Program-made: the position numbers and the translations under genes
Notes under the pieces: model-generated
What the model was told of the DNA's origin: nothing
Databases searched by the model: none
What the model saw: the letters and a program-made list of their open reading frames with translations, nothing else
Part shown: piece by piece, positions 1 through 64,000 of the stretch
Numbering within the stretch: the stretch's first letter is position 1
Layout: the number at the start of each line of letters is the position of its first letter
Assembly (NCBI GenBank): GCA_016191785.1
Contig: JACPVJ010000008.1
Span: 1 to 64,000 of the forward strand
Reading direction: 5' to 3'
Length of the DNA: 64,000 nucleotides
From: Myxococcales bacterium
Lineage (GTDB): Bacteria > Myxococcota_A > Polyangia > Polyangiales > Polyangiaceae

Positions 1-299
1 CCTTCGCGGCGGTGCTCCAGGCGCCGACGGGGGTCGGTGCGCTGGCGCTGATTGTCAGCTGTATTCTTCAGGCCACGGAGGCACCCCCCGAGCAGCTTCA
101 GCCATTTTTCGACCAGCTCGGGGAACGGGCCAAGGAGGCTTTCATGACCGGCGCGCAGATGTTGATCGAACAGGGTAAGGCCGAAGGGCTCGCGAAAGGT
201 CGAGCCGAGGGCAAGGCCAAGGGTAAGGCCGAGGGCAAGGCCGAGCTCCAGAGCGTGTTCACGGCGGAGACCATCGGAGAGGTGTTCGAAGGTCGCTAG
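1..299 (+). CDS. C-terminal part of an Rpn-family nuclease/transposase-like protein (cut by window edge)
   Basis: The reading frame is open to the left edge, so the gene starts outside the window. The visible end reads as a helical region (ILQATEAPPEQLQPFFDQLG) followed by a highly charged AEGKAKG-type repeat tail. This tail is typical of Rpn-family (PD-(D/E)XK, recombination-promoting nuclease) proteins, which are abundant in myxobacteria. The catalytic nuclease domain is not visible. An internal GTG at 12 can be read as a start, but the frame continues upstream of it. The next gene is convergent and overlaps its last few bases. Confidence 0.6.
   Translation, partial: FAAVLQAPTGVGALALIVSCILQATEAPPEQLQPFFDQLGERAKEAFMTGAQMLIEQGKAEGLAKGRAEGKAKGKAEGKAELQSVFTAETIGEVFEGR
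176..244 (+). repeat. short tandem repeat coding for (A/G)EGKAKG units
   Basis: About five imperfect copies of a 12-base unit (close to GGCAAGGCCGAG) lie in frame in the tail of the Rpn-like gene. They encode alternating Lys/Glu/Ala/Gly, expected to form a charged helix. Copy-number variation by slippage is likely. Confidence 0.6.
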
Positions 300-901
300 C
301 CCCGCCGCCGCAACGCGGCCATCGGTCCGCTGCCGCGCCTCAGCGGGCCCGCGTCCGCGCCGTCGGAGCTACCGAAGAGCCGCAGCTCGCCAGACGGCGG
401 CAGCCCGCCGGACTCGAGCCAGGCCACGCGCTCGGCGACGGTCGCCAAGAGGTCGGGATGCGGGCCGACGATCAGGAAGCGATGGCCGTGGGGCGCTGAC
501 CAGACCGGCGCGCTGGCCCAGTCGACGCCCTCTTCCAGCATCCCGATCCCCGCGACCGAGGTCTCGAAGAACGGATCGAGCGCCGGGTCGTGGAACACCA
601 GCCACGCGGCGCGCTCGAGCTCGGGCACCGACTCTTCGATCTGCCGGCGGGTCTGCAGCACCGCGAGCGCGACGGGGTTGGTGCGGGTCAGCACCACCAG
701 GGGGGCCGAGCCCACCGCGCCCCCTGCCCCGCGCACCGCCTGGATGCGCCCGAGGTGCGCGGCGAATCGATCGAGCGGCCAGCCGTCGCCCTCGATGATG
801 CGCTGGGTGTCCGCCCCCGCCTTGAGCAGCACCGCGACGCACGCCTCCCGCACCGCCGGATCGGCCGGAAGCCCCTGGGGGCAGATGGTCAGGCGCGGCA
901 T
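296..901 (-). CDS. hypothetical protein
   Basis: About 201 residues from an ATG at 901 (MPRLTICPQG); a 20-residue longer version from 961 is possible but its first residues look like translated intergenic sequence. I do not recognise a family. The protein is soluble-looking, with no signal peptide or membrane segment. The middle is a mixed alpha/beta pattern (APLVVLTRTNPVALAVLQTR, then AAWLVFHDPALDPFF) and the end is Arg-rich. It is transcribed toward the Rpn-like gene and away from the lipoprotein at 1027. Codon use looks native. Confidence 0.6.
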   Translation of the reverse strand: MPRLTICPQGLPADPAVREACVAVLLKAGADTQRIIEGDGWPLDRFAAHLGRIQAVRGAGGAVGSAPLVVLTRTNPVALAVLQTRRQIEESVPELERAAWLVFHDPALDPFFETSVAGIGMLEEGVDWASAPVWSAPHGHRFLIVGPHPDLLATVAERVAWLESGGLPPSGELRLFGSSDGADAGPLRRGSGPMAALRRRG

Positions 902-1026
902 CGGGGTCAGCAACAAATGACTATGACACCCCGGGTCCCCGCGCGGGATGACGGGCGTCACGTGGGGGGCCGCCCCGCCCCCGCCCTGGGCAGCACGCCG
1001 GGTCGGCGCTAGATCAAGCCATCGCG

Positions 1027-2181
1027 ATGCGCCCCCTCTTCGTCCACGCGGCGGCGCTGGTCGCGCTTCTGGGCGCCTGCGCGGGCAAGCCCACCCGCAT
1101 GGATTGGGTCCTGCCCCAAGTCGCGGAGTGGCCCGAAGAGCTGCGGGTCGACCCCGACGCGCCCCACTGGCCGATGCATCGCGGCAACACCCAGCGCACG
1201 GGCCAGGCCGCGGTCTCGCGCCCCGCCAAGCTCGAGCTCGCGTGGTCGTTCCCCACCGGTGGCCCGGTCATCTCGTCGCCCGCCATCGGGGTCGACGGCG
1301 CCGTCTACTTCGGCTCCCTCGACGGCGCGGTCTACGCGCTCTCCCCGGCGGGCCAGCAGCTCTGGAAGTTCCCCACCTTCGCCGCGGTCTGGGCCTCCCC
1401 CGCGGTCACGCAGAACGGCACGGTCTACGTCGGCAGCATCGACAAGCACCTGTACGCGATCAAAGACGGCCAGCTCAGCTGGAGCTACCAGCTGGGCAAC
1501 TGCGGCTTCTCGTCTCCGCTGATCGGACCCGACGGCATGATCTACGTCGGCTCGAACGATCGGAAGCTGCACGCCGTGCGCCCCGACGGCAAGGCGCAGT
1601 GGGCCGCGAACACCGGCGCCCCCGTGGACTCGTCCGCCACCCTGAGCCCCACGGGCGAGATCTACGTGGGCAACAGCGCCCGCGCGGTGGTCGCCATCGC
1701 GAAGGACGGCAAGGTCCTGGGCCGCTTCGAGTCCGGCGTGCCCGTCCACACCACCCCCACCCTCTTGCCCGACGGCACGGTGGTCTTCGGCGCCGACGAC
1801 GGCGTGATCTACGCCGTGTACGCCGGCCGCATCCGGTGGAAGCTCCAGACCGGCGCGGCGGTGCAGTCCAGCGTCACGCTCACCCCGCAGGGCACGCTGG
1901 TGGTCGGCAGCGACGACAAACACCTGTACGCCCTCTCCCAAGCCGGCGCGGTGATCTGGAAGCAGAACCTGGCCGCCCCGGTCCGCAGCTCGGCCGCGGT
2001 CAGCCTCGAGGGCAACCTGTTCGTGGGCACCGAAGACGGCACGGTCTACGCGCTGACGCCCACCGGGCAGGTGGCCGCGAGCTACCGAACCGGCGGCGGG
2101 GTCACCGCCTCGCCGGCGATCGGGCCGAGCGGGCAGCTGGTAGTGGGGTCGCAGGATGGGAAGGTTTATGGGTTCTACTGA
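1027..2181 (+). CDS. PQQ-like beta-propeller lipoprotein
   Basis: 384 residues. The N-terminus is a lipoprotein signal with lipobox LGAC, the lipidated Cys being residue 18, so the mature protein should be anchored in a membrane. The rest is about eight repeats of the form (V/I)Y(V/F)GS.DG.(V/L)YAL...G...W, the PQQ-enzyme/BamB-type beta-propeller blade. No dehydrogenase catalytic residues are evident, so a structural or assembly role is more likely than an enzyme; BamB itself cannot be claimed. It starts about 125 bases from the divergent gene at 901 and ends 12 bases from the convergent epimerase gene. Confidence 0.8.
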   Translation: MRPLFVHAAALVALLGACAGKPTRMDWVLPQVAEWPEELRVDPDAPHWPMHRGNTQRTGQAAVSRPAKLELAWSFPTGGPVISSPAIGVDGAVYFGSLDGAVYALSPAGQQLWKFPTFAAVWASPAVTQNGTVYVGSIDKHLYAIKDGQLSWSYQLGNCGFSSPLIGPDGMIYVGSNDRKLHAVRPDGKAQWAANTGAPVDSSATLSPTGEIYVGNSARAVVAIAKDGKVLGRFESGVPVHTTPTLLPDGTVVFGADDGVIYAVYAGRIRWKLQTGAAVQSSVTLTPQGTLVVGSDDKHLYALSQAGAVIWKQNLAAPVRSSAAVSLEGNLFVGTEDGTVYALTPTGQVAASYRTGGGVTASPAIGPSGQLVVGSQDGKVYGFY

Positions 2182-2193
2182 GCCCGTGCCCCA

Positions 2194-4170
2194 TCAAGTC
2201 GTGCGTGCGGTGAGCTTCGCTGACGTGAGCGACGCCTCCCGCGGTCGAGCAGCGCTGCTCGGAGCCTCCGGCGAGGGAGCTGTCGGCGGCGGCTCGGCGG
2301 TCGTGGCGTCGTCCTGCATTTCTGGGACGACCTGGCGCAACATCCGCCGCACTTCATCCGACGACTGACAAGACGTCACCGACGCCAGCAGCTCGAGGTT
2401 GCGTTCGACATCGTCGAACGGATACGCCGTGAGCTTCCCGACGAAGATCTTCGGGTGGCGAGTCTTGTTCATCTTCTCGCCGTCGAACCCGAGCTCTTCG
2501 AAGAGCTTCTCCCCGGGTCGAACGCCGCTGTACTCGATGCGGATCTCCGACTCGGGCTCGAAGCCGCTGAGCCTGATCAGATCCCGGGCCAGGTCGGAAA
2601 TCTTCACGGGCGTGCCCATGTCGAGCACGAAGATCTCGCCGCCGCCACCGATCGAGCCAGCCTGCAAGACGAGCTGACACGCCTCCGGGATCGTCATGAA
2701 GTAGCGCACCATCTCGGGGTGCGTGACGGTCACCGGCCCGCCCGCGGCGATCTGCCTCTGGAAGGTGGGGATGACCGAACCGGCCGACCCCAACACGTTC
2801 CCGAAGCGCACGGCGACGTACTTCGTCTTGGAGCGCTGCGAGAGCGACTGGACGTACATCTCGCCCACCCGCTTGGTCGCGCCCATGATGGAGGTCGGGT
2901 TGACGGCCTTGTCAGTGCTCACCAGCACGAACCGCTCCGCTTCGTACCGATGAGCCATGTCCGCCACCTTCCGGGTGCCGAACACGTTGTTCTTGACCGC
3001 CTCGCCCGGGTTCCACTCCATCATCGGCACGTGCTTGTGCGCGGCGGCATGGAAGACGACCTGCGGACGATCCGCCTCGAACACGTTCTCGAGCCGCTTC
3101 GTGTCGCAGACGTCGCAGATGCGCGGGATCACCCGCTCGGAAGAGAAGCTCTGGGCGAGCTCCGAGTGGATCTCGAACAGCTGGAACTCGCTTCGCTCGA
3201 CCAGCGTGAGCGACTCTGGCTCAAAGTGGACGATCTGTCGGCAGAGCTCGGAGCCGATGGAGCCCCCTGCCCCGGTGACCAGCACTCGCTTGCCGCGGAT
3301 GAAGCCCTCGATGCCCTCCAAGTCGAGCTTGATCGGCTCACGCCCGAGCAGGTCCTCGATGGACACCTTCCGGATGCGCGAGAGGTTCACCTTCCCGTCG
3401 AGGATCTCGAAGATGCCGGGGATGATCTTCACCGGCAGCTCGGCCTTCTCGGCCAGCGCCAGCACCCGGCGCACCGCGTCCCCGGGCGCACTGGCCATGG
3501 AAATGACGATCTGGTGGGGACGCCGCAGGGCCGCCTGCTGTAGCAGGCTGTCGATGGGCCCGAGCACCTTCACGCCGTGGATCGCCATCCCGTGCTTCAT
3601 CGAGTCGTCGTCGAGGAAGCCGACGGGGTCGATCCCCAGCTCTGGGCGAGAGATGATCTCTTTGGCGACGAGGGAGCCGGCCTGGCCCGCGCCGACCAGC
3701 AGCGTCGGGATGCGGGGGGTTTGGGAGACCCTGAGCCCGCTCTTCTTCGCTCGCTCAGCCAGGATTCGCCGGAGCGCTCGAACGCCAGAGATGCCGAGGA
3801 ACGCCAGCGCGTAGTCGATGACGATGACGCCGATGGGGATGGCGGCGTAGCGAGCGCGGCCCGTGAAGGTCATGAACTCGGGAGCGATGAAACGCGCCGC
3901 GAGAAGCACCGACGCACAGATCGCCAGCGCAACGCCGATGGTTCGCACTTCGCGCAAGCTCACGTACGACCAGACGAACCGGGGCACCCCGAACGCGAGC
4001 AACGTCACGTACTGAAACCCGACGACGTAGGGCAGCGCAAAGACCAAGCGCTTCTGCATCTCGTCGTCGAGGGACGCGTCGAACCGTGCTGCGAACGCCA
4101 GCGCCAGCGCCAGGCTCAGGACGGCGAAGTCGACCAGAACCTGAGTGGTGCGGAGAGCTAGTCGGCGCAC
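2194..4170 (-). CDS. membrane-bound nucleoside-diphosphate-sugar epimerase/dehydratase (FlaA1/CapD/WbpM family)
   Basis: 658 residues, the usual size of the long membrane form. Four hydrophobic segments lie within residues 10-130, then a first Rossmann-like domain (GAGQAG, 160-165) and the SDR domain with TGAGGSIG at 299-306. The active-site stretch STDKAVNPTSIMGATK (418-433) has Met in place of the usual Tyr before the Lys, as is normal for this subfamily. Known members convert UDP-GlcNAc to 4-keto-6-deoxy sugars for surface polysaccharides. It starts at a GTG after a GGAGAGG ribosome site and lies 82 bases downstream of the Wzc-type kinase, probably in one transcript. The C-terminus carries a short Pro/Ala/Glu-rich tail. 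Confidence 0.9.
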   Translation of the reverse strand: MRRLALRTTQVLVDFAVLSLALALAFAARFDASLDDEMQKRLVFALPYVVGFQYVTLLAFGVPRFVWSYVSLREVRTIGVALAICASVLLAARFIAPEFMTFTGRARYAAIPIGVIVIDYALAFLGISGVRALRRILAERAKKSGLRVSQTPRIPTLLVGAGQAGSLVAKEIISRPELGIDPVGFLDDDSMKHGMAIHGVKVLGPIDSLLQQAALRRPHQIVISMASAPGDAVRRVLALAEKAELPVKIIPGIFEILDGKVNLSRIRKVSIEDLLGREPIKLDLEGIEGFIRGKRVLVTGAGGSIGSELCRQIVHFEPESLTLVERSEFQLFEIHSELAQSFSSERVIPRICDVCDTKRLENVFEADRPQVVFHAAAHKHVPMMEWNPGEAVKNNVFGTRKVADMAHRYEAERFVLVSTDKAVNPTSIMGATKRVGEMYVQSLSQRSKTKYVAVRFGNVLGSAGSVIPTFQRQIAAGGPVTVTHPEMVRYFMTIPEACQLVLQAGSIGGGGEIFVLDMGTPVKISDLARDLIRLSGFEPESEIRIEYSGVRPGEKLFEELGFDGEKMNKTRHPKIFVGKLTAYPFDDVERNLELLASVTSCQSSDEVRRMLRQVVPEMQDDATTAEPPPTAPSPEAPSSAARPREASLTSAKLTARTT

Positions 4171-4252
4171 TTACCTCTCCCCGGCTCGGTTTGTTCGAGT
4201 CGCCTCCACCGTTGGAGGCGCACGGCTGGCGTCTTCGCGCCTGGGGTGGCAC

Positions 4253-6502
4253 TCAAGCAGCGGCATCCGTCTTCTTCGGAGCTTCGTCGGACTGGTAGTA
4301 CTCGCCAGCGCGGCGATAGTAGTAGTAGTGGTACTTGTATTCGTGCCGATCGAGGTTGACAGCGTTTAGGACCGCACCAATCGTCTTCCCGCCCACGTCT
4401 CTGATCGCGCGCACGCCGTGTCGCGCCAGGTCCTTGGCGGTCGAGAACGCCCGAATCACCAGGACGACGCCGTCGACCAGCGTCGACAGGACTGCCGCGT
4501 CGGTCACTGTGACCACCGGGGGACTATCGATGATTACGCGATCGAACGCCCCGGAAACGGACCTCAAGAACGCCTTGAACCGCTCACTATGAAACAGCTC
4601 TGCTGGATTCGGAGGCAGCGGCCCGGCCGGGATGAACCACAGGTTGGGCACCTCCGTCTCCTGGACGATTTCGTCAAGCGAGGCGCCGTCTACCAGAGCT
4701 GACGTGACACCCACGACGCTCTTCTTCCCGAACACGCGGTGCACGCGCGGGCGCCGAAGGTCGCAATCGATCACGACGACGCGCTGCCCGGCTTGCGCCA
4801 TCGCGACGGCAATGCACACCGCAACAGTCGTCTTGCCCTCCGCAGGCGCTGGGCTGGTCACGAGCAGCGTCTTGTAGGGCTCGTCTGGCGACATGAACAT
4901 CAAGTTCGTTCGAATTGCCCGCGCCGCTTCGGCCACGCCGCTCATCGGATTGTCGTGGACGATGAGCTCGGGACGAACCGGCGATGCCTCCTTCTGGCGT
5001 CGCCTGCGTCGTGATACCCCGTAGTATCCGCCGAACCCCCGTGAACCGATCTCCGGCAGGAGGCCCAGGAAGGCCAACCCGAGGTCCGTCTCGACGTCGT
5101 CGGGCGTCTTCAGCGTGCGGTCGAGCAATCCCCGCGCCATCGCCGCCGCAATGCCCAGCGCGATGCCGCCAAAGATCCCGAGACCGACGTTCACGCTTAC
5201 GCGCGGGCGAATCGCGGTACGTGGCTGCATCGGCCGGTCGACGATGCGGATGTTGTTCACCTGCATCATCCGAGCGAGGTCGCTCTCCTTGGTGCGTTCC
5301 AGCAACATCCCGTACAGCTTCTCTGAGTTGTCGCGGGACCGGCGCAGGCGGTTGTAGTCGACTTCCAACAGGTTGAGCTCGAGCGCCCGGCGTTTCGCGG
5401 CTTCGAACAGGCCGGACAGGCCCGATTCCTGGCGAGCCACGGTCGCGAACTCGCGCTCGGTCGCCCGTTTGACGTTGCGGACCTCGGCCTTCAAGGCGGA
5501 GCGGGCAGCATTGACGCGCCTGTCCGCAGCCACGACATCCGGATGCCCCTCGCCCTTTCCTTGGCCGAGCAGGCCCGCACGCTCGCGGACAGCGTCCTCG
5601 TAGCGCTGCCGCAACTGCTGGATCAGTGGGCTTTGGAGCAGCTCGTTCGCCGGGAGATCCGAAGGGTCTTCTCCCTCGATCTTGATGAACTCGTCTCGTT
5701 GGGCCTTCACCTGCTGCTTCTTGGCACGGACCGACGTCAGCTCGTCGTTGAGCTGCTTCATCTCCTCCCGCAGCATGTTCGACTGAGCGTCTGGGTCGAG
5801 CGAGAGCACGTTCTTGTCGAGCTTGTACTGATGAAGTGCCCGCTCGTTCGACTCGAGCTCTCCCCGTACCTTGTCGAGCTGCGTTCCAAGCCAATCCACG
5901 GCAGAGGTCGTTGACGACCGCGAGTAATCCAGATTCTGCTCTACGTAGGTGTCGAGCATCACCGAGAGGATCCGTTGTGCCCGAGCGGGATCGGCGTCTT
6001 CGAAGTGGACGACTGCTAGCCGGCTCTCCTTTACGGGTTCAACCTTCAGTCGCGCGCGCAGAAGCTCGGCAGCCTCCTCGGGGGCCATCGCGCGCTCGAG
6101 TGGCTTCGCCCCGGGGGGCCGATTGCGGACGAACGAAGAGTCATTGTGCAGGTCGAGCTGAATCACTACCGGCACCGCGACCCGGAGCGACTGCATGATC
6201 TTGTATTGGGTTTCGTAGTACTCGCGGTTGTTCCAGTAGGTGCCGGTGCCCAGATCGACAACCATGTCGACGCTCTTGCCAAGCGGTCTCGGGGGGTTCG
6301 GGTCGAGCTGAACCGTGGCCGATGCGCGGTAGATCTTGGTCTGGCCCAGCGTGTAGAACGCCACCGCGAGCGCGACTGCCAAAGCCGTGCCGACCGCCAT
6401 GGCCCAGTGCTTGCGCACGTTGCGCCAGACGCTCAGGATTGTGAGCTCCGCGCCGCTGGTCGTCCGGTTGGTGACGCCCGTTTCTGCGTTTGACAAAGAC
6501 AT
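4253..6502 (-). CDS. polysaccharide co-polymerase/tyrosine autokinase (Wzc type)
   Basis: 749 residues. The Wzz/GNVR chain-length part has a membrane segment at 34-53, a long coiled coil (about 205-400) and a second membrane segment near 435-456. The cytoplasmic BY-kinase domain follows: Walker A in PAPAEGKTT (551-559), Walker A' VVVIDCDLRRPR (575-586), Walker B VIIDSPP (656-662). The tail holds a Tyr cluster (eight Tyr between 722 and 736), the expected autophosphorylation sites. Such proteins control chain length and export through a Wza pore; no wza gene is in the window. It diverges from the polymerase at 6719 and leads into the FlaA1-like gene. Confidence 0.95.
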   Translation of the reverse strand: MSLSNAETGVTNRTTSGAELTILSVWRNVRKHWAMAVGTALAVALAVAFYTLGQTKIYRASATVQLDPNPPRPLGKSVDMVVDLGTGTYWNNREYYETQYKIMQSLRVAVPVVIQLDLHNDSSFVRNRPPGAKPLERAMAPEEAAELLRARLKVEPVKESRLAVVHFEDADPARAQRILSVMLDTYVEQNLDYSRSSTTSAVDWLGTQLDKVRGELESNERALHQYKLDKNVLSLDPDAQSNMLREEMKQLNDELTSVRAKKQQVKAQRDEFIKIEGEDPSDLPANELLQSPLIQQLRQRYEDAVRERAGLLGQGKGEGHPDVVAADRRVNAARSALKAEVRNVKRATEREFATVARQESGLSGLFEAAKRRALELNLLEVDYNRLRRSRDNSEKLYGMLLERTKESDLARMMQVNNIRIVDRPMQPRTAIRPRVSVNVGLGIFGGIALGIAAAMARGLLDRTLKTPDDVETDLGLAFLGLLPEIGSRGFGGYYGVSRRRRRQKEASPVRPELIVHDNPMSGVAEAARAIRTNLMFMSPDEPYKTLLVTSPAPAEGKTTVAVCIAVAMAQAGQRVVVIDCDLRRPRVHRVFGKKSVVGVTSALVDGASLDEIVQETEVPNLWFIPAGPLPPNPAELFHSERFKAFLRSVSGAFDRVIIDSPPVVTVTDAAVLSTLVDGVVLVIRAFSTAKDLARHGVRAIRDVGGKTIGAVLNAVNLDRHEYKYHYYYYRRAGEYYQSDEAPKKTDAAA

Positions 6503-6718
6503 GACTCTGGGCGAACTGGGGCGCTAGCTGTAGCATTTGGATGCCAGTGCAGTCAGTGCGATTCACCTGCCGAAGATCTCTGTAACTTCGATAAGTTGCA
6601 TACCCACGACCCTTGGGGACTGGTCATCCGTCACGCATCGCGGGGCCGGACGGGAACCCCCAGTCACCTCGGCGCAACTACTCGCTCTCGTGTGAGAAAA
6701 TCGGGGATGGAGGCATCG
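6503..6718. promoter_or_regulatory. divergent control region between the kinase and polymerase genes
   Basis: 216 bases separate the start of the leftward kinase gene from the chosen start of the rightward polymerase gene, so promoters for both arms of the polysaccharide locus should lie here. I could not settle on a convincing sigma-70 or sigma-54 site. A good ribosome site (GGAGG, 6709-6713) sits five bases before the ATG at 6719. Confidence 0.45.
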
Positions 6719-9355
6719 ATGCCACGCATACGGAGCGCAGGCCGGTTGACCGCAGAACGCCTGTGCATCGCGACTATCGCCTTTGCGACGGTCGGGTCGG
6801 TCTTGGCGATTGGCTCGGTCCACCTGCCCGCGACAGTCGTGACCGGTGTGCTCGCCACCGCCGCAGCCACACTAGCGCTTCGCACTCGAGTGACCGGGTT
6901 TGGTGCATTACAGCCCGCAGGTGTCCTGCTCTTGCTCGCGGCCTACTCGGGGCTTCAGGCAGTGCCGATTCCGTTCTCGTTGTTGGCGACACTCGCGCCC
7001 AACAACGCGGACGTGTGGCGTCGCGCCCTGGCGCCACTCGGCGCCGCTGGTCCAGGCTGGGCGTCGATCTCGCTCGACGCCGGGGCGAGTGTGGTCGAGG
7101 CGTTGAAGTGGCTCACCTATGCTTTTGTGTTTGTGGCCTCAGCGATCACCAGCATGAAGCGCGGCGCAACGTGGGGCCTCTCGATAGTGCTCGTGGCCGG
7201 GGTCGCGGCTGCTCTGACTACGCTCGTCCACGGCCTACTGGGCGCCGACAAGGTCTTCGGTCTCTATCAGCCGAGCTTCCCCGTTGCCGCATGGCACGTG
7301 GGTCCGCTGCTCAACCCCAATAACCTGGCCAGCTATCTCAATCTGACTGCGTTGATCGGCGCGGGCCTCATGCTCTCCGACAAGCCCGTCGCGCCACGCT
7401 GGCTGTTGGGCCTGGCCGTTGCCACGGTGGTCGGCGTGAGCGTCACGACGGCTTCGCGGGGGGGAGCATTGGTGTTGGCGTCCGCTGTCGTCGCGCTTGC
7501 GATCGTGATCGCAGTCACGGCTGTGCGGCGCGGGAAGCGAGCTGTGCTGCCCCGAGCGTTCGCGGTGTTCGTGATCGCCGTATGCGCAGGCGGCGGCGCT
7601 CTGGCGTACTTGGGCGGCACGGCCCGCACTTGGGCCGAACTCTACGACAAGGACCTCGCGAAGCTGAAGATCCTGACCTGGGCCAAGCCAATGATCGTCG
7701 ACCATCCATGGTTGGGGATCGGACGAGGCGCGTTCGAGAGCGTGTTCCCGGCTTATCGCTCGGAGGCGGGGAACGTCATCTATTCGCACGCCGAGAGCTT
7801 TCCCGTCCAGTGGGCCGCCGAGTGGGGCGTGCCAGTTGCTCTCCTCTCGACTGCGGCTCTGTTTTGGCTGATGAGACCCTCACGACTAGCGGCGTCACGG
7901 AGCACCATGACTGCCGGCGGGTGGATTGGTCTCGCGGCAGTCGCTCTCCACAACCTCGTCGACCTCGGCATGGAGGTACCCGCGGTCATGATCGCGATGT
8001 CAGTCACAGCGGGCTCCTTGGCAGGGCACGCTCACCTCCGAAGCGGAGCACTCCGATTGGCACGGAAACAGTCGCCTCCCTCGTCCCCGGCCGCGAGGCG
8101 TGCGCTTGCGCCGACAGCCGCCCTGCTCGGCGGCTCCGCGGCTGCGGCCGCACTGGCCTTCGGGTGGCACGACGTCGGCGACGATCGCGCGAGACTCTAC
8201 CGCAACTTCGCGGACGGCGCCGGTGCCCGGGATCCGGCTCGCCGTCACGAGCTGAGGGCCACGCTGCGACAGGCGATTCTTCGACATCCCGCGGACCCGT
8301 ACTTCCCCCTTCTCGGCGCGCTGCTCGCCCGTGCCGGCAAGGACGCCAGCCCGCTGCCCTGGCTTGCCCGCGCCTTGGAAAGGTCACCTCACAGCGCACG
8401 CCCACACCTCCTTGCAGCGGAGGTTCTCTCGGATGCCGGGAGACGCTCACAAGCCTTCATGCACCTCCGCCTGGCTGCCGAGCGAGACCCCACCGCCATC
8501 GGGCAAGTCGCGGCGCGAGCCGTTGGGTGGTCGCGCGATCACTCCGCGCTGGCCAGCGTGGTACCCGATGGCCCCGCGGCTGCACGCACGCTGGAGGCGC
8601 TCGCGCTGGCGATCCCGGCTAACAGCGGAGGCGAACTGCGGCGTCAGCTTCTACGTGACGCACTCGCACTCGAACCCAAACGGCACGCAGCAAACGAGGC
8701 TCTTGCATGGGATCTGCTCCGCGAGCTGGAACAGGGGGACTCCTCTCCCGCGTGCCGCGGCGAGGGTCGGGCTAGGTGCACCAGTGAGGTCAGCGGCTTT
8801 GCGCGCGTACTAGAAGACAACAGCCCGGAGAATTCGGCCGGACTTCGCGTACGGGCTGCGCTGCTGCGGCGGGACGGCAAGGCGGGGGAGGCCGAGCGCT
8901 TCTTGGCGGCGCGTTGTCACTCGATGCAGGATCGACCTGTCTGCCTCAAAGCCCGCCTCGACGCGGCAGCCGAGTGCCGCCCGCCGACGCAGCTCACTGT
9001 CGCCATTCGCGAGTTTCTAGCGTCTCACTGCTCGCGGGCTGAGGACTGCGCGACCGCGGCGTCGCAAGTTGGTGACATGGAGCTCGCGCGGGGCGAGCCA
9101 GGGTCCGCGCTCGCCCACTTTCGCCGCGCAGCCGCCGAGGCGCCGACGGAGGAGCGATGGCTGAAGCTCGCGGACGCCGCCGCATCGATTGGAGCTCACG
9201 CGCAGGCCCTGGAGGCGCTCGGAAAGGTTGCCGACCTCCGCGGCGGCGCGGATGAGCAGCTCCGAGCAAGGATTGCAGGGGAGCGCGCGGCCGCGCTCCG
9301 GCAAACGGACCCCACCTGGCCGGGGCAAAACCAAGGGGCAGACGGCGGGATCTGA
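6719..9355 (+). CDS. O-antigen ligase/polymerase (Wzy_C-type) with long helical-repeat C-terminus
   Basis: 878 residues from the ATG at 6719, chosen for its GGAGG site; in-frame starts at 6707 and 6596 are weaker. The first ~430 residues are a multi-pass membrane protein. The ligase/polymerase hallmark lies in the stretch HPWLGIGRGAFESVFP followed by SHAESFPVQWAAEWG. The C-terminal ~400 residues are soluble, rich in Ala/Leu/Arg helices, and look like degenerate TPR repeats. Known relatives join repeat units in the periplasm or transfer glycan to an acceptor. A second polymerase candidate at 28545 means the roles of the two need separating. Followed 77 bases later by the initiating transferase. 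Confidence 0.85.
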   Translation: MPRIRSAGRLTAERLCIATIAFATVGSVLAIGSVHLPATVVTGVLATAAATLALRTRVTGFGALQPAGVLLLLAAYSGLQAVPIPFSLLATLAPNNADVWRRALAPLGAAGPGWASISLDAGASVVEALKWLTYAFVFVASAITSMKRGATWGLSIVLVAGVAAALTTLVHGLLGADKVFGLYQPSFPVAAWHVGPLLNPNNLASYLNLTALIGAGLMLSDKPVAPRWLLGLAVATVVGVSVTTASRGGALVLASAVVALAIVIAVTAVRRGKRAVLPRAFAVFVIAVCAGGGALAYLGGTARTWAELYDKDLAKLKILTWAKPMIVDHPWLGIGRGAFESVFPAYRSEAGNVIYSHAESFPVQWAAEWGVPVALLSTAALFWLMRPSRLAASRSTMTAGGWIGLAAVALHNLVDLGMEVPAVMIAMSVTAGSLAGHAHLRSGALRLARKQSPPSSPAARRALAPTAALLGGSAAAAALAFGWHDVGDDRARLYRNFADGAGARDPARRHELRATLRQAILRHPADPYFPLLGALLARAGKDASPLPWLARALERSPHSARPHLLAAEVLSDAGRRSQAFMHLRLAAERDPTAIGQVAARAVGWSRDHSALASVVPDGPAAARTLEALALAIPANSGGELRRQLLRDALALEPKRHAANEALAWDLLRELEQGDSSPACRGEGRARCTSEVSGFARVLEDNSPENSAGLRVRAALLRRDGKAGEAERFLAARCHSMQDRPVCLKARLDAAAECRPPTQLTVAIREFLASHCSRAEDCATAASQVGDMELARGEPGSALAHFRRAAAEAPTEERWLKLADAAASIGAHAQALEALGKVADLRGGADEQLRARIAGERAAALRQTDPTWPGQNQGADGGI

Positions 9356-9432
9356 ACTTTCGAACCCCTCCCGCATCGAATATCCCGCCGTGTAGGCGGC
9401 CGATTGACTACGCTCTTGCCCCCTCGACCGTC

Positions 9433-10125
9433 ATGACTCTCCTCTCCCGCGTGGCAAAAAGAGCCTTCGACCTCACTGCGGCCTCCGCTGGCCTCGCGGT
9501 GACGGGGCTCCCGCTCGCAGCCGTCGCGGTGGCCATCAAGGTCGATTCACCGGGGCCGGTCTTCTATCGTGGCGACCGAGTGGGTCTGCATGGCAAGACG
9601 TTTCGGATCTTCAAGTTCCGCAGCATGCACATGCACGACGGCACGGGACCTCACACGACGAAGGACGGCGACTCTCGCGTTACCCGTGTGGGGAAGCTAA
9701 TCCGCAAGTACAAGCTGGATGAGGTCTCGCAGCTCATCAACGTGGTGCTCGGAGACATGAGCCTGGTGGGGCCTCGACCCGAGGTTCGCTGGTGTGTCGA
9801 CCTCTACACGGAAGAACAGAAGGCCATCCTCACCGTGCGGCCTGGGATCACGGACTGGGCCTCCATCAAGTTCCACAACGAAGGAGAGATCATCGAAGCC
9901 TCCGGCTACGATGACCCGGACCAGGCATACCTGGATTTGATCCGACCCGAAAAGCTGCGACTCCAGCTCAAATACGTGCGCGAGCGCACGATGTTGATCG
10001 ACATACAGATCATTCTCGAGACCCTGCGTAAGCTCTTCGCGACGAGGACGGGGCTCGAGTCGAGTTCGACAGTGTTCGCGCAGATGCCGGCGGCCCAAAC
10101 CCCTCCGAGGAGCGCCCTCGCATGA
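9433..10125 (+). CDS. initiating sugar phosphotransferase (PglC/WcaJ-type phosphoglycosyltransferase)
   Basis: 230 residues, the short monotopic form. One N-terminal re-entrant hydrophobic segment (about 12-36) is followed by the family signatures [14 protein letters not shown] and [10 protein letters not shown], the catalytic Asp-Glu pair at 96-97 ([11 protein letters not shown]) and LVGPRPE (111-117). The family transfers a sugar-1-phosphate from a UDP-sugar to undecaprenyl phosphate, the first committed step of repeat-unit assembly. The stop overlaps the ATG of the transketolase gene by four bases, so it begins the coupled operon. Confidence 0.92.
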
Positions 10126-10943
10126 ACACTAGTCTGGATGACCTCGAGCGATTGGCGATCACGACCCGACGGCGGGTGATCGAGCTTTCGTACAGCTCCA
10201 AGAGCGGTCACATCGGTTCATCGCTCTCTTGCGTCGACCTGCTCGTCGCGCTCTACGAGCGCTTCCTCAGGCTGGATCCGGCGCAGCCCGCGTGGCCGGA
10301 GCGCGACCGCTTCATCATGAGCAAAGGTCACGCGTGCACTCCGTACTACGTGTGCCTCTCTCGCAAAGGGTTCATCCCGGCGGGAACGCTCGCCGAATAC
10401 GGCGTGGAAGGCGGCGTGTTGGGACATCACCCGCACAAGAACGTCGACTTCGGGATCGACCTGTCCACCGGCTCGCTCGGGCACGGGCTCTCGGTCGGCT
10501 CAGGCATCGCATTCGGGGCGAAGCTCGCCGGAAAGCGCTTCCGGACGGTCGTGATGATGTCCGACGGTGAGCAGAACGAAGGCGCCGTCTGGGAGGCTAC
10601 CGCGTTCGCTCGACACCACGCGCTGGATCAGCTCCTCGCCATCGTCGACTTCAACAAGATGCAAGCCCTCGGGGACTGCGGTGAGATCATGGACCTCGAA
10701 CCGCTCGACGCACGGTATCGCGCGGCGGGGTGGGGAGTACGTCGCATCGACGGACACTCCATGGGCCAGATCGTGGGCGCGTTGAACGAGTTCCCGTTCG
10801 AGCGGGGGAGGCCTAGCGTGATCGTCGCTGACACCGTGAAGGGAAAGGGCGTGTCGTTCATGGAGGGTTCCTTGCTCTGGCACTACCGGTGTCCGGACCC
10901 CCGGGAGTACGAAGCCGCCCTCGCGGAGCTCCAAGATGCGTAA
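10122..10943 (+). CDS. transketolase, N-terminal (ThDP-binding) subunit
   Basis: 273 residues, matching the separate N-terminal subunit of split transketolases. The conserved start (KSGHIGSSLSCVDLL), the SKGHA stretch near 67-71, TGSLGHGLSVG (116-126) and the ThDP/metal motif SDGEQNEG (147-154) followed by DFN (176-178) are all present. SDGE replaces the more usual GDGE. It overlaps its partner at 10936 by eight bases, so the two are translationally coupled. Placement between the initiating transferase and sugar-modifying genes suggests ketol transfer to make an unusual sugar precursor, although a general pentose-phosphate role cannot be excluded. Confidence 0.92.
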   Translation: MNTSLDDLERLAITTRRRVIELSYSSKSGHIGSSLSCVDLLVALYERFLRLDPAQPAWPERDRFIMSKGHACTPYYVCLSRKGFIPAGTLAEYGVEGGVLGHHPHKNVDFGIDLSTGSLGHGLSVGSGIAFGAKLAGKRFRTVVMMSDGEQNEGAVWEATAFARHHALDQLLAIVDFNKMQALGDCGEIMDLEPLDARYRAAGWGVRRIDGHSMGQIVGALNEFPFERGRPSVIVADTVKGKGVSFMEGSLLWHYRCPDPREYEAALAELQDA

Positions 10944-11853
10944 CACCATCGTCCGGACCTGCGCCGCGCTCGCTCGCGGAGGGGTCGATCTTCACTTCCT
11001 CACGGCCGACTTGGGGTTCAAGGTCCTCGACCCATTCCGTGAGCCCTTCCCGGAGCGCTTCACCAACGCCGGCGTCGCGGAGTCGAACATGGTCAGCGTC
11101 GCGGCCGGCCTGGCGATGACCGGCAAGCGCCCGGTCTGCTACTCGATGGTCCCTTTCCTCTTCTTCCGGGCGTTCGAGCACGTGCGCCTCGACATCGTCG
11201 CGCCGCGGCTCCCGGTGGTCCTGGTCGGAGTCGGCGGAGGCCTGAGCTACGGGCACGAAGGCATGAGCCACCACGCCATCGAGGACGTGGCCATCGCGCG
11301 CTCCTTGCCCGGCCTCACCGTGCTGTGTCCCGGAGATCCCGTCGAGGCCGAGGCCGCGCTGCGGCACGCGATGCAGCTGGACGGCCCGACTTTCATCCGG
11401 GTCGGACAGAACAACGATCCGGTGCTGCACCAAGAAGTGCCATCGGACATCCGGCTCCCTCTCCCGATTCGACGCGGGCGCGGCGAGGTCGTCGTCTTCG
11501 CCCTCGGGCACATCCTCGCCACCGTCGCGGAGGCGGCCGCGACGCTCGAGGAGCAGGGGGTGTCGATCGACGTGTTCAGCCTCCCCTGCGTGAAGCCGTT
11601 TCCCATCGAGTCCGTGCGCCAGCTGACCGCGAGCGCCAAGCTCGTGGTGACGGTCGAGGAGCACTCCATCGTCGGTGGCTTGGGCACGGCCATGTTGGAA
11701 GCCCTCCACGGGTCCGGCTACTCGGGGAGCTTCGGCAAGATCGGTCTGCCGGACGAGTACTGCACGACGCACGGGACGCCGAAGTGGCTGCGCACGCACT
11801 ACGGCATCGGCGCTGCGGACATTGCTGCCAGAATCAAGGAGCTTGCTTCATGA
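10936..11853 (+). CDS. transketolase, C-terminal (pyrimidine-binding) subunit
   Basis: 305 residues. It contains the catalytic Glu of the cofactor-activating motif (GVAESNMVSVAAGLA, Glu49), the pyrimidine-binding core (VVLVGVGGGLSYGHEGMSHH) and the C-terminal transketolase domain (VVTVEEHSIVGGLGTAMLE). Together with the preceding gene it forms one enzyme. The same split form occurs in other polysaccharide and antibiotic clusters. The stop and the next ATG overlap as ATGA. Confidence 0.92.
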   Translation: MRNTIVRTCAALARGGVDLHFLTADLGFKVLDPFREPFPERFTNAGVAESNMVSVAAGLAMTGKRPVCYSMVPFLFFRAFEHVRLDIVAPRLPVVLVGVGGGLSYGHEGMSHHAIEDVAIARSLPGLTVLCPGDPVEAEAALRHAMQLDGPTFIRVGQNNDPVLHQEVPSDIRLPLPIRRGRGEVVVFALGHILATVAEAAATLEEQGVSIDVFSLPCVKPFPIESVRQLTASAKLVVTVEEHSIVGGLGTAMLEALHGSGYSGSFGKIGLPDEYCTTHGTPKWLRTHYGIGAADIAARIKELAS

Positions 11854-12620
11854 GCGACAACCCGAGGAACTCGCCCGCGGTGGAGGGCGGCTTCCGGACC
11901 CATGCGGAGAAGCTGGTCGGCTCTCGGCTTGAATCGGTCTTCGAGCGTTGCCCCGACCCGTGGGAAAAGAAGCTCGAGAACTTCCCCAAGTACGTCAAGC
12001 GCCAGAATCTGACGCGTCTGCTCGCGCAGTACGAGATCTTCAGGCGCGTGCTCGGGGTGAAGGGATCGGTGGTCGAGTGCGGCGTGCTTCGAGGCGGCGG
12101 GCTGATGTCATGGGCTCAGTTCAGCGCGATCCTCGAGCCGGTGAACCTAACGCGGCGCATCTACGGCTTCGACACCTTCGAGGGCTTCCCCTCGGTGTCC
12201 GAGCGAGATCGCGGCCCCAGCTCGGAGCACGTCAAGGTCGGTGACCTGTACGCGAACTCCCACGACGAGCTGAAGGAGCTGATTCAGATCTACGATTCGT
12301 ATCGCTTCCTCGGGCACGTCGACAAGGTCCACCTCGTGCGCGGCGATGCGACCCAGACCATCCCCGAGTTCGTGGCGTCGCACCAGCACCTGATGGTGAG
12401 CCTGCTCTTCCTCGACTTCGACCTGTATGAACCGACCCGAGTCGCGCTGAAGCACTTCTTCCCTCGGATCCCCAAGGGCGGGATCGTCGCTTTCGACGAG
12501 CTCGACAACCCGCTCTGGCCGGGCGAGACCTCCGCGCTCCTCGACGAGCTCGGAATCGGCAGCCTGAAGATCCAGCGCATGGAGTTCGACCCCTACATCG
12601 GGTTCGCGGTGGTGGAATGA
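11850..12620 (+). CDS. TylF/MycF-family sugar O-methyltransferase
   Basis: 256 residues from the ATG at 11850, which overlaps the transketolase stop. A much longer frame reading back to 11325 lies over the transketolase gene and is not real. The family core is visible: ECGVLRGGG (about 76-84, AdoMet binding), GFDTFEGFP, and the metal-binding Asp region FLDFDLYEPT followed by GGIVAFDEL. Characterised members are Mg-dependent and methylate deoxysugar hydroxyls (mycinamicin, tylosin). Here it probably O-methylates a sugar nucleotide or repeat unit. Confidence 0.88.
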   Translation: MSDNPRNSPAVEGGFRTHAEKLVGSRLESVFERCPDPWEKKLENFPKYVKRQNLTRLLAQYEIFRRVLGVKGSVVECGVLRGGGLMSWAQFSAILEPVNLTRRIYGFDTFEGFPSVSERDRGPSSEHVKVGDLYANSHDELKELIQIYDSYRFLGHVDKVHLVRGDATQTIPEFVASHQHLMVSLLFLDFDLYEPTRVALKHFFPRIPKGGIVAFDELDNPLWPGETSALLDELGIGSLKIQRMEFDPYIGFAVVE

Positions 12621-13705
12621 CCATGAAGCTCCTGCACGTAGTGGGCGCACGCCCGAACTTCATGAAGGTGGCACCAGTTCATGCGGCGTTTGCCCGCACT
12701 CCCGGGTTCTCCCAAGTGCTGGTGCACACCGGACAACACTACGACGCCAACATGTCGGACGTGTTCTTCCAAGAGCTCGGCATCCCGGCACCGGACGTCA
12801 ACTTGAACGTCGGCTCCGGCACTCACGCTCAGCAGACCGCCGAGGTGATGGCCCGCTTCGAGGAGGTCGTCACCACCGACCGGCCAGACATGGTTCTGGT
12901 CTACGGTGACGTGAATTCGACGGTCGCTGCTGCGCTCGTCTGCGCGAAGCTCTTGATCCCGGTCGCCCACGTCGAAGCCGGCCTTCGCTCGCGTGACCGC
13001 ACGATGCCGGAGGAGGTGAACCGCCTGCTCACCGACCAGCTTGCGGACTTGCTGCTCACTCCTTCTTCCGACGGCGATGAGAACCTGAAGAACGAGGGCC
13101 GCCCAGCGGAGGCCATCCATTTTGTCGGGAATGTGATGATCGATACCCTCGTCCGCTCCCTATCATTGAGCAAGCCGCCTCAATCCGAGCTGCCGCCGCG
13201 TTTTGCGCTCGTGACGCTGCATCGCCCCTCGAACGTCGATGATCCGGCTGGTCTGCGGGAGCTACTCAGCGCGCTCGCCGACGTTGCCACCGGAACCGAC
13301 GTCTTGTTCCCGGTCCACCCTCGCACGAGGAAGCAGATCGCCGAGATTGGCTTCAGCGCGCCGCCCGGTCTGCGCCTGCTCGAGCCGGTCGGGTACCTCC
13401 AGTTCCTCTACCTGCAGCAGCGCGCTGCGGTCGTAGTCACAGACTCCGGCGGCATTCAAGAGGAGACGACCTACCTCCGCGTCCCCTGCGTTACGATGCG
13501 CGAGAACACCGAGCGTCCCATCACGGTGACGGTCGGCACCAACGTGCTCGCCGGGAAGGACGTGAAGCGCATGCGCGAACTAGTGGGTCAGGCCCTGTCC
13601 GGCGACTGGAAGAAGGGCGAGATCCCCCCACTCTGGGACGGCAAGGCCGGCGAGCGCATCGTCGAGGTCGTCCGTTCATACCTATCGAGCAGGACTGCAT
13701 CATGA
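12617..13705 (+). CDS. wecB: UDP-N-acetylglucosamine 2-epimerase (non-hydrolysing)
   Basis: 362 residues, standard family length. Signatures include GARPNFMKVAPV at the N-terminus, VHTGQHYDANMSD, HVEAGLRSRDRTMPEEVNR and the UDP-binding DSGGIQEE. The enzyme interconverts UDP-GlcNAc and UDP-ManNAc. With the UDP-sugar dehydrogenase at 60442 it could supply UDP-ManNAcA, although that gene is far away. It overlaps both neighbours by four bases in the coupled operon. Confidence 0.93.
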   Translation: MTMKLLHVVGARPNFMKVAPVHAAFARTPGFSQVLVHTGQHYDANMSDVFFQELGIPAPDVNLNVGSGTHAQQTAEVMARFEEVVTTDRPDMVLVYGDVNSTVAAALVCAKLLIPVAHVEAGLRSRDRTMPEEVNRLLTDQLADLLLTPSSDGDENLKNEGRPAEAIHFVGNVMIDTLVRSLSLSKPPQSELPPRFALVTLHRPSNVDDPAGLRELLSALADVATGTDVLFPVHPRTRKQIAEIGFSAPPGLRLLEPVGYLQFLYLQQRAAVVVTDSGGIQEETTYLRVPCVTMRENTERPITVTVGTNVLAGKDVKRMRELVGQALSGDWKKGEIPPLWDGKAGERIVEVVRSYLSSRTAS

Positions 13706-14721
13706 GCCCCACAGCCACCCAACGTATCAAGAACGCCGTCGTCACCGGCGGCGCCGGCGCCATCGGTTCGCGCCTTGTTCACCGACTCCTCTCGGACGGC
13801 GCCGAGCGCGTGTTGGTCATCGACGACCTCTCGTCGGGCTACAGCTGGCTCTTGCCCAAGGACGACCGCGTCGAGCTGCTGGTGAAGGACGTCTGCGACA
13901 TGCAGGACGTGCCTCCGCCGGCCGAGGCACCAACGGTATTCCACTTGGCCGCCTTCTTTGCGAACCAGAACAGCGTCGATCACCCGCTCGACGACCTGCA
14001 CACCAATGGCCGAGGCACGTTGACCGCGCTGCTCTGGGCAAGGGCGCGGTCCGCGGCAGCCGTCGTTTACGCCTCGGCGGGTTGCTCCATCGCCGGCCAC
14101 GGCATCGAGGCGCCGATTCGCGAAGACATGCCGGTGAGCCTCCACCTCGACACGCCCTATCAAATCACCAAGGCGCTCGGTGAGTTCTACTGCAACTACT
14201 TCGGCGAGTCGCTGCACACCGTCCGCTGCCGCTTCTTCAACTCGTACGGCCCCGGGGAGGTACCGGGGCACTACCGGAACGTCATCCCCAATTTCATCTG
14301 GCGAGCACTGAACGGCGAGCCGCTGATCATCACCGGCACCGGCGACGAGACACGCGACTTCATCTTCGTTGACGACCTGGTCGACGGCCTGGTGCGCTCG
14401 GCGACCACGCCGGCCGCACGCGGTGACGCCATCAACCTGGGCACCGGCGTCCAGACCCGGATCGGCGACCTGGCAGAGTGGGTGATCACCGCCTGTCAGT
14501 CGAAGAGCCGCATCGAGTACGCGCCGAGACGGGCATGGGACAAGAGCACCCACCGCGAAGCCAACATCGACAAGGCGAAGTCCGTGCTCGGCCTGCGCCC
14601 CTCGGTGGGCGTGCGGTCCGGGCTCGAGCGCACGGTCGCGTGGTTCCACGAGAACCGAGAGGCCATTCGCGCGGCGGCGGAGTCGGAACGAGCGCGCGTT
14701 ACGGCAGGGGCGAGCCGATGA
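13702..14721 (+). CDS. NAD-dependent sugar epimerase/dehydratase (extended SDR)
   Basis: 339 residues. NAD-binding motif TGGAGAIGS (15-23) and the active-site Tyr-x3-Lys in TPYQITKALGE are visible, with upstream Ser residues in VYASAGCSIAG. The C-terminus has the substrate-site stretch RDFIFVDDLVDGL. Substrate is unknown: UDP-glucose 4-epimerase-like and dTDP-glucose 4,6-dehydratase-like roles are both possible. It is coupled by ATGA overlaps to wecB upstream and to a second SDR gene downstream. Confidence 0.88.
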   Translation: MSPTATQRIKNAVVTGGAGAIGSRLVHRLLSDGAERVLVIDDLSSGYSWLLPKDDRVELLVKDVCDMQDVPPPAEAPTVFHLAAFFANQNSVDHPLDDLHTNGRGTLTALLWARARSAAAVVYASAGCSIAGHGIEAPIREDMPVSLHLDTPYQITKALGEFYCNYFGESLHTVRCRFFNSYGPGEVPGHYRNVIPNFIWRALNGEPLIITGTGDETRDFIFVDDLVDGLVRSATTPAARGDAINLGTGVQTRIGDLAEWVITACQSKSRIEYAPRRAWDKSTHREANIDKAKSVLGLRPSVGVRSGLERTVAWFHENREAIRAAAESERARVTAGASR

Positions 14722-15737
14722 AGGTCGTGGTCACCGGCGGCGCCGGGTTCATCGGGTCACACATCGTCGACGCGCTCGTAGCGCGCGGAGACGACGTGAC
14801 TGTGGTCGACAGCTTGGATCCGGAGATCTACAGCTCCCCGCCCTCGTACTTGAACCCTCGGGCGAAGTATTTCCTGACCGACCTCCGCCACTTTCAGCCC
14901 ACCGAGCAGTTCAACGACACCGAAGCGATGGTCCACCTGGCAGCGCTGGGTGGCGTCGCGCGCGCGGCCCGCCAGCGCGAAAACGTGCTGACCGCGAACG
15001 CCGGCGGCACGGCCAGGCTTCTCGAGGTTGCTGCCCAGTGGCCACGCCTCAGGCATACGGTGCTCTGCAGCAGCTTCAGCATCTATGGAAGCAACTATGA
15101 GTACGCTTGCTCCAAGTGCGGCGCGCGGGGCCATGGGGCTCGGAGCACCCAAGACATGGACGCGGGGCGCTTCGAGGTCCGCTGCGCGAGCTGCGACGCC
15201 GACGCGAACATCGTTCCGATCACCGAGGCGGCGTCACCCAACCCGCTCGAGACCTACGGCGCGTCGAAGTACATGCAGGAGCTCTGCTTCCGGGGCTTCG
15301 AGCGTGGCGCGCTGTCGGTGCTCCGCTTCTCGTCCGTCTACGGTACCCGGCTCCGCCTGGACGACGGCGAGGCCACCATCATCGCGAAGATTGCGGGGTG
15401 GATCCGCGAGGGCAATCGGCCGCAGCTCTTCGAGGACGGGCGCCAGATTCGGGACTGGGTGCTGGTGAGTGACATTGTGAACGTCGCGCTCAACCTCATC
15501 GACGGGCGGCCGGCGCCGCCGGTCATCAACGTGTGCTCGGGGGTACCCACGACGCTCGCGGAAGCTTGCCAAGCCATTGCCAGCGCGATGGGTCGGGATT
15601 GCCCACCGGAGGTCGTCGGGGGTTACCGCAAGGGCGACATGCGCCATTGCTTGGGTGACCCCGAGACGGTCCGATCCGTGCTCGGGCGAGACCCGGTTCC
15701 ATTCACGGACGGCGCGGAGCTCGCCTTCGGCGGCTGA
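14718..15737 (+). CDS. NAD-dependent sugar epimerase with inserted zinc-ribbon-like loop
   Basis: 339 residues from the ATG at 14718; a longer frame from 14478 lies over the previous gene and is discarded. The Rossmann motif TGGAGFIGS is at 6-14 and the catalytic YGASK at 180-184. Between the Ser site (CSSFSIYGS) and the Tyr-Lys pair there is an insert of roughly 40 residues with two Cys pairs (C131/C134 and C156/C159), a knuckle-type metal site. Some dTDP-L-rhamnose 4-epimerase-like proteins carry a comparable Cys-rich insert. It is the last of the strictly overlapping genes; asparagine synthase follows after 20 bases. Confidence 0.88.
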   Translation: MKVVVTGGAGFIGSHIVDALVARGDDVTVVDSLDPEIYSSPPSYLNPRAKYFLTDLRHFQPTEQFNDTEAMVHLAALGGVARAARQRENVLTANAGGTARLLEVAAQWPRLRHTVLCSSFSIYGSNYEYACSKCGARGHGARSTQDMDAGRFEVRCASCDADANIVPITEAASPNPLETYGASKYMQELCFRGFERGALSVLRFSSVYGTRLRLDDGEATIIAKIAGWIREGNRPQLFEDGRQIRDWVLVSDIVNVALNLIDGRPAPPVINVCSGVPTTLAEACQAIASAMGRDCPPEVVGGYRKGDMRHCLGDPETVRSVLGRDPVPFTDGAELAFGG

Positions 15738-15757
15738 CGCGAGAAGAGACCCTTCAG

Positions 15758-17509
15758 ATGTGCGGAATCCTACTCACCTACGGCACCGATCGCCCGTTCC
15801 ACCACCGCCTGCTCGCGAGCCTGCGCAAGCGCGGCCCCGACAGCGTCGGGTTCTGGACGAACGGCAGCCTGCACATGGGGCACACCCGCCTTGCCATCCT
15901 CGGGCTGGATGAACGCGGGATCGAGCCGCTCGAGAACGACACTCACGTTCTCATCTACAACGGCGAGATCTACAATTTCATCGACCTGAGCAGCCGCCTC
16001 GAGGTCGACGGCGTCCACGTGTCTGCTACCAACGACGCCGAGACGCTTCTTCATCTCTGGAGTCGCTACGGCGAGACGATCCTCGCTGACTTGACGGGCT
16101 TCTGGGCGTTCGCGATCTACGACAAGGCGGCCCGCAAGCTCACGCTCGTGCGCGACCAGCTGGGCATCAAGCCGCTCTACTATGCGCGAACCGCCAAAGG
16201 CTTCCACGTCGCATCGACCATCGGCGCGCTTCTCGACGTGATGGATGAGTCACCCGAGCTCGACTACGAGGCAATGAGCGAGTATGTGCGCTACCAGTTC
16301 ACGTTCGCCGACAAGACGTTCGTGAAGCAGATCAAGAAGGTCTTGCCCGGGCACCTCGTCGAGATCGACCTCGACACGCGCGAGCTCCGCACACGCTGCT
16401 ACGAGGACATCTTCCAGTCCGAGGCAGACATCAAGGAGCCGGCATCCGCGGAGTGGGTCGAGAAGACCCGCGAACTTTTTGGGCAGTGCTGCATCGACTC
16501 CACCATCAGCGACACGTCCTTCACCACGTTCTGCAGTGGCGGCCTCGACTCGAGCCTCATCACCCGGGTGACCACGCCGGAAATCGCCTACCACTGCAAC
16601 TTCTCGGACGCGGAGTGCAACGAGACGTTCTTCGCGCAGCAGGCAGTTAAAGATACGCGGATCCGCCTGTTCGTCGTCAACGCCGAGGAGCAGTTCGACC
16701 TCGTCGAGAAGCTCGCGTCCATCGTGGAGGACTTCGACGAGCTGAGCATTGGCTCGGTGATCCTACCCCTGGAGGACCTGCTGACCCACGTGAAGCGCCG
16801 GTACAAGGTCATCCTGACCGGCACCGGTGGAGACGAGCTCTTCGCCGGGTACGTGCGCTACCAGCTCGCGCTGGGCCAGTGCTTCCACGACCCGTATCGG
16901 GCGTTGTACGACAAGATGCAGGGGCTCAAGACCCCCGCGGAGCGATTCGAGCTGGCTCACCGTAAGGGCGACCCGCAGTACTATCGCTTCTACGAGCCGA
17001 AGGTCGCTGGCACGTTCCAAGAGGCGTACGACGCTTGCGGTTCGAGCAACGACGAGCTCCGGCGGATGCTCACGTTCGACCGCCGCTACTTCCTCTCTGG
17101 GCTGCTCAACATCGACGACAAGATGTGCGGTCGGCACTCCCTCGAGAGTCGGCCGAGCTTCCTCCACCAGGCGTTCGTCCGTCACATTCGACGCCTGGAC
17201 TCCCAGGAGTTCATCCAGAACCACGAGCTCAAGTGGCTGCTCCGGAAGGTGGCCCGTGGTACGCTGCCCGACACGGTGATCGAGAGGCAGGACAAGATGG
17301 GGTTCACGACTCCCATCGGCACTTTCGTGAACCGCTCGTCGCATCGCGTGCGCGAGCAGCTCACGTCGTCCCGTTTCCGCGACCTCTACGATCTGCGTAA
17401 GATGAACCTGACCGCCGAGACCAAGTTCTCCCGCGAGGTCTTCGGCCTAGTGATGCTCGACCTGTGGCTCAACCGATACGTCAAGGGCCGGGGCGGCGAC
17501 GCTCACTAG
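15758..17509 (+). CDS. asparagine synthase (glutamine-hydrolysing) family protein, copy 1
   Basis: 583 residues. After Met removal the N-terminal nucleophile is Cys2 (MCGILLTYGT). Glutaminase motifs RKRGPDSVGFW and NGEIYN (68-73) are present. The synthetase domain has the ATP-pyrophosphatase loop SGGLDSS near 266 and TGTGGDELFAGY. In polysaccharide loci such enzymes are thought to amidate sugar acids or carboxylates rather than make free asparagine; the substrate here is not known. Its 3' end overlaps the convergent gene at 17481 by 29 bases. Confidence 0.92.
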   Translation: MCGILLTYGTDRPFHHRLLASLRKRGPDSVGFWTNGSLHMGHTRLAILGLDERGIEPLENDTHVLIYNGEIYNFIDLSSRLEVDGVHVSATNDAETLLHLWSRYGETILADLTGFWAFAIYDKAARKLTLVRDQLGIKPLYYARTAKGFHVASTIGALLDVMDESPELDYEAMSEYVRYQFTFADKTFVKQIKKVLPGHLVEIDLDTRELRTRCYEDIFQSEADIKEPASAEWVEKTRELFGQCCIDSTISDTSFTTFCSGGLDSSLITRVTTPEIAYHCNFSDAECNETFFAQQAVKDTRIRLFVVNAEEQFDLVEKLASIVEDFDELSIGSVILPLEDLLTHVKRRYKVILTGTGGDELFAGYVRYQLALGQCFHDPYRALYDKMQGLKTPAERFELAHRKGDPQYYRFYEPKVAGTFQEAYDACGSSNDELRRMLTFDRRYFLSGLLNIDDKMCGRHSLESRPSFLHQAFVRHIRRLDSQEFIQNHELKWLLRKVARGTLPDTVIERQDKMGFTTPIGTFVNRSSHRVREQLTSSRFRDLYDLRKMNLTAETKFSREVFGLVMLDLWLNRYVKGRGGDAH

Positions 17510-20500
17510 CACGGGGGCGATACGTCCTCCGCAAACCGGCGGCGGCGCCGGCCATGAGGATCGCCGCAGCGCGCCAGTCCGCCGCCACATCCCGCCCCAG
17601 CGCCTCGCAGGTGCACGCGCGACCGCTCAGTATCTCGTCGTTCCCGCTCCCGTCGGGACCCGGGGCATCCGGGGCGCCGTCTTGCCCAGCATCTTGGCTC
17701 GCGTCCGGGCCGGCGTCGGTTCCTCCGTCGGGACCCGCGTCGGCACCACCGTCCGCAGCGCCTGGGAAGTGCACCGCAACGGAGTCGGACAAGACATCCG
17801 GTGACCTCTTCTGCCCCTTCATGGCCCGCACGGCGATTCGGTAGCGGTCCCCGTCCGCGAGTTGGAGCTCCGCCACCGTTGCCGCAGTCGCCGCGCCGAC
17901 GTCTTTCCACTCGGATATCCGGTCACCCGTGCCCTGATCGACAACGGCGACCTGGTAGCTCGTCGCACCGGACACCGCTCCCCACTTGCCCGAAAGGGTC
18001 GTCACGGTCTCAACGTCGTCCACGTCAGCATCGGTGATCCCGTGGACCGGGTCCGTGTCCCACACGAACGTGGGTCCGTCTATGGCGGGCTGGCGAAGGT
18101 CATAAAGGTAGCCGTCCGCTACCGAGACGATGATGTCGTCGTTCCCATCGCCATCCGTGTCAGCCAAAACTGCCGCACCGACGGGCCAGCCGAAGTCGAT
18201 CGCGTAGTCGAGCTTCCCCGCGCAGACGTCCACGAGGTAGAGCCAGCCGTCGGTGGAGCCCACCACCGCGCTGGGGTGCCCGGCACCGGTCAGGTTCTGG
18301 TGCACGACCGTCGAACCGAGCGCACCCACGAACGGCGCGCCGGACGCGGCCGCTGCCCCCGTCGCAAAGAGCTGCCCCCCGGCCAGAAATACGGTCTTCG
18401 ACGTGCCGGCTACCGTGCCGGACGCAACCGTGTTGCGGAGCTGCCCTGGAACGGCCGCAGCGGCTTCGGTGAGCACGGTTGCCCCACCCGGGCAGATCGC
18501 GATCGCGCCGTACGGGAAGGGTCGGTCGGCTGGGTTGGTGCTCCAGAGCATGGTGCTCAGGTCGTGGCCCCACGCCTGGCTCTCGAGGAAGCCGCCCTGG
18601 TAAATCACGTCCTTCTTCCCGTCCCCGGTGAGGTCTGCCAAGAGCGGCATGAAGTAGGCGGCGCCAGGTCCGCCGCTCGCCAAGACAGTGCCGTCACTGC
18701 CGCGGAGCACCTGCGTCACGTAGTGTTGGAATACCACGTCGTCGCGGCCATTGCCGTCCCAGTCCACCGCTGCGAGTCCGGCGGGGAGGCGGGTTGGTCC
18801 CGGGTTGAGGTCAGGACCGTTCCATAGGCTGGCTCCGTCTTTCCCGGACAGCGCCCGGGTGTGCAGTACCGTGTCTGCGGGCGCACCCCACTGCACGATG
18901 AAGTCGGGCACCTCGTCTGCGTCCACCTTCGCAACAACGATGTCGTTCAAGGGAGAACGTTCGATTGCTTTGGTCCAGAGAATCGAGCCGGCAGGGCTGA
19001 GCGCCCTGATTTCGTGGTTGGGTGGATCCGTCACTGGCTCAACCAACGCGCGGCACGCGATGATCGGCCCTTGCGCGGTCGAGGCGATGGTCGGGGCCAA
19101 CGTGTTCGACTTGGACCACGCCGGCGTTGGCTTGTCCGCCAGGCCGGCGTCCTTGGTGTCGAGGCGGACGGTCGCACCGCGGCTGTCGGGCACGACGATG
19201 GACTGGGCGGGATCGTTCTCCAGCGTCGCGGCGACGGGGACGAACTCGAGCTGACGCCAGCCGCCGCTCGCGTAATACCCGCCGAACTCGATCTCGTCGC
19301 CAGTCGGTACGAGCGCGGCGTCGAGGGCCGTGAAGCGCCCATCCGTCCGGGCGATTGCCAGCTGGGGGTATGGCTTGTCCAGCGGGGGCATGCTCCACGC
19401 CCTCAGCAGCGCCGCGCCCCCGGCGACCGTGTGCGAAGCCGCCTTCATCGGTTGGGCACCGCTCACGCGGTAGACGGCTAGCTCCGTCTGGTCGAGGTTC
19501 GAGGTGGCCAGCTCCAGTTGGGAATCGCCGTCGAGGTCCGCGGTGACCAACCGCTCTGCGATACTGGACCGTCGCGCGAGGTCGAAGTCGATCTGCGTCA
19601 GGCTCCGGCGACCCAGCAACGTCCAACGCTGAGTCAGCTTCGGCGTCGGTGTGCGAGTGAAGGAGTAGCCCGAAAGGGAGTTGTTCGAGGTCGTCACGAT
19701 GTCGAACGCGGAAGCCGGCCCGAGCTCTGCGGCGCCCACGACTCTCTCCCCAGCAAGCGTCGAGAGCGATTGACCGCTCTTCGCGTCGAGGACGTAGGTA
19801 GACGGCGAACCGTCGGCTGCCTCGCCGCTCACCACCACCTCGAAAGCACCGTCGCCGTCCAGATCTGCCACGGGGTTTGCGCCCACCGTGACCCGCGCGT
19901 CGAGCTTCCCGACGTCGACGGACCAGCTCAGCTCCAGCTTCTGAAGCACCTCGTCAAACCGCACCAGCATGGCCTTGTGGCCGGTGCCTGCGGAGTAGTC
20001 CGCGGTGGACAGAAAGCACACCAACTCTTCGCCAGCCGCACCGTCGACGTCCCGAGGAACGCAGCGGCTCAAGTGCGTCGGCGGTGAGAGGCCAGGAGCA
20101 GTCGCCAGGCTCTTGCCCGCTGCGACGTCGACCACGTCGAGAGCACCCGAGGACGCATACAGCAGCCGCACCCCGCCGCTCGCTGCGGTGAACAAGGTGG
20201 TGGAGTTCGAGTTGCCACACACGATGGACGGCAACGTGTAGATCTTCTTCGGTGCGGAGAGCCCACCTGAGAACGAGTAGACGTACCCGCTCGCGCCGTT
20301 GTTGACCGCGCAACAGCCGCACTCCTGGGTGAGCACGTCGAGTCTGCCGTCTCCATCGAGGTCCCCCACTCGCACCCCACTCAGTGTGCCCAAGTCGGTC
20401 GCGGGCTCGACCCAAGCCAGCGCGCCGTTGGACGAGTCGACGACGACGACTTGGTTGGTGGTACGCGTCAGCAGCTCCACCTTCCCGTCCCCGTCCAGGT

Positions 20501-20843
20501 CCGCAGTCCCGACGACTCCCTGGAACCCGCGTGTCGGCGTCTGCCACAGGGTGGCGCCTGTCGGCGTACGCGCCGACAGCTTGCCACCCGTCGCGAAGAC
20601 GACCTCTGCGAATTGGTCACCGTTCAAGTCAATTCCTATCGCCCCAGTAGCTCCCACCGCCCCGCCGAGGTAATGGCGCCAGTAGGGGACGGGCGCGGTC
20701 AGGTTGGACTGTCCGGACGCGGACGCGGTGCGTTGCGCATCGCGCCGCGCAGCCGGCCAATCCGCAGAAGCCTGTCCCACAACAAGGACAAACGCCCCAA
20801 CCACGGCCCAACCTGCTGCCCGTCGCATCGGTGCCGAGGACAT
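17481..20843 (-). CDS. large secreted FG-GAP/VCBS-repeat protein with possible MYXO-CTERM-like tail
   Basis: About 1120 residues from the ATG at 20843. The signal peptide follows (RRAAGWAVVGAFVLVVGQASA), so the 60 residues upstream in the longer frame are rejected. The body has many Asp-rich calcium-loop repeats (DLNGDQFAE, DLDGDGKVE, DLDGDGRLD, DTDGDGNDD), as in FG-GAP/VCBS beta-propellers. A fibronectin-III-like domain lies near the end (GKWGAVSGATSYQVAVVD). Then comes an Asp/Gly/Ala linker, a Cys-Thr-Cys motif, a short hydrophobic stretch and an Arg-rich end, an arrangement like myxobacterial MYXO-CTERM sorting signals. It is probably surface-exposed. It diverges from the glycosyltransferase at 21055. 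Confidence 0.85.
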   Translation of the reverse strand: MSSAPMRRAAGWAVVGAFVLVVGQASADWPAARRDAQRTASASGQSNLTAPVPYWRHYLGGAVGATGAIGIDLNGDQFAEVVFATGGKLSARTPTGATLWQTPTRGFQGVVGTADLDGDGKVELLTRTTNQVVVVDSSNGALAWVEPATDLGTLSGVRVGDLDGDGRLDVLTQECGCCAVNNGASGYVYSFSGGLSAPKKIYTLPSIVCGNSNSTTLFTAASGGVRLLYASSGALDVVDVAAGKSLATAPGLSPPTHLSRCVPRDVDGAAGEELVCFLSTADYSAGTGHKAMLVRFDEVLQKLELSWSVDVGKLDARVTVGANPVADLDGDGAFEVVVSGEAADGSPSTYVLDAKSGQSLSTLAGERVVGAAELGPASAFDIVTTSNNSLSGYSFTRTPTPKLTQRWTLLGRRSLTQIDFDLARRSSIAERLVTADLDGDSQLELATSNLDQTELAVYRVSGAQPMKAASHTVAGGAALLRAWSMPPLDKPYPQLAIARTDGRFTALDAALVPTGDEIEFGGYYASGGWRQLEFVPVAATLENDPAQSIVVPDSRGATVRLDTKDAGLADKPTPAWSKSNTLAPTIASTAQGPIIACRALVEPVTDPPNHEIRALSPAGSILWTKAIERSPLNDIVVAKVDADEVPDFIVQWGAPADTVLHTRALSGKDGASLWNGPDLNPGPTRLPAGLAAVDWDGNGRDDVVFQHYVTQVLRGSDGTVLASGGPGAAYFMPLLADLTGDGKKDVIYQGGFLESQAWGHDLSTMLWSTNPADRPFPYGAIAICPGGATVLTEAAAAVPGQLRNTVASGTVAGTSKTVFLAGGQLFATGAAAASGAPFVGALGSTVVHQNLTGAGHPSAVVGSTDGWLYLVDVCAGKLDYAIDFGWPVGAAVLADTDGDGNDDIIVSVADGYLYDLRQPAIDGPTFVWDTDPVHGITDADVDDVETVTTLSGKWGAVSGATSYQVAVVDQGTGDRISEWKDVGAATAATVAELQLADGDRYRIAVRAMKGQKRSPDVLSDSVAVHFPGAADGGADAGPDGGTDAGPDASQDAGQDGAPDAPGPDGSGNDEILSGRACTCEALGRDVAADWRAAAILMAGAAAGLRRTYRPRASERRRPGP

Positions 20844-21054
20844 GACGGACGAAGGGTAGCACGCGTCGGCCGCTCGCCCGAGCTTCGGCCAGGGTGAAGC
20901 GCGGCATGTGGGCTGGTCGCCCGCGCCTGTCCCGCGGATGAACGATCCGTCCCCTCCGCGCACCCCCTTTGCGCCCGGTCCGCGGTCCGGGCCGCCCTCA
21001 TCGCACCGCGAGCGCAACTGCAACGCAGGATTGAGCTATGCTCCTCCGCCGATC
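20844..21054. promoter_or_regulatory. divergent intergenic region, probable promoters for both flanking genes
   Basis: 211 bases between two divergent starts (large surface protein leftward, glycosyltransferase rightward). Longer frames cross it on both strands but lack family similarity there. No specific promoter boxes were convincing. Confidence 0.35.
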
Positions 21055-22197
21055 ATGTCCGGCCCGGTAGACATTTGCTTCCTTTCGTCCAAGCATCCCC
21101 CGAAGGACAAGCGGGTTTTCGACAAGGAGGCCGTTTCCCTGGCGAAAGCGGGCTTTCGCGTCACCCACCTGGCGCCTGGCGAGGCGACCAGCGCATTCGA
21201 GAGCGGGGTGGAGCTTCGGACCTATGCGCCGCCCGCGCGCTTGGTCGACCGCCTCTCGCAACTGCCTCGCCTGTTTCGCCTCGCGCGCTCGGTGGACGCG
21301 GCCTGCTATCACTGCAACGAGGTCGACTCATGGCTGGTCGGCGTCGCCCTGAAGCTCTCGACGGGCGCAAAGGTCGTCTTCGACGTGCACGAGATCTACC
21401 CCGCAGAGTTCGCCGAGTCTCGATTCCCAACGCGGCTCCAGCCAGTGGTCGCCGCCGGAGTTCGCGCGACCATTCGGGCGCTCCTGCCCTTCACCGATCG
21501 CTTGGTGCTCGCGAAGCAGTCAGCGGCGCCGGACTACCCCGGCTCCGAGAGCATCCAGGTCTTGATTCAGAACTTCACCTCAGTCGAGGCCGCGCAATCG
21601 ACCTCCGTCCCAAAAGTCGAGAAAGAACGCCTGACCGCAGTCCATGTCGGCGGCATGTCGAGGGAGCGCGGGTGGCCACAACTGCTCGAGGCGATGCGCT
21701 CCCCCGCGTTGAAGGACCTCGACGTTCTCCTGCTGGGCGGTTTCCCCAGCGGGGGTCAGGAGGAGTTCGAAGCGGCGGCGCGCGCCGCCGGCCTCGACCA
21801 TCGCTTCCAAATCGTCGAGTGGCTGCCCTTCCACCAGGCCTTCCAGCGCATCGCCCAGTGTGACATCGGGCTGCTCCTGCTGCAGCCGGGGCGGCTGAAC
21901 CACGTCCACGCGTTTCCCCACAAGCTCTTCGACTACATGCTGGCGGAGCTCCCGGTCGTGGTCCCGGAGTTCTCACTCGAGGTGTCCCGCATCGTGTCCG
22001 AGGCGGACTGCGGAATTCTGATCGATCCCTCGGACCCCAAGTCCATCGCCGCGAGCCTGGAGGCGCTCATCTCCGACCCCGGGCGGCGCAAGACCCTCGG
22101 GGCTCGGGGACGGGCAGCCGTGCTCGAGCGCTACAACTGGGAAGCCGAAGCGGAGAAGCTCGTCGCCGCTTACACCGAGCTTTTTCGAGACCTCTAG
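21055..22197 (+). CDS. glycosyltransferase, GT4-like
   Basis: 380 residues from the ATG at 21055 (MSGPVDICFLSSKHPP). The longer frame from 20908 runs through the divergent promoter region. The two-Rossmann GT-B layout is visible: an N-terminal acceptor domain (FDKEAVSLAKAGFRVTHLAP), the C-domain start AVHVGGMSRERGWPQLLEAM, and the donor-site stretch FPHKLFDYMLAELPVVVPEF. It probably adds one sugar of the repeat unit at the inner membrane; donor and linkage cannot be read from sequence. Confidence 0.87.
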   Translation: MSGPVDICFLSSKHPPKDKRVFDKEAVSLAKAGFRVTHLAPGEATSAFESGVELRTYAPPARLVDRLSQLPRLFRLARSVDAACYHCNEVDSWLVGVALKLSTGAKVVFDVHEIYPAEFAESRFPTRLQPVVAAGVRATIRALLPFTDRLVLAKQSAAPDYPGSESIQVLIQNFTSVEAAQSTSVPKVEKERLTAVHVGGMSRERGWPQLLEAMRSPALKDLDVLLLGGFPSGGQEEFEAAARAAGLDHRFQIVEWLPFHQAFQRIAQCDIGLLLLQPGRLNHVHAFPHKLFDYMLAELPVVVPEFSLEVSRIVSEADCGILIDPSDPKSIAASLEALISDPGRRKTLGARGRAAVLERYNWEAEAEKLVAAYTELFRDL

Positions 22198-22254
22198 GCG
22201 AGCCGGCAGAGCACGGCTGAGCAGGAAGCGCGCCGCGCGCGAATCCACGCCCAT

Positions 22255-23976
22255 TCACGGGCACGGGCCGGATGCGAGCGGGCAATGCACCAACCCCGAG
22301 CCCACCTGCGCGATGAGCGCGTCCGCGCGGCATTGGGGAAACAGCGGATTGCCGAAGAACTGCACCTGCCCGGCCTTCCAATTCGGCGCGTTCACTTTCG
22401 TGAGTAGCGAGTTGGTCCCCACCCCGCACGAAGCGCCTTTGCCGAGGGTCATGGTCGCTGAGGTGAGAGCGGGCAGGTCCAGAGAGACCAGGGTCGTATC
22501 GTGTACCCAGAAGCCAAACCCTACTTGCTTCAGCGAGCTGAGACTCAGGCTCGAGAGCTTCCTGAGCTGCATGCCGTTCTTCACGGTCACCAAGCCGGGA
22601 GCGATAAGCGCTCCCGTCGTCTCGAACGATGCAAGCCCGTCCTCGCATCCGATCGATAGCAACCCCGGCAACGAGATGTCCCCAGCCCCCGCATCGAACA
22701 TGGGCACCTCGTAGTTGCTCAACCCGCAACTCGGGATCGTGTTCACCGAGGGAAGATCGATTCCCGAGAAGGCGCGAATCCTGATTGGGCCACTCGACGA
22801 CGTCAGCTTCGGTGCAGTGAGTTTGCTCACACCGTCGACGATGAGCTGTCCGGTTGTTGTCAGCGCGGGGAGGCTGATGGGCGTCTTCGTCTGGCCCTGT
22901 GTTATGTGCACACCCAACGAACTCGACAGAACAGGAGCGTCCAAGACGGTCACCCCGCTCAAGTTGATTTCGGCAGATGTAACCAGGGGCATTGACACGC
23001 TCAGAGGACCAGGAGCGCTGACCGTGATCGCCTTCGTCGAGATCAACGCCGGGAGCTTGACGTTTGCGAGCGTCAACCCGGAAACGTTCAGCTCGTTCTG
23101 CACCGTCTGCAACGCAGGCAGCTCCAGAGTACCGAGCGAATCTGCAACCAGTTGAACATCCCCTACCGACTTGAGTGCGGGCAGACCCAGCGTGGCCAAG
23201 TCCGGGGCCCCGTTCCCAGCGTTGTAGATGCTCTTGCCAACCTTCGTCAGCACTGGCAACGACACCGCCTTGAGTCCCGGCGCATCGATGGCCAGGTCGC
23301 CAGTGACCTCTGTGAACTGCTGGAGGAACGCCACGTCTAGGGAGTTGTGGATGGTGAAGCTGCCCTGCAGAATCCCGCTGCCACCGAGCGGCGGCGCGTT
23401 GCAGGCGTAGCTGGTGCTCGTCACTTCGCTCGCTTCGAGTGTCCCGTTCCCGTTCGTATCGACACCTGCCTTGATCGCTGTGCCAGCTGCAGGGCAGTTC
23501 GGTCCGGGCGGTTCGGGATCCAGGAGCACCAGCGCCGCTTTCCCTGCGGCGCTGCACACATATGCCGTCGAAGTGACCTCGTTGGGCTCGAGCGTCCCGT
23601 TCCCGTTGGGATCGACACCTGCCTTGATCGCCGTGCCGCCTGCAGGGCAGTTCGGTCCAGTTGGTTCGGGATCCAGGAGCACCAGCGCCGCCTTCCCGGC
23701 GGCGCCGCACACGTATGCCGTCGAAGTGACCTCGTTGGGCTCGAGCGTCCCGTTTTGGTTCTGATCCGTGCCGAGGTGAATGGCGAGGCCGCCGCTGGGA
23801 CAGTTGCTGCCGGGGGGCTCGGCCACTTGATCGATGAGCGGCGCTCCGCCATCAGTTCCGGTGTTCCCCGAAGAGCCGCCCGCTGCGTCTTCGTTGCTGT
23901 TGCACGCGTTGAGCACGACCGGCCAGTTGCCGATGACGAGAGTCACGAGAAGCCTGCGTACCCAGTCTTTCTTCAT
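22255..23976 (-). CDS. putative lipoprotein with three DUF7151-like repeats and a receptor-L-like repeat domain
   Basis: 573 residues from the ATG at 23976; an in-frame GTG directly before it is an alternative. The signal ends in LNAC, a slightly atypical lipobox. Then come three 51-residue tandem repeats with pattern NCP.GG..I..G.D.NGNGTLE.NEVTST.Y.C, resembling DUF7151 units with an EF-hand-like Asp/Asn loop. The remaining ~370 residues are beta-strand and Leu-rich repeats (for example FLQQFTEVTGDLAIDAPGL), like receptor L-domain or leucine-rich solenoids. Probably a surface adhesin or recognition protein. Its 3' end faces the glycosyltransferase at 57 bases. Confidence 0.75.
   Translation of the reverse strand: MKKDWVRRLLVTLVIGNWPVVLNACNSNEDAAGGSSGNTGTDGGAPLIDQVAEPPGSNCPSGGLAIHLGTDQNQNGTLEPNEVTSTAYVCGAAGKAALVLLDPEPTGPNCPAGGTAIKAGVDPNGNGTLEPNEVTSTAYVCSAAGKAALVLLDPEPPGPNCPAAGTAIKAGVDTNGNGTLEASEVTSTSYACNAPPLGGSGILQGSFTIHNSLDVAFLQQFTEVTGDLAIDAPGLKAVSLPVLTKVGKSIYNAGNGAPDLATLGLPALKSVGDVQLVADSLGTLELPALQTVQNELNVSGLTLANVKLPALISTKAITVSAPGPLSVSMPLVTSAEINLSGVTVLDAPVLSSSLGVHITQGQTKTPISLPALTTTGQLIVDGVSKLTAPKLTSSSGPIRIRAFSGIDLPSVNTIPSCGLSNYEVPMFDAGAGDISLPGLLSIGCEDGLASFETTGALIAPGLVTVKNGMQLRKLSSLSLSSLKQVGFGFWVHDTTLVSLDLPALTSATMTLGKGASCGVGTNSLLTKVNAPNWKAGQVQFFGNPLFPQCRADALIAQVGSGLVHCPLASGPCP
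23386..23817 (-). repeat. three tandem 153-base repeats
   Basis: In-frame repeats within the lipoprotein gene; the third is shorter. Copies are close to identical over long stretches at base level (for example the segment coding GTLEPNEVTSTAYVC), which points to recent duplication or ongoing conversion rather than an old domain array. Confidence 0.8.
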
Positions 23977-24163
23977 CACTCACCCCCTCGCCGGCAGTGG
24001 GAAGGCACAGCGGTCCTAGCCTACTCCCGGAGTGCAGGAGCGCAAGCGCGAAGGCTCCGGCGCGACCCGACTTCGACAATCGACGCTGCGACACCTTCAA
24101 CGGGGAAGACGGCGTAGAGCCGGGCCCCGCCGACGGCCAGTGGTCTTGCCCCGTGCAGAACAA

Positions 24164-24940
24164 TCAACGCGTGACCGTGGCGACCAACATCCACCCCGAC
24201 ACCGTCCATGTGGGTAGCCGATCGGCGAGCCGGGCATTCACCCGCGTGGCCCCGGGGAGCAAGAACACCGGAGCAAACAGGGCTCCACACACGATGGTGC
24301 GCGCCCGGAAATCCCCGATCCGAAATCCGGCATCCGTAAGGAGCGACTCCAGAGCTGCTCGAGTAAAAAAGTTCACGTGCCCGCTATCGGCGTTCAGAAA
24401 CGCCGCGCCCGAGGTGTTTCGGCGGAATCGCGCGCGCACGCGTCGCATCGCTGCGTAGGCCCTATTCGACTCGACCAGGTTCCGCCAGATCCAGCTTTGG
24501 GCCTCGAATGGGCCGTACCCGTTGGGCACCGTCACCACCAACGTGCCGCCCCCCGGCAGCAACCGTTTCAACTCGCGGACGAACGCCTTCGGGTCATCGA
24601 CGTGTTCGAGTACCTCACTGCAGATGACCACGTCGAAGGACTCTGATGGGTAGTCCTCGATGGCACGATGCTCGAACTTAAGCGTTCGGATGTCGCGATG
24701 CTGTTCTCGGGCGTAGCGGATGGACTCCTCGTGAACGTCGATGCCCGTGACGTGGTAGCCCATTCGCGCCAGCGGCGCGGCAAGTAGGTTTCCAGTGCCG
24801 CAACCCACGTCGAGCACGCGCGGGCTCCCCTGGCGGGTCGAGGCCCGACCTACCGCGTTGGCCACGAACTCCAAGCGTTTCTTGAATCCGTAGGCGGTCT
24901 CTTCGACGCTGGGAGTATCACGAGGCATTGTGCCTTGCAT
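24164..24940 (-). CDS. class I SAM-dependent methyltransferase (UbiE/Methyltransf_11 type)
   Basis: 258 residues from the ATG at 24940 (MQGTMPRDTP), preceded by an AAGGAAA ribosome site; the longer frame to 25378 overlaps the flippase gene and is rejected. Motif I is VLDVGCGTGNLL, followed by the acidic MGYHVTGIDVHEESI and the post-II region FDVVICSEVLEHVDDP. The C-terminal part contains a stretch (RAALESLLTDAGFRIGDFRA) seen in polysaccharide and lipid methyltransferases. It lies 35 bases after the flippase and is probably cotranscribed. Target unknown. Confidence 0.87.
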   Translation of the reverse strand: MQGTMPRDTPSVEETAYGFKKRLEFVANAVGRASTRQGSPRVLDVGCGTGNLLAAPLARMGYHVTGIDVHEESIRYAREQHRDIRTLKFEHRAIEDYPSESFDVVICSEVLEHVDDPKAFVRELKRLLPGGGTLVVTVPNGYGPFEAQSWIWRNLVESNRAYAAMRRVRARFRRNTSGAAFLNADSGHVNFFTRAALESLLTDAGFRIGDFRARTIVCGALFAPVFLLPGATRVNARLADRLPTWTVSGWMLVATVTR

Positions 24941-24975
24941 GCTGGCTTTCCTTGCTGCTGACTTGCTCGGCAATT

Positions 24976-26478
24976 CTACTCGCTGTTGCGTGCCCGAAGG
25001 AGTCGCAGCGCATGGCGCAGGACCTCGGGTTTCGCGATGTACCACCAAGCCAGGACCAGCGCGGTCGCAAGCACGCCAACGACCGCCAACTGCGCGGTCG
25101 TCGGCCAACTCGCGAAACCGGCCCTGGGCGCGGCGACCAGGGCCGCCACCAGGGCTGCGCTCGAAGGACCGACAGCGCCGAACAGCGACCTCCAGGACGC
25201 CCCGCGGAGGAGGTCCCACGCCGAGATGACCGTCAGCGCACCGAGCGACCAAAAGGTGACCATGCAGGCAGTCGTCGCCGAAGCAACACTGGCGTGGCTC
25301 GGCCGAACCGCATAGAAGGCTCCGACTCCGAGCGCCGAGGACACGACCAAGTTCACCAAGTTCCGCGGGAATCGCCAACGCACTTCGATGATCCCTTTGA
25401 GTCCGTTGTAGACAGTCAACGGCACGATGCAGGTCAACAGAAGGCTGAAGCGCTCGACGCCTGTTAGCACGGTGTCACTCGCGATGAACACCCCTAGCAA
25501 CGCGGCCTTGAATGGATAGATAGAGGCGACCAGTATCGCGGAGCTGCCCACCATGACCTCGAGCAGCGTTCGAGCGCTGGCGCGCACCTTGTCGACCTCC
25601 GAGGCGCCGAGCTGCTTCGCCCCGACCACCATGGCCAGCTCGTTGACGGGGAGCACGATGAGCCCGGTCGCTTGCACGAGGACGAACATCGTCAGCAAGT
25701 ACCCCACGTCCTCGACGTCCCCGCGAATCAGCCACGGAGTGATGACGAAGAGAAGGCTGTCCATGACGTTGATGGCACTGCGCGGCGGGCCGTAGAGCAC
25801 CGCCTCCCGCACGAGCCACTTGGTCCGCTCGAGGGGCAGCCCGGTCAGCCCGCGGAGCGCGGGCAGCGTGAAGTGCCAGTGACCGACGCCCAGGAGGATC
25901 GTCGAGCCGACCATGTACCAGAGGAACACCCGCTGCACCGAGTCGTGGTCGAGCGCCAGCGCCGCGATGTAGAGCCCGGAAGCGCAGAGCAGCTTGTACA
26001 GGTTGTACAGCACCATTCGCCGGCTCAGGAGAAGGTTATTGATGACGACGAAATGGAAGAGCTGCTGAACGGAGAGGAGCGCGACGTACCACGGCACCCA
26101 CGACGGGTAGTCCTTCGCCGGGAACAGCGCTCCGGCGATGGAGTCCCCGCCCAACGCCAGCGCCGCCAGCACGAGCGCGCTCGTCGCGGCGTACCCGAGC
26201 ATCACCACGAGGTCGATGAGTTGACGCAGCTTGTCGTCGTTGGCGTACATGCCAACGTACCGCAGCTGAAACGTCGGGGCGCCTAAGGCGAGCACCCCGA
26301 CCAAGCTCGCGCTGTAGCGTCGCACGAGCAGGAAGAGCGCTAACGCGACGGGCGCGAGCCAACCCGTGCTCAGCCGCATCAGCAGCCAGATCCCGGCGGC
26401 GTTGACCGCAGCGAACACCACGTTCGTCACGATGTCCCGGCCGAGCTTGCTCACCTGACGTTCCTCGCGACTCGGCAC
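24976..26478 (-). CDS. Wzx-type oligosaccharide flippase
   Basis: 500 residues with about 12-14 hydrophobic segments spread over the whole length and few soluble loops, the pattern of the PST/Wzx branch of the MOP superfamily. It begins KLGRDIVTNVVFAAVNAAGI, typical of the first helix. The family moves undecaprenyl-diphosphate-linked repeat units across the inner membrane. It is the only flippase in the window, fitting one Wzx/Wzy pathway. Located between asparagine synthase copy 2 and the methyltransferase, all leftward with short gaps. Confidence 0.83.
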   Translation of the reverse strand: MPSREERQVSKLGRDIVTNVVFAAVNAAGIWLLMRLSTGWLAPVALALFLLVRRYSASLVGVLALGAPTFQLRYVGMYANDDKLRQLIDLVVMLGYAATSALVLAALALGGDSIAGALFPAKDYPSWVPWYVALLSVQQLFHFVVINNLLLSRRMVLYNLYKLLCASGLYIAALALDHDSVQRVFLWYMVGSTILLGVGHWHFTLPALRGLTGLPLERTKWLVREAVLYGPPRSAINVMDSLLFVITPWLIRGDVEDVGYLLTMFVLVQATGLIVLPVNELAMVVGAKQLGASEVDKVRASARTLLEVMVGSSAILVASIYPFKAALLGVFIASDTVLTGVERFSLLLTCIVPLTVYNGLKGIIEVRWRFPRNLVNLVVSSALGVGAFYAVRPSHASVASATTACMVTFWSLGALTVISAWDLLRGASWRSLFGAVGPSSAALVAALVAAPRAGFASWPTTAQLAVVGVLATALVLAWWYIAKPEVLRHALRLLRARNSE

Positions 26479-26518
26479 GCTCGACCACGCGTCATGTCGG
26501 GCTCGCGGGCCGACGCCA

Positions 26519-28414
26519 TCAGGCGATGAACCGCTTCCACCACAGCGAGAGGTTCAGCAAGAACCACACCCGCGATCCTTTGCCGCTCTCGAGGAGTCGT
26601 TCGACCTCTTCAGCGTCGAAGAGGTCGGTCCGAGCCACCATCGCCCGGATCTCTTCCCGTGCATGCTCCCCGAGTCGATGCAGCAGCCACTCCGCGACGG
26701 GCACACCGAACCCCTGTTTCTTCCTGTCGATGACGTCGTCGGGGATCAACCCCCGAGTCGCCCGCTTGAGCAGGTACTTGGGGGTTCGATGGCGCATCTT
26801 GACCGCTGCGGGCACGCCGAATGCCAACTCGACGAAGCGATGATCTAGGAATGGAACTCGGCACTCGACCGCGACGCCCATGGACATCTTGTCGACTCGC
26901 ATCAGCAACAACTCCGGCAGGCGGAGATTCAGATCGCTATAGGTCATCCAGCTCGCCGCCGATTCGGTCGGCCAGTTCTGCTTGAAACGCTGGTGGATCG
27001 GCGCGAGCGCATCCCATCCCGACATCCCCGCGAATTTGCGACGGAGGCGGGGGGACAAGAGCCGCCCTTTCTCCTCATCGGTGAAGGCCTCGGCTCCGCT
27101 CCAGAAGACTGGGAGCCCGTGCCGACTGCGGCGAAGGAACTCGTACTCGCGAGTGGCGCGTCGCCCCGCGAGCCCAAGCCCAACCAGCGCCGTCCGCTTC
27201 GCCAACCCCGTTCCCGGCACGTCGCCCAGCCGCTGTAGCCGATGCAGCGTGTGCCAACTGGGGTAGCCGAAGAAGAGCTCGTCGGAGCCCTCCCCGACCT
27301 GACACACCACGATGCCGTTACTCCGCGCGAGCTTCGACAGATAGTAGAGCGGCACACAAACCGGATCCGCGATGGGCTCGTCTTGCAGCTCGACCATTCG
27401 CGGGAGGAATTCGAGAAGATCTTCGACACCCAGCAGTCGCTCGTGGTGCTCCGCGTGGAACAAGTCCGCGATCCGCCGAGCCTCGCGCGTCTCGTTTGCG
27501 TAGGTCGACTGCCCGCGAAAACCCACCGTGAAGGTCTTCACCACGGACTCCCCACCTTCGGACAGGAGAGCCACGTTGGCGCTCGAGTCGATGCCGCCCG
27601 ACAAGAATGCGCCGACAGGCACGTCGCTCACCTTGCGCAGTCGCACCGATGTTCTGAGCTCCTCGAGCACTTGCGTCGCGAGCGAGGCGTCGTCGCCGTT
27701 CGAGGGCACCCTCGCCCGCTCCAGCACGTCCCAGTAGCGACTCTCGTCCACCTGACCATTCATCCGAAACCGGATCCAAGAGCCCGCTGGCACCTTCTTC
27801 ACTCCGGCGAACAGCGTCCGCGGCGCCGGCGCGGTGAGGAAGGAGAGGTAGAAGAAGAGCGCTTCCTCGTCGAGCTCGCGTGGTTGGTCGGACAGCTCCA
27901 AGATCGCCTTGATCTCCGAAGCGAACCGCACCCGTCCGTTTCTCACGCTGTAGTAGAGGGGCTTGATTCCGACCCGATCGCGAACCAGCCAGAGCTCCCG
28001 CGCTCTGCCGTCCCACAACGCGAAGGCGAACATGCCTCGAAAACGATGGATGGCATCGATCCCCCACTGCTCGAAGGCGTGGAGAATGACTTCCGTGTCG
28101 GAGTGATCCGTCTTCCAGACGTGCCCACCGAGTTGCTCGAGCTCGCCTCGGACTTCGCCATGATTGTAGATCTCGCCGTTGAATGACACCCAGATCGAAG
28201 CGTCCTCGTTCGACATGGGCTGCGCGGCGCGCTCCGACAGGTCGATGATGGAAAGCCGTCGATGGCCGAGACCGACGCGGCCGTCCTCCGAGACCCAAGT
28301 GCCTGCGCCGTCCGGACCGCGGTGCGCGACGGCATCGCGCATTCGTTCGACCTCGCTCCGCGTCACGAGCGAGGGTGAACCCGGCAACGCCAGAATTCCA
28401 GCTATCCCGCACAT
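26519..28414 (-). CDS. asnB: asparagine synthase (glutamine-hydrolysing), copy 2
   Basis: 631 residues, a full AsnB-like length. N-terminal Cys2 nucleophile (MCGIAGILAL), HRGPDGAGTWVS, NGEIYNH, then the ATP-pyrophosphatase loop LSGGIDSSAN and GEGSDELFFGY. All hallmark residues for glutamine hydrolysis and amide transfer are present. Genes of this type are common beside wzx in polysaccharide loci. It diverges from the polymerase at 28545 and leads a leftward run with the flippase (40-base gap) and the methyltransferase. Confidence 0.93.
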   Translation of the reverse strand: MCGIAGILALPGSPSLVTRSEVERMRDAVAHRGPDGAGTWVSEDGRVGLGHRRLSIIDLSERAAQPMSNEDASIWVSFNGEIYNHGEVRGELEQLGGHVWKTDHSDTEVILHAFEQWGIDAIHRFRGMFAFALWDGRARELWLVRDRVGIKPLYYSVRNGRVRFASEIKAILELSDQPRELDEEALFFYLSFLTAPAPRTLFAGVKKVPAGSWIRFRMNGQVDESRYWDVLERARVPSNGDDASLATQVLEELRTSVRLRKVSDVPVGAFLSGGIDSSANVALLSEGGESVVKTFTVGFRGQSTYANETREARRIADLFHAEHHERLLGVEDLLEFLPRMVELQDEPIADPVCVPLYYLSKLARSNGIVVCQVGEGSDELFFGYPSWHTLHRLQRLGDVPGTGLAKRTALVGLGLAGRRATREYEFLRRSRHGLPVFWSGAEAFTDEEKGRLLSPRLRRKFAGMSGWDALAPIHQRFKQNWPTESAASWMTYSDLNLRLPELLLMRVDKMSMGVAVECRVPFLDHRFVELAFGVPAAVKMRHRTPKYLLKRATRGLIPDDVIDRKKQGFGVPVAEWLLHRLGEHAREEIRAMVARTDLFDAEEVERLLESGKGSRVWFLLNLSLWWKRFIA

Positions 28415-28544
28415 GTGGCCTCTCCCAACGGCAGCGCAACAGGCGTTAGTGGCACACTGACCGCGCGAAATTCAGCCATTGCGCTCGGAGCAATTCGGAT
28501 GCCTGCGTCCCTCGTCCATGGCACGCTCCGCCTGTTTGGACCTC
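28415..28544. promoter_or_regulatory. divergent intergenic region
   Basis: 130 bases between the start of asparagine synthase copy 2 (leftward) and the chosen start of the second polymerase (rightward). It must hold at least one promoter; no clear boxes were seen. Confidence 0.35.
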
Positions 28545-29918
28545 ATGACCGAGTCCCAGTGGTACTCCGCAGTCGGCACCGCAGTCCTCGCGGTTGTGGC
28601 CGTCGTCGAGCGCCGGCGACTCATCTCCACTTCAACGATCTCTGGGCTCTTCATCGCCTACCTGGTCTTCGGTTTCCTTGGCATCCTGCTTCTACCGTGG
28701 GCTCGTGCGGGCGTGATCTTGGAAGAGGACTTGCGCGTCGGGTTCGGTTTCATCGACTGGCGAAAGATCACCGATCGCGACCTCTCCCTTAGCATTCTGC
28801 TCTATGTCGGCGGGTTTCTGCTTGCGCTGCTCGGGCACCGTATTGCAGGGTCCGTAGCAAGGTTCCAGAGCCCCGTCTACGCCTCCAGACGCGAGCTCCG
28901 GGTGGGTCGCCTCGTAGCGCTCGCCGTCCCTGCGCTGCTACTCACACTTGGGCACGTTGCACTCAACCCCGACATCTTCGTCCAGGGGATCGAAACCGCG
29001 ATCATCGGCGGGGAGAAAGCCGCCGTTCACGACTTCCGGTACGCCGCGGTGACTAACTACCCCTTCGTGCTCACCGTATACAACATCCTGCCGTTCCTCT
29101 CGACGTCGCTCTGGGCCCACTCGCGCTCGAGCAACTCGCCGATCCTGAAAGTCTTCAAGGTCTTGCTCGCTGCCATCACAGGTCTGATGCTGCTGCTCAC
29201 GTTCCAGAAGATGCCGCTCATGATCTTCTCCATCGCGCTCGGCGCGACCGAACTGGCAGCACGGCGCGCCCGGATTTCGGATGGAAGGGTCCTGGCTGCC
29301 GCTCGCCAAGCCCCGCGGTTCCTTCTCGTGGCGGTCGTCCTGCTACTCCTGATCTCACTCCTGCAGAGCGCGATGAAGACCGGCGAGGCGCAGGCCGACC
29401 CGCTGCGGGTCTCCCTTCGCGAGATCTTTGGTCGGATCTCGGTGGGCGCTCCGATGTTCGTCCACTACTTCCCGACCGTAGGAGACCACTACGGCCTGTC
29501 GGGACTTCGCATGTTCGCTCTGGTGTCGGGCGAGCCACTCTTCGAGACGACGGCAGTCGTCTTCAGGTACTTCACCAACAGCAACGAAGGGTCGGCTGCA
29601 ATCGCGGCGGTGGTCGACTTCTATTGCGCTTTCGGTTGGCCAGGCTGGGCGATCGGCTGCACCTTGTTGGGCGTCGCGCTCGCGCAACTCGATCGACTGA
29701 TACGCGCGATTCCCCAGGGCGATTCGCGCCTCCTTGCGACCATATACGCCTTCACCTTTTGCATGCACCTAGGGCAGGCGAGCGTCTTCAATGCATCCTT
29801 CGGCTATGGTGGCATTTTCTTCGTGGGCTTGTGGTTCATCCTGTTTGCACCGACAGCCGGTTCGGCAGCGGCAGACGCTTCGCGCGCGATGCGGAACGCT
29901 CAGCAAGGGGCGACCTGA
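28545..29918 (+). CDS. polysaccharide polymerase-like membrane protein (Wzy/EpsG type)
   Basis: 457 residues from the ATG at 28545; the longer frame starts at a TTG at 28479. About 10-12 hydrophobic segments are spaced along the protein with one longer periplasmic-type loop (about 300-370). Sequence is diverse, as is normal for Wzy, but layout and position beside wzx fit an oligosaccharide repeat-unit polymerase. The stretch FVLTVYNILPFLSTSLWA and the late loop YYPTVG-like region (FVHYFPTVGDHYGLSG) recall O-antigen polymerases. It is the last gene before the IS3-family element. Confidence 0.7.
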   Translation: MTESQWYSAVGTAVLAVVAVVERRRLISTSTISGLFIAYLVFGFLGILLLPWARAGVILEEDLRVGFGFIDWRKITDRDLSLSILLYVGGFLLALLGHRIAGSVARFQSPVYASRRELRVGRLVALAVPALLLTLGHVALNPDIFVQGIETAIIGGEKAAVHDFRYAAVTNYPFVLTVYNILPFLSTSLWAHSRSSNSPILKVFKVLLAAITGLMLLLTFQKMPLMIFSIALGATELAARRARISDGRVLAAARQAPRFLLVAVVLLLLISLLQSAMKTGEAQADPLRVSLREIFGRISVGAPMFVHYFPTVGDHYGLSGLRMFALVSGEPLFETTAVVFRYFTNSNEGSAAIAAVVDFYCAFGWPGWAIGCTLLGVALAQLDRLIRAIPQGDSRLLATIYAFTFCMHLGQASVFNASFGYGGIFFVGLWFILFAPTAGSAAADASRAMRNAQQGAT

Positions 29919-30007
29919 GCCAGGCGAGATGCACGTCGAGACCCGGAGTGTCGTCCCGCCACGCACTCTGCCCTGTGTCGTCGGACAACCGCGTGCGCTC
30001 CGGAAGT

Positions 30008-30027
30008 TGTCAACGAGTGTGAGACAC
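30008..30027 (+). repeat. left inverted repeat of the IS3-family element
   Basis: TGTCAACGAGTGTGAGACAC matches the reverse complement of 31597-31616 at 17 of 20 positions. Confidence 0.75.
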
Positions 30028-30036
30028 GTGAGCTGA

Positions 30037-31131
30037 TCATATAGAGGCGGTTTTCATAAGTGGTTCGAGATGTGCGCGCGTGATCGTCTTGGTGATGACG
30101 CCGGCGACGGCGGGCCGCTCGTGATCGGTTTCGCGCCAGGTGTTCGAGGCGCTCGGCTGCGGCCTGTTGATCCACACCTCGCGTGCCGGGCTCGCCACGG
30201 TCGGCGACCCGTTCGGGAAGCGCTCAGGTCGCACGGCGTACGCCCGCGCCAGCACGCCCTGCCTGTGCGCCAGCGCGCCGTCGGCGAGGCCGTGGTGGAC
30301 TTGCGCAGGCGTCAAGAATCCGAGACCGCTGTGGTGGTGCCGCGTGTTGTACCAGGCGAAGTACGACCGGCAGAAGGTCAGCCCGTCCTCCTGCGAGCCG
30401 AAGCGCTCTGGGAATTCCGGGCGGTACTTCATCGTCTTGAACTGACTTTCGCTGAAGGGGTTGTCGTCCGAAACATGCGGCCGGCTGTGCGTCTTCGTGA
30501 CGCTGAGGTCCGCCAGGAGCTGCGCGAGCGTCTTGCTCTTCATCGACGGGCCACGGTCCGCGTGCAGCGTGAGCCGACCCGGCTCGATGCGTTCCTTCTT
30601 GCAGGTCCCCGCGATGAGGTGCCTCGCGAGTGCCGCGCTCTCGCAGTCGGCGAGCAGCCAACCGACGACGTAGCGGCTGTAGATGTCGAGCACGACGTAG
30701 AGGTAGAAGTACGACCAGGTCACCGGGCCCTTGAGCTTGGTGATGTCCCACGACCACACCTGATTCGGAGCCGTCGCGACCAGCTCGGGCTTGGAATACT
30801 GCGGGTGTCGCAGCTGATCGCGGCGTTCGCGTACTTGCTGGTTCGCGTCCAGCACTCGGTACATCGTGCGTACCGAGCAGAGGTACGTGCCCTCGTCGAG
30901 CAACGTCGCCTGCACCTGGGCGGGCGGCTGATCGGCGAAGCGCTCGCTGTTGAGCGTGTCGAGCACCTGGCTGCGCTCCGCGTCGTCGAGGGCGCGGGGC
31001 GGACGAGGCCGCTGGCGCGGAGGGCCCGGCGGCCGGCGACTCCGGTAGTACGTCGCGCGCGGCACACCCAGCGCCTCGCAGGCGGGCTTCTTGCCGCCGA
31101 GGTCGCCAGCGGCCTTGTCCACCGCGGCCAT
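30037..31131 (-). CDS. IS3-family transposase OrfB (DDE integrase core)
   Basis: 364 residues. An N-terminal helix-turn-helix region (KKPACEALGVPRATYYRSRR) is followed by the rve integrase core. Catalytic residues can be placed: Asp in VWSWDITKLKG, Asp in LTLHADRGPSM, Glu in DDNPFSESQFKTMKY. Its ATG shares one base with the TGA of OrfA, so translation is coupled by re-initiation or a slip. The frame is complete and extends to within 30 bases of the element's left end. Confidence 0.92.
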   Translation of the reverse strand: MAAVDKAAGDLGGKKPACEALGVPRATYYRSRRPPGPPRQRPRPPRALDDAERSQVLDTLNSERFADQPPAQVQATLLDEGTYLCSVRTMYRVLDANQQVRERRDQLRHPQYSKPELVATAPNQVWSWDITKLKGPVTWSYFYLYVVLDIYSRYVVGWLLADCESAALARHLIAGTCKKERIEPGRLTLHADRGPSMKSKTLAQLLADLSVTKTHSRPHVSDDNPFSESQFKTMKYRPEFPERFGSQEDGLTFCRSYFAWYNTRHHHSGLGFLTPAQVHHGLADGALAHRQGVLARAYAVRPERFPNGSPTVASPAREVWINRPQPSASNTWRETDHERPAVAGVITKTITRAHLEPLMKTASI

Positions 31132-31550
31132 CAGTTCTCCTCGTCCTTCAGCTCGTCCGGCAGCGGTGGCTGCTCCACTCCCAAGAGGTCGGATATTTTT
31201 TGCACACCGATGACCTTCTTGGCGAAAGCGAGCTCGTGCTCGAGACGGGCAACCTGCCTGTGGAGCCGGGCGTTCTCCAGAGCAACGTCGTCACGTCGCT
31301 TGGTCGGCTTGCGCCCTCGCTTCTTCGGCTCGAGCCCGGCCTGCTCGCCCTTCGACCGCTGGCCCTGCCAACTGGCGATGTGCGACGAGTACAGCCCCTC
31401 ACGCCGGAGAAGAGCACCCCGCTCGCCCTTCGGGCTGGCCTCGTACTCCCGAAGGACTCGGGCCTTGTACTCGGCGGTGAAGCGCCTGCGCCTGGCTTTC
31501 TCCAAGACCTCGGGATCTGGCCTCGCCGTTCCGTTTCCTGTCGTCAACAT
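31131..31550 (-). CDS. IS3-family transposase OrfA (helix-turn-helix)
   Basis: 139 residues. Basic N-terminus with the typical IS3 OrfA start (RRRFTAEYKARVLREYEA), a helix-turn-helix (LLRREGLYSSHIASWQGQ), then a leucine-zipper-like coiled coil (ALENARLHRQVARLEHELAF) and KKVIGVQKISDLLG. The protein binds the element ends and dimerises with OrfB. The ATG is at 31550, 47 bases inside the right inverted repeat. Confidence 0.9.
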   Translation of the reverse strand: MLTTGNGTARPDPEVLEKARRRRFTAEYKARVLREYEASPKGERGALLRREGLYSSHIASWQGQRSKGEQAGLEPKKRGRKPTKRRDDVALENARLHRQVARLEHELAFAKKVIGVQKISDLLGVEQPPLPDELKDEEN

Positions 31551-31596
31551 GCATCGGACACCTTCTCGCCCTCGTCACTATTTGGGAAAGAATCGG

Positions 31597-31616
31597 GTGT
31601 CTCACGATCGTTGGCA
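31597..31616 (-). repeat. right inverted repeat of the IS3-family element
   Basis: Read on the minus strand it is TGCCAACGATCGTGAGACAC, with 17 of 20 matches to the left end. Confidence 0.75.
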
Positions 31617-31751
31617 CAGAGGGCTCCTCGGCTACCCTGTTGCTCGCGTTGGGGCGACCGGGTGTTCATCAAAGGGTCGCGATAGGCCCAAGACCGCAGC
31701 AGTGGACCAGATGTGGGATTCGGCGCGCTCCCCAAGTAGCGAGTTGAGGCA

Positions 31752-33095
31752 GTGACCGGCATTGCACAGTGGAGATCGCTCCCGACCTCGAGCCTCGTTG
31801 GAGCGGTCGCTCTGTCGATTCTGTGCCTTCGCTGCGCACATCAGCCCGAGACGCCAGCGCCGCGCCGGTTTCACAACGTCATTGACGTCCTCGAGGCTGG
31901 CGCCCGATGCGACGGGACCAGCGACGACACGAGTGCCGTCCGCCGAGCCATCGGGATCGCGGCAGCGCAGGCAGCGGGCGTGGTGCAGTTCCCCTCTGGG
32001 TCCGGATCGTGCCGGATCACCTCGACCCTGAGCGTGGGCGAGGCGGTAACGCTCGCCTGCCTCTCCAACCCCGCACAGAACAACAACTCTGGCGCACCTT
32101 GCGTCATCGATCACGACTTCCAGGGGACGCTCCTCTCGCTGGACGGAGCTGGGCTCGGGAACCCAGGCGCGGGGTATGGGGTGAGAAACCTCGTGCTGCG
32201 CCAGACTCATCGCAGCGACGACGCGCGCGGAGCAGGCACGGCCATCCGCGTCACCGCAACGACGGAGGCGTCACGAGCTACGTGGGTGCGAATCGAAAAC
32301 GTCCAGATCGAGGAAAAGGCTGGCGCGGCTCCTTGGACGATCGGCATCGACATCGACGGGGCCGGGACCTCTGGGCGGAACGGCGTGCGAGACGTCTGGA
32401 TCACGAACGGGAGGATCCTGAGCAGCGCTACCCGGGGAGACCCGAGCGGGATCCGCATCAGCGGGGCGCAGAATGTCTTCGTGACCAACGTGCTCTTGAA
32501 CGGCCCGGGCGGGAACCTGCTCTGCAGCGGTCCGCCCGGGAATGAGTCTGATTCCCTGTACGTGACCCAGGGTGGCGGAGGGCGCTTTGCATTGGATCGC
32601 TGCCGCAACGTGTCCATGATGGGCGGAGCTTGGGGTGAGGTCACGAACACCACGAATACGTCGGGACAGAACCTGCTTTTCCCTTCTCGGGTGACGCTGC
32701 CTTTCGTCAATCACTCGCCGTCGAGTACCTTCCTGGCGCGCGTGGACGCGACGGGCGCGCTGCGGGTTTCTGGGAGGGTGACGCTGGCGCCGGACGCATC
32801 GCTAGGGAGCGTAGGCGCCGACGGCACCGTCGTCACACTGCTCGGGCGTGGCGCAAGCGGGACGCCCGTGATTGCGCCGGGCGGGCATGGATTGGCGGCC
32901 GGCTCTGCGTCCGTCCGGCTCACCAGTCCGGAAGGCTTCCTCATGGCCGGAAAGGGCGTGCGCTTCGCAGAGCTTCCAGCGCCCATCGACGGGATGCTAG
33001 TCTACTGCACGGACTGCGCCGCGGCAGCACGATGCGCCCCCGGGGGAACCGGCGCCCTGGCAAAGCGGCTGGGGGGCGCGTGGGTGTGTAACTGA
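31752..33095 (+). CDS. right-handed beta-helix lipoprotein, pectate-lyase-3-like
   Basis: 447 residues from a GTG at 31752 preceded by TTGAGG. An N-terminal signal ends in the Cys-containing CLRCAHQ, so lipid anchoring is plausible. The Pectate_lyase_3 entry pattern is clear: VIDVLEAGARCDGTSDDTSAVRRAI followed by GVVQFPSGS. Repeating short strands with NVFVTNVLLNG-type turns make the helix. Such proteins cleave or bind polysaccharides, or act as phage-like tailspike folds. The C-terminal part is Gly/Thr-rich and ends in a Cys-containing segment. Convergent with the next gene, 62 bases apart. Confidence 0.75.
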   Translation: MTGIAQWRSLPTSSLVGAVALSILCLRCAHQPETPAPRRFHNVIDVLEAGARCDGTSDDTSAVRRAIGIAAAQAAGVVQFPSGSGSCRITSTLSVGEAVTLACLSNPAQNNNSGAPCVIDHDFQGTLLSLDGAGLGNPGAGYGVRNLVLRQTHRSDDARGAGTAIRVTATTEASRATWVRIENVQIEEKAGAAPWTIGIDIDGAGTSGRNGVRDVWITNGRILSSATRGDPSGIRISGAQNVFVTNVLLNGPGGNLLCSGPPGNESDSLYVTQGGGGRFALDRCRNVSMMGGAWGEVTNTTNTSGQNLLFPSRVTLPFVNHSPSSTFLARVDATGALRVSGRVTLAPDASLGSVGADGTVVTLLGRGASGTPVIAPGGHGLAAGSASVRLTSPEGFLMAGKGVRFAELPAPIDGMLVYCTDCAAAARCAPGGTGALAKRLGGAWVCN

Positions 33096-33157
33096 TGCGG
33101 CGTAGGCGCGGCCGCGCGCGCTCCGCTTTCTGGAGGAGCGTTTACTGGACGGGCATC

Positions 33158-35245
33158 CTATTCCGCGGTCCGGCCCAAGTCCCAGTCGAGCAACGAGGTG
33201 TCCTCCGGGTTCGTCGACGTGATCGTGAAGCCGGTGCCCGGCGTGTACGCGACCTGGTAGCTCCCCGGGGTACCTCCTGGTTTCTTGATGTTGACGTTGA
33301 CCCGGTCGGTGGACTTCAGGTCCGGCCAGGCCACTGTCACGCTCGAGATTCCCCCGACCGAGGTCAGCTGTGCCGTGCCCTGGTTGATTCTGCCCGACGC
33401 GCGCACGAGAGTCGGAAGGGTCGCCCCGTCGAAGTCGTTGCCCGCTCCCAGCCGCGCCGTTCCCGCGGTCACGACGAGTCCGACTCCCGTTCCGGAAATC
33501 CTCGTCCCGCTGACCAAGAGCTTTGCGAAGGTGTGGATGCCATTCGCGCCCGGCACACCAGCTATGGCGCTGTCGCGGATTTCGTACTCACCCGCCCCGC
33601 TCAACAACACCACGTTGGCCACCTGTGAGTGCGAGATATCCATATTGGAGAGCCGCACCCGATCGGACGTGCTGGCGACGACGGCATAGGTTCCATTGCC
33701 GCCCTTCGACGTGATGTTCTGGCCATCGAACCCGGCCGCGACGAGCAGCCCTCTGCCCGTCGCCGGCGTGTTGCCGTTGCTCGAGATGTCGATGTTCCGC
33801 GCTTGCGTTCCGCCGCAGCAGGTCGAGATACCGATGTCTCCGTTCTTGCGTGCGTTCACGTTCACGAGCTTCGCGCCGTCGCAGGGCACGCCGTCGCAAC
33901 CCAGCTGGATGCCCGTGCTGACGTTCGACTGCGCATCAACGTCCTGGATCACTGTGCCGCTGGTGCCGTTTGCCGTTCGAATACCCGTGAGCGCCCCGGA
34001 GTATACTCCACCCACGACGCGCGTGTTGCGACAGCCGATGGAATTCGCGTCGGCATCGAGCCCGAGCGCTGCGGTACCGGCACCGAACGATGTGGTGCCG
34101 GAAACCTCAGTGTTGTGCGAATCGTAGACCGCGATGCCGTAGTACATCGAGCTTGGACCGGTGACGGCGCAGCCCTTAACTTGTGTGCTCTCGTTGGACT
34201 CGACCGCTAGGCCCGCGAGCGCCTTCGCGCCCTGATCGACCTTCACAATGACGTTCTCGTAGCGATTCTCGACGCCACCGACATCGAACGACGCCAAGAG
34301 GTCCATGGTGACGCCGCTCTTCACATGCATGGTGAGATTTCTAATCGTGCAGCGCTCCGAGATGATGAACTCGAAGAATCGAACTCCGGTACCCGTAACC
34401 GTCATCCCTCGACCGTCGATGTCGATGTCATGCGGAACGCTCGGAAGCGTCGTGATTGTGTCGGTGGTGGCGAAGGCGTCCAGGACAGGTCGATCGATCG
34501 TCAGCTCGTAGGCTCCCCCAGCCTGCGTGATGCCGGTGATCGTGCGGACCGAGACGTGAAAGTTGGGTGACACCACGATGATCTTCGTACCCACCGGGCC
34601 GAGGTCCGTGGTGGTCTTGATGGTCGTGTCGCCGATCGCGATTGGGGACTCCGGGTGCCCGCTCGTCCCTGCCGTGTTGAACGCGAGGAACGCCGCTGTG
34701 ACGTACACGCCGTTGTTCGGAAGCTTGCTGTTGATGGTGACGTCCGCGCCACCCCGCAGGCGCGTGCCGCTGGGCACCCTGCACGGCGTCTCCCAGTTGT
34801 AAGTGCCCGCAGAAAGCACCACCGTACGTCGGCCAGCATTTCCCTCCAAGATGGCAGCGACGTGAGCGGCATCGTCACCAGAAGGAAGCGGCGACAAGAC
34901 CAGGTCCTCACCGCTGTGGATCCACCGACCGGGCTGACCTCCCTTGTGACCGAGCACCACGACGCGGTCGGAAGGTGTCGAGTCTCCAGGAGAGAAAACG
35001 TAGATCGACTTGGTCTCAGCCACGACGATAGCTTTGGCCTCACCCGGACCTGGAGAGGCTTCCACTTCATCGAGGGTGGCGAACACCGCCACCTTCTTGC
35101 TCTCGAGATCGACGCCGCCGCAGACGATTCCTCCCACCTCGCACTTCTCGTCGCTGGACTTCGCCGCGGGCATTCCTTCGTATCCCAGAGCAACCACCAG
35201 CCCTGAAACAACCGCTGCAAGGCGCAGCCGCGTCCGCATCGCCAT
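33158..35245 (-). CDS. secreted right-handed beta-helix repeat protein
   Basis: About 695 residues. Of three close in-frame ATGs (35254, 35245, 35239) the one at 35245 is chosen because GGGAG lies nine bases before it. Signal peptide follows (RLRLAAVVSGLVVALG). The body has an alpha/beta opening domain, then the beta-helix entry (AAHVAAILEGNAGRRTVVLSAGTY) and many parallel-helix coils (for example YGIAVYDSHNTEVSGTTSFG). This is typical of extracellular polysaccharide lyases, epimerases and hydrolases; no catalytic triad is assignable by eye. It lies downstream of the heparinase-like gene on the same strand. Confidence 0.75.
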   Translation of the reverse strand: MAMRTRLRLAAVVSGLVVALGYEGMPAAKSSDEKCEVGGIVCGGVDLESKKVAVFATLDEVEASPGPGEAKAIVVAETKSIYVFSPGDSTPSDRVVVLGHKGGQPGRWIHSGEDLVLSPLPSGDDAAHVAAILEGNAGRRTVVLSAGTYNWETPCRVPSGTRLRGGADVTINSKLPNNGVYVTAAFLAFNTAGTSGHPESPIAIGDTTIKTTTDLGPVGTKIIVVSPNFHVSVRTITGITQAGGAYELTIDRPVLDAFATTDTITTLPSVPHDIDIDGRGMTVTGTGVRFFEFIISERCTIRNLTMHVKSGVTMDLLASFDVGGVENRYENVIVKVDQGAKALAGLAVESNESTQVKGCAVTGPSSMYYGIAVYDSHNTEVSGTTSFGAGTAALGLDADANSIGCRNTRVVGGVYSGALTGIRTANGTSGTVIQDVDAQSNVSTGIQLGCDGVPCDGAKLVNVNARKNGDIGISTCCGGTQARNIDISSNGNTPATGRGLLVAAGFDGQNITSKGGNGTYAVVASTSDRVRLSNMDISHSQVANVVLLSGAGEYEIRDSAIAGVPGANGIHTFAKLLVSGTRISGTGVGLVVTAGTARLGAGNDFDGATLPTLVRASGRINQGTAQLTSVGGISSVTVAWPDLKSTDRVNVNIKKPGGTPGSYQVAYTPGTGFTITSTNPEDTSLLDWDLGRTAE

Positions 35246-35280
35246 CGTGCTCATCTCCCGCCAAAAAAGGCCCACGTTCG

Positions 35281-35308
35281 AGCATAGGACATGTCCGAAT
35301 CGAGACAA
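35281..35308 (-). promoter_or_regulatory. possible sigma-70-type promoter for the beta-helix gene
   Basis: On the minus strand TTGTCT and TATGCT are separated by 16 bases, about 36 bases before the chosen start. The 145-base gap to the heparinase-like gene leaves room for its own promoter. A weak match, given as a candidate only. Confidence 0.25.
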
Positions 35309-35390
35309 CCCGAAGGAGGCACTGTCAAAAAGATGTCAGCCCCGGGCGCAAGTTGGACAACAACACGTGTGGGTGGGGCGGTGCAGGCGC

Positions 35391-37436
35391 TTATCTCACA
35401 TTGAGCCATCTCTGCCAGTCGCACTCAGCCTCGGGAGCTTCCGGTGCAATGGCGTAGGAAAGGTTCAAGGGAACCTCGCTCGCGGCGGACCACCTCAAAC
35501 AGCTACGGATCTCCCGCACGCCGTATGAGGCTGACACGAAGCTCGACGCCACCTCACATCGCCAGACTGGGTCACCCGACCAGAGGATGAAGAAGGAACG
35601 GCCTTCCGCCGCGAGGCGGATGCGTCCGGGTTCGACCCCCACGACCTCGACGCCTGGCGCCAGGTGAAGCGGGACCTCGACGTAGTGTCGGCCGCTTCCC
35701 GAGATCTCGTCGCGAACGGCCAGCACCGAGGAGCGATGCTCCAGAGAGATGGTGCGCGTGACCATCACGGGCTCGGGCAGACGCTGGTAGCCCGAATGCC
35801 TGGCTCGAAAACGTGTCTGGTTCGCGCCGCATCGCCACTCGAGGATCTCCGGGCGTGCGTCGAATCGCAGCGCCCACAGCATCCTCGGGCCTACGAACCG
35901 GTTGAGCTCTCGGCGGTCGACCCGAGGAGTGTTGTGCGCTTCCGTCGATCGAAAGCGGTCTCGTTCGGACGGCGCGCGCGTGTACGTTGAAGTTCCCGAG
36001 TCCGTGACCAAGCGAACGCCATCCAGCGTCGCTTCGAACGACAGGCAGTCGTTGTGCCCATGACCACCCCGACCGGCGAGGCCGACGGGGCCACCGTCGA
36101 TGAACACGTGACCGCGAGAGTGACGCATCACGTAGAACCCCGAGTCGCGAAACGCCGCGCCGACCGTTGGAGGTCCCGCGGCACCACGAAGCGCTGCACA
36201 CGCGGACTTGCCCAGCCACCAGTACACCTCGTCGAGAGCGCCAGAGCTCGCGTCACACAGGGGGCGGTCGTCGGCAGCCACGCCTACGAGCCCGATCAAG
36301 TAGCGGTGGTCTCTGATCGTCTGAGTGCCGAGCGGCAGCAGGCGGCCGTCGTCGGCGTCGCCGACCAGTGGGCACTCTCCGCGCGGATCCGAGTAGGCCG
36401 CCACGAACTTCGCCATGCCGACCAGTCGATCCCAATAGTCGCGCGGAACCTCCAGGCCCAGCGTCTTGCGGTACAACGCCGGAAAGAAGAGCAGCTCGAG
36501 AACAAGGCGGTGGTATGAAACGCTGCCTTCGTAGTCGACGCCGTCGGGGAGGACCTGCAACGGTGCCTCTTTCATCAGGATCGCCCAACCGAGCTCGCTC
36601 CAACGCCTGGGAGTTGGACCGCCGGAGAAGAACAGCCCGGCGAAGACCAGTCCGGCGGCGTCCGCGAGGTAGTGGTTGCTGTTCAGGTCCGACTCCTCGA
36701 GGTTTCGTTCCACGAACCTCGCCTGCACGAACACGGACCGTAGGAAGCGGTCCTGAAAGGCTGCGTCCGCCCATGCGTCGCTCTGCCAGAACGCCTTGAA
36801 CAGCCACGTCCACACGGCCAGCCGGATGGCGACGTCCATGGCACACGCCCAGTTGACGCCCGTGGCGTAGGGGTTCGCGTCGATCCAACTCTCGATGAGC
36901 AGACGAGCCTCCGAGGCGAGCCGATCGTCACCCGTCAGCCGATAGGTCTGTGCGAGCGGGAGCACCCACTGAAAGCGCGACACCTCCCAGGGGAACTTCA
37001 CGTCGCTCGGTGCATCGAACCCATGCACGTCCAGGCGGCGATAACTCACCGGTGGCCAGCGAAACCCGGACACGTAGTCGCGATGCCAGTCGACTTCCGC
37101 TCCGAGCGACACTCGTGCTCCGAGCAGGTCGACCTCGTGACGCAGCGCCTCGTCGGCCAAGGCGCGGAGCCGTTGGACCGAGCCTGGGCACACCGTATCC
37201 AGCTCGACTGCCGCCACCGACGACGGACTCGGAAAAGGGGCACGCCCGCATCGCTCCCATAGCTCGGCAACGCTGCTCGCGCCGGTGCCCCGAAGAAGCG
37301 CCGCCGCAGTGCCGTGGGTTCGCGATGTCGTCCGCAAGGTCGCGTCGAGCTCTGCGCCCACCTCTCGCCACGCTCGACGCGCCACGACGTCTGTCGGCAT
37401 GTTCCGGGCGCGCCTCAGGAGACCGAGAAGCTTCAT
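35391..37436 (-). CDS. heparinase II/III-family protein
   Basis: 681 residues. The N-terminal alpha-toroid domain is seen in repeated aromatic helices (YRLTGDDRLASEARLLIESWI, NSNHYLADAAGLVFAGLFF), and the C-terminal beta-sandwich begins near GFYVMRHSRGHVFIDGGPVG with the metal/active-site type HGHNDCLSFE. Family members are polysaccharide lyases; versions lying next to the two-domain oxidoreductase are common in Wzx/Wzy loci and are thought to trim or remodel the exported polymer. No signal peptide is obvious. The start is 15 bases after the oxidoreductase gene, so the two are cotranscribed. Confidence 0.87.
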   Translation of the reverse strand: MKLLGLLRRARNMPTDVVARRAWREVGAELDATLRTTSRTHGTAAALLRGTGASSVAELWERCGRAPFPSPSSVAAVELDTVCPGSVQRLRALADEALRHEVDLLGARVSLGAEVDWHRDYVSGFRWPPVSYRRLDVHGFDAPSDVKFPWEVSRFQWVLPLAQTYRLTGDDRLASEARLLIESWIDANPYATGVNWACAMDVAIRLAVWTWLFKAFWQSDAWADAAFQDRFLRSVFVQARFVERNLEESDLNSNHYLADAAGLVFAGLFFSGGPTPRRWSELGWAILMKEAPLQVLPDGVDYEGSVSYHRLVLELLFFPALYRKTLGLEVPRDYWDRLVGMAKFVAAYSDPRGECPLVGDADDGRLLPLGTQTIRDHRYLIGLVGVAADDRPLCDASSGALDEVYWWLGKSACAALRGAAGPPTVGAAFRDSGFYVMRHSRGHVFIDGGPVGLAGRGGHGHNDCLSFEATLDGVRLVTDSGTSTYTRAPSERDRFRSTEAHNTPRVDRRELNRFVGPRMLWALRFDARPEILEWRCGANQTRFRARHSGYQRLPEPVMVTRTISLEHRSSVLAVRDEISGSGRHYVEVPLHLAPGVEVVGVEPGRIRLAAEGRSFFILWSGDPVWRCEVASSFVSASYGVREIRSCLRWSAASEVPLNLSYAIAPEAPEAECDWQRWLNVR

Positions 37437-37451
37437 CCGTTGTTTCCGGAA

Positions 37452-39596
37452 TCAACCCGCTCGACCGCAGAGCTCGTCCTGCACGGTGAGCGCGATCTCC
37501 GTCGCCTGGACCTGTTGCCAGAGTGGTATCGGCCAGGTTCCCGAACGGAGACCGCTCGCGAACTGCCGCAACTCCTCGAGGTGTCCCTTGTCGGGCACCC
37601 GGTTCTTCATTCGAGCGTCCTTGAATCCCTCTCCGGAGAGCTCGAGATAGTCGTCGACCACCAGGACCCGCCCATCGACGAACACCTCCAAGTGTTCCTT
37701 GGGGTACGAGCGGTGGCCCAGCGACGTGTAGGTTAAGCATGCGATCGACCCGTCCTCGAAGCGAAGGCTCGCCATGAAGTTGTCGGTGCGCGCGCGGTGT
37801 CCGGACGGCGGCGGGATGGCCTGCACGGCCACCGACGTGACTCTGGCGTCGGTGAGGTAGGTGAAGAGGTCGTAGATGTGACAGGCTTCGCCCAGATTTC
37901 GCCCCCCACCCTCCACACCGTGCACCCAGTGTTCGGGTGGGATGTGCCCCGCATTCATCCGGTAAGTCATGACCATCGGTGAGGTGCGGCTCGAGACAAG
38001 CGCACGGGCTCTCTGTGCGTGTGGGGAGAAACGTCGATTGAAACCCGTGAGGAGGACGGGTTTCGCGGAAGGTCCGGCTTCGGCGTAGAACGCCTCGACC
38101 TCGGCAAGCTCCGCTCGGGTCAGTGCCAGCGGCTTCTCCAGAAGCACGTGCTTGCCCGCGCGCAGCCCCCGCAGGGCCATCGATGCGTGCAGATTGTGCC
38201 TGGTGCACACCACCAGCGCGTCGACGGCAGGGTCGGCAAGCACCGTCTCGAGATCGGTCGTGGGGTACCCGCCAAACTGCCGCGAAACCTGCGATGCCCT
38301 AGGTGCGCTGTGACTCACGACCGCGCGGATGTCGAAGTAGTCCCTCAGCGACGTCAGGTTCGGCAGGTGCACCGCCTTTGCGAACCCACCCGGCCCCACT
38401 ACCGCCACCCCGATGCGAGTCTTGGGCGAAGAGCGCGTGGCGGTTACCTGAACGGGCGCCGAAGAGGCAATCTCCTCGGAGGTGCCGTACTTCAGGAGTG
38501 CAAGAATCGGCGGGCGCTCCTTGGTCTCGAGGGCCGTGTAGGCCGCCTGCGCTTCCGCCACGGGAAACTCGCCGCCGATGAGCGAGGTCAAGCTCACCCG
38601 GCCCGCCGAAACCAAATCCAGGAAGGCTGCCATGTTCTCGGTCTCGGTCCACCGAACATAAGCCAAGGGGTATTTGAGCCCGCGCACTTCGAAGTCAGCG
38701 TCATAGCGCCCCGGCCCATAGGAAGTGGAAACGAGGAAATCCAGCTCCTTCTCGTAGATGTCTTGTCGCTTGAGCGCGAGACCGACGTCTCCAACCAGAA
38801 CGACGCGTCCCCGCCGACGGCACATGCGGAAAGCGCTCGATACGATCTCGTCCCCTGCGCCCGACGCGGTGATGATGACACCGTCGGCACCCAGGTCGCG
38901 AGTCACGCGCAGGACCTTCAGGTCTGCGTCCCCGTCCGACGGGTCCAGGCCCACGTCGAGCCCCGCTCCACGCGCCAAAGCGATCCGATCTGGGTTGATG
39001 TCGGTGCCGATGACGCGGCAGCCGTTCGCCTTCAGGAGCTGCGTGGCAAGTTGTCCCAAGGCCCCCAAGCCGACGACTACGAAGGTCTCGCCCAGGGTCG
39101 GGTTCGCGCGCCTGACACCCTGTAGAGCTATGGCGCCCAGCGCCACGGTGCTGGCGTGCGCGAAGGACACGCCGTCCGGCATGCGAGCGACGAGGTTCCT
39201 CGGCACCCGGATCAGCTGCGCGTGACTCGCATGGCCGGTGCCAGCGCAGGCAACTCGGTCTCCCGGGCCGAATTCGTCGACGTCCGTGCTCACGGCCTCG
39301 ACAATGCCGGCGGCGGAGTAGCCCACCACGAGACCCTCCGCGAGCCGCCCGCGGACCACGCTGACGGTGCTGCCAATGCCCTGCCCCGCCGCCATCGTGA
39401 CGACCTTCTGAACCTCCTCCGGGTGCTTCAGCGCCCGCTTCCAAAGCGGCTCGCCGCTGTTGCGTACTCCGCTGAGCTCCGTGCCGCTCGAGATGCACGA
39501 ATGGCTGACCCGAACCAGCACCGTGCCCGGCTCCAAGGCAGGCGACGGGACCTGCTCAACGACCGCCCTGCCACGCTTGATGAATACCTGTTGCAT
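37452..39596 (-). CDS. two-domain oxidoreductase: zinc-type alcohol dehydrogenase fused to Gfo/Idh/MocA
   Basis: 714 residues. The first half is a medium-chain dehydrogenase (N-terminal GroES-like fold; NAD site VVGLGALGQLATQLL; ALARGAGLDVGLDP). The second half is a Gfo/Idh/MocA oxidoreductase (VAVVGPGGFAKAVHLPNL, then LLEKPLALT). This fusion is characteristic of polysaccharide clusters, often beside heparinase-like genes, as here; its exact substrate is not known to me. Located between the aminotransferase (62-base gap) and the heparinase-like gene. Confidence 0.92.
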   Translation of the reverse strand: MQQVFIKRGRAVVEQVPSPALEPGTVLVRVSHSCISSGTELSGVRNSGEPLWKRALKHPEEVQKVVTMAAGQGIGSTVSVVRGRLAEGLVVGYSAAGIVEAVSTDVDEFGPGDRVACAGTGHASHAQLIRVPRNLVARMPDGVSFAHASTVALGAIALQGVRRANPTLGETFVVVGLGALGQLATQLLKANGCRVIGTDINPDRIALARGAGLDVGLDPSDGDADLKVLRVTRDLGADGVIITASGAGDEIVSSAFRMCRRRGRVVLVGDVGLALKRQDIYEKELDFLVSTSYGPGRYDADFEVRGLKYPLAYVRWTETENMAAFLDLVSAGRVSLTSLIGGEFPVAEAQAAYTALETKERPPILALLKYGTSEEIASSAPVQVTATRSSPKTRIGVAVVGPGGFAKAVHLPNLTSLRDYFDIRAVVSHSAPRASQVSRQFGGYPTTDLETVLADPAVDALVVCTRHNLHASMALRGLRAGKHVLLEKPLALTRAELAEVEAFYAEAGPSAKPVLLTGFNRRFSPHAQRARALVSSRTSPMVMTYRMNAGHIPPEHWVHGVEGGGRNLGEACHIYDLFTYLTDARVTSVAVQAIPPPSGHRARTDNFMASLRFEDGSIACLTYTSLGHRSYPKEHLEVFVDGRVLVVDDYLELSGEGFKDARMKNRVPDKGHLEELRQFASGLRSGTWPIPLWQQVQATEIALTVQDELCGRAG

Positions 39597-39658
39597 CGCT
39601 CACCACTTCGTTCGGCCTGCGAAGCGAACCGCTTCGGTGTTGCGGCGCCCTGCCGAGT

Positions 39659-40846
39659 TCAATCCGCGCGAATGCCCTGCAGGCTGCGCGTCAACCGCTC
39701 TGCGACCCGAGGCATGGCCTCGACGCCCACATTCGCAAACGCCAATCGCAGGTAGGACTCCTGCCCCGGCCCGAACATGCTCCCCGGCAAGCAGAGCATG
39801 TTCTGTTCGGTCGCGAGCCACTTTGCCACAGCTGTGGCGTCGCGGTCTCGGAATGGGTGCTTCAGGTACGCGAAATAGGCGCCCGCACTGACCAGCTCGT
39901 AGCCGGTCACCGACCCAAGCGCATGCCGCAAGGCCGAGAGACGTTGGCCCAGCTTGTCCGCGCTCTGCGCACGCCACTCCTGAAGCGACTCGAGACCGAA
40001 GAGCGCCGCTTCCTGCCCGATGCGCGGAGCGCAGATGGCGATCGTATCCATCGCTTTCTCGACCTGCCCGATGAACGACGCCCCCGCAACGACCGCGCCG
40101 ACACGATACCCGGTGATCGCGAAGGCCTTCGAGAAGCTGTAGAGGTGGACCAATGTGTCTTGCCACCGTGCGTCAGCGAACAGCCCGTGTGGCGGCGTGT
40201 CACGCGGAGTGAAGTCCCGATACGTCTCGTCTAGGATCAGCGCGACTCCCTTTGACCGGGCGAGGGCCATGAACTCGCGGAGGACCTCCGGAGGGTAGAT
40301 CGCTCCGGTCGGATTGTTCGGGCTGACCAGGACGATGGCTCGAGTGCGGGGACCAATCCGCGAGCTCGCGTCAGCCGGATCTGGGACACCACCGCGATCG
40401 GCACGGAATGGGAGGTGCGTCGACCGGATGCCGAGCATGTCGAGCCACATCTGGTGGTTGAAGTAGTACGGCACCGGCAGAAGGATCTCGTCACCGGCGC
40501 TCGCCAGCGACATCGTGGCAAGGCAAAACGCTTGATTGCATCCCGCCGAGATCAGCACCTGCTCGGCCGACACGTTCCCTGAGTACCGGGACGAGATGTC
40601 GCTTGCGAGCGCGCGTCGGAGCTCTGCGAACCCGGAGATCGCCGAATACCGCGCCGTAGCGGGGTCGCTCAGCCGAGTCGCAAGAAAGTCCGTCATCGCC
40701 CGAGGTAGAGGGTCACTGGGCACGGCTTGGGCAAGGTCCAAGCGGGGCAACTCAGCTGGGAACGTGCGCCCTTCCACCCAGCCCTGAGCCTCCGGGATAG
40801 GAGGGGGAACGACTGCCTGGAGCAGAGGGTTCGGGCGGAGCGCCAT
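39659..40846 (-). CDS. PLP-dependent aminotransferase, class I/II
   Basis: 395 residues. Fold-type I signatures: ISAGCNQAFCLATMSLA (PLP phosphate region), VLVSPNNPTGAIYPPEVL (Asn contact), LILDETYRDF (Asp) and the PLP lysine in HLYSFSKAFAITGYRVG. It resembles aspartate/aromatic-type aminotransferases rather than the DegT sugar type, so the substrate is more likely an amino acid or keto acid. It heads the leftward group 40846-33158 and diverges from the interrupted lipoprotein gene. Confidence 0.9.
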   Translation of the reverse strand: MALRPNPLLQAVVPPPIPEAQGWVEGRTFPAELPRLDLAQAVPSDPLPRAMTDFLATRLSDPATARYSAISGFAELRRALASDISSRYSGNVSAEQVLISAGCNQAFCLATMSLASAGDEILLPVPYYFNHQMWLDMLGIRSTHLPFRADRGGVPDPADASSRIGPRTRAIVLVSPNNPTGAIYPPEVLREFMALARSKGVALILDETYRDFTPRDTPPHGLFADARWQDTLVHLYSFSKAFAITGYRVGAVVAGASFIGQVEKAMDTIAICAPRIGQEAALFGLESLQEWRAQSADKLGQRLSALRHALGSVTGYELVSAGAYFAYLKHPFRDRDATAVAKWLATEQNMLCLPGSMFGPGQESYLRLAFANVGVEAMPRVAERLTRSLQGIRAD

Positions 40847-40925
40847 GTCCCGCGGGTTTAGCCGACGCTGCGGGCGGTGTCACTTGCCGAGGCGCTCGGT
40901 TGCGCCGGACGGCACCCACGATACG

Positions 40926-41765
40926 ATGAGCCGGATGACCTCGGTCGGCGCCTTGGCGGCGTGGGCAGCCTCATGCGCTCTCTTCGCGTGCGCGCTCGAG
41001 CGAGGTGGAATGCTCGACTCGCGGGGGGGCGACGCCGCACAGGGAGGAACCGCTGGGGTCTCGGGCGCGCCGTTCGGCGGCACCGGCGGCGGCGCCGGCT
41101 GGGCTGGATCTGGGGGTACTCTCGGCGATGCGGCCGGCGACCAGGGCTCTGAGAGCGGCGCCGCAGACGCCCCAGCCGACTCGCCTCACAGCGACGGGCC
41201 GGACGGATGGTCCACCTGGAACCCGGCGACTGCAGCCGACTGCGTCCTCTGGCTCGACGCTTCCGACCCCTCCACGCTGAATACCGTGGGGCCCAACGTG
41301 AACTCCTGGGCCAGCAAGTGTGGGCTGGCGCTCGGAAGCGCCTCGGGAACGCAGCGCCCGGTGCTAGCCATCACCAACGGAAGGCCCACGGTCCATTGCG
41401 ATGGACTGAATGACCGGCTCGTGATCGGCGGTTCTGGCGTTGCAGCCACGCAGTACTCGGTTCTCATCGTCATCGACAAACCCGCCGGCGCACCGAGCCA
41501 GCAAGTCCTGTGGAGCAACCGTGGCCTTGTGCCTCCGGTGGGAGGCACCGCGACCTGGTTCGGGACCCTCAATGGATCGCTGCTCGTCTACCAAGACAGC
41601 GCGACGCCGGCCGCTGCGCTGCTCGGCACGTCCAAGCTCGACGGAAAGACGGCCGTCCTCGAACTCGCGGTGTCCACGCTCGGCGACCGCGCCGCATACC
41701 GCGACGGCCTTCTCGAGCAAAGCGACAGCGGGAGTTCGGGGCTGACGACCTTGCTCGGCACCAGT
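40926..41765 (+). pseudogene. 5' part of a lectin-like lipoprotein gene split by the 4.46-kb transposon
   Basis: 280 codons from the ATG at 40926. The signal carries lipobox LFAC (Cys22), followed by a Gly/Ala/Ser linker (GGTGGGAGWAGSGGT) and a concanavalin-like jelly-roll domain (CVLWLDASDPSTLN, then VHCDGLNDRLVIGGSG). The domain stops abruptly at the transposon's left end; beyond it the frame reads 28 unrelated residues to a stop at 41849. Joining base 41765 to 46228 restores the frame, giving a ~324-residue protein. A truncated lipoprotein may still be made. Confidence 0.88.
41761..41765 (+). repeat. target-site duplication CCAGT, left copy
   Basis: Identical to 46223-46227, directly outside the transposon ends. 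A five-base duplication is what Tn7/Mu/Tn5053-type transposases leave. Confidence 0.9.
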
Positions 41766-41777
41766 TGTACCGCCCCG
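41766..41777 (+). repeat. left terminal inverted repeat of the transposon
   Basis: TGTACCGCCCCG, 12 of 12 identical to the inverse of 46211-46222. It begins TGT, as in Tn7/Mu-type ends. Confidence 0.9.
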
Positions 41778-41792
41778 CGCTCTGCGCGTCGC

Positions 41793-41815
41793 TTCGTCCC
41801 GGATTCGCCGCGTAG
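41793..41815 (+). repeat. inner end motif of the transposon, left copy
   Basis: TTCGTCCCGG, six variable bases, CGCGTAG. The same motif with the same spacing occurs inverted at 46163-46185. Probable second transposase-binding site, 27 bases in from the left tip. Confidence 0.75.
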
Positions 41816-41976
41816 CGTGATTGGGGTCGTGGCGAGCCGCGCTGCGTGAGGCGGTCGCGACCGGGCGAGGGCCTTGGGCAGCGCGGTGCTCGACGCGGAG
41901 GTGGGCAGGCGGACAGACGCGCGCGCCCACCTCCGCGTCCGAGCCCGGTGGGCAGCGTTCCGTTCCGCTTCCTACC

Positions 41977-42996
41977 TCAGGGGGTGGGAAGGGAATGGTC
42001 GTGGAGGCGCCAGCCACGGGGCGTGCGTTCGACGCTGCTGCTCGATTCGAGCTGGCGGAGCGCGACGCCGAGGGTGTCGTTGCGCACGCGCAAGGCGGCG
42101 CGTAACGCCTCTCGCGACAGCGGCCCCGTGGCAGCGGCGAGGTCTGCAAGGATGCGACGGTGAAGATCTGGAGCCAATGTGACGGCCGGGGCGACGCCGT
42201 CGTCGGTCTCGGCACCGCGAGCGGTGAGATGGGCGGGGCCAGATGGATCTTCTGTGGTGACGAGGTCGACGAGGAAAGGTTCTGGTGCGGCGGCAGCGCG
42301 GTGCTCGACGGTGACGACGAGCTCACCGCGGCGACGGCGCACGTAGAGCGCGGAGTCGGTCCATGCGTGGAAGTCGCCTGAGCCGCGCAGACCCTGGCCG
42401 GCGGAGCTGGCAGCGTTCTTGCGAGAGTGGTGGACGACGAGCACGGAGGTGTCGTGAGCGCGCTGCACCTCACGCAAGAAAGCGAGGACCGCGCTGACCT
42501 CGGCGGCGCTGTTCTCGTCGATGCGGTGAAGGCGCACGAAGGGGTCGAGCACGAGCAGTCGCGGCCTGATGGCGGCGAGGGTCTTGTGCAAGCGTCGTTG
42601 ATCGTGGGGGAGATCGAGCCGCAAGCTGGGAGCGGTGACGACGTGGATCGGCAGACTGCCGAGGTCGATGTGCCGGGGAGCGCAGAGGCCCGCGAGGCGC
42701 TGCTTGACGACGGCGGGCGCATCCTCGGCGAGGTAGAGCAGGACGGGTCCCGGGTCGCGCACGTCGAAGCGGCCGAGGCAGGGAGTATCGGAGGCTACGG
42801 AGAGCGCGAGGTCGAGACCGATCCAGCTCTTGTGGCACTTGGGCGCGCCGCCGAGGATGCCGACGCCGGCGCGAGCCCAGAGCGGCTCGACGAGCCAGCG
42901 CTGGTTGGCGTCGAGGTCGGCGAGATCGCGAGCGAGCACGACCGGCAAGAGGTCGTGCGCGCTCGCGTCGCTCTCGGAGGGCACCCGCTCGGTCAC
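41977..42996 (-). CDS. RepA-like AAA ATPase of the transposon (AAA_25 type)
   Basis: 339 residues. P-loop variant GAPKCHKSW (50-58), as in RepA/RecA-like helicase ATPases (G.PK..KSW), then LLVLDPFVRLH (Walker B) and VLVVHHSRKN. The C-terminus looks like a winged-helix (LSREALRAALRVRNDTLGVALRQLE). Such proteins are hexameric RecA-fold ATPases known from plasmid replication and mobile elements. Its start overlaps the ExeA-like stop by four bases, so it is part of the transposon operon. Its role in transposition is unknown; loading a replication machine or target handling are guesses. Starts from ATG 42996. Confidence 0.85.
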   Translation of the reverse strand: MTERVPSESDASAHDLLPVVLARDLADLDANQRWLVEPLWARAGVGILGGAPKCHKSWIGLDLALSVASDTPCLGRFDVRDPGPVLLYLAEDAPAVVKQRLAGLCAPRHIDLGSLPIHVVTAPSLRLDLPHDQRRLHKTLAAIRPRLLVLDPFVRLHRIDENSAAEVSAVLAFLREVQRAHDTSVLVVHHSRKNAASSAGQGLRGSGDFHAWTDSALYVRRRRGELVVTVEHRAAAAPEPFLVDLVTTEDPSGPAHLTARGAETDDGVAPAVTLAPDLHRRILADLAAATGPLSREALRAALRVRNDTLGVALRQLESSSSVERTPRGWRLHDHSLPTP

Positions 42997-43847
42997 GCCT
43001 TGGCGCTCCGAGCGGGTGCGGGGGGCGGCGCCGCGAGAGCGGGGCCGAGCATGTCATCGACGGCGGCGGCGAGCACGTGCTCGTCGACGAAGTCCTGGGT
43101 CCGCTCGTGTGCAAGGCGCAGCGCCGAGCGCAGGAGCCTGCTCGCAATGCGGAGATAGCCGCGGCTTTGACGGTAGAGCAGCTCCATGGCGGGGTCGCTC
43201 AAGAGCTTCTGGCGCGCACCGACCGCCTCGAGTCCGCCGTGGATGCACGCGGCAAACCCCTCGCGATCGGACCACGGCTCGATGTGCACGTGGGTTTGGA
43301 TGCGCATGGCGAGCGGCGCGTGTTGTTGCTGCGCGAGCGTACGACCGAGTGCGGGGAGCCCGACCAGCCACAGGGTCAAGAGCTCGCGGCTATCGAAGGC
43401 GAAGTTGAGAAACCCCGAGAGGTCGAGCAGAAACTTGTCGCTCAAGTGTTGCGCTTCGTCGAGCACGAGGACGGGCTGGGTGTGTCGCTCGTCGACCAGA
43501 TGGACGAGCACCTTCTTGATGTCGGTCCAGAGCTGGCCGCGACGATGCGACGGCGCGACGCCGAGCTCCTGCGCCAGAGTGCGGTACAAGTCGAGCGGCG
43601 AGACGGCGGTGTCGCACAGGTAGAGCACCAGGTGGTCGGGCTTGGGCAAGGTCGCGCAAAGGTTTCTGAGCGCGGCAGTCTTGCCGACGCCGGGCTCGCC
43701 GGTGAGCAGGCCCGCGCCGGGCTCGTCGACCAGTTGGAGGAAGACTCGCTCGAGCCGCCGGTACGCCGGGCTGTCCTCGTAGAAGGTCTTGCCTTGGGCA
43801 TTCTTGGGCAGCGGATGGCCCGTGAGTCCGAATCGTTTGCGGTACAT
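42993..43847 (-). CDS. ExeA/TniB-like AAA+ ATPase of the transposon
   Basis: 284 residues from the ATG at 43847, chosen for AAGGAG seven bases upstream; the longer frame to 44054 runs into the transposase gene. Typical start MYRKRFGLTGHPLPKNA, Walker A GEPGVGKT (50-57), Walker B LVLDEAQ (127-133) and sensor-type WLVGLPALGRTL. ATPases of the ExeA/TniB/TnsC/IstB group act as target selectors and activators for DDE transposases encoded next to them, as here. Confidence 0.9.
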   Translation of the reverse strand: MYRKRFGLTGHPLPKNAQGKTFYEDSPAYRRLERVFLQLVDEPGAGLLTGEPGVGKTAALRNLCATLPKPDHLVLYLCDTAVSPLDLYRTLAQELGVAPSHRRGQLWTDIKKVLVHLVDERHTQPVLVLDEAQHLSDKFLLDLSGFLNFAFDSRELLTLWLVGLPALGRTLAQQQHAPLAMRIQTHVHIEPWSDREGFAACIHGGLEAVGARQKLLSDPAMELLYRQSRGYLRIASRLLRSALRLAHERTQDFVDEHVLAAAVDDMLGPALAAPPPAPARSAKA

Positions 43848-43848
43848 G

Positions 43849-45264
43849 TCATTTCTCCTTGTTGTCGTGGTCGTTGTCCTCGGGGTCTTCGTCGTCATCG
43901 AGCAGATGCCGGAAAGCGTCGTCGGGCGGCGGGGTGCCGCGTGTCCGCGCGTAGTGGTCGCGGGCGATGAGCGCGAGCGGGTCGAGCCCGCTCGGCTCGG
44001 CGTGCGGCTCGGCCGCGCCGAGATCGCGGCGTCGGCGGCGCGTCGCATTGCCACGGCGGTCGAGCGGGACGGTGTCGCAGAAAAAGCGCTTCGCCACGTA
44101 CACCTTCGGCAGCGCCAGCGGGTCGTGCGGGTCGAAGCGCAATTCGACCCTCTGGCCGCTGAGCTCTGCGCGCACTTCCAGTAGCTGTCCGCGGAAGCTC
44201 AGCGTGCCGTCTTTGCGCACATGGCGGATGGCGCGGTGAAGAAACACGGCGTCGAGATCGATGCCGCGGGGCAGCGGGCGTACGTGCCCGGCTGCCACCT
44301 CCGCGAGCCAGTGCTCGCGAGGCGCGCGTCCCGTCGTGTCGTGCTCGCGCGCGTGGTACTCCTGCTCGAGCCAAGCCCAATGCAGCGCGTTGAGCTCCGG
44401 AAGCGTGAGGATGCGGTCGCCGAGCTCGTCGCCCACCTCTTCCCGCCACGTGCGGTGCCAGCGCTCGATCGCTCCCTTCGCCTCGGCGTCGCCCGAGCCG
44501 GTGTAGAGCAAGCGGATCCCGAGGTCGGCGGTGATGCTGCGGAGCGAGCCGGCGGTGTAAGGCGCTCCTCGGTCGACGTAGTAACAGCGGAAGAGTCCCG
44601 CCTTGAGCAGTGCATTCTTCAGCCCGCGCTCGTGATCTTCCGGTCGCTCGCCCGGGGCGATCACGAAGCGGCTCTCGATGATGTAGCGCGTCGAGCAGTC
44701 GAGCTCCGAGAAGAGGATGGCTTTCTTGGGTCGGCCATCTGGCGTGAGCACCTGCGGTCCGTGCAGGGCGTCGCCGATGCACAAGTCGCCGGCATGCTCG
44801 GTGATGAAGGAGCGCCGCTCTGTGGCGGGCCCGCGCGTGGGGCGAGCGGAAATGCCATGGCCCGCAAGCAATCGGTGCACGCTCGACCGGCTCAACTCAC
44901 CGGCGCACACGGCGCCAGCGCGCTCCAGCATGCGGATCAGCCGGCGTATCGAGCGGCGTGGTTTCTCGCGTTTGGCGCGGAGCAGAAGCTCCGCAACCTC
45001 GGCCCGGATGGCACGGCTCCGCCCGCAGTCGATGCGGGCCTCGGGCTCGAGCGCCCGAAGCCCGCCCTTGCGATACGCGAGGTACCAGCTCTCGATGGTG
45101 CGCGCGGAGAGCCGCACGAGCCGGCCGCCCGGATGCTCGTGCACACGCTCGGCCGCCGCCCGAAACCAGGCGCGGCGATCGCCATGCTCGAGCCGGGCAC
45201 TCACCAGCGGCCCGAGCACGCCGAAGCGCCAGAGCGCCACTCGCTGCCGGTCGTCATCGTCCAT
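43849..45264 (-). CDS. Mu/TnsB/TniA-like DDE transposase
   Basis: 471 residues. N-terminal helix-turn-helix region (RLSARTIESWYLAYRKGG), a second DNA-binding helix pair, then the integrase core with Asp165 (LCIGDALHGP), Asp231 (YYVDRGAPY) and Glu267 (EAKGAIERWH). The 35-residue gap between the last two is the canonical DD(35)E. A Mu-C-type beta-barrel follows (LSFRGQLLEVRAELSGQRVELRFDP), then a basic and acidic tail. It should cut and join the ends at 41766 and 46222. It lies 92 bases after the zinc-ribbon gene and one base before the ATPase. Confidence 0.93.
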   Translation of the reverse strand: MDDDDRQRVALWRFGVLGPLVSARLEHGDRRAWFRAAAERVHEHPGGRLVRLSARTIESWYLAYRKGGLRALEPEARIDCGRSRAIRAEVAELLLRAKREKPRRSIRRLIRMLERAGAVCAGELSRSSVHRLLAGHGISARPTRGPATERRSFITEHAGDLCIGDALHGPQVLTPDGRPKKAILFSELDCSTRYIIESRFVIAPGERPEDHERGLKNALLKAGLFRCYYVDRGAPYTAGSLRSITADLGIRLLYTGSGDAEAKGAIERWHRTWREEVGDELGDRILTLPELNALHWAWLEQEYHAREHDTTGRAPREHWLAEVAAGHVRPLPRGIDLDAVFLHRAIRHVRKDGTLSFRGQLLEVRAELSGQRVELRFDPHDPLALPKVYVAKRFFCDTVPLDRRGNATRRRRRDLGAAEPHAEPSGLDPLALIARDHYARTRGTPPPDDAFRHLLDDDEDPEDNDHDNKEK

Positions 45265-45356
45265 GTCCCACCGCTATCCCAAGGCCATGGACACTTCGGG
45301 TGGGAATCGATCATGCTTCTCCGGAGCGCGTCTCGCCGCGCGGGGCTCACCGGCGG

Positions 45357-46100
45357 CTACATGAGACGCACTCCGGGGGCGAGCCGGTGGACGACACCCG
45401 CCAGCGCGCCAAGCACGTGGCCGCTCGCCAGCGGCGGCGCGCTGCTCTCGGCGAAGAGCGCCACGACCTCACCGCGCGTTGCCGCGTAGCCCGCCCGCTT
45501 CACCACCACGGCGATCTCGCGCACATCCATCGCGGTGCTCAGCACCGCGACCACCAGCGCCGCCGACGTCACCAGCCGCCCGCGCCAGCGGGCGCGAGTC
45601 CTCTCCGGTATCGGCGGCCCAGTGTCGCTGGCCAAACCCGGCGCGACGCACTCTGCGTCGTCCGCTCGATCGGCGACCGCCCGCTCGACGGTGCTCCACG
45701 CCCGCCACAGGTGGCGGGCGAGCAACCCCGGAAGCACACGCCACACCGCGCCGCAGCTCTCCCGGTCGGCGCAACGGTAGATAGCGATATCGGTGGTGCC
45801 TTCGCCTTCGCCGAGCAGCAGCCGGCTACGGTGCTCGTGGGCATGGACCGGGCTGCCGCACCGCTCGCAGCGAGCCGGGCGGTATCCATCGATGCGCAGC
45901 CAACGCTCGTGATCCTGGAGCTCGACGACCCCTTCTGCGACCAGCGTCCCGCCCTTCTGCTTCGGAGTCCTGGACCCATACGCACGAGTCAGGCAAAACT
46001 CGGGGTCCGGAGGAGGCGATCGATGGTCGATCGGCGGGGTCAATGTGTACATACATCCGACGTGCCCAACCTCCTCCGGGCTTTCAACTCGATCCGCCAT
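45357..46100 (-). CDS. zinc-ribbon protein of the transposon (DUF6431-like)
   Basis: 247 residues from an ATG at 46100; a TTG at 46148 and an ATG at 46052 (behind GGAGGAGG) are alternatives. The central part is a zinc ribbon with C78-x2-C81 (RCERCGSPVHAHEHR) and C110-x5-C116 (YRCADRESCGAVWRVLPG), a layout I associate with DUF6431-type proteins found next to such transposases. The C-terminal half is Ala/Val/Arg-rich helices, possibly DNA-binding. It occupies the place where a TniQ/TnsD target selector might be expected, but no TniQ similarity is visible. Confidence 0.7.
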   Translation of the reverse strand: MADRVESPEEVGHVGCMYTLTPPIDHRSPPPDPEFCLTRAYGSRTPKQKGGTLVAEGVVELQDHERWLRIDGYRPARCERCGSPVHAHEHRSRLLLGEGEGTTDIAIYRCADRESCGAVWRVLPGLLARHLWRAWSTVERAVADRADDAECVAPGLASDTGPPIPERTRARWRGRLVTSAALVVAVLSTAMDVREIAVVVKRAGYAATRGEVVALFAESSAPPLASGHVLGALAGVVHRLAPGVRLM

Positions 46101-46162
46101 GGCGCGGATTCTGTCCCGCTCCACGCTCCGCGCGGAGCGCCGCCGCAACGGCGGCGGCGCTC

Positions 46163-46185
46163 CTACGCGTCTATGCCGGGACGAA
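46163..46185 (-). repeat. inner end motif of the transposon, right copy
   Basis: Read on the minus strand: TTCGTCCCGG, six variable bases, CGCGTAG, identical in both conserved blocks to 41793-41815. It sits 37 bases in from the right tip. Confidence 0.75.
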
Positions 46186-46210
46186 CGCTTCCTCGGCTAC
46201 GCATGCAGCA

Positions 46211-46222
46211 CGGGGCGGTACA
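46211..46222 (-). repeat. right terminal inverted repeat of the transposon
   Basis: The minus strand reads TGTACCGCCCCG, 12 of 12 identical to the left end. Confidence 0.9.
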
Positions 46223-46227
46223 CCAGT
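46223..46227 (+). repeat. target-site duplication CCAGT, right copy
   Basis: Directly abuts the right terminal repeat and equals 41761-41765. Confidence 0.9.
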
Positions 46228-46362
46228 GATCTCTGTCACGACGCGGTCAACATGGAGCATGGCTCATTCGACATCTTCGAGGTGGTTGCTTTCGCGCATC
46301 GCTTGACTGCCGTGGAGCGGGCTGACGCGACGAACGCGCTCAAAAAAAAATGGGGGCTCTAG
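46228..46362 (+). pseudogene. 3' part of the split lectin-like lipoprotein gene
   Basis: 44 codons plus a stop. The residues (GSFDIFEVVAFAHRLTAVER, ending KKKWGL) are the standard last strands of concanavalin-like jelly-roll domains (FEVxxYxRxLSxxERxxVxxYLxxKWG). The frame matches that of 41765 when the transposon and one CCAGT are removed, giving LLGTSDLCHDAVN across the scar. No start of its own. Confidence 0.88.
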
Positions 46363-46441
46363 TCGGCGTGCGGGTTCAAGCCAGCTGTTAGGACCGAGCC
46401 CGCTGGGGTCGGCGGAACGACTGCGGCCGGAACTAGCGCCG

Positions 46442-47731
46442 CTAGAGAGCTCCGAGACGGGAGCGCGCGGCATCCCAGAACAGCGACTCCATCGCGGTCG
46501 CCGAAGCGTCCAAGCTCAAGTGGTTCTCGTAGTACTGTCTGCCGTTTCGGCCCATCGCCTCGAGCTCGATGCCACGGAGGGCGTGCATCCGCAGTATCTC
46601 GGCCGCCAACGCCTCGGGGTTGTCCGGCTCACACGCGCACCCCGCTCGAGCCCGCAAGATCAGGTCCGGAGCGTCCCCGCGCGCCGCCATCAGGACAGGC
46701 CTGCCGCACGCCATCGAGACTTGGGTCTTGCTGGGGATCGTCGCGCGCAAGAACGGCACGTCCCGCAGGTGCACCACGAGCACGTCGGCGAGCGCATGAA
46801 CGCGCGCCATGTCAGCGAACGGCTGCCGCGGGATGAAGTTGACGTTCGTCGCCCCGACTTCGTTCGCAACCGCTTTCACGCGCTCGAGCAGCGGCCCCGT
46901 GCCGACTACGTGGATCTGAACATCGGGCTGCGCCTTCAGCAGCGCTGCGGCGCGAACCAGGATTTCAATGTTCTGAAGCGGACCGACGTTGCCCGCATAC
47001 ACGACGTTGAACCGCCCCGTCACACCGAGCGCACGCGCGTACTCTGGGTCCTTGGGCAGAGGCCGGAACGCTCCATCTGCCCAGTTGTAGATGACTGAGA
47101 CCTTTCGCTCGGGCACGCCCCGGTCGATGAGCAGCCGCTTGAACCCGGGAGAGAGCACCGAGACATGGTGTGCGTGGGAGTAGAGGGCTTTGCAGTACGC
47201 CCCAATGCTGACATGAGCAAATTTCCGCGCAGCCTCGCTCCGCAGCATTCCCGATTCGGTGACTGTTTCGGGCCACATGTCCGCGATGTGATGGACGACC
47301 GGCGCACGGCGCAGCACGCTCAACGCAACGGCCGGCACGCCGGTAGTGGGCGGTGGATCATACAGGAACACCACGTCGGCGCGGCCCAGCATCGGCACAC
47401 CGATGAGAGTCGCCGACGCGGCGAAGCTGCCGTATGTCGCGACACGTCGAAGCGCCGATGTGTCGTGACTTGGATAGATGGGCACCCGGAGAATCGGAAC
47501 GCCATGCATCACCTCGCGTAAGAACGGGCGCTGCCGATAGCCCGGGTACGTCCTCCCCGCGGGGTACTGCGGAAAGGATGTCAGGACATTGACGCGGTGG
47601 CCGCGAGCCATCAGCCACCGCGCCAACGGCAGCCCGTGCTGTGCGCCAGGCTCCGGATCGAAGCTGATCATCACGAAGGCGATGGTCAGGGGCGAGGCCC
47701 CTGACATAGAGGAAATGCGCTGATCGGACAT
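46442..47731 (-). CDS. glycosyltransferase, GT4 (WbuB-like)
   Basis: 429 residues from the ATG at 47731, behind GGCGGTGAG; the longer frame to 47944 overlaps the divergent neighbour. N-terminal acceptor domain IAFVMISFDPEPGAQHGLPLA and HRVNVLTSFPQYPAG are typical of the WbuB/WcaI-like GT4 group. The C-domain shows FNVVYAGNVGPLQNIEILV and the donor site FLRATIPSKTQVSMACGRPVL. Known relatives add amino sugars such as FucNAc; the substrate here is not determined. Diverges from the transglutaminase-like gene. Confidence 0.88.
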   Translation of the reverse strand: MSDQRISSMSGASPLTIAFVMISFDPEPGAQHGLPLARWLMARGHRVNVLTSFPQYPAGRTYPGYRQRPFLREVMHGVPILRVPIYPSHDTSALRRVATYGSFAASATLIGVPMLGRADVVFLYDPPPTTGVPAVALSVLRRAPVVHHIADMWPETVTESGMLRSEAARKFAHVSIGAYCKALYSHAHHVSVLSPGFKRLLIDRGVPERKVSVIYNWADGAFRPLPKDPEYARALGVTGRFNVVYAGNVGPLQNIEILVRAAALLKAQPDVQIHVVGTGPLLERVKAVANEVGATNVNFIPRQPFADMARVHALADVLVVHLRDVPFLRATIPSKTQVSMACGRPVLMAARGDAPDLILRARAGCACEPDNPEALAAEILRMHALRGIELEAMGRNGRQYYENHLSLDASATAMESLFWDAARSRLGAL

Positions 47732-47867
47732 CTCACCGCCCATTCCAGCCCAGCAGCGCTGTTCTGGCAATCCGCCGGAAGTGCGGTGGGGTAGCGGGCG
47801 GCGGGGCGGCGGGCTAGGCTCAGCGGCCCGTCTTTCCGCTGAACGCGAGCAGCGGAGCACGCAACAA

Positions 47868-48998
47868 ATGGAAGTTCTGACAGCGCAGCGCAGCTCTCGT
47901 GTCCGCCGTCCCCCGGGCTGGCTCCTCGCGACCCCAGGCGTCACGGCCGCGCTGCTGCTTCTAGCGGGCTACGCCGGGAACAAGATCGCCTACGTGACCG
48001 TCAGGGACGCGATCTTCACCGACTACAGTTCAGACGCGGGGGCGCTGTATTCGGAGGTTTCCACGCTAGCTGGCGCCGGATACCGAACGGACACGCCGGA
48101 GCGACGGCGGGCGTGGCGCCAACGGCTCGATACGGCGATTGGCGCAAAGTCGCTTGGGAGCCTGGAAGCGCTCGGCGACGACACCGTGCGCGCCCAGGGC
48201 CTCGCGCTCCTCCTGGCACGACACGCCGCCGTGCCCCGGACCGGGTGCGGCTTCACTGACGACCTCGCAGAAAAGGCCCAAGCATTGGCCGCGGGAGGGC
48301 GAGGTTGCTGTTCGGACTACACGCAGATGTTCGTCGCCTTGGCCTCGGCGGTTGGATTACCGGCGCGCGAACTCACCAGCAATAGCCACGGCTTCAATGA
48401 ATTCTACGATCGTCGGCTCAACAAGTGGGTCTTCATCGATGCACAGTTCGGGTTCATCGTCCGTGGAGAGGACAGGGTCCCACTCTCGGCGCTCGCGTTC
48501 CGAAACGCCGTGCTGCGCCGCGCTCCTCATGAGCTCGAGTTTTTCCAGGACGCGACCTTGGCTGAATCGAACAGGTCCGCTCTCGAGCGGAATGCCTACC
48601 AGGGAACCAGTGGACTCGTTCCGATCGCAGACGTTCGGTACTACTCGCCTGAGGGCCTCTCGATGTTGGCCGTACCTTGGGGCAACAACGTCTTCGAGTC
48701 GACGGACCAGAGCCTTCGGTTTGGGTCGCTGCCGAAGCCTGCGGCGCGCCTCATCAGTCACTTGAGCGGGGTTAGGCCACGCTATGTCGCGCTCGCCGAC
48801 GCACCAGCAACTGCGCCAATTCGGCGCCGCCGCCTGGTCGCAATTGGCTTCTACGCTTTTCTCGCATTCATGGGCGGCTGGGTGCTCCTGCTCTGGAGGG
48901 CGTGGCGGCAGCGCGCGGCCGCGTCCCTGGACCCGGCGCGACCCGGTGAATTGGTTGCGGCGAGCCCGCGGTTGTCCGCGGCGCCGCCGCGAGGTTAG
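47868..48998 (+). CDS. membrane protein with transglutaminase-like domain
   Basis: 376 residues from the ATG at 47868 (MEVLTAQRSS). One membrane segment near 18-36 and another near the C-terminus (LVAIGFYAFLAFMGGWVLLLW) leave the central domain outside the cytoplasm. That domain has the transglutaminase/protease-like triad: Cys147 or 148 (GRGCCSDYTQMFVALASAVG), His174 (SHGFNEFYD) and Asp191 (WVFIDAQFG). Versions beside polysaccharide genes are seen but uncharacterised. It runs into the GNAT gene after 12 bases. Confidence 0.8.
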   Translation: MEVLTAQRSSRVRRPPGWLLATPGVTAALLLLAGYAGNKIAYVTVRDAIFTDYSSDAGALYSEVSTLAGAGYRTDTPERRRAWRQRLDTAIGAKSLGSLEALGDDTVRAQGLALLLARHAAVPRTGCGFTDDLAEKAQALAAGGRGCCSDYTQMFVALASAVGLPARELTSNSHGFNEFYDRRLNKWVFIDAQFGFIVRGEDRVPLSALAFRNAVLRRAPHELEFFQDATLAESNRSALERNAYQGTSGLVPIADVRYYSPEGLSMLAVPWGNNVFESTDQSLRFGSLPKPAARLISHLSGVRPRYVALADAPATAPIRRRRLVAIGFYAFLAFMGGWVLLLWRAWRQRAAASLDPARPGELVAASPRLSAAPPRG

Positions 48999-49010
48999 AG
49001 TGCCCAAGCG

Positions 49011-49559
49011 ATGGCGGACCCGGACGACCACGCTTGCCGCTTCTACTTCGTAACTCCGGCGGAAGTCCCTCCTCCCAGAGGGGGGCTCGGGCTTCGTGTC
49101 GCTCTCTGGCGCCCGACGCTTCTGAAGCCGTGTCCCCCTCGTATGCTCACCGCTCCCCTCGTCGTGTGGTGGGTGTTCCACGAGTTCCGTGTTTTCCGCA
49201 ACCGACGATACGCGGTGTTGATGATGTACGATGGGGAAAGGCCGGTCCACCGGTCCGTGGTTACCCCAGGGTGGTTCCGCTTCCCTTTCATGTCAGTCGA
49301 TGATCTCCAGATCGGTGACACGTGGACGCACCCGGACTATCGCGGGCGGGGGATCGCCGGAGAAGCGATCCGACAAGTCGCCGAGCGCGAGACGGCGACA
49401 TGCGGGAGACTCTGGTACCTCACCGAAGAAGCGAATTCGCCATCCATCCGCGCAGCCGAGAAAGCCGGCTTCTCCCGCTATCGAGTCGGCCGTCGCACCA
49501 AGCGCCTCGGGCTCCGGTTGCTCGGCGCTTTCGTCCCCGCTCGCGAATCACCGGCCTAG
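49011..49559 (+). CDS. GNAT-family N-acetyltransferase
   Basis: 182 residues. The acetyl-CoA pyrophosphate loop is in THPDYRGRGIAGEAI (Q/R-x-x-G-x-G/A type), with the later helix NSPSIRAAEKAGFSRYRVG giving the typical last strands. It is immediately upstream of a sugar aminotransferase (18-base gap), so N-acetylation or other acylation of the amino sugar made by that enzyme is the simplest role. Confidence 0.85.
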   Translation: MADPDDHACRFYFVTPAEVPPPRGGLGLRVALWRPTLLKPCPPRMLTAPLVVWWVFHEFRVFRNRRYAVLMMYDGERPVHRSVVTPGWFRFPFMSVDDLQIGDTWTHPDYRGRGIAGEAIRQVAERETATCGRLWYLTEEANSPSIRAAEKAGFSRYRVGRRTKRLGLRLLGAFVPARESPA

Positions 49560-49577
49560 CGCCGAGAGGAATCCGCC

Positions 49578-50687
49578 ATGGGCTACAAAGTCCCGTTCGT
49601 CAACGCCGTCAGGAACTACGAGCTGATCAAGGATGAAATCGACGCTGCGTATCGCGAGGTGATGTCCCGCGGAGATCTGATCATGCGCGGTCAGCTTCGA
49701 AGCTTCGAACAAAACCTGGCCAAGTTCGTCGGGACCAAATTCGCTGTTGGGCTGAACAGCGGATACGACGCGCTGCACCTGTCGCTCAGCGCTACCGGGA
49801 TCGGACCGGGAGACGAGGTCATTGTGCCAGCGCACACGTTCGTCGCCAGCTGTTCCGCGATCGTGAACGCCGGCGCCACACCGGTTCTCGTCGACGTGGG
49901 GAAAGACTTCAACATCAATGTCGACCTAATCGAGCCCGCAATCACGCCCCGGACGAAGGGGCTACTCCCTGTTCACCTATCGGGTTGGATGGCAGACATG
50001 CCAAAGGTGATGGAGATCGCGGAAAGGCACCGCTTGGTGGTCATAGAAGACGCCTGCCAGTCGCTCGGCGCGAGCATCAACGGCAAAGGGGCAGGCGCTT
50101 GGGGCAGAGCTGGATGCTGGAGCTTCTACCCCTTCAAGATCCTTGGCGGCTACGGGGATGGCGGAGCCATCACAACGGACGACCCCGAAGTCGCGCTCTG
50201 GGTCAGCCGGATGCGCTACAACGGCGAGGATCGCGAGACCGGCGAATACCACGGTCACGGGTTCACTGCTCTCCTGGATAACCTGCAGGCCGCTTTCCTG
50301 GACGTGAAGCTTCGCCACCTGCCGCGCTGGATCGTTCGCCGCCAGGAAATCGCGGAGCGCTACCGAACGCGCCTCTCAGACTTGCCCGACCTTCTGTTGC
50401 CCCATTACGACCGTCCGGGGTTCACCCACGTCTACCAGAACTACACGGTCCGCGCGAAGCAGGGGAACGCCTTCTCAGAGCACTTGAAGGAGCACGGGGT
50501 CGAGGTTCTGACGCAGTTCCGAAAGCCCTACTACAAGCACGCGGCGCTTCGTCTGACAGACCGCGGCTTCCCCGAGACGGAAGCGTTGAGCCGAGAGGTG
50601 TGCTCGCTCCCAATGAACGTGGAGATCACCAATGACGAGGTCGACTACGTGATCTCGACGGTTCGCCAGTTCTATGGCAAGGGCTGA
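49578..50687 (+). CDS. DegT/DnrJ/EryC1/StrS-family sugar aminotransferase
   Basis: 369 residues. Family motifs include GLNSGYDALHLSLSA, VIVPAHTFVAS, IEDACQSLGA (Asp159 to the PLP ring) and SFYPFKILGGYGDGG with PLP Lys187. It resembles enzymes that aminate 3-keto or 4-keto deoxysugar nucleotides. The 4-keto sugar could come from the FlaA1-like dehydratase at 2194. With the upstream GNAT gene it forms an amino-sugar N-acylation pair. Followed by a glycosyltransferase after 45 bases. Confidence 0.92.
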   Translation: MGYKVPFVNAVRNYELIKDEIDAAYREVMSRGDLIMRGQLRSFEQNLAKFVGTKFAVGLNSGYDALHLSLSATGIGPGDEVIVPAHTFVASCSAIVNAGATPVLVDVGKDFNINVDLIEPAITPRTKGLLPVHLSGWMADMPKVMEIAERHRLVVIEDACQSLGASINGKGAGAWGRAGCWSFYPFKILGGYGDGGAITTDDPEVALWVSRMRYNGEDRETGEYHGHGFTALLDNLQAAFLDVKLRHLPRWIVRRQEIAERYRTRLSDLPDLLLPHYDRPGFTHVYQNYTVRAKQGNAFSEHLKEHGVEVLTQFRKPYYKHAALRLTDRGFPETEALSREVCSLPMNVEITNDEVDYVISTVRQFYGKG

Positions 50688-50732
50688 GTAGCGGGTCCGC
50701 GCCCGCGCTCTTACTCTCCGGGCACCGGACTG

Positions 50733-52001
50733 ATGGCCGACGATGCATCACGAGCACCTGGGCGTCGTGAACCGCTCCGGGTCCTGTACGTCTACCACGG
50801 GACTGCAGGGGTAGCCGGCGCGTACCTCGCCGGCATCGCGAGCGCGCTGGCCTCGGTCGAGTCGGTGGACTTGAGGATGGCGACGAACCACTACTTCGCG
50901 TTCGCCCGGGGCCGAGGCAAGCGTCTCCTCCCCGTGTTCTTCGCTCTGACCGAGAACACCGACCGGAATCCCTTCCTACGCGTGCTGGAGCTTTCCCGCC
51001 TGCGCTTGCCACTGCGATACGCCGAACTCGCCCTCGGCTACCTGCGCCTCGTCCCGTACGTCGTCCGCGAACGCATCGAAGTGGTCAACTTGAGCGTCAT
51101 CGACGATGAGCTCCCGACCTGGCTCTTCGCGCTGACTGTCAAAGCCCTCGGGAGGACGCTGCTCGTGACGGCGCACGACGTGGTGTTCGAAGGGCCACGA
51201 AGTTCAGCGTCACGGCGGCGCCGTGTCTTCGGCCTGGCCGATCGATTGGTCGTGCACTTTGACCATGTTCGAGACGAGCTGCAACGACGAATGGGGATCC
51301 CGCGTGAATCCATACACGTCCACCCATTCCCCTGGGCCGAGGTCGAAACCGTGCTCGACAGCGAGAGGCTGCGCCGCCACGAGGCAGCATTTCGCACGGA
51401 ACTCCGCGAATACGACCGGATCTTCCTGCTCCTTGGCGTCCTCCGAAAGGAGAAAGGCATCGAGACTCTCCTCGACGCGTGGTCGCGCGCCAAGTTCCCA
51501 CCCGGCATGCGCTGCGGGCTCCTCATTGCGGGCAAAGGCACTGCCTGCTTCGACCGAGCGCGCGCCAATCGGCTGCCCAATGTTGTCGTAGTGGATCACT
51601 ACCTAACTCCGGAAGAATTTTGGGCGGCTCTGGCCACCAGTCACGTGGTCGTACTGCCATACAGGGTGCGATGGTACGCTCACAGCTCGGTGGCGCTGAT
51701 GGCGTTTCTCGCCCAGAAGGCGGTCGTCGCATCAGACATCCCGTTGTTCCGGGCCCTCGTGGACTCGGAGTCCGGGCTCTTGCACGGCGCCGGCAATGCC
51801 GACGATCTCGCGCGTGCCCTCGAACGCTGCGCAGTGCTCGGCGAAACGGAGTTGTGCCGACTCGGACAGGCCGGCCGGCGGAAGCTCGTCGCGAATTGGA
51901 GCGTCCTCCCGGTCTCGCTTCGGGCGCTTTACGACGGGGCCACAGTCTCCCGCCGCCAGGCCTCCTGGTCTGCCTCGTCGCGCAATCGTGCCAACTCGTG
52001 A
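50733..52001 (+). CDS. glycosyltransferase, GT4-like
   Basis: 422 residues. GT-B fold: acceptor domain with VLYVYHGTAGVAGAYLAGI, and C-domain with IFLLLGVLRKEKGIETLLDAW, LLIAGKGTACF and the donor stretch VVVLPYRVRWYAHSSVALMAFLAQKAVVAS. It probably adds a sugar to the repeat unit; the specific donor is unknown. The last 73 bases overlap the convergent nucleotidyltransferase gene. Confidence 0.85.
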   Translation: MADDASRAPGRREPLRVLYVYHGTAGVAGAYLAGIASALASVESVDLRMATNHYFAFARGRGKRLLPVFFALTENTDRNPFLRVLELSRLRLPLRYAELALGYLRLVPYVVRERIEVVNLSVIDDELPTWLFALTVKALGRTLLVTAHDVVFEGPRSSASRRRRVFGLADRLVVHFDHVRDELQRRMGIPRESIHVHPFPWAEVETVLDSERLRRHEAAFRTELREYDRIFLLLGVLRKEKGIETLLDAWSRAKFPPGMRCGLLIAGKGTACFDRARANRLPNVVVVDHYLTPEEFWAALATSHVVVLPYRVRWYAHSSVALMAFLAQKAVVASDIPLFRALVDSESGLLHGAGNADDLARALERCAVLGETELCRLGQAGRRKLVANWSVLPVSLRALYDGATVSRRQASWSASSRNRANS

Positions 52002-52948
52002 CGGTACTCGTTCAGCCGCCGGGCCGCGTGGAACGGCCGGAACAAGTAGGTCCGCGCGACTGCGCTGACGCTGGTGTCGTGTGCGAGGATCGCGGCCTCA
52101 GCCGCGCGGGGAACTGCCAAGCGGAACGCGTGGGTAGCCGCGCGCCGCGCAGACACCAGCAGCAGCGCCACGGCCATTCGCTCGTAGTCTGGCACCGGTC
52201 GCTCTCGGAGCAACTCGGCTGGCGGAAGAATCTCGGAAACCAGGCGGGCTCGGAGGGTGGTCTGCGGCAGCCTGGTGCGAGCAAGCCCGAGCTCGTGAGC
52301 CGCCCCGACCGAGTATTCCAGGGAAGGAAGGGTGCCGGTGCGGATCGCGAGCCGCCTGAGGTCGCCGACGTCGACCATGTCCTCCCACGCTTCCCAAGCA
52401 CGCCCGATCGTTCGGAGGAGCCGCACTTGACCCATGGCGTGCCACACGAAGTGGGCGGCGATGTGAATCAGCGTCAAGGGACGGTCCAGAACCCGAAGCT
52501 GCCGATCGCCCAGCACGGTCAGCTCGGTGTGGTCCCAGACGAGGCTGGGGCTGACGTGCCGAAAAGGCGCGTGAAAGGCCTCCCAGTGCAGGTCCACGAC
52601 GTGGCGCAGAAACGGAGTGATCCGAACCATGGCATGCTGCCCCGTCCCCGCGCTAACGCTCAAGCGGAGCGGGCGCGTCGGACGATAGCCCAGGCCGCGC
52701 AACGTAGCCTCGGCGGCTTCCAGCGACGCTCTCCGCACAAGCAGGTCGTTATCCGCAAGCGCTCGCGCCGAGATCGGTTCCCCGAGTCGCCGCATGAGCG
52801 GTGCCCCTTTCAGCACGACCACGTCCAGCTTCTCGCGCGAGAAGTTGTCCACAATGCGGTAAAGCTCCGCTTCGACCGCGAGGTTCCGTGCCGCGGTCAG
52901 CTCCGGCGAGCGCAGGGCGGCGGAGCTGACCACATCGCCGTCACTCAC
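51929..52948 (-). CDS. nucleotidyltransferase-fold protein (NTP_transf_5-like), RiPP-associated
   Basis: 339 residues. The NTP_transf_5 pattern is visible: LDVVVLKGAPLMRRLGEP followed by the metal pair in ALADNDLLVRR (Asp-x-Asp). The rest is helical (HIAAHFVWHAMGQVRLL and similar). In characterised lasso-peptide clusters, nucleotidyltransferases of this fold modify the peptide (pseudomycoidin). Here it lies about 3.9 kb from the kinase and precursor genes, on the opposite strand, separated by a large lipoprotein gene with which it overlaps by four bases. Membership in the RiPP pathway is therefore inference. Confidence 0.8.
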   Translation of the reverse strand: MSDGDVVSSAALRSPELTAARNLAVEAELYRIVDNFSREKLDVVVLKGAPLMRRLGEPISARALADNDLLVRRASLEAAEATLRGLGYRPTRPLRLSVSAGTGQHAMVRITPFLRHVVDLHWEAFHAPFRHVSPSLVWDHTELTVLGDRQLRVLDRPLTLIHIAAHFVWHAMGQVRLLRTIGRAWEAWEDMVDVGDLRRLAIRTGTLPSLEYSVGAAHELGLARTRLPQTTLRARLVSEILPPAELLRERPVPDYERMAVALLLVSARRAATHAFRLAVPRAAEAAILAHDTSVSAVARTYLFRPFHAARRLNEYRHELARLRDEADQEAWRRETVAPS

Positions 52949-55900
52949 CAGAGGACCAAGACACGTCCGTCATACGCCGTGGCGGTCACTAGATGCTCGC
53001 CGACCGCGATGTCACCGTACCCGTCGCCATCGCAATCGCGAATCGCGCCGGACCCCGCGGCGCTCCCGACCCATCCCGTCGGCAGCGGAAGCACGATGTC
53101 AGCCATCGAAACGATGTCCCCCGAAGCGGTCAGTTTCGAAGCCTCGGTCAGGTAGAGCCTCGCCGCCCCACCGTTCTCCGCGACCGACGACATCGCGACG
53201 TCGACGCCAGTCCCGCCGATCCAGCTCACGGCCACTCCGGACCCTGAGAAACCACTGCCGAAGACGGCGTTGCCGAAACGATCACCCAAGGCGGGCGCCG
53301 CCGAGTTCGAGAACGTCGCGCTCGTTGCGCCAAACACCGTCGTACCGTTCCCGAAGAACAGCCGCGCGTCACCACCGGCTGACGACGTGAGCCCTGGGCT
53401 TCCGACGCCCACCCCGAAAGCGCCGAGGTGCGTGACGGGGTTCCCCGTGCGCAGCGCGGCGGAGCCCGCGTAGATTTCCTTCGCACTCGCCGCTTGGATC
53501 GTCCCCGTCGTTCCCGCACCACCTTGGAAGGAGTAGACCTTGCCCGCGAGAGGGGCACCGACCACCATCGCGGGCTTGTTGCCACCGTAGAAGGTGCCGA
53601 TGGAGGCGATCGCGAGCCCAAGCTGCGTGTTTCCGGCCTCGCCAACGTACGCGATGGCACGTGTGCCAACGTCCGCGGGTAGCGTCACCGTCGCCGGGAA
53701 CGTCTGCCCGGTCGGAACACCACGGATGACGGCGACATACCCTTGGCGCGCGCCGGAGACGCCATAGAAGTAGGCGCCGACCGCAAAGTCCGCGGCTCCG
53801 TCGCTGTCGAAGTCGCCGAGCGGCGCGATGGTCAGGCCGAAGTTCGATGCGGTGAACTTCGCGTCCGCCGCGGGGTTCACGTCGATCACGTAGTCGGCTT
53901 GGGCAGGCGTGTAAGAGGCCGCCCAGTTGCTGCGCCCCTTGTACACGTAAACGCGGCCGTGGCCAGCATCTGCCGAAGCACCGATGGCGATGTCGGTCAG
54001 CCCGTCTCCATCGATATCGCCAACCGGGGTGGCCGCGATCCCGAAGGACATGCCCGAGCTGCCCGTGAAGGTGATGGACGGCGCCGTCGAGTATCCCGTA
54101 GCCGCGCCAAACCAGACGTAGGCCTTGTTCTGCCCGGCGGTGCCGACGAGCAGGTCCGAGAGGGAATCCCCGTTGATGCTGGCCGACCCGTCGACCCGGT
54201 ATCCCATTCGATCGCCGACTCCCCCCGACAGAATCGTCTGGTTGAATGTGGCCTTGGAGGCGCTAGCGGTCGCAAGCATTGGGCCTTTGTTGCCACCAGA
54301 ATCCGCTGCGGCCACAGCGAAGTAGTAGCCCGTCTCGATCAGGCGGTTGTTCACGCTCAGCGTTTCGGGCTGACCCGGGGCCTTCGGAGAGCCGGTGTAG
54401 GCAACGGCCTCGGCAGCCGCAAAGTTGCCCGCCGTGATCGGCGCCTTCGACACACGCACGTCGTACCCAGCGACCGTGGCCGTCCCGTCGCCGGGCGCCG
54501 TCCACGAGAGGGTGAAGGTCGTCGCTCGGCGATCTTTCACCGTGGCGGTGAGCCCCGTAGGCGCAGCGGGCGCGACGGTATCGACGACCTTGTTCGTCAG
54601 CGAAGATGTTCCAACGCCTTTGCCCGCCACAGAGCTCGTCGTGGCTTTCAGCGTGGCCGAAGTGCACTCGGGCAATGTGACGTTGGCCAGGGATGCAACC
54701 CCACCAGCGTTCACGCTCGCTGTCCCCAGCGTCGTCTCAGTGGCACCACAAGTAAGCGTGAATGTGACTGTTGCGCCCGAGCCGCCGACATCGGTCTGGA
54801 CAGACAATGTACCTTGCCACCCCGGCGTCGCAGCGTCGCCATCCGTCGAGGTATTGAGCAAGGTCGACTGGGTCGGCCCCGTCCAAGTCACAACCGGCGG
54901 ATTGCCCACTGTCACGGTGCAAGGACTCTTGAGCGCAGCCGAGTTCCCGGAAGGCTCAGTGGTTGTGGCAACGACGTCGTTGGCGCCGACCTTGAAGGTC
55001 ACGTTGTTGAAAGAGCTGAACCCATTAGCCCACGTGGCTTCCGCAAAGTTGGCCGGGGTTCCATTGCTCGTGACGGTGAGTGCGACCGGCGAATTGGTCG
55101 ACCCGAACACGATGTTTTGGGTCACGTCGGTGGCGCTCTGGAAGAGCTTTCCGCAGAGGTCGGCGGGAACCCACGGGTAGATGTTCGGTGCAGTCGAGTC
55201 CACCCAGACCTTCACCGCCGGGCTCTTCCCCTTCGCTGTGCTCACGTCGGTCACTTCGACCTCGAGCTCGGTCCCAGAAACGAGGGTGTTCTTGCCGTCA
55301 GTCGTGACCGTACTGTCTGGAAGATCGGCGTTGGTGAACTTGACGACGTGCCCATAGCCTGCCGGGCAGTTATCCGATGCCTGCGCCGGGGTCGTCGCGA
55401 TGTTGCTGGCAACGACGCTGAGCGCCGAGCCAGAGATTCCCGCGCGGAGAGTCGCGGTGCCAGAAACGCTCGAGCAAGCCGCCACGGTGTATTGCGCTCC
55501 CGCCTTGGTAGCGTCCTGGTCCTTCCGGACCTGGGCCGACGTCGACGCTAGGATGTGCTTGGAGACGTCAGCTCCGGTGCCGTCAACCGGCTCGATGATT
55601 TGGACTCCGGGAAGCGATGACGCGCACCGGATGCCTTTCAGGGACTTGGCCGTCGGGTTCCCGGCATCGTCCTTCAGCGTGAGGTTCAGGTCGAAAGGTG
55701 CTCCACCGGGGCAGTCGATCTCCACGCAGCCGCCGTTCTTTCCTCCGACTGCGCCGGCCTTTGCGGCACCGCACTGCGGCGTTGCCGTTCCGATGCCGGC
55801 GCAGAAATTCGCTTGGCCAGCCCCCAGCGACGCAGGCAGGTCCACGGCGTCCGCCGCCGTCGTTTCCCCACACACCTTGAACTGCAGGCCGGTCTTGGAC

Positions 55901-56754
55901 GGGTTTACGTCCTCTGTAGGCCCAATGAACGTGTCATCAACCGGGGTAGCGTTGGCAAGGTCTGGCGGCGTCGTATCAACGGGAAGCTTCACCTTCGCGC
56001 TGGTACCCCCCGACCCGGATTTGGGAGTGCAAGTCGCGGAGACCTCGTGGTCCCCATCTGGGATGAGGGTGACGCCGGCGAACTTAGCGGTGCCGGCCTG
56101 AGCCAAGGCAATTGCCGCCTGCGCCTTCCCATCGACGGTGAGGCTCACGGGCTGCCCGTCTTCGATCGTCGTCTTGACCTCGAACGCCACCTGGTAGTCC
56201 TGCCCGGGAGCGCTAGCTCGATCCCCGCCCTCAGCGGCCGGCACGCCGTTGAGCTCGGGGTGCGCAGCGGTGACAACCGGCTTGATGATCTCGCACTCCG
56301 CGCCGCCGCACTCGGACGTCACGCTAATAGTACTGGTGCACTCCGTGTCGTCATCGAGCTTGATCTCGAGGGTGGCGGACCCGGCGGAACCCAGTTGAAC
56401 GTCCTTGAACTCGAACTTTGAGCCGGCGGCGGTGGCTGTGCCGACGATCTGCCCATCAGCTCGAAGAGTCGCCGTTGTGCCGTCCTTGGCGTTCGTAGAC
56501 AACGACACGTCGATCTGGATGCCGTTGGAGCAGTCGCCGTCCTTGTCATCGCTCGCGCCGAGCTTGGCCCCCGACGTCGGGAACGTGAAGGACAGAGCCG
56601 GGCACTTGCCTGCGTCGCCACCCGTGCCTCCGGCGCCGCCAGAACCCCCGGTTCCGCTGCCACCGTTGCCGCCCTCCTCGCCGTCTCCGCACGCCGTGGT
56701 GAAGCCGAATGACATGGCAACCGCAATGCAGGCCAAGAACGCACTATTTCGCAT
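52945..56754 (-). CDS. large FG-GAP-repeat lipoprotein
   Basis: 1269 residues from the ATG at 56754, behind GGGGAG seven bases upstream; the longer frame to 56802 runs into the promoter. Lipobox TTAC, then a Gly/Ser/Thr linker, several Ig-like or Big-type beta domains (200-740), a fibronectin-III domain (PTGLTATVKDRRATTFTLSW) and three to five FG-GAP/integrin-alpha blades (DIDGDGLTDIAIG, DFDSDGAADFAVG). It is likely displayed on the cell surface. Overlap with the nucleotidyltransferase start implies cotranscription. Confidence 0.85.
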   Translation of the reverse strand: MRNSAFLACIAVAMSFGFTTACGDGEEGGNGGSGTGGSGGAGGTGGDAGKCPALSFTFPTSGAKLGASDDKDGDCSNGIQIDVSLSTNAKDGTTATLRADGQIVGTATAAGSKFEFKDVQLGSAGSATLEIKLDDDTECTSTISVTSECGGAECEIIKPVVTAAHPELNGVPAAEGGDRASAPGQDYQVAFEVKTTIEDGQPVSLTVDGKAQAAIALAQAGTAKFAGVTLIPDGDHEVSATCTPKSGSGGTSAKVKLPVDTTPPDLANATPVDDTFIGPTEDVNPSKTGLQFKVCGETTAADAVDLPASLGAGQANFCAGIGTATPQCGAAKAGAVGGKNGGCVEIDCPGGAPFDLNLTLKDDAGNPTAKSLKGIRCASSLPGVQIIEPVDGTGADVSKHILASTSAQVRKDQDATKAGAQYTVAACSSVSGTATLRAGISGSALSVVASNIATTPAQASDNCPAGYGHVVKFTNADLPDSTVTTDGKNTLVSGTELEVEVTDVSTAKGKSPAVKVWVDSTAPNIYPWVPADLCGKLFQSATDVTQNIVFGSTNSPVALTVTSNGTPANFAEATWANGFSSFNNVTFKVGANDVVATTTEPSGNSAALKSPCTVTVGNPPVVTWTGPTQSTLLNTSTDGDAATPGWQGTLSVQTDVGGSGATVTFTLTCGATETTLGTASVNAGGVASLANVTLPECTSATLKATTSSVAGKGVGTSSLTNKVVDTVAPAAPTGLTATVKDRRATTFTLSWTAPGDGTATVAGYDVRVSKAPITAGNFAAAEAVAYTGSPKAPGQPETLSVNNRLIETGYYFAVAAADSGGNKGPMLATASASKATFNQTILSGGVGDRMGYRVDGSASINGDSLSDLLVGTAGQNKAYVWFGAATGYSTAPSITFTGSSGMSFGIAATPVGDIDGDGLTDIAIGASADAGHGRVYVYKGRSNWAASYTPAQADYVIDVNPAADAKFTASNFGLTIAPLGDFDSDGAADFAVGAYFYGVSGARQGYVAVIRGVPTGQTFPATVTLPADVGTRAIAYVGEAGNTQLGLAIASIGTFYGGNKPAMVVGAPLAGKVYSFQGGAGTTGTIQAASAKEIYAGSAALRTGNPVTHLGAFGVGVGSPGLTSSAGGDARLFFGNGTTVFGATSATFSNSAAPALGDRFGNAVFGSGFSGSGVAVSWIGGTGVDVAMSSVAENGGAARLYLTEASKLTASGDIVSMADIVLPLPTGWVGSAAGSGAIRDCDGDGYGDIAVGEHLVTATAYDGRVLVLW

Positions 56755-56839
56755 ATAGGACTCCCCAGACATGGACCCGGTGCAGTATAGCCAGGGAGCC
56801 ACGCGTGTCTACGCCCGCGGAAGGTGCTATGGACCGCTC
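56755..56839. promoter_or_regulatory. divergent intergenic region between the lipoprotein and the RiPP genes
   Basis: 85 bases separate the leftward lipoprotein start from the rightward PqqD-like start, so promoters for both the lipoprotein/nucleotidyltransferase pair and the RiPP operon should lie here. No clear boxes were seen. Confidence 0.4.
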
Positions 56840-57136
56840 ATGCCAGCGTCAGAGTCGCTGCGATCCGACGGGTTCAAAGTGCCGCCGGGCGTGCTGAGCG
56901 AGATCGTCGATGGCGAGGCTGTGCTGCTGCACTTGGACACCGGCAAGTACTTCGGCCTGAACCCGACGGGCACGCGGATTTGGAGAATGCTGACTGAATC
57001 TGCCAGCTCGGCGCGCATCGTATCGGAGGTAGCGTCGGAATTCGGCGTCGACGAGGAGACGGTTTGGAGAGACCTCGCAGCCCTAGTCAAGGAATTGACT
57101 CTGCGCGGCCTCCTGGTGTGTGACGAGCCTAAGTGA
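56840..57136 (+). CDS. PqqD-family RiPP recognition protein (lasso B1-like)
   Basis: 98 residues from the ATG at 56840 (MPASESLRSDG); earlier in-frame starts fall in the promoter region. PqqD fold signatures: SEIVDGEAVLLHLDTGKYFGLNPTGTRIWRML, then the helices VSEVASEFGVDEETVWRDLAALVKELTLRGLL. PqqD proteins bind leader peptides and present them to the maturation enzymes. The stop overlaps the B2-like gene by four bases. Confidence 0.9.
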   Translation: MPASESLRSDGFKVPPGVLSEIVDGEAVLLHLDTGKYFGLNPTGTRIWRMLTESASSARIVSEVASEFGVDEETVWRDLAALVKELTLRGLLVCDEPK

Positions 57137-57501
57137 TGGTCAATCACCTGCGCGCCGCTTGCCTAGGCGTCCTCGTGGAGACGGGGCTGCGAGTGGCCTC
57201 CGTCAGACGGGTGTCTCAATGGCTCGGCCTCGATACGACGGCAAGGTCCTCGGGCGCACCCGTCCTTCAAAGCTTCGAACCGGTCGTTGCTGCGACCGAT
57301 CGCGTTCTCGGGGTCTGGCCTCGCCGGGGGCGCTGCCTGCGTCGCTCCCTCGTGCTCGGCGCGATGCTCCGAGCCCACCGTCCCGTGCTTCGAATCGGCG
57401 TCCGTCGGCGAAGCGGTGGCATCGTTGCGCACGCGTGGCTCGAGATCGACGGGGTACCCGTTGGCGAGACGAGCGCAGGCGAGTTCCAGGCGCTAAGCTG
57501 A
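57133..57501 (+). CDS. lasso-peptide B2-like leader peptidase (transglutaminase-like)
   Basis: 122 residues, normal for stand-alone B2. The catalytic triad can be placed: Cys67 (RRGRCLRRSLVLGAMLRAHR), His99 (GGIVAHAWLEIDG) and Asp105. In lasso pathways B2 removes the leader with the help of B1, the preceding gene. Start ATG overlaps the PqqD stop; the kinase gene follows 16 bases downstream. Confidence 0.9.
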   Translation: MMVNHLRAACLGVLVETGLRVASVRRVSQWLGLDTTARSSGAPVLQSFEPVVAATDRVLGVWPRRGRCLRRSLVLGAMLRAHRPVLRIGVRRRSGGIVAHAWLEIDGVPVGETSAGEFQALS

Positions 57502-57517
57502 GTCCTGAGCGGTCGGA

Positions 57518-58417
57518 ATGCATCGCGTGGCGTTGCACGGGCTCGAGGTCCTCTCGGACTACCCGATCACAGGTTGGCAACCCGGAACGAGCGAGGCTGC
57601 AGACGTTCGAATCTCGCGAGTGACACCAGAGCCTATTCCGCGCTCCGCGCCAGTGGGGGGGCGCTCGAAGGAACCGCGTTTCAGTGTCCACCGCGAGCAG
57701 GCCGGGTTCCTTGTCGTCGTACCGGAGGTCGCGACCTTCGTCGTCAGCTCCAACCGGATCGAGGTGTTCGCGCACGCTCGACCGCCGGAGCACGTCGGAG
57801 TGTTGCTAGAGGGGCTGGCGCTGTCCATCCTCCTCACCGCGCGAGGCGACTTGCCGCTGCACGCGAGCGCCGTCCGGTTGGAGGGCGAGACATTGGCGTT
57901 CGTCGGCGCATCTGGCGCGGGAAAGTCCACCGTGGCTGCCTTACTCTGTGTCGCCGGTGCCCGCCTCGTCTCCGACGACGTGCTCCGAGTCAGCCTCGGT
58001 GCGTCGGGTCCTCGGTGTTTTGCCGGCACCGCGCGCATCCGCCTCCGCGATCGCGTCCGGGCAATTGCCGCGTTCCTACCTGGCTGGCTCTCCCAGGAGA
58101 CGCACGACGGTCGCCTGGCGCTGTCGCCCCCCGACCGCCCGGTAGACCCAGGGCAGCTGGATGCGGTCATCGTTCCGACGTTCGACGCGCATCGAGGCAC
58201 GCCACAACTCGTGCGGCTGCGCGGGGTCTCTGCACTTCGATCGTTGCTGGGAGCATCACGAGTCCCGGAGTGGTCCGATGCCGCCGTGCTTTCAGCGCTG
58301 CACGCCCAACTGGCATCGTTGGCGAGGGCGGTCCCAATCTACAGGGCCGACCTGCCGCGACTACCCTTCGACGAGACTTCAGCGCGTGCACTGCTCGAGG
58401 CGGTGCGAGACCGATGA
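57518..58417 (+). CDS. HPr-kinase-like peptide kinase
   Basis: 299 residues. The HprK C-domain is recognisable: LPLHASAVRLEG (His115), Walker A GASGAGKS (130-137) and RLVSDDVLRV (Asp153/154). Stand-alone HprK homologues in lasso clusters (PadeK, ThcoK) phosphorylate the C-terminal Ser of the precursor; here the precursor at 60095 also ends in Ser. The gene overlaps the cyclase-like gene by four bases. Shadow ORFs in the other frame (from 57574) are not real. Confidence 0.88.
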   Translation: MHRVALHGLEVLSDYPITGWQPGTSEAADVRISRVTPEPIPRSAPVGGRSKEPRFSVHREQAGFLVVVPEVATFVVSSNRIEVFAHARPPEHVGVLLEGLALSILLTARGDLPLHASAVRLEGETLAFVGASGAGKSTVAALLCVAGARLVSDDVLRVSLGASGPRCFAGTARIRLRDRVRAIAAFLPGWLSQETHDGRLALSPPDRPVDPGQLDAVIVPTFDAHRGTPQLVRLRGVSALRSLLGASRVPEWSDAAVLSALHAQLASLARAVPIYRADLPRLPFDETSARALLEAVRDR

Positions 58418-60111
58418 GACTCCTCGCATTCCATTCCGACGACCCCCGAGCGCTAGCCGAGATGGAATCGCGGCTGTTGGTTTCTAGGGCCCTTGACCAC
58501 GTCGAGCGCCTGCCCGAGTCCACTTGGGTGGTCGCGCACTCGGGCAGGTTGCCGTGCGCTCGACGCGATGGCTTCTTCTTCGTCGAAGGCGCGGAGCGTT
58601 TGGCGCACGTCGACGCGGCCGAACTTGGCCGTCGAACGCTGAACGGGTCACTCCGCGGGCTGCCCGGCGATTTCACTTTCGCGTGGTTTCCCGCACCGAA
58701 CGAAGCGAACTTCGTCAGGTCTGCCGTGGGGACGTCCCCGCTGTTCGTCTGGCATGGGCGCGGGATGCTCGGCGTTTCCAGCCGACTCACGGACCTCGCG
58801 CGCTTCATGCCAGAGGAGCCGATTCTGGACAAGCTGGCCCTCGCGACACTGTGCCGGGCCGCGTTCATGCCGCCGACCAACCGGACGCCGCTCGAGTCAG
58901 TGGAGTTGCTCGAGAGCGGCGCAGTTCTGAATTGGAAGCGCGGCGGGCAGATGAGAACCACGAAGTGGTGGGTCCCACCGGCTCGGGATTCGGGACGAGT
59001 CAGCTTTGCGGATCACGCCGATGAACTCCGCAGTGTGGTGTTGGGCGGACTGCGTCGTGAGCTCGACGGCTCAGGCGAAAACCTCCTCTCGCTCAGCGGG
59101 GGATTCGACTCATCGGTGCTCGCCGCGCTGGCGGCAGGGCAACTCGGTCTCGACTTCAGCACCCTCACACTATTGCCGCCACCCAGCGCTGCCCTGGTCG
59201 AGATCCAACAGCGCCTCGAACTGCTGCGCGCCGATTTCAAACCGCGGACGCGCCGCGTTTGGGAACGAGAGCTCACTCCACGTAGCCGGATGCAGTATCT
59301 CGGACTGGCACCTTCGGTAGCGTGGACGGTTGCGCACCCGATCCTCTGCCTGCTTCCCACCATCGCGCAGGCCGAACGAGTACGCTGTTTGGTCGGAGGG
59401 GAGGGGTGCGACGAGCATCTGGGTGGAGGCCCGGCGATGCTCGACTGGGCATCGTCGGCCGGCCTCCGCGCGCCTTTCAGGCACCCCTCCGCCCTATCCA
59501 CCCGGGCGGCCGTGCGGTATTGGGCTGGCTTCCAACTCCGGCGTTTGGCCCGGCGGGCGCCCTTGAAGACCAGCCTCGAGCCACCGGGTTTTCTCGCCCG
59601 TGAGGTTGCCGAGGAGTACCGGAGCCAGGCGCGGGATGAACAGGCCGCATTCTCGAGCTCCGAGGCGGACCGCCCGTACTTGGACCACCGCGTGCGCCAT
59701 ACGGGGGCAGCCACGGTGCAGAATTGGGAGGTCTGCACCGGGCTTGGAATTCACCGGCATTTTCCGTTCTTCAACCGCGAAGTCATCGAACTCGCGTACC
59801 GGTGTGACCCGCTTGAGCTAACAAATGCCGTGCCCAAGCAGCTCGTCCGGGCCGCTTTCCAAGGGAGCGTGCCGCGTGGCTGCCACGAAGCCCCCAAGCA
59901 CACCTGGCGAGACCCGCCGGGGGACCTGCCCTGGGAAGACGCGCTGCCACCCGACTTGGCTGGAATCGTGAGGGAAGACTGGCTGATTCGCCCCCCTGAG
60001 GCGGTAAGAGCAGAAGATGCGTTGCGCCTCCGAGTCCTGTTGAATATCATCAGCGCCGTCCGCACCTGTCGTAAGGTGCAGAGGGAGTCTCGCGATGTCA
60101 CATGGGCATGA
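58414..60111 (+). CDS. asparagine-synthetase-like lasso cyclase (C protein-like)
   Basis: 565 residues from the ATG at 58414 (MRLLAFHSDD), typical cyclase length; the 845-residue frame from 57574 crosses the kinase gene and is rejected. The glutaminase half has no Cys2, as expected for a lasso cyclase. The synthetase half has the ATP loop LSLSGGFDSSVLAAL and GGEGCDEHLGGG. Such enzymes adenylate an Asp/Glu side chain and form the macrolactam. The stop is inside the precursor gene start region (17-base overlap), so A and C are coupled. Confidence 0.9.
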   Translation: MRLLAFHSDDPRALAEMESRLLVSRALDHVERLPESTWVVAHSGRLPCARRDGFFFVEGAERLAHVDAAELGRRTLNGSLRGLPGDFTFAWFPAPNEANFVRSAVGTSPLFVWHGRGMLGVSSRLTDLARFMPEEPILDKLALATLCRAAFMPPTNRTPLESVELLESGAVLNWKRGGQMRTTKWWVPPARDSGRVSFADHADELRSVVLGGLRRELDGSGENLLSLSGGFDSSVLAALAAGQLGLDFSTLTLLPPPSAALVEIQQRLELLRADFKPRTRRVWERELTPRSRMQYLGLAPSVAWTVAHPILCLLPTIAQAERVRCLVGGEGCDEHLGGGPAMLDWASSAGLRAPFRHPSALSTRAAVRYWAGFQLRRLARRAPLKTSLEPPGFLAREVAEEYRSQARDEQAAFSSSEADRPYLDHRVRHTGAATVQNWEVCTGLGIHRHFPFFNREVIELAYRCDPLELTNAVPKQLVRAAFQGSVPRGCHEAPKHTWRDPPGDLPWEDALPPDLAGIVREDWLIRPPEAVRAEDALRLRVLLNIISAVRTCRKVQRESRDVTWA

Positions 60112-60262
60112 GCCCAACAAGCTAGCCGACCAGAACACCGACGCTCCGCCCGCTGCCCACGGCTACGAGGCGCCTCGTCTGGTTGAGCTGGGCTCGCTAG
60201 CGGACCTCACCCATGGCGGCGGCGGCGGCGACGATCAGGTCAGCGGCGGACCAGAATCCTGA
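60095..60262 (+). CDS. lasso-peptide-like RiPP precursor (55 aa)
   Basis: ATG at 60095 preceded by GAGGGAG seven bases upstream, overlapping the last 17 bases of the cyclase gene in another frame. The leader (residues 1-40) contains YEAPRLVELGSLADLTH (24-40), which fits the PqqD-binding lasso leader pattern YxxPxL..LG.L..LT, with Thr at the -2 position. The predicted core is GGGGGDDQVSGGPES (41-55): Gly1 and Asp7 would give a seven-membered ring, and the C-terminal Ser is the known target type of lasso kinases. Cleavage one residue earlier would make an eight-membered ring starting at His. The assignment depends on context and pattern; a related non-lasso RiPP is possible. Confidence 0.75.
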   Translation: MSHGHEPNKLADQNTDAPPAAHGYEAPRLVELGSLADLTHGGGGGDDQVSGGPES

Positions 60263-60301
60263 AGTTTGTTCGCGGCGGCGCGCCAGTCACGCGGTCGGCG
60301 A

Positions 60302-60318
60302 GCCACGCCTTCCGTGGC
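60302..60318 (+). terminator. possible hairpin after the RiPP precursor
   Basis: GCCACG and CGTGGC pair around the five-base loop CCTTC, about 40 bases after the precursor stop. No T-run follows, so a classical intrinsic terminator is not certain. The 179-base gap 60263-60441 holds nothing else I recognise. Confidence 0.25.
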
Positions 60319-60441
60319 GTGCTCGGGTCTTCCCGTTGGCCCAGGCGGCAGCGGCGGGGTGACGGCTAGCGGAGCGGGCTCGGCCGGCCCGCCCCCTGGC
60401 ATCGAACCCCCTACCCTCGTAGAGTCCGCCCCCAGTTCGCC

Positions 60442-61743
60442 ATGGAAAGCCTCCTCGACAAGTTCAAGAACAAGACCGCCCACGTCGTCGTCATCGGCGT
60501 CGGCTACGTCGGGCTGCCCCTGGTGGCCGAGTTCGCCCGCGCGGGCTTCCGGGTCACGGGCCTGGACTACGACCGCGAGAAGGTCCGGCTGCTGAACGCC
60601 GGCGAGTCGTACATCCAGGACGTGCCGACCGCGGACATCGCGCCCCACGTGGCGGCGCGGCGGCTCGGGGCCACGGCGGATCCGGCCATCCTGGCCGAGG
60701 CGGACGCGGTGGTGGTGTGCGTGCCCACGCCGCTCAACAAGACCAAAGATCCGGACATGCGCTTCATTCTGGAAGCGACCAGCGAGATCGCGAAGCACCA
60801 GCACCCGGGGATGCTGATCGTGCTCGAGAGCACGACGTATCCGGGGACCACCGACGAGGTGGTGGTGCCGAAGCTGACCGAGAAGGGCGCGGTCCTGGGC
60901 AAGGACGTGTTCGTGGCCTTCTCGCCCGAGCGCGTGGATCCGGGGAACAAGATCTACAAGACCAAGAACACCTCGAAGGTCATCGGGGGCGCGACGCCCG
61001 AGTGCCTGAAGCTGGCGACGGCGCTCTACTCGAACATCATCGACACGCTGGTGCCGGTCTCGAGCACCCAGGCCGCCGAGATGGTCAAGCTGCTCGAGAA
61101 CACCTTCCGCGCGGTGAACATCGGCCTGGTCAACGAGGTGGCCATGATGAGCCGGCGGCTGGGGCTCGACCCCTTCGAGGTGATCCGCGCGGCCGCCAGC
61201 AAGCCCTTCGGGTTCATGCCCTTCTATCCGGGGCCGGGCCTGGGCGGGCACTGCATCCCCATCGACCCGCTGTACCTCTCGTGGAAGCTCCGCACCCTGA
61301 AGTACCAGGCGCGCTTCATCGACCTGGCCGACACCATCAACAGCTCGATGCCCGGCTACGTGGTCGATCGCGTCACCGAGGCGCTGAACGATCAGAAAAA
61401 GGCCGTGAAGGGCTCGAAGGTGCTGGTCTATGGCGTGGCCTACAAGCGCGACGTGGACGACATGCGCGAGAGCCCAGCCTTCCACGTGATGCACGATCTG
61501 ATCGCGCGGGGCGCGGAGCTCAGCTACATGGACCCGCACGTGCCCAGCTTCGACGAAGACGGCATGAAGATGAGCAGCGTCGACCCCGCTTCCAGCTTCG
61601 CGGCCTGGGACTGCGTCGTGATCGTGACGGACCACGAGAAGCTCGATCGCAAGCGGCTCTTGGCCGAAGCGAAGCTGGTGGTCGACACGCGCGACGCGCT
61701 GCGCGGCGTCGAGGGTGACCGGTCGAAGGTGTACGGGCTCTGA
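60442..61743 (+). CDS. UDP-sugar 6-dehydrogenase (WbpA/WecC-like)
   Basis: 433 residues. NAD-binding GVGYVG (19-24), the VPTPL loop (94-98), Lys216 (AAEMVKLLENTFR), and catalytic Cys271 in GLGGHCIPIDPLY; the C-terminal domain (VLVYGVAYKRDVDDMRESPA) is complete. Most similar by pattern to UDP-GlcNAc/UDP-ManNAc dehydrogenases. A second copy lacking the first ~114 residues lies at 63032-64000. With wecB it could give UDP-ManNAcA, although the distance argues for a partly separate function. Confidence 0.92.
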   Translation: MESLLDKFKNKTAHVVVIGVGYVGLPLVAEFARAGFRVTGLDYDREKVRLLNAGESYIQDVPTADIAPHVAARRLGATADPAILAEADAVVVCVPTPLNKTKDPDMRFILEATSEIAKHQHPGMLIVLESTTYPGTTDEVVVPKLTEKGAVLGKDVFVAFSPERVDPGNKIYKTKNTSKVIGGATPECLKLATALYSNIIDTLVPVSSTQAAEMVKLLENTFRAVNIGLVNEVAMMSRRLGLDPFEVIRAAASKPFGFMPFYPGPGLGGHCIPIDPLYLSWKLRTLKYQARFIDLADTINSSMPGYVVDRVTEALNDQKKAVKGSKVLVYGVAYKRDVDDMRESPAFHVMHDLIARGAELSYMDPHVPSFDEDGMKMSSVDPASSFAAWDCVVIVTDHEKLDRKRLLAEAKLVVDTRDALRGVEGDRSKVYGL

Positions 61744-61927
61744 TTCTGAGGCCCGGACCGAACGGCGGGGGCCGACCCGAGCCCCGCCTGCACCCGCCCG
61801 GCACTATCCAGGCTGGCCGCGTTGCTCTTTTCGAGCGCCCCGCCCCCGTTCGAAGCTCATCCCCCGCCCACCCGACGGCATTTGCGCTCGCGTGTTGGCC
61901 CGTCGTCCGCCGCCATGCAGCTCCGAC
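61744..61927. other. non-coding scar between the dehydrogenase and the sugar-transferase remnant
   Basis: About 184 bases with high GC and no convincing gene, ribosome site or terminator. Together with the remnant at 61928-62050 it fills the 303-base gap before the methyltransferase. Probably rearranged sequence. Confidence 0.4.
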
Positions 61928-62050
61928 CAGTGGATGAAGATGGGCCTCGACTGCACCGACAACTGGAGGGTGGTCACCGACCTCAAGGTCACCGTGGTCA
62001 CCGTGCCGGTCGTGCTTTTCGGGCACGGCGGCAAGCAGCTCTTGCCATGA
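61928..62050 (+). pseudogene. C-terminal remnant of a WcaJ-type sugar transferase
   Basis: About 40 codons in one frame, ending with TGA at 62048-62050. The residues DNWRVVTDLKVTVVTVPVVL followed by FGHGG match the last helix of WcaJ/TuaA-type phosphoglycosyltransferases (typically NWSLxxDLKILLxTVPVVLxGRGA). Nothing upstream in frame resembles the rest of the family. The stop overlaps the ATG of the next gene, suggesting it was once the tail of the gene preceding the methyltransferase in a different locus. Confidence 0.5.
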
Positions 62051-63012
62051 CCCTTCGACGCATCGCGGAGAAGCTTCTGCGCGCACTCGACTACCCGCTG
62101 CTGCCCGCGCTGCTCCCGGCAGCCCTTCTGCTCAAGTTCGTGCGACACGCCGGCGTTCATCGCCTTCCCCAGTCGCGTGCAATGCTACGCGCGATCGGGG
62201 TGTTTCCCTTACGCCGTCACTACTACGAACCGCAATTCGATTTTCGCGCGCTCTCCCGACCGCTTTCGGAACCGCGCACGCTCCCGGGCGTGGCGCTCGA
62301 TCTGGCTGGGCAATGCACCTTGCTCGCCGCTATGCGTTGCGCGGACGAGTTGCTGGATTTGCCGCGACGGCAACGCGGCGAACTGGAATACTATCTCGAC
62401 AACGGCTTCTTCGAAGCCGGCGACGCGGAGTTCCTCTATCAGCTGATCCGCCTCAAGAAACCGCGACGCATAGTCGAAATTGGCAGCGGGAATTCGACTC
62501 TGATCGCCATGAAAGCGCTGGCGCGCAATCGCGAACTTGACCCGGAGTATCGCTGCGAACACACCTGCATCGAACCCTATGAAGTGCCTTGGCTGGAAAG
62601 AACGGGCGCGACCATCCTGCGACAGCGGGTCGAGGACGTCGGTCTGCAACCCTTCGAGGCGCTCGGTGCGAATGACCTGCTCTTCATCGATTCGTCGCAT
62701 GTGATCCGCCCGCAAGGCGACGTGCTTTTCGAGTTCCTGCAGCTCCTCCCCACGCTTGCCCGTGGGGTTATCGTCCACATTCACGACATTTTCACGCCCC
62801 GCGACTACCCAGCCAAATGGGTGGTCGAGGAAGTACGCCTGTGGAACGAGCAGTACCTGCTCGAGGCCTTTCTGTCCGGCAACGGCGAGTGGCGAGTGCT
62901 GGCCGCGCTGAATCACCTTTCGCACCACTGCTTCCTTGAGCTCCAAGCCGTCTGCCCCCACCTCGAGAAAGACAGCGAGCCCAGGTCCTTCTATATCCAG
63001 AAGACCGCGTGA
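62047..63012 (+). CDS. class I SAM-dependent methyltransferase-like protein (foreign codon use)
   Basis: 321 residues from the ATG at 62047. The N-terminal ~130 residues include a hydrophobic start (LLPALLPAALLLKFV) and a helical region. The Rossmann motif VEIGSGNSTLIAMKAL then follows, with LLFIDSSHVIRPQGDVLFEF and VIVHIHDIFTPRDYP, typical of the Methyltransf_24-like group in polysaccharide loci. Codon use (many GAA, CTG, TAT, AAT) differs from the strongly G/C-ending neighbours, suggesting transfer from another proteobacterium. Short overlap with the sugar-transferase remnant upstream. Confidence 0.8.
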   Translation: MTLRRIAEKLLRALDYPLLPALLPAALLLKFVRHAGVHRLPQSRAMLRAIGVFPLRRHYYEPQFDFRALSRPLSEPRTLPGVALDLAGQCTLLAAMRCADELLDLPRRQRGELEYYLDNGFFEAGDAEFLYQLIRLKKPRRIVEIGSGNSTLIAMKALARNRELDPEYRCEHTCIEPYEVPWLERTGATILRQRVEDVGLQPFEALGANDLLFIDSSHVIRPQGDVLFEFLQLLPTLARGVIVHIHDIFTPRDYPAKWVVEEVRLWNEQYLLEAFLSGNGEWRVLAALNHLSHHCFLELQAVCPHLEKDSEPRSFYIQKTA

Positions 63013-63031
63013 GAAGCGCCTTCTTCGCGCG

Positions 63032-64000
63032 GCCATCGACGAGATCGCGAAGCATCAACATCCCGGAATGCTAATCGTGCTGGAGAGCACGACCTGTCCC
63101 GGCACCACCGACGAGGTGGTGGTGCCCCGGCTGACCGAGAAGGGCGCGGTCCTGGGCAAGGACGTGTTCGTGGCCTTCTCGCCCGAGCGCGTGGACCCGG
63201 GGAACAAGATCTACAAGACCAAGAACACGCCGAAGGTCATCGGGGGCGCGACGCCCGAGTGCCTGAAGCTGGCGACCGCGCTCTACTCTCACATCATCGA
63301 CACGCTGGTGCCGGTCTCGAGCACCCAGGCGGCCGAGATGGTCAAGCTGCTCGAGAACACCTTCCGCGCCGTGAACATCGGCCTGGTCAACGAGGTGGCC
63401 ATGATGAGCCGGCGGCTGGGGCTCGATCCCTTCGAGGTGATCCGGGCGGCGGCGAGCAAACCCTTCGGGTTCATGCCCTTCTATCCGGGGCCGGGCCTGG
63501 GCGGGCACTGCATCCCCATCGACCCGCTGTACCTCTCGTGGAAGCTCCGCACCCTGAAGTACCAGGCGCGCTTCATCGATCTGGCCGACACCATCAACAG
63601 CTCGATGCCCGCCTATGTGGTCGATCGCGTCACCGAGGCGCTGAACGATCAGAAGAAGGCCGTGAAGGGCTCGAAGGTGCTGGTCTACGGCGTGGCGTAC
63701 AAGCGCGACGTGGACGACATGCGCGAGAGCCCCGCCTTCCACGTGATGCACGATCTGATCGCGCGGGGCGCGGAGCTCAGCTACATGGACCCGCACGTGC
63801 CCAGCTTCGACGAAGACGGCATGAAGATGAGCAGCGTCGATCCGGCGGGCAGCTTCGCGGCCTGGGACTGCGTGGTGATCGTGACGGACCACGAGAAGCT
63901 CGATCGCGCGCGCCTCTTGCGCGAAGCGAAGCTGGTGGTCGACACGCGCGACGCCCTGCGCGGCGTCGAGGGTGACCGGTCGAAGGTGTACGGGCTCTGA
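63032..64000 (+). pseudogene. 5'-truncated second copy of the UDP-sugar dehydrogenase
   Basis: Homology starts at Glu115 of the intact copy (DEIAKHQHPGMLIVLES) and continues to the same stop, which is the last base of the window. The Rossmann NAD domain (residues 1-114) is missing, so no active enzyme is expected. The first ~60 bases differ from the intact copy at many synonymous sites, after which the copies are nearly identical, placing a recombination junction near 63080-63100. The catalytic Cys region is retained. Confidence 0.88.

Follow-up and report, generated by a model that had tools for sequence, protein, structure and literature searches.

The window, by which we mean the whole 64-kb stretch of DNA analysed, holds a transposon that is filled by four genes, all on the minus strand (Table 1). 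Its terminal sequence TGTACCGCCCCG occurs without mismatch at only two sites in the window, namely 41766-41777 on the plus strand and 46211-46222 on the minus strand, and the element interrupts a host gene for which the Pfam scan returned no match. When the element and one CCAGT are deleted in silico, the two reading frames fuse to one of 351 aa. According to a protein comparison, the same gene is uninterrupted at locus L087 of the same-genus genome G219 (190 of 306 aligned residues are the same up to the insertion point, and 30 of 44 beyond it), which provides at the protein level the empty site that an earlier, sequence-only reading of this DNA had proposed to look for. The coordinates, 12-bp ends, CCAGT duplication, length and four same-strand genes given in that reading were all exact on recheck, and its view of a complete, cargo-free DDE and AAA+ transposon with exact ends was right. 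The anatomy of the element, i.e. ends, duplication, gene order and insertion in a gene, is well supported. One transposase match was found in its own draft genome (216 contigs).

A large palindrome lies between gene 4 and the adjacent end. It was ruled out as a universal part of the element and left out of our model, because only four of the seven helicase-type elements examined have one.

Table 1. Features of the transposon and its insertion site (positions in the window)
Feature	Position	Strand	Basis or remark
Host gene, 5' part, 307 codons, split by the element	40845..41765	+	Empty-site reading frame
Target-site duplication, copy 1, CCAGT	41761..41765	+	Length 5 by script
Whole transposon, 4457 bp	41766..46222	.	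12/12 inverted ends, 5-bp duplication, empty-site reading frame, whole gene in G219
R-end (fourth-gene side): TGTACCGCCCCG, second box TTCGTCCCGG, GTCCC at +31	41766..41802	+	End comparison
Palindrome in the stretch from gene 4 to the R-end, containing a perfect 15-bp stem	41892..41939	.	Not claimed essential
Gene 4, predicted RepA-type hexameric helicase (AAA_25), predicted C-terminal winged HTH	41977..42996	-	Sequence motifs, predicted fold
Gene 3, AAA+ ATPase (AAA_22), TnsC/MuB-like	42993..43847	-	Pfam, phrog_296, MuB match
Gene 2, DDE transposase, 471 aa, N-terminal HTH_32, Mu-transpos_C	43849..45264	-	Pfam, NCBIfam, PHROGs, profile matches
Gene 1, DUF6431-related zinc-ribbon protein, 247 aa when read from ATG 46100	45357..46100	-	PF20020 below gathering score
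Z-end (zinc-ribbon side): TGTACCGCCCCG, second box TTCGTCCCGG, GTCCC at +41	46176..46222	-	End comparison
Target-site duplication, copy 2, CCAGT	46223..46227	+	Length 5 by script
Host gene, 3' part, 44 codons and stop	46228..46362	+	Empty-site reading frame

Ends and core genes

The second box of the Z-end lies one helical turn deeper than that of the R-end (+41 vs +31), and related elements have similar ends. A GTCCC-like second box starting 31 bp in is present in all nine right-hand (gene 4 side) ends that were read, eight found without fixed spacing and one (L108) by a pattern that fixes it; the end search returned no such right-hand end for L077, L078 and L083. At left-hand ends the box starts at 41 in 11 elements, seven of them (window included) found without fixed spacing and four (L005, L034, L076, L108) by a spacing-fixed pattern, with the 12-mer scan preferring a different place, 11 bp inside, for L076. 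It lies at 42 in L077-L079 and is absent in L085. Within the close clade three duplications could be scored, CCAGT, CCATC and CCTGC, and no clear site is common to them. Three of the four copies without a duplication sit on contigs of 4.8-5.8 kb, and the absent duplications may be assembly artefacts.

For gene 1, the starts of homologues favour ATG 46052 over ATG 46100. The protein scores 20.5 bits (E 4.4e-4) against PF20020 (DUF6431), vs a gathering cut-off of 26.6, and several homologues, including P0130 and P0135, which are 64-68% identical, carry PF20020. Four Cys and three His columns are invariant in its alignment of 40 rows, and Pfam gave a faint match to the serine-recombinase zinc ribbon (E 0.16, below cut-off). 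In Pfam this zinc ribbon gives no TniQ match at E<=1, but such an absence says nothing on function, and its replacing TniQ is at most a suggestion.

The D165-D231-E267 triad of gene 2, assigned by motif, is invariant. As an alignment profile, gene 2 matches TnsB of V-K CASTs (E 1.4e-10) and IstA of the IS21 element IS5376 (E 4e-4), whereas in the single-sequence search IstA of IS5376 (E 6e-6) came ahead of V-K CAST TnsB; the PADLOC TnsB model gave E 5e-6, and the NCBIfam IS21 model 34.4 bits vs a cut-off of 160. Gene 3 matches AAA_22 (E 7e-24), phrog_296 (E 2e-27) and MuB (E 6e-4), its TnsC likeness being one of family with no direct TnsC match. The Pfam scan of the four proteins found no match to IstB, and none at E<=1 to TnsA, TniQ, TniB or a resolvase catalytic domain. 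The best PHROG models are a phage transposase for gene 2 and a 'DNA transposition protein' for gene 3, both of which we take to derive from Mu-like phages. A phage origin of the element was rejected, as there was a single weak match among 50,697 phage records, and searches of viral contigs with the transposase alignment or the fourth protein of L081 as query gave no relative.

The fourth gene and its slot in related elements

The GTG start of gene 4 overlaps the stop of gene 3 by 4 bp. Both the sequence motifs and the predicted fold of the RSF1010 RepA helicase can be recognised in gene 4, in a model that has low-confidence stretches, one of them at the Walker A region, and for which RepA comes slightly behind a RAD51 paralogue in the Foldseek ranking. 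Compared with RSF1010 RepA, gene 4 has an extra predicted C-terminal winged HTH and is transposon-borne instead of plasmid-borne. In the aligned close homologues another residue stands in place of the glycine that precedes the Walker A lysine, while L076 and L083 keep GKS. The helicase catalytic domain is conserved under purifying selection, and gene 4 is inherited together with the core genes. REP-like AAA_25 proteins, transposon-borne or otherwise, are very abundant (6,188 at E<=0.001). The unusual part of the element is gene 4, a putative replicative helicase beside transposition genes. The sequence-only reading had instead let a RepA-like ATPase take the place of the resolvase, which has to be given up since a RepA-type helicase cannot act as a resolvase.

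Relatives were found at 11 loci by a search of genome contigs with the transposase alignment, and at none with the single transposase. The four-gene order that was to be searched for is intact in nine of 19 distinct close-clade loci. Gene 4 is split or decayed in two, and the slot is filled in one (L081, a single MAG locus) by a Prim-Pol protein with a weak helicase match (E 5e-5) and in another (L108) by other small ORFs, as read from three-frame translations; the remaining six were unreadable, either as remnants (L045, L064, L084, L085) or at contig ends (L005, L079). Repeat fetches were left out of this count (L001-L004, L006, L007, L011, L075, L080, L082, L091-L097, L099, L100, L102-L107). 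Since L108 lies within a clade supported at 100/100, as sister to a helicase-bearing element, and yet holds other ORFs in the slot, the helicase appears dispensable to the core. Judged from these loci, the fourth slot is exchangeable, and two of its forms hold a predicted replication protein.

Relation to known transposons

The predicted core of zinc-ribbon, DDE and AAA+ proteins is widespread and still unnamed, occurring on plasmids and in genomes of the host class. A DUF6431 gene followed by a DDE gene is annotated at three of five plasmid loci inspected (Paraburkholderia, Acidithiobacillus, Streptomyces), and at the Pandoraea and Mycobacterium loci the first gene is labelled merely 'hypothetical'. 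The relatives occur in several copies in host-class genomes. In four of the scans just a handful of top candidates were scored for each genome (at most 5, 5, 4 and 8), which makes their tallies lower bounds. In four such genomes the ends of the wide family start with TGTTA, and 14 of the 15 copies with both ends found have duplications of 4-7 bp; these relatives moved without the helicase. Unnamed transposons such as those of Paraburkholderia plasmid PPGU19_p3 and Acidithiobacillus caldus mpAca1.1 have the same gene order on one strand, with transposases about 29-45% identical and a first gene that exceeds the DUF6431 cut-off in one of four wide-family elements scanned and is weak in three, but their fourth slot, where the element described here has a helicase, yielded either small ORFs (about 70-140 aa) or no ORF. 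The gene set had been called unusual, which holds for gene 4, whereas the three-gene core is common. Scans of Pfam, NCBIfam, PHROGs and PADLOC gave no named family for the four-gene set, and we noticed no description of such an element among the open-licence PMC papers searched, of which the one that mentions DUF6431 appears unrelated.

With Tn7-like elements, V-K CASTs included, the element has in common a TnsB-like DDE transposase, a TnsC-like ATPase, TGT ends and a 5-bp duplication, whereas Pfam matches to TnsA and TniQ are absent. As the working definition in PMC11406308 asks for TnsB and TnsC plus TnsA and/or TniQ, the earlier label Mu/Tn7-like places the element in a group to which, by that definition, it does not belong. 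The Tn5053/Tn402 family shares the DDE and AAA+ core and the predicted replicative mode, but its TniB, TniQ and resolvase (TniR) catalytic domain have no match in the four proteins. Mu-like transposable phages share the best PHROG models and the copy-in logic, whereas the element is 4.5 kb long, with four genes and without phage structural genes. Mu borrows host restart proteins.

A possible replication step encoded by the element

From our point of view, the best reading of the 4,457-bp transposon, to which we give a probability of roughly 0.45, is that it moves by a likely TnsB/TnsC-type copy-in mechanism, in which the predicted helicase of gene 4 helps replication to begin at the strand-transfer intermediate. 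The sequences themselves show the ends, the duplication, the gene order, the conserved motif residues and the fourth slot with its different replication-type occupant in a relative; families and folds suggest in addition that gene 2 would join the 3' ends to the target, that gene 3 would choose or activate this target, and that gene 1 would bind DNA or bridge partners. Since no TnsA was found, the second strands are likely left uncut and a Shapiro intermediate would form. From such an intermediate, replication has to be restarted. In Mu the host PriA primosome performs this step, and papers on it are cited in PMC11406308. Gene 4 would be the element's own helicase step, helping to convert the strand-transfer intermediate to a replication fork, and, as the element lacks a resolvase, cointegrates would be left to host recombination.

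The fourth slot could also be read differently. Gene 4 and the Prim-Pol protein might be target selectors that, in the part of TnsD, TnsE or TniQ, steer the element to replicating DNA via the ATPase, as the exchangeable slot next to the AAA+ gene, the predicted winged HTH and the missing TniQ match in Pfam would suggest. We consider this rather unlikely, as the helicase catalytic domain is under purifying selection beyond the needs of a tether, the three scored duplications reveal no clear common site and the insertion in the window lies within an ordinary gene. That gene 4 does not contribute to the transposition reactions themselves, but is a regulator whose HTH autoregulates the operon or a passenger that serves host benefit or plasmid stability, would agree with wide-family elements that moved without it, with its absence from L108 and with the 3' inverted repeats beside it, which are possible binding sites or terminators. 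This appears unlikely given the overlap of its start with the ATPase stop, its co-inheritance with the core, the different replication-type protein in the slot of L081 and the lack of a PADLOC defence model for gene 4 at E<=0.01.

An IS21-like cut-and-paste element with accessory extra genes is a further alternative, as gene 2 matches IstA of IS5376 and the 4-7-bp duplications of the wide family resemble those of IS21, which are 4-8 bp long. With the IS21 cut-off missed by far, no Pfam match to the partner IstB and a stronger match to V-K CAST TnsB by alignment, even though IstA led with the single sequence, it is very improbable.

Returning to copy-in with a helicase of its own, one could further speculate, as a doubtful extension, that the element brings its own replisome-starting helicase (and a sister element a primase-helicase), to which the strand-transfer complex would pass the Shapiro intermediate, that copy-in is thereby freed from the host PriA primosome, and that the fourth slot serves as an interchangeable replication module, which assists the element in working across bacterial phyla.

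The usual view is that replicative transposons complete transposition with restart machinery taken from their host. With an element that carries a predicted helicase, and with its Prim-Pol relative, four genes and two short ends would suffice for a direct test of how the recombinase passes the DNA on to the replisome. A compact copy-in element that is less dependent on host factors would be a useful tool as well, and for the DUF6431-like proteins a role in transposition would provide a definite context.

Borders and core proteins of the element

The inverted terminal sequence TGTACCGCCCCG agrees at all 12 of 12 positions between both ends, with only two exact matches within the window, and CCAGT is present at either flank. 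Upon deletion of the element and one CCAGT by script, the flanks fuse into a single 351-aa reading frame, and in G219, a genome of the same genus, the interrupted gene is whole (locus L087; identity to 190/306 aligned residues before the insertion point and 30/44 after it). Because of this restored frame and the unbroken G219 gene, the insertion is real and the borders proposed by the sequence-only reading are correct. In the draft genome that carries the element (216 contigs), the transposase has one match.

Coordinates of the element and of features in related loci
Feature	Locus	Position	Remarks
Whole transposon	window	41766-46222	4,457 bp; inverted ends and CCAGT duplication
Inverted repeat	window	41960-42000	GTTCCC/ATTCCC and GGAACG units around gene 4 stop codon
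Long palindrome	window	41892-41939	between gene 4 and end
Facing zinc-ribbon-side ends	L031	5491 and 5605	one end present twice, ~113 bp apart
Split in gene 4	L109 (= L083)	4127-7440	consecutive ORFs
Longer copy	L052	3329-8517	5,189 bp

The gene 1 zinc-ribbon protein weakly matches DUF6431, and in its alignment the Cys and His columns are invariant and the C-terminus is conserved (consensus VHRLAPGVRLM); a fold search with its predicted structure gave no significant match. Gene 2 encodes a DDE transposase with an IS481-like catalytic region (114 bits, under the NCBIfam cut-off of 224), an HTH and Mu-transpos_C, the top PHROG being a transposase family. Among solved sequences, its 32-row alignment came closest to V-K CAST TnsB (E 1.4e-10) and IS21 IstA (E 4e-4), while for the single sequence IstA ranked first. 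D165, D231 and E267 are invariant and are assigned as the putative catalytic triad. Gene 3 encodes a TnsC/MuB-like AAA+ ATPase.

Occupants of the fourth slot

Genes 1-4 occur in this order in nine of the 19 distinct loci of the close clade, i.e. the nearest relatives by transposase (window, L031-L035, L076-L078). At the fourth slot, the position after the ATPase gene, gene 4 is interrupted by ~3.3 kb in L083/L109, where consecutive ORFs at the split resemble by eye a tyrosine-recombinase trio, and decayed in L036. In L081 the slot is taken by a protein of 741 aa that has a Prim-Pol domain and matches a primase and, weakly, a helicase. L108 shows a pair of small ORFs there, of roughly 150 and 110 residues, and nothing that matches gene 4, and the slot is unreadable in 6/19 (L005, L045, L064, L079, L084, L085). 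In a 30-row transposase tree the 13 close rows form one clade (support 100/100), in which L081 is sister of L035 and L108 of L033; with both nested therein, the slot has switched occupants within the clade. In the wide family of more distant elements, small ORFs of ~70-140 aa often lie 3' of the ATPase gene, and at some loci no ORF was found in the slot.

The inverted repeat at the gene 4 stop lies at the same place in L031-L034 and others (7/7 helicase-type elements examined), is absent as a pair from the L081, G022, G278 and G299 elements, and might be a terminator or a putative helicase binding site. Palindromes between gene 4 and the end were seen in four of the seven helicase-type elements (also L031, L032 and L035). 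Their arms of 15-26 bp are perfect save one mismatch in L035, and their sequences are unrelated between elements; compared with shuffled controls they score far above for L031, L032 and L035 and modestly above for the window.

Ends, target duplications and distribution

Both ends are bipartite in the close clade, with a second box inside. On the gene 4 side, this box (GTCCC or close) begins 31 bp in at 9/9 ends read, eight of which were located without fixing the spacing; L077, L078 and L083 yielded no end of this kind. On the zinc-ribbon side it begins 41 bp in at 11 ends (seven located without fixing the spacing), the exceptions being L077-L079 with the box at 42 and L085 without one. The ends are therefore unequal by about one helical turn, an asymmetry that is conserved. 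Mu and Tn7 also have unequal ends, resembling this asymmetry. Inversion by intramolecular copy-in would give the facing ends in L031, as would a join made during assembly.

Of the 15 wide-family copies (four genomes) for which both ends are known, 14 are flanked by duplications of 4-7 bp, and the length (4, 5, 6 or 7 bp in L037-L057) varies even between copies of one genome. The longer G299 copy (L052; sisters 3,708 bp) keeps a 5-bp duplication, and its extra length is an insertion near the left end. Seven close-clade copies were scored by script: a duplication is present in three (window, L032, L081) and absent from four (L031, L034, L035, L076), three of the latter on contigs <6 kb; missing duplications fit intramolecular copy-in and also assembly artefacts. 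An eighth copy, L108, read by eye, has flanks CCTGG and CCTTG (4/5 matching).

A transposase relative at E<=1e-20 is found in at least 60/317 genomes of the host's class, a lower bound because at most five candidates were scored per genome. With the transposase alignment as query and E<=1e-90 for close relatives, there were at least 5/377 in the phylum sample (own genome counted), at least 1/297 in the phylum of G319 (G319 itself), at least 2/201 in that of G317 (G317 and one 39% identical) and 1/8 in that of G321 (G321 itself). Taxon labels on the MAGs of the named close loci are Myxococcales, Myxococcota, Deltaproteobacteria, Armatimonadetes, Acidobacteria, Gammaproteobacteria, Schekmanbacteria and Planctomycetia; the Myxococcales-labelled contig belongs to G244, from the host's own family. 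The closest pair, L077/L078, is labelled as different phyla with transposases identical in ~95% of residues, which points to recent transfer or mis-binned contigs. L077, L078 and L079 are near-alike elements with Gammaproteobacteria and Acidobacteria labels.

Possible role of gene 4

The four element proteins gave no match to TnsA, TniQ, TniB or a resolvase catalytic domain at E<=1; gene 1 faintly matched a serine recombinase zinc ribbon (E 0.16). For TnsA-less relatives, PMC11406308 describes strand transfer to a Shapiro intermediate that is replicated by a host system into a cointegrate, and resolvase-less elements may, according to PMC8649781, depend on resolvases in trans or RecA. Since a predicted replicative helicase is encoded in the operon of the AAA+ ATPase and a relative has a Prim-Pol protein instead, gene 4 is most simply read as supplying the element's own replication-start step; past the domain matches and these papers, we infer the mechanism. 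We give such helicase-aided copy-in transposition a probability of roughly 0.45.

Against it, L108 shows that a core lacking the helicase can persist, and the Prim-Pol occupant is known from a single locus. Two other roles have to be weighed as well. That the fourth-slot protein acts in target selection, as in Tn7, is rather unlikely. Gene 4 tracks the core genes (Mantel r 0.76-0.88, nine elements), and purifying selection acts on it (L077/L078 dN 0.065, dS 0.30); that it is regulatory or a passenger seems slightly less probable still.

Overall, the element is best classed as an AAA+-assisted DDE transposon of a widespread family without a name. No description of a replication-helicase slot in such transposons was found in the open-licence literature searched. 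The transposon type is already known, and it is the replication-helicase slot that would be new.
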